From a virus, in the IMG/VR virus record IMGVR_UViG_3300044971_003581, positions 1 to 26,954 of that record: a stretch of 26,954 bases of DNA. The stretch is one strand, 5' to 3'. The translations under genes and the position numbers were made by a program. The notes beneath the pieces were generated by a model. That model made no database searches. It saw nothing but the letters and a program-made list of their open reading frames with translations, and was not told where the DNA came from. Position 1 is the first letter of the stretch. Every line of letters begins with the position of its first letter. Positions 1 through 26,954 of this stretch are shown here, piece by piece.

Positions 1-390
1 ATTCATAATATAGGTCTCAGAACCTTGCACGTCCATATGTAATATATTAACTTTTTTACCACCTATCAATTCCTCCAAATATATTCTTTTTGCACCAAAA
101 TTATCTTCTTTAACCTCTTGTATATGAACAGGTTCTCCAACATATCCGTGTATAAAAGTTGCAGATGGAAGATTATTTTTTGCAACTTCTATTTGTCTGG
201 GTAAAATATCAAGACAAATATTTTCACAGTTGTTTAGAAAATAATCATTAAAGAATTTAGAGTAATGGGCTTCAGCACAACCAAGTTCAATCATTAATGG
301 TTTACTACTTTTTATATTTTTTATTATATCCAAAAAAATATTAGACTGAATTGGTTCGTGACCAAAAATTTCATTATTGTAAATATCCAT
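1..390 (-). CDS. FkbM-like SAM methyltransferase (3' end off window)
   Basis: The ATG is at 390 and the frame stays open to the window edge, giving 130 residues with no stop. A class I SAM-binding motif (MIELGCAEAHYSK, about residues 33-45) is followed by an acidic strand (ICLDILPRQ) and, near the cut end, HMDVQGSETYIM. That last motif resembles the D-x-x-G-x-E signature of FkbM-family sugar O-methyltransferases. It is the last visible gene of the glycan operon, 17 bp after the preceding methyltransferase. The likely role is O-methylation of a sugar on a surface glycan, inferred from context; the acceptor is unknown. The C-terminus cannot be assessed. Confidence 0.7.
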   Translation of the reverse strand, partial: MDIYNNEIFGHEPIQSNIFLDIIKNIKSSKPLMIELGCAEAHYSKFFNDYFLNNCENICLDILPRQIEVAKNNLPSATFIHGYVGEPVHIQEVKEDNFGAKRIYLEELIGGKKVNILHMDVQGSETYIMN

Positions 391-407
391 TTATTAAAAT
401 CCTTTTT

Positions 408-1034
408 TTATTTTTGATTTGCTTTTTTGATTTTTTCTATAATTTCAGTTTCATTAACAATTTTTCCAAAAATATACTTATCAATATTTTCAGAAAAATA
501 TTCATATGAATGATTGATTTCAAGGATTAGATCTTTATTAAAATTTTTATGAGGATTTACATAAATCCCAACTGTTCCTTCATGATGACCGGGTTCCCCT
601 TCTATAACATAAGTATGATCGTTATAATCATTAACTAACTCTATCCAAAATTCATAAACATTCCCATTAGCGGTATGAATATTTGTGTCTTCCTTTTTCA
701 ATGGATAAATGTCATGAAATACTACGATTCCACCATCATTCAGATGATTTAGAGAATTACAAAAATCCCTGTAAACTTGATACTTTTCGTGATATGCATC
801 AATGTAAACCAAATCAAACTTTGACGAAGATTTTTTAATTGATTCAAAATATTCATCTGTAGTTTTAGATATCACATTTTGAAGATGCCACATAGTATCA
901 TTAGTACTATCTACACCTGTTTTAAATTCACATAAAACATTATCCCAACAGTTTCCTGCAGCAACTCCTAATTCTAGATATGAAGAATATCCAAGTTCAG
1001 ATATAATTTTATTAAATAATGAAGATGTCCACAT
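408..1034 (-). CDS. class I SAM-dependent methyltransferase (Methyltransf_24 type)
   Basis: This 208-residue protein has SAM motif I as YLELGVAAGNCWDNV (about residues 19-33). An acidic motif FDLVYIDAYHEKYQVY is followed by GGIVVFHDIYP, the D-x-H and F-H-D pattern of metal-dependent small O-methyltransferases (CmcI and rhamnosyl O-methyltransferase relatives, Methyltransf_24). It sits between a glycosyltransferase and another methyltransferase in the minus-strand glycan operon. The inferred role is O-methylation of a sugar. It resembles the plus-strand methyltransferase at 11459-12079 in motif layout. The ATG start is clear, and 33 bp separate it from the upstream gene. Confidence 0.72.
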   Translation of the reverse strand: MWTSSLFNKIISELGYSSYLELGVAAGNCWDNVLCEFKTGVDSTNDTMWHLQNVISKTTDEYFESIKKSSSKFDLVYIDAYHEKYQVYRDFCNSLNHLNDGGIVVFHDIYPLKKEDTNIHTANGNVYEFWIELVNDYNDHTYVIEGEPGHHEGTVGIYVNPHKNFNKDLILEINHSYEYFSENIDKYIFGKIVNETEIIEKIKKANQK

Positions 1035-1067
1035 TTTTTTGCCACTACTAATCTATATATTTGATTT

Positions 1068-1814
1068 TTATTTACCGAATCTTTCCAGAATAGTTCTATT
1101 TGCAATTATATTGGATCCAGAGTCTCCGGAACCAGGTCTATCTATTTGATTATAAAAAATGTTCAAGATAGAATTTTCCCACTTTTTCCAAGAATTTTTT
1201 ATTTCTTCTCTAGAATCTCCAATAAATAAATCCCAATGTTGATATTGTTCTTCTGGAATATTTTTCCAAATAATATCAGATGAAGACATATCATATTTTT
1301 GTGTCCAATGTGGATATGATTCTGCATCACCTATTGGACCATTTAGAGGGGATTTCCAAGTATAATCATAATTACTTTCTATACTTTCATAGAGAGCAAT
1401 ATCATTAAGTTTGAGCCTAAAAACCCAATCTCGATCTTCCCATCCACCTAGTGTAAATCTTTCGTCCCACCACCCAATGGATCTAATCAATTCTTTTGAA
1501 AACCCCATAAATCCAACAGCGTAGAGAAAAACACATCCAAATCCATTCTCTAAAAGATTGATCATTTTTTCAACTTCATCAACTGTTGGATAAGTCCTAT
1601 CATTAATCAAAATGACCCATTCTGTTGGAGAAGTTACTATTGAATGATTAATTAATTGCGAATAAGTTGGATATAATTTTGGATACCTATCAATCCTATT
1701 ATTCCAATGTACTTTATATTTTTTCTCTAAAGGTTTCAATGCAGAAATTTGAGCATCTACCACATCTCTATTGCAACCACAATGAAGACAAATTGTAAAT
1801 TCTTTTATTTTCAT
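1068..1814 (-). CDS. putative GT-A fold glycosyltransferase
   Basis: This protein has 248 residues. EWVILINDRTYPTVDEVEKM (about 66-85) resembles the nucleotide-sugar strand and acidic metal site of GT2-like enzymes. FTLGGWEDRDWVFRLK (about 120-135) matches the GGWEDxDxxxR acceptor and catalytic loop of galactosyltransferase-type GT-A enzymes (Glyco_transf_7C-like). It therefore probably transfers a sugar onto a growing glycan in the cytoplasm. It lies 11 bp downstream of a GT11-like gene in the same operon. Donor and acceptor cannot be read from the sequence. Confidence 0.6.
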   Translation of the reverse strand: MKIKEFTICLHCGCNRDVVDAQISALKPLEKKYKVHWNNRIDRYPKLYPTYSQLINHSIVTSPTEWVILINDRTYPTVDEVEKMINLLENGFGCVFLYAVGFMGFSKELIRSIGWWDERFTLGGWEDRDWVFRLKLNDIALYESIESNYDYTWKSPLNGPIGDAESYPHWTQKYDMSSSDIIWKNIPEEQYQHWDLFIGDSREEIKNSWKKWENSILNIFYNQIDRPGSGDSGSNIIANRTILERFGK

Positions 1815-1825
1815 TTTTTTAATTT

Positions 1826-2566
1826 TTAAACTAAAATAAAACGGTTTTCATCAGTAACAACAAGGTTAATATCATCCCCATCATTTCTATGTTGCCAATA
1901 GTTTTTAGGTGTGTATGGATAATATATGGTTTTAGCGTCGGATAACCAAGAAGCCCACCAAGAATATGAAGATTGAGAAATTGCTATTGTTTTATAAGAT
2001 GCAATTTCAACAAAGTCTTGCCACTCAGAATTAGATCTCACTTGACAATTAAAGTGCCCCTGAATCTCCTTTATATATTCAGTATTTGGACCATCAGTGT
2101 ATATAACTGGAACTTTTTTAGAATCTTCAATAACATTAATATAATATTCAATTGGCAAATTATTATTATCCCTCAAATATTCACCCAATCTTATATGAAC
2201 AGCTATAAAATCATCATTATATAGTTCCATATTCTTTTCAAAAGAATATATCTTTTTAATCAAATCTTTATATGGCCTAAAATTTTCATAATTTTGAAAA
2301 AATCCATTAAGGCATATACGACCATTGTGCTTTGAAATTTCTTCATAATCAATTAAAATTCCAGGTTCTCCACTAATAGTCAAATCATTATCTGTAACTA
2401 TCAATGAATTATTTTGATCATATGTATTATCAAAATTTCCGGGTTTAGATGCCCACAAAAAATAATTAGTTTTTTCAGAAATAATTTTACCTACAGCATA
2501 TTGCCCTAAACGATTTGCAAATCCAGAACATATATCGGATTGACCCCTATATTCTATACTAATCAT
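1826..2566 (-). CDS. GT11-like fucosyltransferase (divergent)
   Basis: The 246-residue protein has FIAVHIRLGEYL, a variant of the H-x-R-R-G-D-Y GDP-fucose site of alpha-1,2-fucosyltransferases. It also has the C-terminal SQSSYSWWASWLSDAKTIYY, the S-S-x-S-W-W-x-x-W-L motif of GT11. The N-terminal GFANRLGQYA resembles the family's G-x-G-N-Q-M-F-Q-Y. The second Arg and the Asp of RRGD are replaced (RLGE), so donor use could differ from the better-conserved paralogue at 3943-4752. It overlaps the upstream gene by 4 bp (ATGA), indicating translational coupling. Confidence 0.62.
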   Translation of the reverse strand: MISIEYRGQSDICSGFANRLGQYAVGKIISEKTNYFLWASKPGNFDNTYDQNNSLIVTDNDLTISGEPGILIDYEEISKHNGRICLNGFFQNYENFRPYKDLIKKIYSFEKNMELYNDDFIAVHIRLGEYLRDNNNLPIEYYINVIEDSKKVPVIYTDGPNTEYIKEIQGHFNCQVRSNSEWQDFVEIASYKTIAISQSSYSWWASWLSDAKTIYYPYTPKNYWQHRNDGDDINLVVTDENRFILV

Positions 2567-3318
2567 TTATCAAACCACTCCTTTCTCCAAGATTGCCCTC
2601 CAGCAAAATGCCTCACAATTACATCTTTCCTCTCAACACTATTAATGTTAAATTGACATCCAGATTCTCCAGGCATTTCGGTTACATTCCAACAAGTTGG
2701 TAAAATTTCAACATGTTGATACAATTCATCCAGAGAATAAACGGTCCACTCATCTTTAAAAGAATGCCAACCATAATGGGCGAGATTATAAAATGGAATA
2801 TTTGAATGACGTTTAATCCCAGCTAAAGAGTACCAAGAAGCTTGTTCTCTAAAAATGTTCCAAAAACTATCATAATGTCCAAAATATTCATGAAGTGTAA
2901 TTTTATCCTTTAGATTTTCATACCTATTATCATCTAATAAAAGATTAATCATATTTCTAGACCAATCATTTACACGAATAGAATATGATCCCATACAATG
3001 TGTATTACCAGAGTCAATACAATAAGTAAATGATTTATTGCAAGGATATTCAACATCAAGTTTATGAATACACATATCAGCATCAATATGTGTAAGAATA
3101 TCACCTTCCTTTAAAGTACCATTATCAATAAGATCTCGAACAATAGTAAACTTCCACCAAGTTGGATGACCTCTAAAATCTTTTTGTGGCCCAATATATT
3201 CTAGATATTCATATCCGTGAATATTACAATACTCTTTATTTCTAGGAGACATATAAGTCTCAAAAAAGTTTTGCCTATAGTCTGGATAATTGGCAATAAC
3301 CATTAAATATTTTTTCAT
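2563..3318 (-). CDS. putative glycosyltransferase with DxD motif (GT34/GMA12-like)
   Basis: This 251-residue protein begins MKKYLMVIANYPDY. THIDADMC (DAD at residues 79-81) fits the metal and nucleotide-sugar binding D-x-D of GT-A glycosyltransferases. It follows HPTWWKFTIVRDL, which resembles the region before the D-x-D in galactosyltransferase GMA12/MNN10-type enzymes. Several Trp and His residues in the C-terminal half (CWNVTEMPGESGCQ, VRHFAGGQSWR) fit an acceptor site. The gene is coupled to its downstream neighbour by a 4-bp overlap. Family assignment is tentative, but a glycosyltransferase is well supported by context. Confidence 0.55.
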   Translation of the reverse strand: MKKYLMVIANYPDYRQNFFETYMSPRNKEYCNIHGYEYLEYIGPQKDFRGHPTWWKFTIVRDLIDNGTLKEGDILTHIDADMCIHKLDVEYPCNKSFTYCIDSGNTHCMGSYSIRVNDWSRNMINLLLDDNRYENLKDKITLHEYFGHYDSFWNIFREQASWYSLAGIKRHSNIPFYNLAHYGWHSFKDEWTVYSLDELYQHVEILPTCWNVTEMPGESGCQFNINSVERKDVIVRHFAGGQSWRKEWFDK

Positions 3319-3320
3319 TA

Positions 3321-3938
3321 TCAGTCCTCTTTCACAAAGAATAATCCTCTATTATAAAAATGATTATCCATATAAGTTGAATTATATTGGACCGCATCCT
3401 TATAAGTAACTTCTTTGAGTTTTTCGGTCATTGCATCATTAAATACAAATCCATATCTACCCAAATGCTCAATCCAATAATTTTTTGGTTGACAATTAAC
3501 GTGGTGATGACCATCTTGTCCGGGTTCAGCATAAGTAATGGCAAGATATTTACATTTAGAAAATGCATCTAAAAAATTATCTCTATATTGCTCCTCAACG
3601 TGCTCAACAAATTCACAAGACCAACACAGATCAAATGTTTTATCTAAACTAACGGGACCTTTAGTAAAATCATGAAATTTTATATTATTTTTAAACGGAC
3701 TATTATGATAAACAAAACTAGATCCTTCAATACCCATAACATCATTACAATGCTGTAAAAATTCTTCTACGGCATATCCCATCCCACATCCTACATCTAA
3801 AACAGATTTAACTTTAAATTCATCACACATATATTTCCAGAGATTAGGCATATATGTAGCTGGATCCCTTTCTACTAAGAAACCCCCAAGATGTCCCTCA
3901 TCAATCATTCCCATATTTTGCAAATGCATCGTATCCAT
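3321..3938 (-). CDS. class I SAM-dependent methyltransferase
   Basis: SAM motif I reads SVLDVGCGMGYAVEEFL. Motif II/III follows as VMGIEGSSF, and FDLCWSCEFVEHVEEQYRDN is the post-motif acidic block common in Methyltransf_11/23 proteins. The frame opens at a TTG at 3956, but the ATG at 3938 is the better start. It lies just after the stop of the upstream fucosyltransferase (3943) with GAGGAA upstream, giving 205 residues. The histidine-rich GQDGHHHVN may contribute to the active site. The likely role is methylation of a sugar or nucleotide-sugar in the glycan operon. The acceptor atom is unknown. Confidence 0.65.
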   Translation of the reverse strand: MDTMHLQNMGMIDEGHLGGFLVERDPATYMPNLWKYMCDEFKVKSVLDVGCGMGYAVEEFLQHCNDVMGIEGSSFVYHNSPFKNNIKFHDFTKGPVSLDKTFDLCWSCEFVEHVEEQYRDNFLDAFSKCKYLAITYAEPGQDGHHHVNCQPKNYWIEHLGRYGFVFNDAMTEKLKEVTYKDAVQYNSTYMDNHFYNRGLFFVKED

Positions 3939-3942
3939 AGTC

Positions 3943-4752
3943 TTAAATTTCCTCAATAAAATAAAAGTTTTTAAATTTCATATCTTCTATACATTTATCT
4001 ATACACTCACCACCAAACCAGTTATTTGGGGCAATAACCATTTTACTCTTCGCTAACCATGCTCCCCACCAAGAGAAAGATGAATTAGCGATTATATGAT
4101 AATTACACATAGACATCAAACATAGATCAAAATCTGTCGAATTATTTTCTGAGATAATGAATCTATCAGATGAAAATAAATCAGAATTTTTACACCACTC
4201 ATAATCATCAGAAAAAACCAAAATAGGTAAATCTTTCGGAAGATTTTCTATAGATTTTTTATAAAAATTATTATTTTGAAGAGGATGATTTGGATTAATT
4301 GTATAGTCACCTCTACGAACGTGTAGAGAAATAATTTCACTATCAAAATTATCTTGAATAAAATTTTGACACATTTCAACCAATTCTAAATTAAAAGAAA
4401 AATCTTCCCTTATTTCATCTTCTATGTGAGAAAAATATTTCTCAGTCTGATAATACCCAAATAAATCAATTTGATCTGGACAATTTAAATATAATTCTTC
4501 ATCAAATTCATGTCCCCTTTCTGGAAGAACGGGGTTTCTTGTTAATGAAATATTATTTTTAGATTTTATATCAAAAATATTATAAATGCTAATATCGGAT
4601 TTTCTGACATTTGTATCAATATTTCCAAATACTTCTTCGGGTGGAATGCAATATTCATATCCACGATGTTTTGCTATTCCCTTTAGAGAAGCATATTGGA
4701 ACATTTGATTTCCAAGTCTTCCCATATTTCCAAGATGATTAAATGATAACAT
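3943..4752 (-). CDS. GT11 alpha-1,2-fucosyltransferase
   Basis: This 269-residue protein carries the GT11 signatures in order. GRLGNQMFQYASLKG lies at the N-terminus. The GDP-fucose site SLHVRRGDY (H-x-R-R-G-D-Y) is followed by NNNFYKKSIENLP. LPILVFSDDYEWCK comes next, then HIIANSSFSWWGAWL near the C-terminus. These match family GT11, which transfers L-fucose from GDP-fucose to galactose in O-antigens and glycans. Length is close to the family norm of 270-300. It overlaps the end of fcl by 14 bp, so donor synthesis and donor use are adjacent. A cytoplasmic enzyme is expected. Confidence 0.82.
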   Translation of the reverse strand: MLSFNHLGNMGRLGNQMFQYASLKGIAKHRGYEYCIPPEEVFGNIDTNVRKSDISIYNIFDIKSKNNISLTRNPVLPERGHEFDEELYLNCPDQIDLFGYYQTEKYFSHIEDEIREDFSFNLELVEMCQNFIQDNFDSEIISLHVRRGDYTINPNHPLQNNNFYKKSIENLPKDLPILVFSDDYEWCKNSDLFSSDRFIISENNSTDFDLCLMSMCNYHIIANSSFSWWGAWLAKSKMVIAPNNWFGGECIDKCIEDMKFKNFYFIEEI

Positions 4753-5698
4753 TTTCTTTGTACCAATTATAAGTTAATTCTATACCATCACGAAGACTAA
4801 TCTTAGGTTCCCATCCAAGCGATTTGATCTTATCTACGTTCAAAACTTTACGGGGAGTTCCATTTGGTTTTGTAGTATCCCACTCAATATCACCCACAAA
4901 ACGAACAACATCAGAAATTGTGTGTGCAAGTTCTTTAATTGTTACGTCCTCACCAGTTCCAACATTAATGTGTTCCGCTTCATTATAGTTTTGCATAGAA
5001 ACATAACACGCCTCTGCAAGATCATCAACGTGCAGAAACTCTCTCATAGCAGAACCATCACCCCAGAGTTTCACGGAACCATAATAAGGTCCACCCATAT
5101 CAATTGTATATCCGTGCTCTTTCATATAATGGAACTTGGCAATCATCGCAGGGAGAACGTGTGATGTCTCCAGATCAAAGTTATCATTAGGACCATAAAG
5201 GTTCGTAGGCATCAGGGAGATGGCATTAAACCCGTGCTGCTGGCGATATGCTTGACACATCATAATACCAGCAATCTTTGCAATCGCATAGGCATCATTA
5301 GTTGGTTCCAGAAGACCAGTCATTAACTGATCTTCAGTAATAGGTTGAGTTGCAAACTTAGGATAGATACAAGATGATCCAAGAAATAAAAGTTTCTTCA
5401 CACCCCAACGGTGAGAAGACTGAATAATATTAGTTTGAATACGAAGATTTTGAGTCAAGAAATCTGCCTTATAATTATTGTTCGCCATAATACCGCCAAC
5501 TTTGGCAGCAGCAACAAAAACATAATCAGGTTCTACAGATTGAATATACTCATCAGTTATTAGTTCATCTGCAAAATCTACAGATTTGCGAGTCCCTTTG
5601 ATGATGTTGGTATAACCTTTACCTTCAAGATTTCTCACGATTGCAGAACCAACCATTCCGTTGGCACCAGCAACTAATACTCTAGAATCACTGTCCAT
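4739..5698 (-). CDS. fcl: GDP-L-fucose synthase
   Basis: This is an NADPH-dependent epimerase/reductase that makes GDP-L-fucose from GDP-4-keto-6-deoxymannose. [19 protein letters not shown] is the Rossmann G-x-x-G-x-x-G. [11 protein letters not shown] carries the catalytic Ser, and [10 protein letters not shown] is the Y-x-x-x-K of extended SDR enzymes. [18 protein letters not shown] and [16 protein letters not shown] are typical of Fcl/WcaG. An upstream in-frame TTG exists at 5716. I chose the ATG at 5698 because the Rossmann fold begins directly after it and GAGG precedes it. It gives 319 residues and an 11-bp overlap with gmd. Base composition looks less AT-rich than the flanking glycosyltransferases, suggesting different ancestry. 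Confidence 0.92.
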
Positions 5699-6689
5699 AA
5701 ATGCACATATCCTCAACTAATTGTTTGAAAGAAATCTTAGGTTCCCAACCCAATTTTTCCTTTGCCTTAGTGGCATCACCTAATAAGGTCTCTACTTCAG
5801 CAGGTCTAAAATATTTAGGACTCACTCTTACAACCTCCCTTTTAGTATTCTTATCAATACCAACTTCATTAAGTCCTTCACCTTCCCATACAATATTCAT
5901 ACCAAAGTATGGTGCTGCTTCCTCAACAAACTCACGCACCGAATACTGCTCTCCTGTGGCGATCACGTAGTCATCAGGTTCATCCTGTTGAAGCATCAAC
6001 CACATCGCCTCTACGAAGTCCTTAGCGTGCCCCCAGTCGCGCTTTGCGTTTAGGTTGCCGAGATATAGTATATCTTGCTGCCCAGTTGAAATGGATGATA
6101 GTCCGCGAGTGATTTTTCTTGTGACAAAAGTTTCTCCTCTTCTAGAGGATTCGTGATTGAAAAGAATTCCAGAATTTGCGTGTAATCCATAAGACTCTCT
6201 GTAGTTTTTAACAATCCAGTATCCATAAACTTTTGCAACTCCATAAGGTGAACGAGGATAAAAAGGTGTAGTTTCAGATTGTGGAATTTCTTGAACCTTA
6301 CCATACATCTCCGATGTAGATGCCTGATAGATTCGAGTTTTGTTTTCCATTCCAAGAAGACGAACTGCTTCAAGAATACGAAGAGTTCCAAGTCCATCAA
6401 CCATACCAGTATATTCTGGCATCTCAAAAGAAACCTTAACGTGACTTTGAGCACCAAGATTATAAATCTCATCAGGTTGAACTTGTTGAATGACTCTTAC
6501 AAGATTTGTAGAATCAGTCAGATCCCCATAATGTAGTTTAATCTGATTGTAAATGTGGTCAATACGGTCAGTATTAATCAAAGATGATCTACGAACAATA
6601 CCATGAACTTCATATCCTTTCTCTAAAAGAAGTTCTGCAAGATAAGATCCATCTTGACCTGTGATTCCAGTAATTAATGCTATTTTCAT
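5688..6689 (-). CDS. gmd: GDP-mannose 4,6-dehydratase
   Basis: This enzyme converts GDP-D-mannose to GDP-4-keto-6-deoxy-D-mannose, the first step to GDP-fucose. [20 protein letters not shown] is the Gmd-specific NAD(P) site. [19 protein letters not shown] holds the catalytic Thr and Glu, [10 protein letters not shown] the Y-x-x-x-K, and [18 protein letters not shown] is a hallmark of Gmd. At 333 residues it is near the lower end of the family. It overlaps the carbamoyltransferase stop by 4 bp (ATGA) and fcl by 11 bp, forming one translationally coupled unit. All catalytic residues appear intact. Confidence 0.95.
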
Positions 6690-8332
6690 TTTGTAAATAA
6701 AAGGTTTTCAACAACAATAAAATCCATTTCTGTATTTTCTAAGACATCAAAAGCATCTTCAACTGTAGTCAAAATTGGTTTACCTTTTATGTTAAAGGAA
6801 GTGTTCATAATGACCGCAATTAAATTTCTCTGCTTCAATACAGTAAGTATATCATAAAATAGTGGATGTTGGTTTTGATTGACAGTTTGAAGTCTTGCTG
6901 TCCCATCTTCATGAGTAATAGCAGGCAAAAGACTTCTATATTCTTCACGGACAATGGGAGCAAAACTCATATATTCCGAAGGAAACGCATTCTCAAAATA
7001 TAAATTTTTATCCTCTTCTCTACAAACAGGAGCAAAAGGTCTAAACCATTCCCTAAATTTAACTTTAGAATTTAATACATCTTTCATATCAAGAATTGAT
7101 GGATCGCAAATAATACTCCTATTCCCAAGTGCTCTAGGTCCAACCTCAGAATAACCCCTAATAATTCCACCTATTTTACCTTCTTTTATCAAATCAACAA
7201 TTAAATCCGAAGTTGCATATTTAACTTTACCGTTAGATTCATATTTCTCATAATACTGAATGATTTTTTCCCTATCCATAATATCGATACCGCAATATGG
7301 AGAAGGATTGCAAGAAATTTGCTGAAATCCAACAAAATGTCCAAAAGATAATCCACAATCACCAGGATAAGGAGGAATATAAAGTTTCAAGGATTTTTGA
7401 CTTAAATATTCTGCCAATTTTTGATTAAACAAAACATTTAATGCGCATCCACCAGAGAAAACAACATCTAAATTATACTTTTCAATATAAGGTTTAATAA
7501 AAGAAAAACAAAGTTCTTCAAATACATATTGATTTGTTGCAGCCAAATCATAAGAATCTTTACCAGAAAAACAATTTTCAGTTAGATCAATTCCAATTTC
7601 TTCACAAAGAGATTTTTCTATTTGTTCATATCTTGTCCAATGATCAACTGGATGATGTTTATAAAAATTTGTTATAGGATCAATCCATTCATTCCTAACT
7701 TCACCATAAGCAACCAATCCCATTATTTTACCAGCGTATGATAATGCATTTTTATTTGCTTTACCATCGTCACAATATTCCTTTTTAATTTCACTCACAT
7801 AATATCCCAAAGCACCGTAAATTCCAGGATTAAATACAAAATCTTCAGATTTATAATTTGTATGAACTATAGTATCATTCTCACCTTCAATAAATTTGTA
7901 AATACTATAACTTCTAAGTGCCAACTGATTTTCATATTGGTAGTCCAATCCACCACCATCTAGAGAAATTGCAAGAGCATTAGTAAATCCACTTTGAAAA
8001 TATGCACCTGCACAATGGGACATATGGTGCCCCATACAAAATACTTTTGAGTTTGGAAAATTACTTCTCAAATATTCCAAATCTTCATGGTCTAACTCAC
8101 TGTATAATATAATCTCAGGTTGTTCTTTTAATTGTGTTTTAATATATCTCAAAAAATTATTTCTAATATCTACATTCGTACCTATAGAACTATTATCATC
8201 CCTTTGCCTAAAAACTCCAAACCTTTTTTTACAAAATCTTTCATACTCAAAAATTCTTACCTGATCATTCTTATCAACAAACGTAACGGAAGCATCATGA
8301 TATCCATTTATTGCTAATATTTTAGAATTCAT
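6686..8332 (-). CDS. NodU/CmcH-family O-carbamoyltransferase
   Basis: This 548-residue protein resembles NodU, CmcH and TobZ, which transfer carbamoyl from carbamoyl phosphate through carbamoyl-AMP to a hydroxyl on a sugar or antibiotic. [15 protein letters not shown] is the N-terminal Kae1-like start. [17 protein letters not shown] gives the metal-binding His pattern and ALSLDGGG-like residues follow ([11 protein letters not shown]). [17 protein letters not shown] and [20 protein letters not shown] belong to the Kae1-like domain. The C-terminal YrdC-like part contains [15 protein letters not shown] and [12 protein letters not shown]. It heads the gmd-fcl operon, so the probable acceptor is a sugar, perhaps fucose (inference). 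Confidence 0.9.
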
Positions 8333-8342
8333 AAAAATAATA

Positions 8343-8366
8343 CACTTAACATTTATTATATATTAC
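8343..8366 (-). promoter_or_regulatory. AT-rich -10-like stretch before the carbamoyltransferase
   Basis: On the minus strand a TATAAT-like hexamer, overlapping ATAATAAATG, lies between the terminator and the ATG at 8332. No good -35 sits at the right distance. It may be a weak promoter or a diverged late promoter, or only AT-rich sequence. Confidence 0.25.
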
Positions 8367-8393
8367 AAAAAAAGAGGAGGTTACCCTCCTCTT
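8367..8393 (-). terminator. intrinsic terminator upstream of the glycan operon
   Basis: On the minus strand AAGAGGAGG, a 4-nt loop and CCTCCTCTT form a perfect 9-bp stem followed by seven T. It lies directly after the structured leader element and 35 bp before the carbamoyltransferase ATG. It could end the upstream small-gene transcript, or act as the expression platform of an attenuator. Confidence 0.85.
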
Positions 8394-8400
8394 AGGTCTA

Positions 8401-8492
8401 TTTCAGGCTCGCCACCAATTCTTTTACTGGAAATTGGAAACCAGGCGGGAGAGAGTCCCATCCGCACCACTTGCCTTTTTAAGGAAAGGCAA
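8401..8492 (-). ncRNA. structured leader RNA element (candidate wcaG-type cis-regulatory RNA)
   Basis: Read on the minus strand, TTGCCTTT pairs with AAAGGCAA in an 8-bp hairpin. GCGG-AT-GGGA pairs with TCTCCCGC, leaving an AT bulge. CCAATT pairs with AATTGG, and its loop contains CCAG, which can pair with CTGG just upstream and form a pseudoknot. A terminator follows at once, then the carbamoyltransferase-gmd-fcl genes. The wcaG RNA motif is known from cyanophages upstream of exopolysaccharide genes such as GDP-fucose synthase, so this is a good candidate by position. I could not compare it with the covariance model. A shorter sequence motif is shared with the repeats at 8763-8837. Confidence 0.45.
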
Positions 8493-8497
8493 GAAAC

Positions 8498-8710
8498 CTA
8501 TTTGTTTTCAGAAACAAAGTCATTAATAACTTGCGCTTGCTGAAGAACTTCATCTAGAGTTGGATATTTTGGAATATCCATCTTGACAGTATTCATAGAA
8601 CTTTGATTCCAGTCTCTTACAAAGTCGTAATTAACACAAAAATTATCATTGAGCATACTATATGCTTGTTTGAAAATTTCAAAACGAAGTTCGTAAGGTG
8701 TTTTAGACAT
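8498..8710 (-). CDS. hypothetical protein, cyanophage-type
   Basis: This is a small acidic protein of 70 residues with no signal peptide or membrane segment. It contains one Cys and an aromatic patch (NFCVNYDFVRDWN), followed by YPTLDEVLQQAQVINDFV, which is probably helical. It lies between two structured intergenic stretches: the tandem repeats upstream and the leader-like element with terminator downstream. An ATG is preceded by ATGGAGATTA, where GGAG is a reasonable ribosome binding site. I do not recognise a function. Confidence 0.65.
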   Translation of the reverse strand: MSKTPYELRFEIFKQAYSMLNDNFCVNYDFVRDWNQSSMNTVKMDIPKYPTLDEVLQQAQVINDFVSENK

Positions 8711-8762
8711 AATTAATCTCCATATGTGTGTTTGTGTGTAGCAATAGGGTCATATTGACTCC

Positions 8763-8837
8763 ACCAGTACTTTTAAAGTCTCTCCGTGACTAAGGGGTTT
8801 GCTCCCGACCAGTGCTGTTTAAGTCCATCCGTGACTA
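8763..8837 (-). repeat. two tandem 30-nt imperfect repeats, period 45 nt
   Basis: Copies at 8763-8792 and 8808-8837 match at 25 of 30 positions. On the minus strand both begin TAGTCACGGA and end ACTGGT. Each can form a short AGTC/GACT hairpin. The first copy in transcription order starts right after the stop of the gene at 8839. They look like tandem RNA or regulatory elements in the 5' leader of the gene at 8710. A related core (CGGATGG followed by CTGGT) recurs at 8440-8464. Confidence 0.6.
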
Positions 8838-8838
8838 T

Positions 8839-9084
8839 TCAATCATCTTTTACGTATGCAGGAACACCATCAGGATCTAACCAACAGGTATAATCGTGAT
8901 CTTCCATAGCAGTCATAAGTTGCATTTCATTATCCAAAAGATACATATCTTTATACCTACCAGTATAAGAATCTACTTTTTGAATTCGATAATCAGGTTT
9001 TCCATTAATTTCTAATGTACCTACCTGCACATATCGATAAGGAAAACGTTCTAAAAGAACGGTGGGTTTCCTAACAACTTTCAT
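8839..9084 (-). CDS. hypothetical protein
   Basis: This 81-residue protein is rich in aromatic and charged residues, with PYRYVQVGTLEINGKPDYRI in its first half, suggesting a small beta fold. DHDYTCWLDPDGVPAYVKDD ends it. No signal peptide or transmembrane stretch is seen. Its ATG shares one base with the stop of the upstream gene (TAATG), so it is probably translated by coupling. It follows the strong promoter at 9323-9351 through that gene. I do not recognise a function. Confidence 0.7.
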   Translation of the reverse strand: MKVVRKPTVLLERFPYRYVQVGTLEINGKPDYRIQKVDSYTGRYKDMYLLDNEMQLMTAMEDHDYTCWLDPDGVPAYVKDD

Positions 9085-9299
9085 TACGCAACCTCAACAG
9101 TTTCAAGATCCTGTGCAATATATTCCATCAGGATTTCATAATCATCAAGAGGTTCTCCAGAGAACACCGCACCTTCATTTTCATAGAAGCGGCGTACCTT
9201 TTTATAAAGTTTCGGATTCTTTACATCAAGGTAGAAGTCACCATTAGCAGCAGCACGAAGAGTACTGACATCTTTCTTGAATTTTTCGATCAGAGACAT
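9084..9299 (-). CDS. hypothetical protein
   Basis: This is a 71-residue soluble protein with a predicted helix-rich make-up (MSLIEKFKKDVSTLRAAANG). It is followed by a short charged segment and an acidic tail (YEILMEYIAQDLETVEV). It is the first gene after the consensus promoter at 9323-9351, about 24 bp downstream of the -10, and shares one base with the next gene. This strong promoter suggests early or host-polymerase-driven expression. The function is unknown. Confidence 0.72.
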   Translation of the reverse strand: MSLIEKFKKDVSTLRAAANGDFYLDVKNPKLYKKVRRFYENEGAVFSGEPLDDYEILMEYIAQDLETVEVA

Positions 9300-9322
9300 T
9301 GTTTTGTTTTGTTTGCTCTAGT

Positions 9323-9351
9323 ATTATAAAGGTTTAAGAGTCTTGTGTCAA
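9323..9351 (-). promoter_or_regulatory. consensus sigma70-type promoter
   Basis: On the minus strand TTGACA at 9351-9346, a 17-bp spacer and TATAAT at 9328-9323 match the consensus exactly. It drives the small genes 9299-8498. The spacer shares ACTCTTAA with the tRNA-array promoter at 16697-16725. Confidence 0.9.
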
Positions 9352-9355
9352 GTGT

Positions 9356-9373
9356 GCCAGTTAAGGAACTGGC
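9356..9373 (-). terminator. hairpin between tRNA-Pro and promoter
   Basis: GCCAGTT and AACTGGC form a 7-bp stem with a 4-nt loop. No T-run follows. It may end or process the tRNA transcript, or insulate the promoter beside it. Confidence 0.4.
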
Positions 9374-9375
9374 GA

Positions 9376-9447
9376 TCGGGGTGACACGGATCGAACGTGC
9401 GTCTTCTTGCTCCCAAAGCAAGCCGTCTACCTCTGACTTACACCCCG
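9376..9447 (-). tRNA. tRNA-Pro(UGG)
   Basis: The acceptor CGGGGTG pairs with CACCCCG. The anticodon stem CTTGC/GCAAG encloses TTTGGGA with anticodon TGG. The T arm contains GTTCGATC. CCA is not encoded and the discriminator is A. Its 5' end overlaps the last 10 bp of the HNH endonuclease frame. Confidence 0.93.
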
Positions 9448-9764
9448 TAGTAATGAAGTTTTCTGTGACAGTTAGAACAGAGACAGATGCATTTTTGCAT
9501 TTCTTCTAAAATTGATTCTTTACTCCTATTACAAAGTAAAAAAGCAATATCGTGTTCTTTTTCTTTTGGATTGAGATGATGCCAGTCTAGACAGGCATTA
9601 TCATTTTCCCCACATCTCTCACAGAACTTTTCATCCATAATATTATTATACCACATTCTCTTCCTTTGTCTAGCCTCTTTTGATCTTTGAGCGGTAATAG
9701 ACTTGTTTTTCTCATACCACTGCTTCTGTGCGGCTTTTTGTTGTTCTGGATTTGAATACGGCAT
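9438..9764 (-). CDS. HNH endonuclease
   Basis: The 108-residue protein has a basic N-terminus (KQWYEKNKSITAQRSKEARQ) and a zinc-dependent HNH module. CERCGENDNACLDWHH carries a C-x-x-C and the catalytic D-W-H-H. CICLCSNCHRKLHY supplies the second C-x-x-C and final His. Such small HNH proteins in T4-like phages are often free-standing homing endonucleases. It ends inside the 5' end of tRNA-Pro, so the pair may have moved or been retained together. A late promoter within an inverted repeat lies 27 bp upstream of its ATG. Confidence 0.85.
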   Translation of the reverse strand: MPYSNPEQQKAAQKQWYEKNKSITAQRSKEARQRKRMWYNNIMDEKFCERCGENDNACLDWHHLNPKEKEHDIAFLLCNRSKESILEEMQKCICLCSNCHRKLHYYGV

Positions 9765-9779
9765 AAAAACTTATCAAAT

Positions 9780-9810
9780 AAGTTCAAAACTATTTATATG
9801 TTTTGAACTT
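9780..9810 (-). promoter_or_regulatory. late promoter enclosed by an 11-bp perfect inverted repeat
   Basis: On the minus strand TATAAATA (9798-9791) is a perfect T4-type late promoter. AAGTTCAAAAC and GTTTTGAACTT flank it exactly, with a 9-bp centre. The element could be an operator, or a hairpin ending the preceding small gene. It would drive the HNH gene. Confidence 0.7.
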
Positions 9811-9823
9811 AATAGTTACACCG

Positions 9824-9940
9824 TTATTTAGTTCGATGTATAAGCATTATACCTATAATCGGAGCAATAGTCAAGCCTGCTCCACAAAGTCCCAACCATA
9901 CTGGACTTGCTGCTAGTGCTTCTACAATATGAAAAATCAT
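9824..9940 (-). CDS. small membrane protein (38 aa)
   Basis: ATG at 9940 and TAA at 9826-9824 give 38 residues. A single hydrophobic segment spans about residues 13-34 (VWLGLCGAGLTIAPIIGIML), with a basic C-terminus (HRTK). Its start overlaps the stop of the preceding membrane peptide by 4 bp (ATGA). It resembles the many tiny single-span proteins of cyanomyoviruses. The function is unknown. Confidence 0.6.
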   Translation of the reverse strand: MIFHIVEALAASPVWLGLCGAGLTIAPIIGIMLIHRTK

Positions 9941-10026
9941 TTTACATATGCGTGATCAAGTGACCAAATAAGAAATATACCGATTAATCCAAAGATTGTT
10001 AGAAAATTAAAGATTAACTTTGACAT
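9937..10026 (-). CDS. small membrane protein (29 aa)
   Basis: ATG at 10026 gives a 29-residue protein that is almost all one hydrophobic span (FNFLTIFGLIGIFLIWSL). A longer in-frame start at 10134 would run inside the fibre-like gene, so the short form fits the gene spacing better. It is coupled by ATGA to the next small membrane protein. The function is unknown. Confidence 0.55.
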   Translation of the reverse strand: MSKLIFNFLTIFGLIGIFLIWSLDHAYVK

Positions 10027-10033
10027 ATGATTA

Positions 10034-10912
10034 TTAAGGTGTTGTAAAAACAATATTTCCGCCCTTACCATAATGAGATCCATATGGAACATTATAATTA
10101 TAAAAAACTGTCCATTTGTCATTATTGAGAGCATAAGTGCCAGTATTTACTAAATCCTGATAAGTTGCACCAGAATTTACCGCAGCACATAGAGTGTTAG
10201 ACCAAATATCAAGACTTTTACCTGCGGTTGGAAATTGTTCAGAAGATAATGTTCTATCCCTCCAACTAATATATGGTCCACCGTAAGAACCAAAAGATAC
10301 TGTAGATGCACTTAAGGTCATTTCACTTGGTCCAGGAGTAGATACAAGTATTCTAGAAGATATAGATCTCTCAACTTGAACACCCCAAAAATCAATAATG
10401 TTATCATTATTCGATGAAGCAAGTAAATCTAAAAATGTTTTAGAAGACGCTGAAGGTATTCCCGAATAAGAAATTCTCGTCCACTCGCCAGTTAGATCTA
10501 AACCATAATTTTTGTTTAAAGATGGATCACCACTAAGACTACTCACACACCCATTTTTAGATCCAAAAACATGTCTTGCCCAAAAACTAACGATATATGT
10601 ATCAGTACCATTAGGAGTAAATCCTGGTATGTTAATTCTTAATCTAGAATTTCCACTATTATTACAGGAAAATCTAATACCTTCATAGTCGGCATCTGGT
10701 GATTGGATTCCAGTCTCTATAGAAGCGGTTGACGGAAAACTATTTTCCCAAGTAGAAGGATTGTATAATCTATCAGTAACAAAATTTTGCCCCAAAGTAC
10801 TATTGACAGGCACATTAAGACTACTTCCAGGAAAAACTATGGAAGCGACCCAACTACTGTGGGTTCTAAAGTATGAAGAAGATGGATTAATTGTAGCAGT
10901 AACTGAAGCCAT
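10034..10912 (-). CDS. putative virion fibre or adhesin protein
   Basis: The 292-residue protein is Ser, Thr, Asn and Gly rich with no signal peptide. The central part has DTYIVSFWARHVFGS, then LTGEWTRISYSG, then IIDFWGVQVERS. This order (F-W-A-R, then W-x-R, then W-G-x-Q-x-E) is a common jelly-roll carbohydrate-binding pattern in phage tail fibres and appendages. The N-terminus (MASVTATINPSSSYFRTHSSWV) and the Gly-rich C-terminus are also fibre-like. The inferred role is receptor or glycan binding on the virion. It is flanked by small membrane proteins rather than by baseplate genes, so placement is uncertain. Confidence 0.5.
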   Translation of the reverse strand: MASVTATINPSSSYFRTHSSWVASIVFPGSSLNVPVNSTLGQNFVTDRLYNPSTWENSFPSTASIETGIQSPDADYEGIRFSCNNSGNSRLRINIPGFTPNGTDTYIVSFWARHVFGSKNGCVSSLSGDPSLNKNYGLDLTGEWTRISYSGIPSASSKTFLDLLASSNNDNIIDFWGVQVERSISSRILVSTPGPSEMTLSASTVSFGSYGGPYISWRDRTLSSEQFPTAGKSLDIWSNTLCAAVNSGATYQDLVNTGTYALNNDKWTVFYNYNVPYGSHYGKGGNIVFTTP

Positions 10913-10931
10913 ATATCATTTAATTAATAAT

Positions 10932-11090
10932 TTATATATTGTTTTTCAATATCCAAATAGAATGCACAATTCCGAACAATATAAAAGATCCAATAATACC
11001 ACTGATTATACCTACCCTTATTTCATGATTTTTAATTTTTTTAGATATAGACAAATCTATCATTTCTTGAATTTCACCTTTATCGATCAT
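10932..11090 (-). CDS. small membrane protein (52 aa)
   Basis: ATG at 11090 overlaps the stop of the upstream gene (ATGA). The 52 residues comprise a charged N-terminal helix (IQEMIDLSISKKIKNHEIR) and one membrane span (VGIISGIIGSFILFGIVHSI). A few polar residues form the tail. It is probably an inner-membrane protein with its N-terminus in the cytoplasm. The function is unknown. Confidence 0.62.
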   Translation of the reverse strand: MIDKGEIQEMIDLSISKKIKNHEIRVGIISGIIGSFILFGIVHSIWILKNNI

Positions 11091-11236
11091 TTCTCATCTC
11101 CCAAAAACTTCGCAAGAGGGTCTTTCCGAGTTTTAACTATTTCAACTGCCCTCTTATAGAACATATTGTCGGTATTACCAGAAACTTCAAAAGTCTCTTT
11201 GATCTTCACCCAGTTATTATAGGTGTGCTGATCCAT
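11087..11236 (-). CDS. hypothetical protein (49 aa)
   Basis: ATG at 11236 gives a 49-residue soluble protein starting MDQHTYNNWVKIKETFEVSG and ending DPLAKFLGDEK. Its composition (mixed charged residues, NTDNMFYKRAVEIV helix) looks like a real conserved small phage protein. It is first in a run of minus-strand genes that continues to the membrane proteins and fibre-like protein. The function is unknown. Confidence 0.65.
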   Translation of the reverse strand: MDQHTYNNWVKIKETFEVSGNTDNMFYKRAVEIVKTRKDPLAKFLGDEK

Positions 11237-11256
11237 AGGTTTTTTATTTTAGTACT

Positions 11257-11271
11257 ACTAGTTATACTAGT
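11257..11271 (-). promoter_or_regulatory. paired ACTAGT sites over a -10-like TATAAC
   Basis: Two ACTAGT palindromes lie 3 bp apart and enclose TATAAC on the minus strand. ATGACA lies 19 bp upstream as a poor -35. It may be the promoter and operator of the gene at 11236. The evidence is weak. Confidence 0.3.
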
Positions 11272-11289
11272 CGATATTTTCATCTTGTC

Positions 11290-11317
11290 ATCTATGTGTT
11301 AATATTACAACATAGAT
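11290..11317. repeat. 28-bp imperfect palindrome
   Basis: ATCTATGT and ACATAGAT are 8-bp arms around a TAATATTA centre, with two 2-bp mismatched patches. It lies between tRNA-Ser(UGA) and the gene at 11236 and has no T-run. It may be a protein-binding site or a transcript-end hairpin. Confidence 0.4.
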
Positions 11318-11339
11318 TAAAAAAATATTAAATTAAAAA

Positions 11340-11423
11340 CGGAAAGGGTGGGATTCGAACCCACGGTGCTACTAACACGCTTGTTTTCAAGACAAGTTCC
11401 TTAAACCACTCGGACACCTTTCC
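11340..11423 (-). tRNA. tRNA-Ser(UGA)
   Basis: The acceptor GGAAAGG pairs with CCTTTCC. The anticodon stem CTTGT/ACAAG encloses CTTGAAA with anticodon TGA. A long variable arm is present, as expected for tRNA-Ser, and the T loop is GGTTCGAATCC. CCA is not encoded. Confidence 0.93.
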
Positions 11424-11425
11424 TT

Positions 11426-11433
11426 AATAAATA
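11426..11433 (+). promoter_or_regulatory. late-promoter-like AATAAATA
   Basis: One mismatch from TATAAATA, 26 bp upstream of the ATG at 11459 and just beyond the 5' end of tRNA-Ser. It could serve the lone plus-strand methyltransferase. Confidence 0.35.
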
Positions 11434-11458
11434 AAAATTGATATATTCAATTAATAAG

Positions 11459-12079
11459 ATGATAGATCTGAAGTCATTATACCAAAATTCTTGTGATAAT
11501 ACAAGTTCTGATATTTTTTTCCATTTACCTATTTTACTGTACTATGCAAAAAAATGCAACCATATAACTGAAATGGGTGCTAGAGGAGGAAATAGTACAA
11601 AAACATTTCTTTATGCAAATCCAAAAAAATTCATATCATACGACTATCAATACACAAACCCAGAACCACACTTAGTTGAAGACATAAACAATTTAATTTC
11701 AATATTTGAAGAATGTAAAAAAATAGGAATTAATTGCGAATATATTGGCGCTGATGTACTCAATATATCTATAGAAGAAACAGATTTTCTATTTTTAGAT
11801 ACTTGGCACTGCTATGATCAACTAAAGGGTGAATTAAATCTACACGCAAGTAAAGCAAAAAAATACATAGCGTTTCATGACACATTCACATATGGTGAAG
11901 TAGGTGAAGGATCTCCATTAGCAGACATTAATCATCCACAAAAAAATAATTTGAACGGTTTAGGTGGCATCAGAAAAGCAATTGATGAATTTTTATTAGA
12001 GAATAAAAACTGGGAAATAGTATATGAAACAAAAGAAAATAATGGTCTAATAATAATTCACAATAAAGATTCTATCTAA
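11459..12079 (+). CDS. class I SAM-dependent methyltransferase (Methyltransf_24 type), lone plus-strand gene
   Basis: ATG at 11459 gives 206 residues; a TTG seven codons earlier is less likely. ITEMGARGGNSTKTFL is SAM motif I. FLFLDTWHCYDQLKGEL and KYIAFHDTF give the D-x-x-H and F-H-D pattern of metal-dependent O-methyltransferases, as in the gene at 408-1034. It is opposite in strand to all neighbours. It starts just beyond the 5' end of tRNA-Ser and overlaps the zinc-ribbon gene tail to tail by 8 bp. This is consistent with a separately acquired cargo gene. A sugar acceptor is likely by family. Confidence 0.7.
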   Translation: MIDLKSLYQNSCDNTSSDIFFHLPILLYYAKKCNHITEMGARGGNSTKTFLYANPKKFISYDYQYTNPEPHLVEDINNLISIFEECKKIGINCEYIGADVLNISIEETDFLFLDTWHCYDQLKGELNLHASKAKKYIAFHDTFTYGEVGEGSPLADINHPQKNNLNGLGGIRKAIDEFLLENKNWEIVYETKENNGLIIIHNKDSI

Positions 12080-12329
12080 TTTCAAAATCTAATTTCTTTA
12101 CCTTTCTCTGACGACGCTGTTCTTGCCATTGAATATCTTCATTGGTGAGAACAGTTGATTTAGTCTTTGGGTAATAAGAATTCAACATAACAACCTGAGA
12201 TAAGTCAACTGCTGAAATCTTATCTCCACGAACTGTTGCCATATTTGAACAACCACAAGATACGGTTTTTGTTTGATGCCCTTCTATCTCCCTACCACAG
12301 GTACGGCATCTAATTCTTAAATTTTCCAT
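12072..12329 (-). CDS. small zinc-ribbon-like protein
   Basis: An 85-residue protein with RCRTCGREIEGHQTKTVSCG, that is C-x-x-C and a later CGC, a likely zinc site. It is followed by SQVVMLNSYY and a strongly basic, charged C-terminus (EQRRQRKVKKLDFEIR). Proteins of this form recur in cyanomyoviruses without known function. Nucleic-acid binding is a reasonable guess. It begins 15 bp after the dps stop and is probably cotranscribed from the late promoter upstream of dps. Confidence 0.62.
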   Translation of the reverse strand: MENLRIRCRTCGREIEGHQTKTVSCGCSNMATVRGDKISAVDLSQVVMLNSYYPKTKSTVLTNEDIQWQEQRRQRKVKKLDFEIR

Positions 12330-12344
12330 TTTATCAAAAAATAA

Positions 12345-12779
12345 TTATTGTAAATGTGATCTTAACATCCAAATAAACTTACCGTGCGATTCCATTAAAT
12401 CTTGAACCAAATTAGCAGTAGCATATGACTTCTGATCTTCTGCTTCATCAGAAATTTCCTTCAATAAATCACAAAACTTTTCATTATTTTCAAGGAGTTC
12501 TGAGAGCATATTGTTTGCTGTAGTTGAACTTGCTGCCTCTTTAATCTGAGTAACCTCAAGCATTCTAGAAAGAGAACTTAAAGGTTTTACATTTAAAAAA
12601 CGCATATGTTCAGAGAGACGATCGATCTCTTCAAACATAGTTTCATATTGTCCACCAAAAAGTTGGTGAAGTTGTGTGAAATCAGACCCTACTACATTCC
12701 AATGAAATGCCCAAGTTTTATGAAATAGCACAAAAAGTGATGCCTGAGCATCACTAAGTAATTTATAAAGTTTTTCCAT
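12345..12779 (-). CDS. dps: Dps-like ferritin, DNA-protection protein
   Basis: This 144-residue four-helix protein matches Dps. The ferroxidase site is intact: His26 in AFHWNVVG, His38, Asp53 and Glu57, with the spacing of E. coli Dps (His51, His63, Asp78, Glu82). Dps dodecamers oxidise and store iron and shield DNA from peroxide. It lacks a long basic N-terminal tail, so direct DNA binding is uncertain. A perfect late promoter lies 17 bp upstream, which points to late synthesis and perhaps packaging or protection of phage DNA (inference). Confidence 0.85.
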   Translation of the reverse strand: MEKLYKLLSDAQASLFVLFHKTWAFHWNVVGSDFTQLHQLFGGQYETMFEEIDRLSEHMRFLNVKPLSSLSRMLEVTQIKEAASSTTANNMLSELLENNEKFCDLLKEISDEAEDQKSYATANLVQDLMESHGKFIWMLRSHLQ

Positions 12780-12782
12780 TAT

Positions 12783-12797
12783 ACTCTTTTTGGAGTA
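12783..12797 (-). promoter_or_regulatory. short hairpin in the dps leader
   Basis: ATACTC and GAGTAT flank a 5-7 nt A-rich loop immediately before the dps ATG. The hairpin would lie at the very 5' end of a transcript from the late promoter and includes the only purine-rich ribosome-binding candidate. It may limit translation. Confidence 0.35.
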
Positions 12798-12803
12798 TTT
12801 ATA
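12796..12803 (-). promoter_or_regulatory. T4-type late promoter for dps
   Basis: TATAAATA on the minus strand, between the 3' end of tRNA-Val and the dps start. It gives a leader of only about 10-12 nt. Confidence 0.75.
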
Positions 12804-12806
12804 AAG

Positions 12807-12879
12807 TGGGCAATCGCAGATTCGAACTGCGGACTTTCTGAATGTAAATCAGACACTCTAACCGCTGAGTTAATCGCCC
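12807..12879 (-). tRNA. tRNA-Val(UAC)
   Basis: The acceptor GGGCGAT pairs with ATTGCCC and the discriminator is A. The anticodon stem TCTGA/TCAGA encloses TTTACAT with anticodon TAC. The T loop is AGTTCGAATCT. CCA is not encoded. Confidence 0.93.
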
Positions 12880-12888
12880 TATAAAAAG

Positions 12889-13053
12889 TCAATATTGACT
12901 CATAAGATATTCAACAGTATTTGCTACATCATTCATAGCATCACGAAGATTTGGTTGCTGTCCAGTTTCTTGTTTACAAATTGGTCGATGATCGTCAGTA
13001 AGAGACCAGCGCCACAAATTCATATCTTTACAGTACCAGAGATTAATTTTCAT
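12889..13053 (-). CDS. hypothetical protein (54 aa)
   Basis: ATG at 13053 and TGA at 12891-12889 give 54 residues. The N-terminus MKINLWYCKDMNLWRWSLTD is rich in Trp and resembles small conserved cyanophage proteins. The C-terminus is an amphipathic helix (LRDAMNDVANTVEYLM). A ribosome binding site AGAGG lies 6 nt upstream. It precedes tRNA-Val and is probably cotranscribed with it. The function is unknown. Confidence 0.65.
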   Translation of the reverse strand: MKINLWYCKDMNLWRWSLTDDHRPICKQETGQQPNLRDAMNDVANTVEYLMSQY

Positions 13054-13074
13054 TTTTTGCCTCTTTCATTATAT

Positions 13075-13103
13075 AGGATACATTAAAAAGGGGAGTTTGT
13101 CAA
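13075..13103 (-). promoter_or_regulatory. promoter embedded in the pstS terminator
   Basis: TTGACA lies in the loop and 3' arm of the terminator. A 17-bp spacer leads to TATCCT, and TATAAT lies slightly further on (24-bp spacing). It would drive the 54-aa gene and tRNA-Val. Confidence 0.5.
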
Positions 13104-13109
13104 CTCCCC
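13085..13109 (-). terminator. intrinsic terminator after pstS
   Basis: GGGGAGTT and AACTCCCC form an 8-bp stem with loop GACA, followed by five T on the minus strand. It lies 10 bp after the pstS stop. Confidence 0.9.
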
Positions 13110-13118
13110 CCGAATATA

Positions 13119-14081
13119 TCACTTAGTGATACGGTCTACGGCAATACGTGCCTTATTAAGGATAGAACCACTCAAAGGAACATAACCCAGATCATCAGCA
13201 ATACCCTGTGCTTTAGAACTCAAAGAATACTTGAGAGCAGCACGAATATCATCTGCCTTTTCACCATTACCAGTCTTATATGCAAGAACCCAAGTCAGAG
13301 TTGAAATTGGATATGCAGTTGCGCCTGCAGGATTTGGATTCTCACCAGCAAGGTTCGCATCTAGTTTGATACCATTCAGTGCAGCAGAACCAGAAGCAGC
13401 AGTAGGAAGAACAAACTTACCTGCCTTATTTTGAATTGCTGCTGCTTGGAGTTTATTTGCTTTTACAAATCCAGTATTGACATAACCAATAGATCCAGGA
13501 GTTTGGCGAATGGATCCTGAAACACCTTCATTTCCTTTTGCACCAATACCAGTAGGCCACTTAACTGCCTTACCTACACCTGCTTTCCATCCACCAAAAG
13601 CATCTAGAGAATTAGTGAATGCATAAGTGGTTCCAGAACCATCCGCACGATATACGGTGCGAATAGGACCAGCAGCACATCCAAGTGCCTTCCAGTCCTT
13701 AATGCGACCAGCAAAGATGTCTACAGTTTGCTTCTGAGTGAGTTTCAGAGTACAACCTGGTTTGTTATAAGCAACAGCAATCGTTCCACCCACCATAGGA
13801 ATCTGAACGACACCACGCTTCACCTTTGCTGCTTCTGCTGGTTTGATTGGTTCGTCGCTTGCTCCGAAGTCAACTGTGCCCGCAAGGAATTGACGAACAC
13901 CAGCACCAGAACCAACGGACTGATAATTAACCCTATTCCCAGAAGTTCGTGCATAATCTTGGAACCAGCGTTGATAAATTGGTGCAGGGAAGGTGGCACC
14001 AGCACCGTTCAAAGTCGTTCCCGCAAGTGCAGCAGTAGGTGCAGCAAGAAGACCAATTGCAAAAATGTGTTTGAGTTTCAT
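13119..14081 (-). CDS. pstS: phosphate-binding protein PstS
   Basis: This is a 320-residue periplasmic phosphate-binding protein of the PstSCAB transporter. It has a signal peptide (MKLKHIFAIGLLAAPTAALA) and LNGAGATFPAPIYQRWF, the PstS N-terminal phosphate loop. SVGSGAGVRQFLAGTVDFGA, YRADGSGTTYAF and SGSIRQTPGSIGYVN supply the remaining phosphate contacts. pstS is a well-known cyanophage auxiliary gene that host PhoB can induce under phosphate starvation. Only the binding protein is present, so it must work with the host transporter. It follows a Pho-box-like repeat and ends at a strong terminator. Confidence 0.96.
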   Translation of the reverse strand: MKLKHIFAIGLLAAPTAALAGTTLNGAGATFPAPIYQRWFQDYARTSGNRVNYQSVGSGAGVRQFLAGTVDFGASDEPIKPAEAAKVKRGVVQIPMVGGTIAVAYNKPGCTLKLTQKQTVDIFAGRIKDWKALGCAAGPIRTVYRADGSGTTYAFTNSLDAFGGWKAGVGKAVKWPTGIGAKGNEGVSGSIRQTPGSIGYVNTGFVKANKLQAAAIQNKAGKFVLPTAASGSAALNGIKLDANLAGENPNPAGATAYPISTLTWVLAYKTGNGEKADDIRAALKYSLSSKAQGIADDLGYVPLSGSILNKARIAVDRITK

Positions 14082-14092
14082 AAAAAGTGAAT

Positions 14093-14103
14093 AACTACGA
14101 AGT
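14093..14103 (-). repeat. leader element shared by pstS and the porin
   Basis: ACTTCGTAGTT on the minus strand, just after the -10 of pstS, recurs exactly at 16004-16014 upstream of the porin. It can form a small stem with a TCGT loop. The first 14 coding bases (ATGAAACTCAAACA) are also identical in the two genes. Confidence 0.6.
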
Positions 14104-14104
14104 A

Positions 14105-14149
14105 ATTTTACTAAAAGTAAAAGTCAAAGTCCACTAAGAATAGGTTAAG
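14105..14149 (-). promoter_or_regulatory. Pho-box-like promoter of pstS
   Basis: On the minus strand CTTAACCT (14149-14142), a 3-bp spacer and CTTAGTGG (14138-14131) resemble the direct 8-bp repeats of cyanobacterial Pho boxes (CTTAACC-type). The first copy matches fully and the second only in its first half. A TAAAAT -10 lies at 14110-14105, 20 bp downstream. No normal -35 is seen, as expected for a PhoB-activated promoter. Confidence 0.6.
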
Positions 14150-14152
14150 AAA

Positions 14153-14464
14153 TCAAAAAACTCCCTTAACTTCATCCCTAAGACCATCCAATACACTACT
14201 ATCATTACCAGCAACAACAATAATTGCTTCAGTTCCTCTACACCAAACTCCAATAATAGACTCACCAATATGTCCCCACATAGAAACATTATTTGAAGTT
14301 ACACCAGTCACTCCCATAATAAAAAGTTTATTTTTTGCTCTTTGCATACAGACTGTTTGTCCATATGGAGTATCAGCAGCATTCAATCTGGTAGCAGGAC
14401 CAGCAAATGCAGCAGATGTAGTGGCAGCAACAATAGCAGACGCAGCTAAAATAGATTTAATCAT
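14153..14464 (-). CDS. small secreted protein of unknown function
   Basis: ATG at 14464 is preferred over 14479: it has GGAG upstream and begins a clean signal peptide (MIKSILAASAIVAATTSAAFA, cleavage before GPATR). The mature protein is about 82 residues. It has two Cys that could form a disulfide and a hydrophobic core (KLFIMGVTGV, ESIIGVWC, AIIVVAG). It lies between the porin and pstS and probably works in the periplasm. No family is recognised. Confidence 0.7.
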   Translation of the reverse strand: MIKSILAASAIVAATTSAAFAGPATRLNAADTPYGQTVCMQRAKNKLFIMGVTGVTSNNVSMWGHIGESIIGVWCRGTEAIIVVAGNDSSVLDGLRDEVKGVF

Positions 14465-14481
14465 TTTTTTTATCTCCATAA

Positions 14482-14505
14482 AAAAGGGAGGATTGCTCCT
14501 CCCAG
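14482..14505 (-). terminator. intrinsic terminator after the porin gene
   Basis: GGGAGGA and TCCTCCC form a 7-bp stem with loop GCAA, followed by six T on the minus strand. The T-run abuts the GGAG ribosome binding site of the small secreted protein. Confidence 0.85.
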
Positions 14506-14518
14506 ATCTCAGATTTTA

Positions 14519-15985
14519 TCAGAACTTAAAGGTCGTCTGGATTACACCACCCCAGTTGGAGGAATCTTTAGCAAGACGCTGATTGTCGCTTGCGTAGAAG
14601 ATTGCAGGAGTGATGCTGATGTTATCAGACACCTGATACTTATAGAAGAACTCAAGCATCGTTGACTTCTCAAGGTCTTCTCCAGTAGGTGCTTGACCGA
14701 TAGCAACACCAGCAGTATTACCATCAACAAAGACATCTTCCCACTGAAGACCTGCCATCCAAGACTGGCTATCGGTAGCGTCACTCTTGGTGCCACTTAC
14801 AGTGTTCCAACCATAACCAGCAGAGATAGAGGGAACCCAACCAGACTGAGAAGGTTGCCAGTATGCGTTCAGAGCATAACCGTTAGAAGTTTGACCAGGA
14901 GCAAGAGCACCAGAAGCACCATTCAGACCATTATAGGTACGAACACGAGTGCCTTCAGTACCATAACGGTAACCAAATGCAATACCGTAGTTATCACCAC
15001 GATAACCGATTTGTGCCAAAGTGTTCAGAGCACCAGACTCATCAAATTCACCACGCTCACTATCTTGACCTGCTTGTGCAACATAGTTTACGCCAGCAAC
15101 AAGACCTTTCTTGCCGTACTGGATACCGAAACCAGAACCAACTGCCTTGTTATAGACACCAGGAGTACCGCCAACTTGGAAGAAGTCAAGGATCTTGGAG
15201 TTATAAGCAGAAGGAACCCAAGCAATTTCAGTGTTACGAACAAGAGCACCAGCAGTAATAGTAGTGCTGTTATTAAACACAGGGAACTGATAGTACAGAC
15301 GGTCGATAACTACGTTGTTACCAACTTCGCTGACAGTACCGTCTGCCTTATCAAGTTTGAATAGTGAAGAACTAGAACCGAAAGGATCGCTACTGAAGTT
15401 AGCAGAACGCAGACGAGTGCGAAGCAAATCTTTTCCAGTAAACGAAGTATCCAGATTCAGACGCAGATCGTAATTGAATGCGGCACGAGTTTGATCACCA
15501 TCTTTAGTCTTGTAGTCATCAACATTGCCGATCACGAAGTTTGCTTCACCACGCAGTTTGGTTGTGGTGGAGAATTGAGTTGCCTCAAGTTCACCGACTT
15601 GTGATTCCAGTTTGTCCACACGACCACGAAGAACAGCAAGTTCAGCAGCAAATTCGTTCTGAAGACGCTTCAGTTCATCAGTAACTTCGGTCACGCGGTC
15701 GAGGCAAGCATTCAAGAGTGCTGCTGCCTCATAACGAGTCATTGCCTTACCACCACCATAGGTGCCGTTAGGATAACCAGCAACACATCCATAACGCTCT
15801 ACAAGGTTGCTGAGTGCCTGATATGCCCAGTCAGTGGGCTTTACATCAGAAAACTGCGAAACGCTTGTGACCTGTTCACTGGAGTATTGATTGACTGCTG
15901 CCATATTAAGATCTGCCGCATTCGCAGCAACAGGAGCAACCATCCCCAGAGCAACAGGTGCAAGCATCAGTTGTTTGAGTTTCAT
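14519..15985 (-). CDS. cyanobacterial-type SLH-domain outer-membrane porin
   Basis: This 488-residue protein has a signal peptide (MKLKQLMLAPVALGMVAPVA, cleaved near ANAAD). An SLH domain spans about 46-98 (FSDVKPTDWAYQALSNLVER, then YPNGTYGGGKAMTRYEAAAL). A coiled coil (about 99-137) follows, then a long beta-barrel ending in Phe (QTTFKF). This is the layout of SomA/SomB and other cyanobacterial OprB-type porins, which bind the envelope by SLH and admit small solutes. The domain order is complete and the frame intact, so it looks functional. It has its own late promoter and terminator. The reading frame looks less AT-rich than phage core genes, consistent with host origin. Confidence 0.9.
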   Translation of the reverse strand: MKLKQLMLAPVALGMVAPVAANAADLNMAAVNQYSSEQVTSVSQFSDVKPTDWAYQALSNLVERYGCVAGYPNGTYGGGKAMTRYEAAALLNACLDRVTEVTDELKRLQNEFAAELAVLRGRVDKLESQVGELEATQFSTTTKLRGEANFVIGNVDDYKTKDGDQTRAAFNYDLRLNLDTSFTGKDLLRTRLRSANFSSDPFGSSSSLFKLDKADGTVSEVGNNVVIDRLYYQFPVFNNSTTITAGALVRNTEIAWVPSAYNSKILDFFQVGGTPGVYNKAVGSGFGIQYGKKGLVAGVNYVAQAGQDSERGEFDESGALNTLAQIGYRGDNYGIAFGYRYGTEGTRVRTYNGLNGASGALAPGQTSNGYALNAYWQPSQSGWVPSISAGYGWNTVSGTKSDATDSQSWMAGLQWEDVFVDGNTAGVAIGQAPTGEDLEKSTMLEFFYKYQVSDNISITPAIFYASDNQRLAKDSSNWGGVIQTTFKF

Positions 15986-16003
15986 AAGTTTGTTAAGTTT
16001 TAC

Positions 16004-16014
16004 AACTACGAAGT
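16004..16014 (-). repeat. leader element shared with pstS
   Basis: An exact second copy of ACTTCGTAGTT (the other is 14093-14103), starting 1 bp after the late promoter. Here AACT/AGTT can pair around TCGT. No obvious ribosome binding site follows in either leader. Confidence 0.6.
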
Positions 16015-16015
16015 T

Positions 16016-16023
16016 TATTTATA
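16016..16023 (-). promoter_or_regulatory. T4-type late promoter for the porin gene
   Basis: TATAAATA on the minus strand, 30 bp upstream of the porin ATG. Confidence 0.72.
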
Positions 16024-16041
16024 GCTCCTGTTATTGGAGCA

Positions 16042-16112
16042 AGCGGGAAACGGGGATCGAACCCGTGATTTCAACTTGGAAGGATGACGTGTTACCGCTA
16101 CACCATTCCCGC
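16042..16112 (-). tRNA. tRNA-Gly(UCC)
   Basis: The acceptor GCGGGAA pairs with TTCCCGC. The anticodon loop CTTCCAA gives TCC, and the anticodon stem has one U-U mismatch. The T arm is ACGGG/CCCGT. CCA is not encoded. Confidence 0.9.
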
Positions 16113-16120
16113 ATATTTTA

Positions 16121-16144
16121 GGAGAAAAGAATATTCTTTTCTCC
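16121..16144. repeat. 24-bp perfect palindrome in the tRNA-Gly leader
   Basis: GGAGAAAAGAAT followed directly by its reverse complement, between a promoter and tRNA-Gly. There is no spacer and no T-run. It may be a protein-binding site, or a processing or pausing hairpin. Confidence 0.5.
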
Positions 16145-16166
16145 CGCACTTCCTTCACACAAAAGG

Positions 16167-16195
16167 AATATAAGACAAATATGAAAATTTGTCAA
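16167..16195 (-). promoter_or_regulatory. sigma70-type promoter abutting tRNA-Thr
   Basis: TTGACA (16195-16190), 17-bp spacer, TATATT (16172-16167) on the minus strand. The first base of the -35 is the discriminator base of tRNA-Thr. It drives tRNA-Gly. Confidence 0.82.
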
Positions 16196-16266
16196 GCCCC
16201 CGATCTGATTCGAACAGACGACCAACGGTTTACAAAACCGTTGCTCTACCACTGAGCTACAAGGGC
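16195..16266 (-). tRNA. tRNA-Thr(UGU)
   Basis: The acceptor GCCCTTG pairs with CGGGGGC with G-U pairs. The anticodon stem ACGGT/ACCGT encloses TTTGTAA with anticodon TGT. The T loop is GTTCGAATC. CCA is not encoded. Confidence 0.93.
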
Positions 16267-16474
16267 AAATGGGTATCGAGTGTCCGACACCCGCAGAAGA
16301 CACTTTCTGCAATTTTCACTGCATTAGAGGACAGTGAATAAGAGAAAACACCAAACCTTATTCTTCCTGTTTTCAGGAACGCACCAAATGGGTTGGGAGA
16401 CTCTAGAGATTTTACCTCCGAAGTTTGTCCAGCATTTTCAATTTGAAAGAATCGGACATTTCCAATCCTTTCAA
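16267..16474 (-). ncRNA. hairpin-rich segment inside the tRNA array (candidate stable RNA)
   Basis: This 208-nt stretch between tRNA-Asn and tRNA-Thr holds five potential hairpins. TTGAAAG/CTTTCAA is at 16443-16474 and abuts tRNA-Asn. TTCCTG-AAAA-CAGGAA is at 16364-16379 and TTCACTG/CAGTGAA at 16315-16338. GCAGAA/TTCTGC is at 16293-16310 and GTGTC/GACAC at 16280-16290. It does not fold as a tRNA. T4 carries non-tRNA stable RNAs within its tRNA cluster, so a similar species is possible. A 15-codon frame (MSDSFKLKMLDKLRR) with a fair ribosome binding site also lies here, but its coding status is doubtful. Confidence 0.4.
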
Positions 16475-16547
16475 CTCCCCCACCTGGACTCGAACCAGGA
16501 ACCCCAGAGTTAACAGCTCCGTGCTCTGCCAATTGAGCTATAAGGGA
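16475..16547 (-). tRNA. tRNA-Asn(GUU)
   Basis: The acceptor TCCCTTA pairs with TGGGGGA with G-U pairs. The anticodon stem CGGAG/CTCTG encloses CTGTTAA with anticodon GTT. The T loop is GGTTCGAGTCC. CCA is not encoded. Confidence 0.93.
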
Positions 16548-16558
16548 ATGATAAGTGG

Positions 16559-16630
16559 CTGGGGGAGTAGGAATCGAACCTACGAATGGCGGGACCAAAA
16601 CCCGCAGCCTTACCGCTTGGCGACCCCCCA
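16559..16630 (-). tRNA. tRNA-Gln(UUG)
   Basis: The acceptor TGGGGGG pairs with TCCCCCA. The anticodon stem GCGGG/CCCGC encloses TTTTGGT with anticodon TTG. The T arm is GTAGG/CCTAC. CCA is not encoded. Confidence 0.93.
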
Positions 16631-16696
16631 ATAAGATGGAGTAAGTGTGATATACCTCATAAGGATATAACAGGGACTTACCCTCTATCACTTTAT

Positions 16697-16725
16697 ATAT
16701 TAACAAACCCTTAAGAGTTTGTCAA
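16697..16725 (-). promoter_or_regulatory. sigma70-type promoter just after tRNA-Arg, with palindromic spacer
   Basis: TTGACA (16725-16720), 17-bp spacer, TAATAT (16702-16697) on the minus strand. The spacer region contains an 18-bp near-palindrome, CAAACTCTTAAGGGTTTG, which could be an operator or a hairpin ending the upstream tRNA transcript. It drives tRNA-Gln and tRNA-Asn. Confidence 0.82.
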
Positions 16726-16726
16726 G

Positions 16727-16800
<74 letters not shown>

Positions 16801-16808
16801 ATAAGACA

Positions 16809-16837
16809 ATCATACCAGTTAAGAATTTGATTGTCAA
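16809..16837 (-). promoter_or_regulatory. sigma70-type promoter just after tRNA-Ile
   Basis: TTGACA (16837-16832), 17-bp spacer, TATGAT (16814-16809) on the minus strand. The -35 begins 1 nt after the tRNA-Ile discriminator. It drives tRNA-Arg. Confidence 0.82.
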
Positions 16838-16838
16838 G

Positions 16839-16912
16839 TGGGAAATCCTGGACTCGAACCAGGCACCTCACGATTATCAGTCGTGCGCTCTAACCAACTG
16901 AGCTAATCTCCC
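16839..16912 (-). tRNA. tRNA-Ile(GAU)
   Basis: The acceptor GGGAGAT pairs with ATTTCCC and the discriminator is A. The anticodon stem CACGA/TCGTG encloses CTGATAA with anticodon GAT. The T loop is GGTTCGAGTCC. CCA is not encoded. Confidence 0.94.
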
Positions 16913-16915
16913 ATA

Positions 16916-16987
16916 TGGGTTTAGTGGGATTTGAACCCACAACTTCCAGGTTAAAAGCCCGTTACTCTACCGTTGAGTTACAAACCC
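16916..16987 (-). tRNA. tRNA-Lys(UUU)
   Basis: The acceptor GGGTTTG pairs with TAAACCC. The anticodon loop CTTTTAA gives TTT. The T loop is GGTTCAAATCC. Its 5' base directly follows the encoded CCA of tRNA-Ser(GCU), leaving no spacer. Confidence 0.93.
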
Positions 16988-17078
16988 TGGCGGAGGATGT
17001 TGGATTTGAACCAACGGAAGGGTTGACCCCTTCGACGGTTTAGCAAACCGCTGCCTTAAACCACTCAGCCAATCCTCC
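16988..17078 (-). tRNA. tRNA-Ser(GCU) with encoded CCA
   Basis: The acceptor GGAGGAT pairs with ATCCTCC and the discriminator is G (16991). CCA is encoded at 16990-16988, the only tRNA in the window with it. The anticodon stem GCGGT/ACCGT encloses TTGCTAA with anticodon GCT. A long variable arm and the T loop GGTTCAAATCC are present. Confidence 0.94.
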
Positions 17079-17087
17079 AAAAAGAGA

Positions 17088-17155
17088 CCTCCCTGTTTGC
17101 GCTTCTATGAGAGGCGTGGGAGGGGCAGGTCTTACACAAGGTTTGGACCCCTGCC
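17088..17155 (-). other. two-hairpin leader of the tRNA array
   Basis: CCTCCC/GGGAGG (17088-17123) and GGCAGG/CCTGCC (17124-17155) form adjacent stems between the promoter at 17168-17196 and tRNA-Ser(GCU). The 9-mer CTATGAGAG occurs twice on the plus strand, near 17104 and 17157. It is probably the 5' leader of the precursor tRNA transcript. Confidence 0.45.
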
Positions 17156-17167
17156 GCCTATGAGAGT

Positions 17168-17196
17168 ATTGTATCAGTCCTTAGGGCAGTCGTCAA
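17168..17196 (-). promoter_or_regulatory. sigma70-type promoter at the head of the tRNA array
   Basis: TTGACG (17196-17191), 17-bp spacer, TACAAT (17173-17168) on the minus strand. The -35 and spacer lie within the last codons of the gene at 17174-17614. Confidence 0.78.
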
Positions 17197-17614
17197 CCCA
17201 TACGGAGCAGATTCTCATAGGAGGTGCCAGTGCCTTACATTCATCCGTATAACACAGACTCTCATCATTCTTCCCATCAACATATCTTGGTTTATATTTT
17301 TGATCTGCTTCTGAGATGATACGATCGTATTCGGAAGTTACATCCCTAATTGCATTATCAACTTCCAGTTCAATTCTTGCTTCTATTTCTTTTTGTCGAT
17401 CTATAGGTGGTACCTGATGTTTAAGACCGAATTGTTGAATTAACAGATTATAAAATTTCCAAATATCTTTCTCATCAATTTTCAACCATCCAGATAATGC
17501 TACTGCAAACATCATAATGATTGAAACTATAAGAAATCCTTTAATATTTTTAGGATTTAAACTAGGAAAAAATGATGCCTTTCCATCTTTAATTTGAAAG
17601 ATTTTAAACATCAT
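17174..17614 (-). CDS. hypothetical single-pass membrane protein
   Basis: A 146-residue protein with one membrane span at about residues 25-44 (GFLIVSIIMMFAVALSGWL). A long charged, probably coiled-coil helix follows (RQKEIEARIELEVDNAIRDV). The Cys-containing tail is SLCYTDECKALAPPMRICSV. Four Cys suggest disulfides, hence a periplasmic C-terminus. This topology is spanin- or holin-associated in some phages and it lies near cell-wall hydrolases, but no family is recognised. It overlaps the preceding gene by 11 bp. Its 3' end holds the -35 of the tRNA promoter. Confidence 0.6.
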   Translation of the reverse strand: MMFKIFQIKDGKASFFPSLNPKNIKGFLIVSIIMMFAVALSGWLKIDEKDIWKFYNLLIQQFGLKHQVPPIDRQKEIEARIELEVDNAIRDVTSEYDRIISEADQKYKPRYVDGKNDESLCYTDECKALAPPMRICSVWVDDCPKD

Positions 17615-17900
17615 TATTCTCCAAAAAGTCTTCTAATGCAGAATCGATAATACTTTTAGGATCAATATGTTTTTTTGGATCTCTAAGTTTTTTAGTATCA
17701 AAAGTTAAAGTAGGAGTAATTGATCCATTCTCTTCAACTTTAACTTTTGCTCCAAAAATAGTTCCTTCAGGTTGAACTTCAATTTCATCATAAGAGTTAA
17801 GTTTGATTTCACCTATCTCAGTATCAACCTTTAGATGTCCCGCTCTTGCTGCAATATTAACAAAATCCTTCTCATCATCAGGAAGATTTTGGATAGACAT
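17604..17900 (-). CDS. hypothetical protein
   Basis: An acidic 98-residue protein, probably beta-rich, with alternating patterns (GHLKVDTEIGEIKLNSYDEI, FGAKVKVEENGSITPTLTFD). The C-terminal helix is acidic (IIDSALEDFLEN). No signal or membrane segment is visible. The start codon lies 1 nt from a 24-bp perfect palindrome, and no free ribosome binding site is visible. Initiation may therefore depend on how that hairpin is resolved. The function is unknown. Confidence 0.62.
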   Translation of the reverse strand: MSIQNLPDDEKDFVNIAARAGHLKVDTEIGEIKLNSYDEIEVQPEGTIFGAKVKVEENGSITPTLTFDTKKLRDPKKHIDPKSIIDSALEDFLENNDV

Positions 17901-17901
17901 A

Positions 17902-17925
17902 AGAGGGGAGTATATACTCCCCTCT
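17902..17925. repeat. 24-bp perfect palindrome at a start codon
   Basis: AGAGGGGAGTAT followed by its exact reverse complement. In the minus-strand transcript it ends 1 nt before the ATG at 17900. No T-run follows. It could be a weak terminator for the upstream gene, an operator or a translational block. Confidence 0.6.
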
Positions 17926-17935
17926 ATTTATTGCA

Positions 17936-18133
17936 TCAAGCAGTTGCTTTTGATGCTTTACGTGTTGCCTTTTCTTCAGAAATTTCTGCTCTACGTGCTT
18001 TCGCAAGTTTAGTAATTTCCTGTAGTGCCTTACGGGCACGGGTTCCTGCTGCACTATTTCCTTTAGCGAACTTCGCATCCTCAGTTTGCCATGCTGTTAC
18101 TGCATCAGTAATTTGTTGAACGATTTCAGACAT
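17936..18133 (-). CDS. histone Hc1-like DNA-binding protein
   Basis: The 65-residue protein centres on KGNSAAGTRARKALQEITKL, close to the A-G-x-R-A-R-K helix-forming core of Hc1-like bacterial histones also found in phages. KARRAEISEEKATRKASKAT forms a basic, alanine- and lysine-rich tail. The expected role is non-specific DNA binding or compaction. A strong ribosome binding site (AAAGGAG) lies 8 nt before the ATG. It sits upstream of two hypotheticals and the tRNA array, after a terminator, and so starts its own transcript. Confidence 0.72.
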   Translation of the reverse strand: MSEIVQQITDAVTAWQTEDAKFAKGNSAAGTRARKALQEITKLAKARRAEISEEKATRKASKATA

Positions 18134-18185
18134 AATACACTCCTTTGATATAATTAAAGTGGGTTAATTATATATAAGCGTTTAA

Positions 18186-18217
18186 GATAAAAAAAGGGGA
18201 GTTTTTTCAAACTCCCC
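18186..18217 (-). terminator. intrinsic terminator after the tail-lysozyme-like gene
   Basis: GGGGAGTTT and AAACTCCCC form a 9-bp stem with loop GAAA, followed by seven T on the minus strand. It sits immediately after the stop at 18223. A TATAAT-like -10 for the histone-like gene lies just downstream, near 18163. Confidence 0.9.
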
Positions 18218-18222
18218 CATAT

Positions 18223-18846
18223 TCAGAGATCTACGGTGATCATTCTGTTAGCATAATCATAAGCATATGAGGTACGGGCACCGTGATGCCCCCAACCAAT
18301 CCAACTATACGCATAGTCCATATAACGATTGATAGACTTACCAGGGGTTTTCATCCTATCTTCAATTCGTCTCCATTGAACTTCAGTCGTTAGATATCGA
18401 AGTTGTGTCGGAAGTGCTGATGGAGAACCACCATACCTCTTAGCAAAATCACCCAATCCATAATAACGATCGGCAGATGTCCATTGAATCAGTCCGTAAC
18501 CACGTCCGCAGTTACTCCAACTGGTTCTGCTACCACCTTCGCAAATGTTAGGAATAAAAGTTGATTCCTGACGAATATTACCCATAATGGTAGCAAGGGC
18601 GTTTTTGTCTTTAATACCACGCTCCTGGAAGTATGCCAGGGTAGCATTTTCATTTTCATTACACCCTTTACAAATTAGCCTTTTCTCTTTTGGCTTTTCG
18701 GGAGCAACCTCTAGGATCGCTGTCTTCTCTGGTTCAAACTCCTTAATAATAGAATATGAAGGAGCAGTAGCAGATGATGGCAGTGTTGCCGTTGCGGTTG
18801 TAACCGTTGCCAGAAGAGGCAGGGCTACAGTAAAGATGTTTAGCAT
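18223..18846 (-). CDS. tail-lysozyme-like peptidoglycan hydrolase
   Basis: ATG at 18846 gives 207 residues; an upstream in-frame TTG at 18900 lies in a hairpin and would block the signal. The N-terminus is a signal or anchor (MLNIFTVALPLLATVTTATA), followed by a Pro/Glu-rich linker and CKGCNENEN. The catalytic region has DKNALATIMGNIRQESTFIP, then GRGYGLIQWTSADRYYGLGD and LRYLTTEVQWR. This matches phage tail lysozymes (lysozyme-like fold, Glu of Q-E-S as acid, G-x-x-Q-W). It probably cleaves peptidoglycan. A secreted form would be a lysis enzyme rather than a tail component. Confidence 0.72.
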   Translation of the reverse strand: MLNIFTVALPLLATVTTATATLPSSATAPSYSIIKEFEPEKTAILEVAPEKPKEKRLICKGCNENENATLAYFQERGIKDKNALATIMGNIRQESTFIPNICEGGSRTSWSNCGRGYGLIQWTSADRYYGLGDFAKRYGGSPSALPTQLRYLTTEVQWRRIEDRMKTPGKSINRYMDYAYSWIGWGHHGARTSYAYDYANRMITVDL

Positions 18847-18950
18847 TAAAATTAATTGAACTCTACATCCGTATAGAAAGGGGGTACACCCTTTTCTCAA
18901 AGGGCACTTTCCACGGCTCTAAATCAAACTCAAAATCTCATAATAAGTAC

Positions 18951-18967
18951 CCTGCTCATAACAGGGA
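18951..18967. other. small hairpin in the leader of the lysozyme-like gene
   Basis: CCCTG and CAGGG flank a 7-nt loop. It is bracketed on the minus strand by two copies of ACTTATTATG, the first forming the -10 region of the promoter at 18975-19003. A second hairpin (AAAGGG/CCCTTT) follows near 18880-18897. Both lie in a leader of over 100 nt. Confidence 0.4.
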
Positions 18968-18974
18968 TTTTTCC

Positions 18975-19003
18975 ATAATAAGTTTTTATTTAGGATTTGT
19001 CAA
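18975..19003 (-). promoter_or_regulatory. sigma70-type promoter with overlapping late-like CTAAATA
   Basis: TTGACA (19003-18998), 17-bp spacer, TATTAT (18980-18975) on the minus strand. CTAAATA lies in the spacer at 18993-18987. It drives the tail-lysozyme-like gene and is divergent from the plus-strand late promoter at 19029. Confidence 0.8.
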
Positions 19004-19028
19004 GTAAACCAATTTTTAAAGTGGTACA

Positions 19029-19036
19029 TATAAATA
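19029..19036 (+). promoter_or_regulatory. T4-type late promoter of the plus-strand block
   Basis: A perfect TATAAATA, 22 bp upstream of the ATG at 19058. Confidence 0.75.
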
Positions 19037-19057
19037 AATTATAACGCATTTTAAAAA

Positions 19058-19171
19058 ATGTCCAAGTCGCCAAACAAGGGTAAAAAGGGTTCTGCTGGTG
19101 GTAAGCAGTCCAAACAAAATCAAGGTAATGCGACTGCTAAGAAGGCAAAGAACGGCGGAAAGAAAAAGTGA
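19058..19171 (+). CDS. lysine-rich basic peptide (37 aa)
   Basis: A 37-residue peptide made almost only of Lys, Gly, Ser, Asn, Gln and Ala, with 14 Lys and no acidic residue (MSKSPNKGKKGSAGGKQSKQ at the start, GGKKK at the end). It is disordered and strongly positive. A perfect late promoter lies upstream, and GTGAGG at its end serves as the ribosome binding site of the next gene. It could bind nucleic acid or be a virion-associated cation source. No family is recognised. Confidence 0.6.
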   Translation: MSKSPNKGKKGSAGGKQSKQNQGNATAKKAKNGGKKK

Positions 19172-19177
19172 GGAAAT

Positions 19178-19372
19178 ATGCCAAGAGAATGGAATACTCC
19201 AAAGCGTGAGCCTTGGAATGCTCCTATCCACAATATTCTAAAAGCGATCGACAATCACACGCAAGAGTACTTCAAGAGCGGTGATGAGTGGCACCTCACA
19301 AAAGCAGAAATGTTAAGAAAATATTTAGATGAACTGAAGACTTGGATTCATAAACAAGAAGGTAGATTATAA
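19178..19372 (+). CDS. hypothetical protein
   Basis: A 64-residue protein starting MPREWNTPKREPWNAPIHNI, followed by a helix-rich stretch (NHTQEYFKSGDEWHLTKAEM) and a basic, Trp-containing end (LDELKTWIHKQEGRL). GAGG lies 5 nt before the ATG. Its stop abuts the start of the next gene (TAAATG, no spacer). It is soluble, with no recognised domain. Confidence 0.68.
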   Translation: MPREWNTPKREPWNAPIHNILKAIDNHTQEYFKSGDEWHLTKAEMLRKYLDELKTWIHKQEGRL

Positions 19373-19522
19373 ATGATTCATGATTTTCCTTGGGGAATTT
19401 TTATCCTACTTAGTACTGGATTAGCATTTACTGCTTGGATAATTTACTACATACTTAAGATGGCAAACGATGAGATGAAAGATGTATCAGTACAAAATAA
19501 AGAAGATCAACAGAGTAATTGA
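19373..19522 (+). CDS. small membrane protein (49 aa)
   Basis: ATG at 19373 directly follows the preceding stop. Residues 8-29 form one membrane span (GIFILLSTGLAFTAWIIYYI). An acidic and polar tail of about 20 residues follows. It overlaps the thermonuclease start by 41 bp in another frame. The function is unknown. Confidence 0.6.
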   Translation: MIHDFPWGIFILLSTGLAFTAWIIYYILKMANDEMKDVSVQNKEDQQSN

Positions 19523-19820
19523 TGGAGACACCGTTGATCTAAGTATTGATTTGGGGTTTGGTATTACTATCAAACAAAGAGTTCGTCTTAAAGGTATTAA
19601 TGCTGCAGAAACAAGAACTCTAAATGTAGAAGAAAAAGATAAAGGTCTTGTTGCAAAAGAATGGCTAAAAAAAGAACTCTCCCGTGAAGGAGAGTGGATT
19701 ATTGAAACAACAAAAGAAGACAAGTATGGAAGAATACTTGGAACTCTTTATCTTGTAGGTGATCCAGTCACGGTAAATGAAAGAATGTTAAACGAAGGAA
19801 TAGCAGAACCTTATATGTGA
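19482..19820 (+). CDS. staphylococcal-nuclease-like thermonuclease
   Basis: This 112-residue protein has the SNase core. RVIDGDTVDLSIDLGFG carries the calcium Asp. QRVRLKGINAAETRTL carries the first catalytic Arg and the Glu. KYGRILGTLYLVGD supplies the second Arg. Such enzymes cut DNA and RNA with calcium. There is no signal peptide, so it should act in the cytoplasm, for example on host nucleic acid, or be virion-associated. It is last in the plus-strand block and converges on the endolysin gene with a 10-bp 3' overlap. Confidence 0.85.
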   Translation: MYQYKIKKINRVIDGDTVDLSIDLGFGITIKQRVRLKGINAAETRTLNVEEKDKGLVAKEWLKKELSREGEWIIETTKEDKYGRILGTLYLVGDPVTVNERMLNEGIAEPYM

Positions 19821-20302
19821 GTATTCCAAAGAGTTCCTTCTGCTTTTCTTCTTCTCGCTAATCCCACCTCAACTCTTGTTCCTGCATTACGATAAAGATA
19901 TAAGGCATCAGGAACTTTAGACCACTCTTTATGTTTTAAGACTCTTGTTATCGTATTAAAATCAGAGCTTCCATAAAAATCAGCGCCAAGATTATAAGCA
20001 AAGCTAAGAATTGCGCCTTGTTGATTTTCATTCATCTCTCCCCAATATGGTATTTTTGAAAGTGATGGAAGAAACCTATTTTTTAAATCAAACTCAAGTA
20101 AAGTATCAGCATACTTTTGAGTGATCACTCTTCCCATTTTAAAAGGAGTTCCATCAAAGTCCCTTGTACTGCCCCACCCTATTGTGATGGGAGGTCCTTT
20201 TGTTAAAGGATCTGGATATGCATTTAGGTGACATCCCTCAAAAGTTTTAATTAATTGAACACCACAAAGAGGGATGTCATTCTTAAACGGTGTTGACTCT
20301 AC
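19811..20302 (-). CDS. GH24 lysozyme domain, reached only by -1 frameshift from the C39 gene
   Basis: The frame is open from 20302 to the stop at 19811 (163 residues) but has no ATG, GTG or TTG before 20137. That internal ATG would remove the whole catalytic region. Upstream of it lie GVQLIKTFEGC, AYPDPL and PITIGWGS. They supply the Glu, Asp (+9) and Thr (+18) of T4-type lysozymes, with a 3-residue insertion. The rest has NENQQGAILSFAYNLGADFY and VEVGLARRRKAEGTLW, standard GH24. The frame is exactly -1 from the C39 peptidase and begins at the last base of its slippery site. It therefore probably exists as the C-terminal half of a 396-residue endolysin. Confidence 0.82.
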   Translation of the reverse strand, partial: VESTPFKNDIPLCGVQLIKTFEGCHLNAYPDPLTKGPPITIGWGSTRDFDGTPFKMGRVITQKYADTLLEFDLKNRFLPSLSKIPYWGEMNENQQGAILSFAYNLGADFYGSSDFNTITRVLKHKEWSKVPDALYLYRNAGTRVEVGLARRRKAEGTLWNTHI

Positions 20303-20308
20303 TTTTTT
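20229..20308 (-). promoter_or_regulatory. candidate programmed -1 ribosomal frameshift signal
   Basis: On the minus strand the C39 frame ends GTA AAA AAG TAG, containing the canonical slippery heptamer A AAA AAG (20308-20302) in the correct phase. Seven nt later AACACC (20294-20289) can pair with GGTGTT (20263-20258). The loop between them holds TGACATCCCTC (20279-20269), which pairs perfectly over 11 bp with GAGGGATGTCA (20239-20229). This would make an H-type pseudoknot. A -1 slip continues with GTA GAG TCA into the GH24 lysozyme frame. Confidence 0.72.
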
Positions 20309-21000
20309 ACGTCAAAAATACGACCCCACCCAGTCTTATCTTTTCCTTTATCTAACCATCGGTAAGTAAGATCTGACTTCTTATATACAGCACCTTTACC
20401 ATTTGTAACTGCTCCAGTATATCCATCATTTAGAGAACCATAAGGATCGTTGACAACGTAGTCTTCACCCTTCTTACCGATCACTACAACCATGTGCCCA
20501 CCAGTAGGTGCAGATAAAGAACCCCGATGAAGAATCCCGATAACGACAGGTTTCCCAGCGGCAAGCTCACGATCAAGATCAGCAAAAGAAAGATTGTAAC
20601 TAAAGTGTGACTTAACACCATAAGAGTCCAGAACTTTTGTCTGAACTGAGTGATCTGTTGTGTCACCAATAGCAAATACTTTTTGAACATAGGCATCATC
20701 GCCCTTTGCTCCCTTAAGTGTGCCTGGTTTAAAGTATTCTAATACCATAGCACAAGAAGATGAATTACAGGTTCTATTTGCATCTCTGTAATTATCTGTC
20801 TGTGGATAATAAGGAACGTTCAGAATTCCTGGAATTACAGGTTCTAGTTTAGTTCTAAAAATTCTAACCCAATTTGATGTATCATCAATCAAATCTGGAT
20901 TTTTAGATTCTAAATCCTTTTCAAGTTGCTCAACTGCGGCAACGTGCTTTGGATTTTTTGGATCATAATATTGAAAAAAGTTATGAAGATCTACTTTCAT
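20299..21000 (-). CDS. C39-like cysteine peptidase half of a two-domain endolysin
   Basis: This is a 233-residue protein in the zero frame. GILNVPYYPQTDNY and CNSSSCAMVLEYF give the Q-x(n)-C-x-x-x-A-M of Peptidase_C39_2. GGHMVVVIGKKGEDYVVNDP supplies the His and Asp. These folds cut peptides, including peptidoglycan cross-links. The stop follows an A-rich slippery site and the -1 frame codes a complete GH24 lysozyme. The product is thus probably made both alone and as a 396-residue peptidase-lysozyme fusion. The ATG shares one base with the upstream stop. Confidence 0.8.
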   Translation of the reverse strand: MKVDLHNFFQYYDPKNPKHVAAVEQLEKDLESKNPDLIDDTSNWVRIFRTKLEPVIPGILNVPYYPQTDNYRDANRTCNSSSCAMVLEYFKPGTLKGAKGDDAYVQKVFAIGDTTDHSVQTKVLDSYGVKSHFSYNLSFADLDRELAAGKPVVIGILHRGSLSAPTGGHMVVVIGKKGEDYVVNDPYGSLNDGYTGAVTNGKGAVYKKSDLTYRWLDKGKDKTGWGRIFDVKK

Positions 21001-21191
21001 TATTCTTCTCCGATATACACTAATGAAAAAATATCGTGTTCTTCAATATTTGGATCTAACCATTCATTAAATTCTTGTTGAATTGCATATGCATTCTGAT
21101 ATTCATGCTCTTCGTTTATATCACAAAGAGTGTGGATCCTATCAATTGCCCAATCATGTGAACTGCGAAGCGTATTTTCAAGAATTGTCAT
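21000..21191 (-). CDS. hypothetical protein (63 aa)
   Basis: ATG at 21191, with GGAAGGA as ribosome binding site, gives 63 residues. An upstream TTG at 21260 would lie inside the preceding gene. The protein is acidic (CDINEEHEYQNAYAIQQEFN, EWLDPNIEEHDIFSLVYIGE). It overlaps the preceding gene by 14 bp and the peptidase start by 1 bp, so the three are translationally coupled. The function is unknown. Confidence 0.65.
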   Translation of the reverse strand: MTILENTLRSSHDWAIDRIHTLCDINEEHEYQNAYAIQQEFNEWLDPNIEEHDIFSLVYIGEE

Positions 21192-21609
21192 TAAAATAAT
21201 CCTTCCTAAAATATCTGGAGAGAATATTGCTATTGTAGTACGCTGGTTCCCCTGAGTCAAGTGCTTCAGTCAACACATTATTTAGGAAAAGTTGCCTTGT
21301 TTCTTCAAAATTACACTTACCTTTAGTTTTATGAAGACTTATTATTTCTCTATTGAAAAACTCTTTACCATACTTATCTACATCTTCTTTGAGCTCTGGA
21401 CAAGAACCATAGTAACGTTTCCAGTCTGATTCAGTTCGAACTCGTCTACTTTTACCTGGCGGCTTGCGGAAAGACCAGAAATATTTTCTACCAACATATT
21501 TGCGGTTAGTTTTACTACAAGATATAAGATATACAAAACCAAAATAATCTTCAATATCAGAAGACTCAAAAACTTCTCCATTGAATCTCCAAGGATTCTC
21601 ATAGCTCAT
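21178..21609 (-). CDS. GIY-YIG-like (SegE-type) endonuclease
   Basis: The 143-residue protein has FGFVYLISCSKTNRKYVGRK, which resembles the GIY-YIG core (Y-L-I then Y-V-G-x-K), and then KYFWSFRKPPGKSRRVRTES. YGSCPELKEDVDKYGKEFFN and EIISLHKTKGKCNFEETRQ continue as in phage SegE-type proteins. LNNVLTEALDSGEPAYYNSN closes it. Such genes are free-standing homing endonucleases in T4-like phages. It lies just after the fused terminator/promoter at 21658-21696. Catalytic activity is likely but not certain. Confidence 0.68.
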   Translation of the reverse strand: MSYENPWRFNGEVFESSDIEDYFGFVYLISCSKTNRKYVGRKYFWSFRKPPGKSRRVRTESDWKRYYGSCPELKEDVDKYGKEFFNREIISLHKTKGKCNFEETRQLFLNNVLTEALDSGEPAYYNSNILSRYFRKDYFNDNS

Positions 21610-21630
21610 ATAGTAATCTTATAGAGCTAT

Positions 21631-21638
21631 TATTTATC
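21631..21638 (-). promoter_or_regulatory. late-promoter-like GATAAATA
   Basis: One mismatch from TATAAATA, 21 bp upstream of the GIY-YIG-like gene and downstream of a sigma70-type promoter. Confidence 0.35.
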
Positions 21639-21657
21639 CTTCATCGGTAGCAAAGCG

Positions 21658-21687
21658 ATTCTAGCAATAAAAAAGGGGTCTTGTCAA
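21658..21687 (-). promoter_or_regulatory. sigma70-type promoter built into a terminator
   Basis: TTGACA (21687-21682) lies at the apex of the terminator hairpin. An 18-bp spacer covering its 3' arm and T-run leads to TAGAAT (21663-21658), preceded by an extended -10 TG. It drives the GIY-YIG-like gene and the endolysin operon. Confidence 0.78.
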
Positions 21688-21696
21688 GACCCCTTT
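21670..21696 (-). terminator. intrinsic terminator after the repeat-rich structural genes
   Basis: AAAGGGGTCTTG and CAAGACCCCTTT are 12-bp arms around a single central base, ending in six T on the minus strand. It lies 23 bp after the stop at 21719. Confidence 0.9.
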
Positions 21697-21718
21697 GAAT
21701 TATGTTATGATCTTTATA

Positions 21719-22735
21719 TCAAACAGGTGGTAATTTTGCACCAGTTGGTTTTGGTTCTTGACCCTTTGGATAAACTCTCTTACCCTTTTCACCAGGAAGG
21801 ATTGGTCCTTTCTCAACATTTTCAGCAATGCTTCTAATACACTCAGAATCCATTTCCATCATCACGTAGAGAGCTTCGTCTAAGGTTCCTACGTGCCCCT
21901 GTGAGAAGAGATACTCTAGAACAAGATCAAAAGCATCATATGATTCTTTAACTCCTAATACATTTTTTGTTCTCTGTGACATTAGTTTAGTTGCTCCAGA
22001 TGAATAAGAACCCCCTGCTAGGTTTGATTGTGCTTGAGGTGCTGATGGGGTTGGTGGTCCAGAATAACCTGGTTTTTCATTTCCAGGTGCTTGAGGTGCA
22101 GGTCTTAATGCACGAAGTTCGGCAGATTGTTTTGCCATTACACTTTGACCTGTACCTTTTTGAGTTCCGCTTGGAGTTACATTTTTTGCAAGAGTATTAG
22201 CATATTTTGCTCTCCAAACATCCATTCCAGTTTTTTCTGCTCCCTTAATATCACCCATCTTTATTTGACGGTTATACACCTCAGACCCACCTCTAATCTT
22301 TTCTGCGGTTGAAGCTGATGATGATGAGGTCTTAGCGGGCGTTGAGGCGGGTTTAGACGCCTGTGGTGCCTGTGAGGCGGGTTTAGGTGCCTGTGGTGTC
22401 TGTGAGGCGGGTTTAGGTGCCTGTGGTGCCTCTGGGGCGGGTTTAGACGCCTGTGGATCCTGTGGTGCCTGTGGGGTAGGTTTAGATTTTGAGTTTAAAG
22501 CAGCAACTCTGGCATCAATTTGCGCTTTTGTTTCCGGTTTAAATCTCTGTATTTCTGGTCTTAGAGAAGGTTTTTCATTTTTGAAAAACGCAGACTTATT
22601 GGCATTTGGAATTGGTCTCTCTTTTTCAGACTTCCAACCAATTATTTTTCCATTTTTATCTTTAACTGCAGATCCAAGTACACCATTTCTTCTAGCAACA
22701 ATATATTCGGTTTTAGACTCATTGATATTATTCAT
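21719..22735 (-). CDS. Pro/Ala-repeat putative virion structural protein
   Basis: The 338-residue protein has an N-terminal basic region. A long low-complexity segment of repeated P-Q-A-P-K-P-A-S units spans about residues 87-130, encoded by near-identical DNA repeats. A Gly/Ser/Gln-rich middle and an acidic module near the end follow (AFDLVLEYLFSQGHVGTLDE, then ALYVMMEMDSECIRSIAENV). The module recurs at the C-terminus of the upstream gene, so the two are partial paralogues. Similar tails end many cyanomyovirus structural proteins. A late promoter before the upstream gene supports a virion role. Start and upstream stop share one base (TGATG). Confidence 0.6.
   Translation of the reverse strand: MNNINESKTEYIVARRNGVLGSAVKDKNGKIIGWKSEKERPIPNANKSAFFKNEKPSLRPEIQRFKPETKAQIDARVAALNSKSKPTPQAPQDPQASKPAPEAPQAPKPASQTPQAPKPASQAPQASKPASTPAKTSSSSASTAEKIRGGSEVYNRQIKMGDIKGAEKTGMDVWRAKYANTLAKNVTPSGTQKGTGQSVMAKQSAELRALRPAPQAPGNEKPGYSGPPTPSAPQAQSNLAGGSYSSGATKLMSQRTKNVLGVKESYDAFDLVLEYLFSQGHVGTLDEALYVMMEMDSECIRSIAENVEKGPILPGEKGKRVYPKGQEPKPTGAKLPPV
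22320..22490 (-). repeat. Pro/Ala coding repeats
   Basis: Three to four near-identical units built on GCGGGTTTAG and CCTGTGGTGCC (plus strand) encode PQAPKPAS-type repeats. They are likely to change copy number by recombination or slippage. Confidence 0.7.
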
Positions 22736-23997
22736 CAGTTATTCTCCTCAAGAATTGAAGTTATCCAAGATTGACTCATATTTGCCATAATTGCATTTGC
22801 TTGCTCCTCAGTTGAAGCATATCCTTCACCTAAAAGGTGATCTTTTACTAAATCAAAAATATCAATTTCTTCTTTAGGAGTTCCCCAAGTCGGTTCTGAT
22901 GACGATGAAGGTGAAGATGAAGATGAAGATGAAGATGAAGATGAATTGCGTTTTTTCTTTTCGTTATCTGATTGAATATCACTACCAGATTTTTTAATTC
23001 CAGATCCCCATTGTTGCATTGTTTGTCCAGTTGACTGTGTTCCTGCAGTCGGGATCGTAGAAAGTGCTCTTCCAGTTTGTTTAACAGCATTTCCCACACC
23101 ACCAACAGCTAATCCACCAACTCCTTGTAGAATGCTTGGTTTTCCTGCTTTTATCCCAGAAACATCTGCAGCTGCGGTTGCTCCACCAAGACCAAGAGAT
23201 CCATATTTAACTACACCTCTTGTTATGGGATTAGAAGTGACTGCAGTTGTTGCTCCTTTAGCTTGTGGACTAGTAGCTGCTCTAACTAAAGCACCAGCTC
23301 CTTTTCTCAATCCAAGACTTGGAGTCTTTGGTGGTTTTGGTGGAGCAGGTGGGGTAGGTGGAGTCTCTGGTGGTTTTGGTGCTGGTGGAGTCTCTGGTGG
23401 TTTTGGTGGAGCAGGTGGGGTAGGTGGAGTCTCTGGTGGTTTTGGTGCTGGTGGAGTTGCTGGTGGTTTTTGAGATGGTCCTGGTGTAGTTTGAGATGAA
23501 CCTGCAGGTCTAGTTGCAGTGACACTTGGGCGGGGTGAAGTTGATCTAGTTGATGGCGCTGGAGTCTCTACTTTTTTTTCTGCTTCTCTCTTCTGTCTCA
23601 ATCTTTCTGCTGCAGCTTTAGATCTTTGTTCTCTAGTTGAAGCAAAAGTAGAACCTCCACCTTGACCATAATCTACTGGTTCGGATTTAGATGAACTATT
23701 TCTACGTTGAAAACCTTGATATAATTTAGCAGCGCCACCTACAAGACCAGTGATAGCTGCAGCGGCTGCTGGGGCTGCAAGTAATGCTGGAATTGCTTCA
23801 TTTAAAGTTTCAGAATAAGCATCATAAATTTCTTCCCATGTATAGTCACTTAAATCAAAACCATCTTCTAAAATTAGATTAATAGACTCATTAAAATCTT
23901 CTCGGATCATCTCTTCAGTAATATTTTCATGAGAAGAATATATTGATGCATACGCTTCAACTAAAGATCTTGCTTCACTACCAGTAATTCTAGACAT
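22735..23997 (-). CDS. Pro-rich, poly-Ser putative virion structural protein
   Basis: This is a 420-residue protein. The N-terminal acidic helix region is SLVEAYASIYSSHENITEEM, followed by an Ala-rich hydrophobic stretch (PALLAAPAAAAAITGLVGGA). Then come a charged linker and a Pro-rich segment of alternating PPAPKPPETPPTPPAP units. A poly-Ser run and the shared C-terminal module (IFDLVKDHLLGEGYASTEEQ, then ANAIMANMSQSWITSILEEN) end it. Terminator and late promoter stand directly upstream. It is likely a late virion or scaffold-like protein. The exact role is not readable. Confidence 0.6.
   Translation of the reverse strand: MSRITGSEARSLVEAYASIYSSHENITEEMIREDFNESINLILEDGFDLSDYTWEEIYDAYSETLNEAIPALLAAPAAAAAITGLVGGAAKLYQGFQRRNSSSKSEPVDYGQGGGSTFASTREQRSKAAAERLRQKREAEKKVETPAPSTRSTSPRPSVTATRPAGSSQTTPGPSQKPPATPPAPKPPETPPTPPAPPKPPETPPAPKPPETPPTPPAPPKPPKTPSLGLRKGAGALVRAATSPQAKGATTAVTSNPITRGVVKYGSLGLGGATAAADVSGIKAGKPSILQGVGGLAVGGVGNAVKQTGRALSTIPTAGTQSTGQTMQQWGSGIKKSGSDIQSDNEKKKRNSSSSSSSSSSSPSSSSEPTWGTPKEEIDIFDLVKDHLLGEGYASTEEQANAIMANMSQSWITSILEENN
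22897..22946 (-). repeat. GATGAA microsatellite coding poly-Ser
   Basis: GATGAA and GAAGAT units run on the plus strand and encode the Ser run on the minus strand. Slippage here would mostly add or remove Ser residues in multiples of two. Confidence 0.65.
23325..23470 (-). repeat. Pro-rich coding repeats
   Basis: Two near-identical long units and a partial third are built on GGTGGAGTCTCTGGTGGTTT (plus strand). They encode alternating PPKPPETPP and PAPKPPETPP segments. Confidence 0.7.
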
Positions 23998-24021
23998 TTT
24001 TACTTTCTTTTTTTATATTTT

Positions 24022-24029
24022 TATTTATA
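24022..24029 (-). promoter_or_regulatory. T4-type late promoter of the structural gene pair
   Basis: TATAAATA on the minus strand, starting 1 bp after the T-run of the terminator at 24031-24054 and 24 bp upstream of the ATG at 23997. Confidence 0.78.
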
Positions 24030-24030
24030 A

Positions 24031-24054
24031 AAAAAGAGGGCCAAAAGACCCTCC
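24031..24054 (-). terminator. intrinsic terminator after the nrd genes
   Basis: GAGGGTC and GGCCCTC form a 5-7 bp stem around TTTT, followed by seven T on the minus strand. It directly precedes a late promoter, separating early-type nrd transcription from late structural transcription. Confidence 0.85.
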
Positions 24055-24210
24055 TCAACTTACATCATCATTCTTTTTACCTAACCACTCTTTTTCATAA
24101 TCATAATCACCGAACAAGAATTCATCACTTTCTGCAGCTTCTTTATATGCGTTCAGGATCTCCTGTTCGCACCATTCATCATAATTGGAATCCTGAGAAA
24201 GTATCTTTGG
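24055..24210 (-). CDS. small acidic ORF downstream of nrdB without a normal start
   Basis: The frame is open from 24210 to the stop at 24055 and codes a protein-like acidic sequence (DEWCEQEILNAYKEAAESDE, then FLFGDYDYEKEWLGKKNDDV). No ATG, GTG or TTG lies in frame after the upstream stop at 24211-24213. It overlaps the nrdB end in the +1 frame. It may start at a rare codon (ATA at 24204), be reached by a +1 slip at the nrdB stop, or have lost its start. The terminator lies right after it, so it is inside the nrd transcript. Confidence 0.45.
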   Translation of the reverse strand, partial: PKILSQDSNYDEWCEQEILNAYKEAAESDEFLFGDYDYEKEWLGKKNDDVS

Positions 24211-25321
24211 TAACATCTTGCTTAATCCCACCTACTATGTAGGACTCAACTTCGGTTTCTTGTGGAGCAACTTGAAGTCCCTTAGAGGAAATCCAATGCT
24301 CAGTCCAAGGAAGTGGATTATTTTTTGCGGGAATGTCATAAAGTGGGCGAAAACCAATTGCCTTCATTCTACGATTGGCAATCCATTCGACATACTGCTG
24401 TAGCAATTTGTCATTCAGACCAATCATAGATCCATCCTTAAACAGATACTCTGCCCAAAGTTTTTCTTGATTAACAGCGTTCTCAAATGTCCTATAAACC
24501 CACTGTTCTTCCTCTTTTGAAATCCGTGCCATATCTGGATCATCACCCTCTTTCCATTTGTTTAAAATGTTTTGAGTGATAACAAGATGCTGATTCTCAT
24601 CTCTAGCAATTAGTGAGATGATCTTTGCACTTCCTTCCATAAGCTTGAGTTCGCCAAATGCAAAACTGCAAGCAAAACTGACGTAAAAGCGAATACCTTC
24701 AAGAATATTAACATTTGCAACTGCTCTGAACAGTTTGCGCTTGAGTTCATATCGTTCTCCTAGTGCTTGTGGAACTTGTTCTTGGGCATATTTCCAAAGA
24801 TCACTTGTTCCATAATTTTGGGCACTATTAATGAAATCATTATATGCTTCAGTAACACTAACGGCCCGCTCCATAATACGATCCTCTTTCAGAATCGTAT
24901 CAAAAACTTCAGATGGATCTGGATAAACATTCTTGATAATATAAGTGTATGAGCGGGAGTGGATCATCTCCATAAACTCCCATACCTTCATACACGCTTC
25001 CAGTTCAGGAAGGGAGCAGTATGGAGCAAATGCCATACCAGGACCCCTTCCTTGAACAGAATCAAGCATAACCTGATACTTTAAGTTACTAGTAAAAATA
25101 TGCTTTTGTTCTGGACGAAGAGATTGATAATCTCCCCTATCCTTTTGCAAAGAAACTTCCTCAGGTCTCCAAAAATATCCTAATTGCTGTGTCGTTAGTT
25201 TGTCGAAGATTGGATATTTGTAAGAATCATATCTTTGAATTCCTAGTGGTTGACCAAAGAACATAGGTTGCTTTTTGGTGTCTACCTCCTGAGAATTAAA
25301 AACGGTCATAGACTCGACCAT
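24179..25321 (-). CDS. nrdB: ribonucleotide reductase class Ia, small subunit (NrdB)
   Basis: ATG at 25321 is chosen over the in-frame GTG at 25363 because GGAGG lies 8 nt before it and it clears nrdA; this gives 380 residues. VMLDSVQGRG supplies the first iron Asp. WEFMEMIHSRSYTYI carries Glu, His and the radical Tyr (E-x-x-H-x-x-x-Y). NILEGIRFYVSFA and IARDENQHLVITQN supply the remaining Glu, Glu and His. All di-iron ligands and the radical Tyr are present, so it is an active class Ia type. It generates the tyrosyl radical for NrdA, making deoxynucleotides for phage DNA synthesis. Confidence 0.95.
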   Translation of the reverse strand: MVESMTVFNSQEVDTKKQPMFFGQPLGIQRYDSYKYPIFDKLTTQQLGYFWRPEEVSLQKDRGDYQSLRPEQKHIFTSNLKYQVMLDSVQGRGPGMAFAPYCSLPELEACMKVWEFMEMIHSRSYTYIIKNVYPDPSEVFDTILKEDRIMERAVSVTEAYNDFINSAQNYGTSDLWKYAQEQVPQALGERYELKRKLFRAVANVNILEGIRFYVSFACSFAFGELKLMEGSAKIISLIARDENQHLVITQNILNKWKEGDDPDMARISKEEEQWVYRTFENAVNQEKLWAEYLFKDGSMIGLNDKLLQQYVEWIANRRMKAIGFRPLYDIPAKNNPLPWTEHWISSKGLQVAPQETEVESYIVGGIKQDVTKDTFSGFQL

Positions 25322-25343
25322 ATTTTTATCCTCCAAACCTGTT

Positions 25344-26954
25344 TTAAATCTTACAAGACTCACAATCTTCCTCCTCCGTTTCTAGAATATCGGAAATTAA
25401 ATTCTCAAGTGACTGACGGGTCTCTTCAACCTCATCAGTTTTATGGTCATAAGTATTTTGATAGTAGCTGGTTTTCCAGCCGTACTTATATGTAGTCAAC
25501 AGATCTTGGGCCATTACTGAAGTGGGAACTTCATTGTCTGGATAGTTTTCTGGGTTGTAAGACCAATTTCCAGAAATAGCTTGATCAAAGAATTTTTGCA
25601 TAACAGCAACAATATGAATATACCCACGATTGCTAGGCATATCCCACAAAAGCGTATAATTGTTTTTAAGTGTTTGATACTGGGGAACAATCTGCTTAAG
25701 TGGACCTTTCTTTGATTTCTTAACGGACAGGTATCCGCGAGGTGGTTCAATTCCATTAGTTGCGTTTGACACAACGGAACTGCTCTCCGATGGCATCTGT
25801 GCGGACAATGTTGAGTTCCTGACACCATACTGTTTGACCTGTGCTCTAAGACCTTCCCAATCATATTTTAATTCGTTAGGAACAATTTCATCCACATCTT
25901 TCTTATAGGTATCAATTGGCAGAATACCTTGACCATACTTAGTTCTATGGGAATATTCGCAGGCACCCTTTTCTTTTGCAAGATTGACTGTTGCTTGGAT
26001 CAGGTAATACTGAAATGCTTCAGTTAAGTCGTGAACTAATTGTGAAGCGTTTTGATCCTCATACTTCACACCATGCTTAGCTAGAAAGTGGGCAAGACCA
26101 ATATAACCTACTCCAAGAGAACGACGTGCTTTAGTTGCAATTTCAGCTGCCTTAACTGGATATCCTTGAAAATCAATCAATTCATCCAGAGAACGAATAG
26201 AAAGATCACATAGAGTTTCTAATTCATCATTAGATTTAAGTTTACCTACGTTAATTGCAGAAAGAATACAAAGAGCAATTTCGCCATTTGGATCATCAAT
26301 ATGCTGAATAGGTTTTGTGGGGAGTGTAATCTCTTGGCAAAGATTACTCATCTCAACTTTATCCATAAAGGATGAGTGTGAATTACAATGGTCGATATTC
26401 ATAATATAAAGACGACCTGTTTCTGCACGTTCTTTTAGAAGGTCCAAAAAGAGTTCTTGAGCGCCGATAGTTTTTCTTGGAATAGACTGATCTCGTTCAT
26501 AACGAACATACAACTCATCAAATCCATCAGTACCAAAAGCATCATAAAGGCCTGGAACTGCATGGGGAGAGAAGAGAGAAATCTCTTCGTTGCGGATGAA
26601 TCGTTCATAGAAAAGTTTGGAGATTTGGATACTATAGTCTAATTTACGAACACGATTATCTTCGGTCCCTTTGTTGTTTTTAAGAACAAGGATGTCTTCT
26701 ATTTCTTGGTGCCAGATGGGGAAGTGGACTGTCGCGGATCCACCGCGTATGCCGTTTTGCGTGCAACATCTGACAGTTGCTTCAAACTTCTTGAGAAATG
26801 GTACAACACCCGTGTGTTGAACTTCTCCACCTCGGATTTTGCTGTTGATGCCACGGATTCGACCAGCGTTGATGCCGATTCCCGCCCTCTGTGCAACGTA
26901 TCTACCAATAGCCATATCACTGCTAAAGATAGAATCGAGGGTGTCATCAACATC
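25344..26954 (-). CDS. nrdA: ribonucleotide reductase class Ia, large subunit (NrdA), 5' end off window
   Basis: The C-terminal 536 residues are present; the frame runs past the window edge, and the E. coli protein has about 760. HFPIWHQEIEDILVLKNN and MSNLCQEITLP (N-L-C-x-E, the active-site Asn, Cys and Glu) are conserved. IALCILSAINVG holds the partner Cys. KTSYYQNT is the Tyr-Tyr radical-transfer pair, and CESCKI at the end is the redox-shuttle C-x-x-C. It reduces ribonucleoside diphosphates. It ends 22 bp before the chosen nrdB ATG, forming an nrdAB operon. Confidence 0.96.
   Translation of the reverse strand, partial: DVDDTLDSIFSSDMAIGRYVAQRAGIGINAGRIRGINSKIRGGEVQHTGVVPFLKKFEATVRCCTQNGIRGGSATVHFPIWHQEIEDILVLKNNKGTEDNRVRKLDYSIQISKLFYERFIRNEEISLFSPHAVPGLYDAFGTDGFDELYVRYERDQSIPRKTIGAQELFLDLLKERAETGRLYIMNIDHCNSHSSFMDKVEMSNLCQEITLPTKPIQHIDDPNGEIALCILSAINVGKLKSNDELETLCDLSIRSLDELIDFQGYPVKAAEIATKARRSLGVGYIGLAHFLAKHGVKYEDQNASQLVHDLTEAFQYYLIQATVNLAKEKGACEYSHRTKYGQGILPIDTYKKDVDEIVPNELKYDWEGLRAQVKQYGVRNSTLSAQMPSESSSVVSNATNGIEPPRGYLSVKKSKKGPLKQIVPQYQTLKNNYTLLWDMPSNRGYIHIVAVMQKFFDQAISGNWSYNPENYPDNEVPTSVMAQDLLTTYKYGWKTSYYQNTYDHKTDEVEETRQSLENLISDILETEEEDCESCKI

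Follow-up and report, generated by a model that had tools for sequence, protein, structure and literature searches.

We propose that the wcaG RNA array of T4-like cyanophages forms the 3′ end of an early transcript, with a terminator or a tRNA as its boundary, and that the sugar operon found behind it starts a transcript of its own. We give this reading a probability of a little under one half. It is based on a virus record of 26,954 bases, called the window here, and on related loci from other phages. By its content the window looks like a T4-like cyanophage, as it has eleven tRNA genes together with a pstS-like gene and a gene for the large subunit of ribonucleotide reductase. In this phage, wcaG would most likely be transcribed as the end of a small-gene early transcript arriving from upstream (ORFs 9299 to 8498, minus strand), and the terminator behind it would end that early RNA. 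The carbamoyltransferase-gmd-fcl genes would constitute a cargo unit, most likely starting its own transcript behind the terminator, and only RNA that reads through the terminator would have wcaG in the leader of the sugar operon. A probable role of the pseudoknots is to provide the early RNA with a compact, stable 3′ end against 3′-5′ exonucleases; alternatively, wcaG may be left over as a small and stable RNA, much like the tRNAs nearby.

The element is a member of an already classified RNA family. The original prediction had named it a candidate wcaG RNA and suggested an Infernal search with Rfam RF01761, and this search (cmscan) returned a full-length match at 8501 to 8401. The score of 101.5 bits compares with a gathering score of 42, with E-values of 1e-18 over the whole window and 2.4e-20 over the local stretch; the other Rfam families found at the site in the local stretch were chance-level miRNA models only. 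The cyanophage or marine setting of the family applies as well, the relatives being T4-like cyanophages. Sugar genes lie downstream in the window, which is not general, as 37 of 182 loci have a clearly non-sugar first gene. The features are collected in Table 1.

Table 1. Features at and around the wcaG RNA, in window coordinates and in the order of transcription.
Feature	Position	Strand	Details
Small conserved cyanophage ORF, PHROG 481	8839..9084	minus	resembles recurrent wcaG-upstream family
Two B-type structured modules (AGTC..GACT), in tandem between two small ORFs	8740..8840	minus	no Rfam family at gathering score
70-aa early ORF	8498..8710	minus	stop TAG 8500-8498 overlaps PK1
wcaG RNA (Rfam RF01761)	8401..8501	minus	covariance model positions 1-98/98, 101.5 bits
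First H-type pseudoknot PK1	8470..8499	minus	AGG 8499-8497:CCT 8484-8482; CTTGCC 8493-8488:GGCAAG 8475-8470
Bulged linker hairpin P2	8444..8463	minus	GG-A-TGGG / CCCGCC
Second H-type pseudoknot PK3	8410..8444	minus	CTGG 8444-8441:CCAG 8430-8427; CCAAT 8437-8433:ATTGG 8419-8415; then TGGCG
Intrinsic terminator hairpin and T-run	8372..8393	minus	9 pairs
Exact TATAAT, candidate -10 of sugar operon	8355..8360	minus	22 nt before ATG; -35 poor
NodU/Nol-like carbamoyltransferase, first sugar-operon gene	6686..8332	minus	PF16861, 1.1e-58
GDP-mannose 4,6-dehydratase gmd	5688..6689	minus	PF16363, 4.9e-156
NAD-dependent epimerase, GDP-fucose synthase-like (fcl)	4739..5716	minus	PF01370, 2.3e-61

The layout that had been described from the letters is confirmed in all its parts. 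The bulged hairpin is present on the minus strand, the strong terminator stands directly behind the element (8393 to 8372), and the sugar operon follows at 8332 to 4739. The location given for the element is right, but its 5′ end lies slightly beyond the 8492 originally noted, with PK1 overlapping the stop codon of the upstream ORF. Between 8250 and 9100, three terminator-like sites were found, compared with a mean of 0.4 in shuffled sequence.

The CTGG/CCAG pseudoknot, put forward earlier as a possibility, is real. In an ungapped alignment of 58 distinct 35-nt modules (57 plus the window's own; it omits the 65 modules parsed as 32 nt, which have the stem type seen in the window, and 3 more whose length is different again), all 522 of 522 pair cells hold, against 79.6% in shuffles and 36-45% when the partners are slid. 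Changes on both sides occur at 8 of the 9 pairs, and the letters that belong to no helix hardly vary (TTT, AAA, TGG.G). The PK3 helix is readable in 187 of 192 distinct wcaG sequences, the other 5 being dropped from the parsing, and in all 187 it pairs over 4 bp; with the 5′ strands permuted among the sequences, the number falls to 84 ± 6, with a maximum of 102. Two scans set other letters for one helix strand (CAGG; CCTG or TCTG) and left the partner strand free, which changed to match.

The hairpin at the 5′ end of the Rfam model is a second and similar pseudoknot. The 3-bp helix in it consists of Watson-Crick pairs in 100 of the 160 parsed sequences (43 ± 5 when permuted), or in 147 with G-U allowed (127 ± 3); 32 of the 192 were dropped here, their 5′ module not being parsable as this type. 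Covariation in relatives, whose absence was to count against the prediction, is thus found for both pseudoknots, and on these alignments wcaG is best described as a short array of pseudoknots joined by linker hairpins. Structured modules of another kind, here called B-type (AGTC..GACT, AGAC..GTCT, CGTC..GACG), lie upstream of wcaG in many phages, and the AGTC..GACT modules of the window resemble in kind those standing next to wcaG in S-PM2, S-CREM1 and Syn1. In ACG-2014f (L253, about 2560-2640), a lone wcaG-type pseudoknot module (CTTG:CAAG) is followed by a terminator and is possibly a minimal form.

The covariation also bears on the idea of a junction element, where the pseudoknot modules would be kept as homologous stretches for the exchange of cargo genes. 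Both neighbours of wcaG vary while the element stays, and small ORFs sit between the B modules and the wcaG-type (A) modules, as such a role would have it. However, the compensatory changes keep pairing and not sequence, and homology alone would not select pairing. We therefore consider this explanation very improbable.

The downstream side was surveyed in the 186 loci with at least 110 nt behind wcaG (6 of 192 have less and were left out). A terminator is present in 145 of them, and in 128 a -10 element stands directly behind it. The exact hexamer TATAAT occurs 0-5 nt after the T-run of 91 out of 148 terminators (shuffled tails: mean 2.7, maximum 9), and with at most one mismatch this becomes 130 of 148 (mean 28, maximum 41). 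The hairpin loop of the terminator often holds TTGACA, TTGCAT or TTTACA at -35 distance, such that terminator and promoter are fused. In the core loci, a sample from among the matches listed (9 of 106 rows were dropped, 5 without a recognised P3 end and 4 cut off), a -10 is seen behind 75 of 84 wcaG terminators versus 27 of 72 other terminators. From these sequences, the fusion of terminator and promoter would seem to be a device of cyanophages in general.

The occurrence of the fusion differs between classes of first gene. Where this gene is of sugar-nucleotide or glycosyltransferase type, a class assigned by hand from clusters and Pfam with 14 of 182 loci unclassified and left out, a terminator is found behind wcaG in 125 of 131 loci, and a sigma70-like promoter lies between wcaG and the gene in 119. 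The corresponding numbers for the loci with another first gene are 6 and 2 of 37; the sequences are related to each other, so a Fisher p for the 131 versus 37 contrast overstates independence. In the 119 loci, the -10 is a median of 23 nt from the start codon (5-95%: 13.5-29), and because the distance is this short, transcripts from the fused promoter would be without wcaG. The arrangement suggests how sugar cargo can keep its expression when placed behind one early gene or another.

These results speak against wcaG as a riboswitch or leader of the GDP-fucose operon, which had been the central claim of the original prediction. A classical riboswitch would bind a metabolite, for example a nucleotide sugar, and gate the polymerase coming from upstream past the terminator into the sugar operon. 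The nearly constant terminator directly behind the RNA in sugar loci fits such a device, the compact pseudoknots with their invariant loop letters could hold a ligand, and the pages on wcaG in Weinberg et al. 2010 rate it 'y' both as cis-regulatory and as a switch (PMC2864571). Against this, most sugar operons have their own promoter between wcaG and the genes, full-length wcaG is kept beside non-sugar neighbours, and the phage P-SSM2 has sugar genes and does without wcaG. Furthermore, an alternative pairing between wcaG and the terminator, of the kind that an aptamer would use, was not found when the duplex energies of own and swapped partners were compared. For the 5′ arm, the energies are -9.29 and -9.03 kcal/mol, respectively, a difference of -0.26 that is about 3 sd of the swaps, and for the 3′ arm they are -7.98 and -7.96 kcal/mol, a difference of -0.02. 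With differences as small as 0.26 and 0.02 kcal/mol, an antiterminator as expression platform was rejected. A sugar-sensing switch for the downstream genes looks doubtful, since the array would usually end the transcript before the sugar genes, and we regard the riboswitch as quite unlikely.

Separate transcripts on the two sides, which had been named as speaking against a leader, are suggested by the sequences of the relatives, and less so by that of the window, where the promoter is weak. The TATAAT of the window fits the -10 of the relatives in its distance from the start codon, but it is displaced from their usual promoter spot, and the hexamer (8360-8355) is absent from the list produced by a consensus promoter scan. 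As there is no promoter of the relatives' type at the usual spot, and the -35 is poor, the separate-transcript reading is weaker for the window phage than for its relatives. Places other than wcaG also have terminators with a TTGACA loop and a TATAAT-like hexamer directly following the T-run, and one of these is on the minus strand of the window.

Another possibility is that nascent wcaG modifies the polymerase, in the manner of HK022 put or EAR, so that it passes the following and later terminators in long cargo operons. Processive antitermination is served by put, EAR and ops/RfaH, and wcaG likewise is a structured RNA just upstream of a terminator, with long sugar operons to follow. On the other hand, a promoter placed after the terminator makes read-through needless in most sugar loci, and 31 of the 37 non-sugar loci have no terminator there. 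This scenario is accordingly judged to be distinctly unlikely.

The neighbours of wcaG were compared in 22 named phages, taken from 50 records after leaving out duplicates and Sf-FP1, Sf-CH1a and Sf-CH1b. The presence of wcaG in this set holds by construction and the result is the copy number: all 22 have wcaG over the cut-off at one place per genome, with a second, weaker match near the first in Syn1 and S-RIM4. What follows the array changes from phage to phage. A terminator and then a sugar-cluster gene come next in 5 of the 22 (S-SM2, S-SRM01, SynMITS9220M01, DSL-LC03, S-SCSM2R), a tRNA in 8 (S-PM2, S-CREM1, S-CAM1, S-RSM4, S-WAM2, S-H9-1, S-CAM3, Sf-CH11) and another gene in 9, such as a 2OG oxygenase, an HNH gene or small ORFs. 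In 6 of the 22, wcaG is intercistronic, as an ORF starts within 25 nt behind the array and is separated from it by no terminator and no tRNA. On the upstream side there are small early ORFs of the same strand, and 16 recurrent families cover 175 of the 186 loci for which this side is available. In the upstream stretches fetched for the 22 named phages, the annotation includes transaldolase (talC) in 13 cases, and a Phd-, VapB- or prevent-host-death-like antitoxin likewise in 13.

Full-length wcaG is thus retained also where a tRNA, a 2OG-oxygenase gene or some other non-sugar gene comes next. The converse was considered with six phages that have a close gmd. Among these, wcaG exceeds the cut-off in S-SKS1, S-CAM7 and DSL-LC02, only reduced forms are present in S-SCSM1 (37.2 bits, inside the sugar cluster) and ACG-2014f (32.4 bits), and no wcaG was found in P-SSM2, although its sugar genes are at the same place behind GC249-GC250-GC251. 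The 2010 description links wcaG with exopolysaccharide and high-light genes (PMC2864571, passages on the motif); in view of the variable neighbours and of P-SSM2, this link may reflect position. A host origin of wcaG was rejected, as one exact pattern gave 1 match in genome_contigs, on a MAG contig with phage-like neighbours; plasmids gave no wcaG match. The linker pattern TGGTGGAGTCA..TGACCC was also dropped as a genome-wide element, being found in just 3 of 22 records, at one place each.

The region around wcaG is rich in stable RNAs, namely tRNAs, cyano_tmRNA (S-CAM1 and S-CAM3), manA and abiF RNA (both in S-CREM1). The tmRNA is of the permuted cyanobacterial type (RF01851; S-CAM1 L132 1391-1659 and S-CAM3 L141 194-463, with 128 and 127 bits), carries the ARAGORN tag ANTSDSAANNIVAFSRSTVAA and is placed in the tRNA cluster upstream of wcaG; the manA RNA of S-CREM1 also lies within a tRNA cluster. 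In the window, an abiF RNA (RF03085, 46.5 bits) is located at 17123-17087 on the minus strand, directly before tRNA-Ser and with a T-run behind, adjoined by the tRNA and not by a toxin gene, and 3 of the 22 named phages, S-CREM1, S-SRM01 and S-SZBM1, have one as well. AbiF RNA acts as an antitoxin elsewhere, according to the relevant part of PMC12373285, and by analogy a lytic phage may use such an orphan copy as a decoy. An annotation gap upstream of wcaG in S-PM2 was at one point taken for a long non-coding array. By eye and from the upstream cluster, it looks like a broken Trp-halogenase-like gene; the unannotated stretch is L123 4484-5860, and Syn1, S-RIM44, Sf-CH3 and Sf-CH11 have an annotated Trp-halogenase at that place.

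With such neighbours, wcaG might itself be a trans-acting phage RNA, an orphan antitoxin or decoy whose pseudoknot array binds a host protein in the way of ToxI-type antitoxins or the phiTE mimic. Type III antitoxins are laid out as tandem motifs and then a terminator, as presented in the portion of PMC12373285 on these RNAs, and the annotated antitoxin genes upstream, the abiF RNAs and the phage-borne nature of wcaG, with its 1 genome_contigs match, point in the same direction. Conversely, the repeats are not near-identical and have hairpins between them, no toxin gene stands behind, and a cognate host RNA was not found with the one exact pattern searched in genome_contigs. We consider a trans-acting role unlikely. 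Its more specific version, a type III-like antitoxin mimic that would neutralise a defence toxin of the Synechococcus or Prochlorococcus host and be no riboswitch, is held with low confidence; wcaG would then be produced where an early RNA cluster ends, one that also includes tRNAs, tmRNA, the orphan abiF antitoxin RNA and antitoxin genes.

It should be pointed out that several observations count against the 3′-end reading too. These are the weak promoter of the window with its displaced -10, the intercistronic wcaG of the 6 phages, the reduced form inside the sugar cluster of S-SCSM1, and the strong conservation of loop and linker letters, which goes beyond the needs of a mere roadblock. Co-transcription with the upstream genes, activity of the promoters and a stabilising role of the array are accordingly put forward here as what the arrangement would imply. 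If wcaG mostly ends a transcript and is untied to the sugar genes, searches for a nucleotide-sugar ligand behind this operon may be looking in the wrong place, and one would rather ask how a T4-like cyanophage benefits from stable pseudoknot arrays.

Finally, the array can be compared with known systems. Structured nascent RNAs upstream of terminators are known from put RNA of HK022 and from EAR of the Bacillus eps operons, the latter serving exopolysaccharide operons. The likeness seen to wcaG is one of layout, and most wcaG sugar operons differ in that the terminator is followed by a promoter of their own. Type III antitoxin RNAs (ToxI, TenpI, CptI; AbiF RNA RCd22) also consist of tandem RNA motif arrays followed by a terminator. 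They are characterised by near-identical tandem repeats, the terminator and a toxin gene, while wcaG has two dissimilar pseudoknots, unlike in sequence and joined by hairpins, and a carbamoyltransferase next in place of a toxin gene. The STAXI motif (Weinberg et al. 2010) is alike as a tandemly repeated pseudoknot, but by its 2010 description it has other gene neighbours than wcaG. As regards the family itself, wcaG entered the literature as a candidate riboswitch in 2010 (PMC2864571), and the passages that mention it in that work, PMC9602691 and PMC9964418 report no ligand and treat it, without testing, as a presumed cis-regulatory RNA. The copy described here agrees with RF01761 as presented in the wcaG sections of Weinberg et al. 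2010 (PMC2864571) in its full-length match, its cyanophage setting and the sugar genes behind it. The printed Rfam structure line has hairpins only, to which the present data add two covarying pseudoknots, and the present gene context speaks against a 5′ leader.

Follow-up and report, generated by a model that had tools for sequence, protein, structure and literature searches.

A probable programmed -1 ribosomal frameshift links a C39-like peptidase to a GH24 lysozyme in the endolysin locus of T4-like cyanophages

T4-like cyanophages very probably use programmed -1 ribosomal frameshifting at their endolysin locus (probability about 0.93, from comparative sequence analysis) to produce both a C39-like peptidase and a fusion of this peptidase with a GH24 lysozyme. 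The window, i.e. the whole stretch of DNA analyzed, is a T4-like cyanophage fragment, a virus record of 26,954 bases with the feature on its minus strand. In the proposed mechanism, most ribosomes on the C39 gene would stop at the UAG codon and release a 233-aa peptidase. A fraction would slip back by one base at A_AAA_AAG, where the Lys-tRNAs would re-pair on AAA AAA, promoted by a stable stem or pseudoknot that begins 3-8 nt further downstream. The shifted ribosomes would traverse a linker into the lysozyme, yielding a peptidase-muramidase fusion of 396 aa, composed of the 233 aa of the C39 part and 163 aa from the -1 frame, and this fusion would make up a share fixed by the frameshifting. 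It is an inference that ribosomes slip at the heptamer at some rate, that lysis involves both products and that the ratio between them is important. In the window, the locus consists of the following elements:

20299..21000, minus strand: C39-like papain-fold peptidase reading frame, zero-frame product of 233 aa (PF13529; PHROG 3617 positions 1-235)
20302..20308, minus strand: slippery heptamer A_AAA_AAG, in phase with the C39 frame (read from the sequence; present in 93/93 distinct homologous junctions without a coupled start)
20299..20301, minus strand: zero-frame stop codon TAG, adjoining the heptamer (read from the sequence)
19811..20308, minus strand: -1 frame with linker and complete GH24 lysozyme without a start codon (Pfam; PHROG 3617 positions 245-404)

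The C39 reading frame ends with GAC GTA AAA AAG TAG. In agreement with the original prediction, the heptamer (20308-20302) is thus in phase directly before the stop codon (20301-20299). Pfam Peptidase_C39_2 (PF13529) matches this reading frame over the whole domain (1-143/143, E=8e-15), which identifies the zero-frame product as a C39-like peptidase of predicted activity. The -1 frame extends just one codon upstream of the heptamer, is open through it, reading KKVESTPFK..., and terminates at the stop codon at 19813-19811. It contains a match to the entire Phage_lysozyme model (PF00959, 1-125/125, E=7e-22) with the E-D-T catalytic triad, and the nearest solved structures to this domain are lysozymes and endolysins (PDB lysozymes E=1e-15). 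The earliest ATG, GTG or TTG of the -1 frame is located at 20137 (MGRVITQ...), past the catalytic E, D and T; the lysozyme is hence complete but has no start of its own, and the first ATG in its frame falls behind the active site, both as anticipated. PHROG 3617, a family of 405 positions, spans the C39 part (1-235) as well as the lysozyme (245-404), so other phages are known to carry the two domains in a single protein. Elsewhere in the window, a second lysozyme-like gene (Phage_lysozyme2, PF18013) is found at 18223-18900 on the minus strand, apart from the frameshift locus, and a wcaG RNA element (RF01761) at 8401-8501, also on the minus strand, upstream of carbamoyltransferase and sugar-nucleotide genes.

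Relatives were gathered from IMG/VR by protein similarity, so the loci were not chosen for their junction. The 321 loci with a C39 match gave 179 distinct junctions. In 134 of these the lysozyme lies in the -1 frame and overlaps the C39 stop, 19 are in-frame fusions and 26 are neither. A start codon overlapping the stop (ATGA, GTGA or TTGA) is present in 41 of the 134 overlap junctions, which have kept the heptamer in 18 cases and lack it in 23. Each of the 93 distinct overlap junctions without such a coupled start contains an in-phase A_AAA_AAG, and all 23 heptamer-less overlap junctions have an overlapping ATG or GTG start (Fisher p=5e-15, uncorrected for kinship). The heptamer was found in none of the 26 C39 genes without overlapping lysozyme or fusion. 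Among the 111 heptamer loci, the stop codon follows directly in 90 and one codon further in 21. In the same genes, the third base is A in 27-58% of V, A, T and E codons and in 4% of I codons, and AAA and AAG are used at 65:35. Judged from this codon usage, it is very unlikely that, without selection, about 40 nucleotide clusters would all show an A at the third position before AAA AAG, although the product of the codon probabilities is only indicative because the clusters are related. The -1 frame lysozyme has a median dN/dS of 0.13 and the E-D-T residues are kept in 88 of 88 complete copies; by these measures it is under purifying selection.

A possible H-type pseudoknot had been proposed for the sequence behind the heptamer in the window, composed of these arms:

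20289..20294, minus strand: stem 1, 5' arm AACACC, 7 nt after the heptamer
20258..20263, minus strand: stem 1, 3' arm GGUGUU, pairing with 20294-20289
20269..20279, minus strand: stem 2 (pseudoknot), 5' arm UGACAUCCCUC; an allied 9-bp version is 98% paired in 22 relatives
20229..20239, minus strand: stem 2 (pseudoknot), 3' arm GAGGGAUGUCA, beginning at the catalytic Glu codon

The geometry is as claimed, with a spacer of 7 nt, a stem 1 of 6 bp, a stem 2 of 11 bp and loops of 9, 5 and 18 nt. The 85-nt fold of the window has a z-score of -3.0, and a hairpin of the stem 1 type is not exceptional, being equalled by 12 of 100 shuffles. In the minimum-energy nested fold, the 11-bp stem appears with a different outer helix and stem 1 is absent, which leaves the pseudoknot of the window plausible, not shown.

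Among the relatives, the sequence following the heptamer is highly divergent in letters and in length (44-92 nt to the Glu codon), yet a contiguous stem is nearly always present, e.g. AAUCAACACCACA/UGUGGUGUUGAUU, GCCAACUAAC/GUUGGUUGGC and AGUUCUAUUC/GAAUAGAACU, or GCUCUACUUC/GGAGUAGAGC in phage S-PM2. The stems were compared with 100 amino-acid-preserving shuffles per locus. In the 93 loci without a coupled start the mean stem length was 10.9 bp, versus 6.1 bp in the shuffles, with at least 9 bp in 85 loci; the stem begins 3-8 nt past the heptamer in 92 of them, and in 84 the real stem score was matched by at most five of the 100 shuffles. A few loci (L148, L077) have weak stems. In contrast, nine heptamer loci with a coupled ATG showed no excess (5.7 bp vs 5.2 bp shuffled). 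In a gap-free alignment of 22 relatives sharing one linker length, 98% of the stem cells were paired and four pairs were changed on both sides, a level reached by none of 500 shuffles, while sliding the arms as a control lowered the pairing to 36-45%. RNAalifold recovered the same stem unaided. Taken from this alignment, the stem is conserved as a structure, with covariation, across relatives. A second helix between the loop UCCCUCAA and the downstream UUUGAGGGA would form an H-type pseudoknot with stem 2 adjoining the 3' arm of stem 1; in its 9-bp version it is 98% paired in the 22 relatives, with no double compensatory changes. A CCCTC-like loop tends to occur with GAG, not GAA, as the codon of the catalytic Glu (p=1e-8, without correction for kinship). 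A candidate for the expected downstream stimulator is thus present, but its general form is a stem of 8-14 bp, the pseudoknot being limited to the clade of the window and allied groups. The alignment of homologues suggested earlier, once run, found heptamer, frame and stem conserved over dozens of clusters, and a pattern in which the relatives are plain fusions lacking these signals was not seen among those compared; the earlier interpretation as a frameshift is supported in the main.

Three other explanations of the overlap were weighed. The main alternative named in the original prediction was a one-base indel in the A6 run. A gene that is truly a plain fusion would then appear split because one base was misread in sequencing or assembly, or because a recent mutation inactivated it. 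Homopolymer runs are error-prone and plain fusions do exist in relatives, including versions that are one A apart: with A7 in place of A6 the two genes are fused in frame, as observed in only two small groups, L147 (same junction in L192) and L169 (identical junction in four further loci, L188-L191). However, an identical A6 with its stop recurs in 93 distinct junctions from many contigs, and S-PM2 carries its junction in two genome records. Stop codon, heptamer and stem are moreover conserved together, and the lysozymes are intact and under purifying selection. With the heptamer in all 93 loci without a coupled start, among them the isolate S-PM2, a one-base error is effectively excluded. Slippage of the polymerase at A6 (or U8), by which some mRNAs would gain an extra A and encode the in-frame fusion, is just as improbable. 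A homopolymer is present, phage S-CAM7 has a run of eight T and the A7 genomes read as fusions, but polymerase slippage requires neither the fixed phase of A_AAA_AAG nor a stem 3-8 nt downstream, and A6 is a short run for it.

It is also very unlikely that the lysozyme is translated separately, whether ribosomes re-initiate behind the C39 stop or start at a non-AUG codon of the linker. Coupled ATGA, GTGA or TTGA starts are used by relatives (the 41 distinct junctions above), the linker of the window has an ATC, and 29 of the 93 heptamer loci without a coupled start have some ATG, GTG or TTG in or near the linker, five of them an ATG. The remaining 64 loci, however, have no usable ATG, GTG or TTG upstream of the active site, 19 of these also lack an ATT, ATC, ATA or CTG far enough upstream, and such a codon follows a Shine-Dalgarno-like motif in only one of the 64. 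When a non-AUG or internal start was considered as a candidate, no consistent codon or ribosome-binding motif was found across loci. Separate translation would also leave the invariant in-phase heptamer and the downstream stem unexplained, and the stem is missing where a coupled ATG exists. The arrangement, as judged from the junctions, is widespread in the Kyanoviridae, S-PM2 included, and not particular to the phage of the window.

Among annotated phages, searches at the DNA and protein level detected S-PM2, S-SRM01, S-CREM1, DSL-LC02/03, ACG-2014f and S-CAM7. The S-PM2 junction, GCA AAA AAG TAA, leads into a start-less lysozyme in the -1 frame and is identical in two GenBank genomes, the original and a spontaneous deletion mutant; the annotated S-PM2 lysin is a 72-aa fragment. 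In S-SRM01 the heptamer is present and the lysozyme ATG overlaps the stop. ACG-2014f encodes C39 and GH24 as an in-frame fusion, and such natural fusions in its clade indicate that the fused product is viable. An in-phase heptamer in ACG-2014f was considered as a truncation signal and rejected, as it is absent in most fused relatives, and was hence regarded as a relic or a chance occurrence. In S-CREM1 both domains are fused in reverse order, and DSL-LC02/03 carry them as separate genes. One further locus, L193, is an in-frame fusion with an in-phase A_AAA_AAG and a stem, where a -1 shift would terminate at once; on this reading the frame roles are swapped, with the zero frame giving the fusion. 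No C39 relative was confirmed in bacterial or archaeal genomes among 39 seed matches. In S-CBP4 (L326, about 1500-2030) an unannotated C39-like peptidase lies in two frames, by frameshift or error, and a phage contig carrying the C39/lysozyme locus (L361) has an ARAGORN tmRNA call, asterisk-marked, at 827-1128.

The window encodes a tRNA-Lys(UUU) at 16916-16987 on the minus strand, also present in S-PM2 and expected to read both heptamer codons. A tie between such a phage tRNA and frameshifting was rejected: S-CREM1 has the tRNA without the overlap, and no match was obtained in several large frameshifting contigs. Beside the tRNA cluster, an Rfam abiF RNA match (RF03085, 46.5 bits) is located at 17087-17123, minus strand.

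A different slippery sequence is observed in S-CAM7, where the junction GTT TTT TTT CCA CAG TAG contains an in-phase U_UUU_UUU within a run of eight T. In the S-CAM7 phages and their IMG/VR kin the lysozyme is in the -1 frame without a start, and a bulged 11-bp stem lies 7 nt downstream of U_UUU_UUU. The loci are:

L324, L327 and L328 (S-CAM7): U_UUU_UUU, at about locus position 2190-2240
L329 and L330: U_UUU_UUU

The arrangement is retained in a relative with an 87% identical protein, and on the C39 tree the lineage is nested among in-frame fusions with moderate support. The frameshift appears to have originated separately here, or at least to reach the same result with a different slippery site. 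Across the C39 tree, frameshift, coupled-start and other arrangements interleave, and well supported branches require the frameshift label to have changed at least 12 times, which suggests repeated exchange between expression modes, perhaps by recombination.

The occurrence of fusions, coupled genes and separate genes among kin indicates that both activities are kept. We consider it rather likely that in the Kyanoviridae a programmed frameshift that fixes the ratio of peptidase to fusion as a control of lysis has been retained, and has apparently arisen at least twice with different slippery sequences (A_AAA_AAG and U_UUU_UUU), with lineages switching among frameshift, stop-start coupling, in-frame fusion and the swapped form of L193. 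In S-PM2 and S-CAM7 the annotated lysins are short pieces that begin only behind the catalytic residues; annotation of these model cyanophages has hence overlooked the true enzyme. As a natural series of frameshift, coupled start, in-frame fusion and separate genes, the locus would allow the value of a set hydrolase ratio to be tested, and it is a rich source of data on -1 frameshift signals in cyanobacterial viruses.

Bacterial -1 frameshifting combines a slippery motif with a stem or pseudoknot generally 5-8 nt downstream (PMC4066793). The cyanophage site resembles A_AAA_AAG frameshifting in IS transposases and dnaX in its in-phase heptamer, the proposed re-pairing of Lys-tRNA and the downstream stem or pseudoknot. 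It differs in that the proteins it would join are two wall hydrolases from a lytic phage, the stop follows directly or one codon past the heptamer, and the 3' arm of the stem lies within lysozyme codons. In dsDNA phages, the conserved tail-assembly frameshift (Xu et al. 2004, as cited in PMC3556154) likewise yields a short and a C-terminally extended protein from one phage gene by a -1 shift; as described there it concerns tape-measure chaperones, and here lysis genes of cyanophages. A lysin encoded over two overlapping frames, in a different phage with a gram-positive host, is attributed to Shearman 1994 (Appl Environ Microbiol 60:3063) in PMC10885494, which cites it for a lysin frameshift. 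For genes 39/40 of Alteromonas phage vB_AspP-H4/4, a putative slippery sequence and a -1 frameshift involving the endolysin gene are mentioned (PMC5658483); there the frameshift product is given as endolysin together with an internal virion protein, in a single sentence of an announcement without comparative test. Closer to the window, the ACG-2014f fusion (PHROG 3617) has the same two domains in the same order and is homologous over both, but is encoded in one continuous frame, and the heptamer is mostly absent in its wider clade. The S-SRM01 lysins (YP_010670249, YP_010670250) share the two genes, their frame relation and the heptamer; unlike at the window locus, the lysozyme starts at an ATG of its own that overlaps the stop, and there is no stem beyond shuffles. 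The original prediction knew of no such system for cyanophage lysis enzymes, and in the open-access literature likewise no paper was found that describes frameshifting for a lysis gene of cyanophages. Frameshifting by -1 has long been known in phages and lysin overlaps have been mentioned; what appears to be new is its use for the lysis enzymes of cyanophages, together with the comparative evidence for it.
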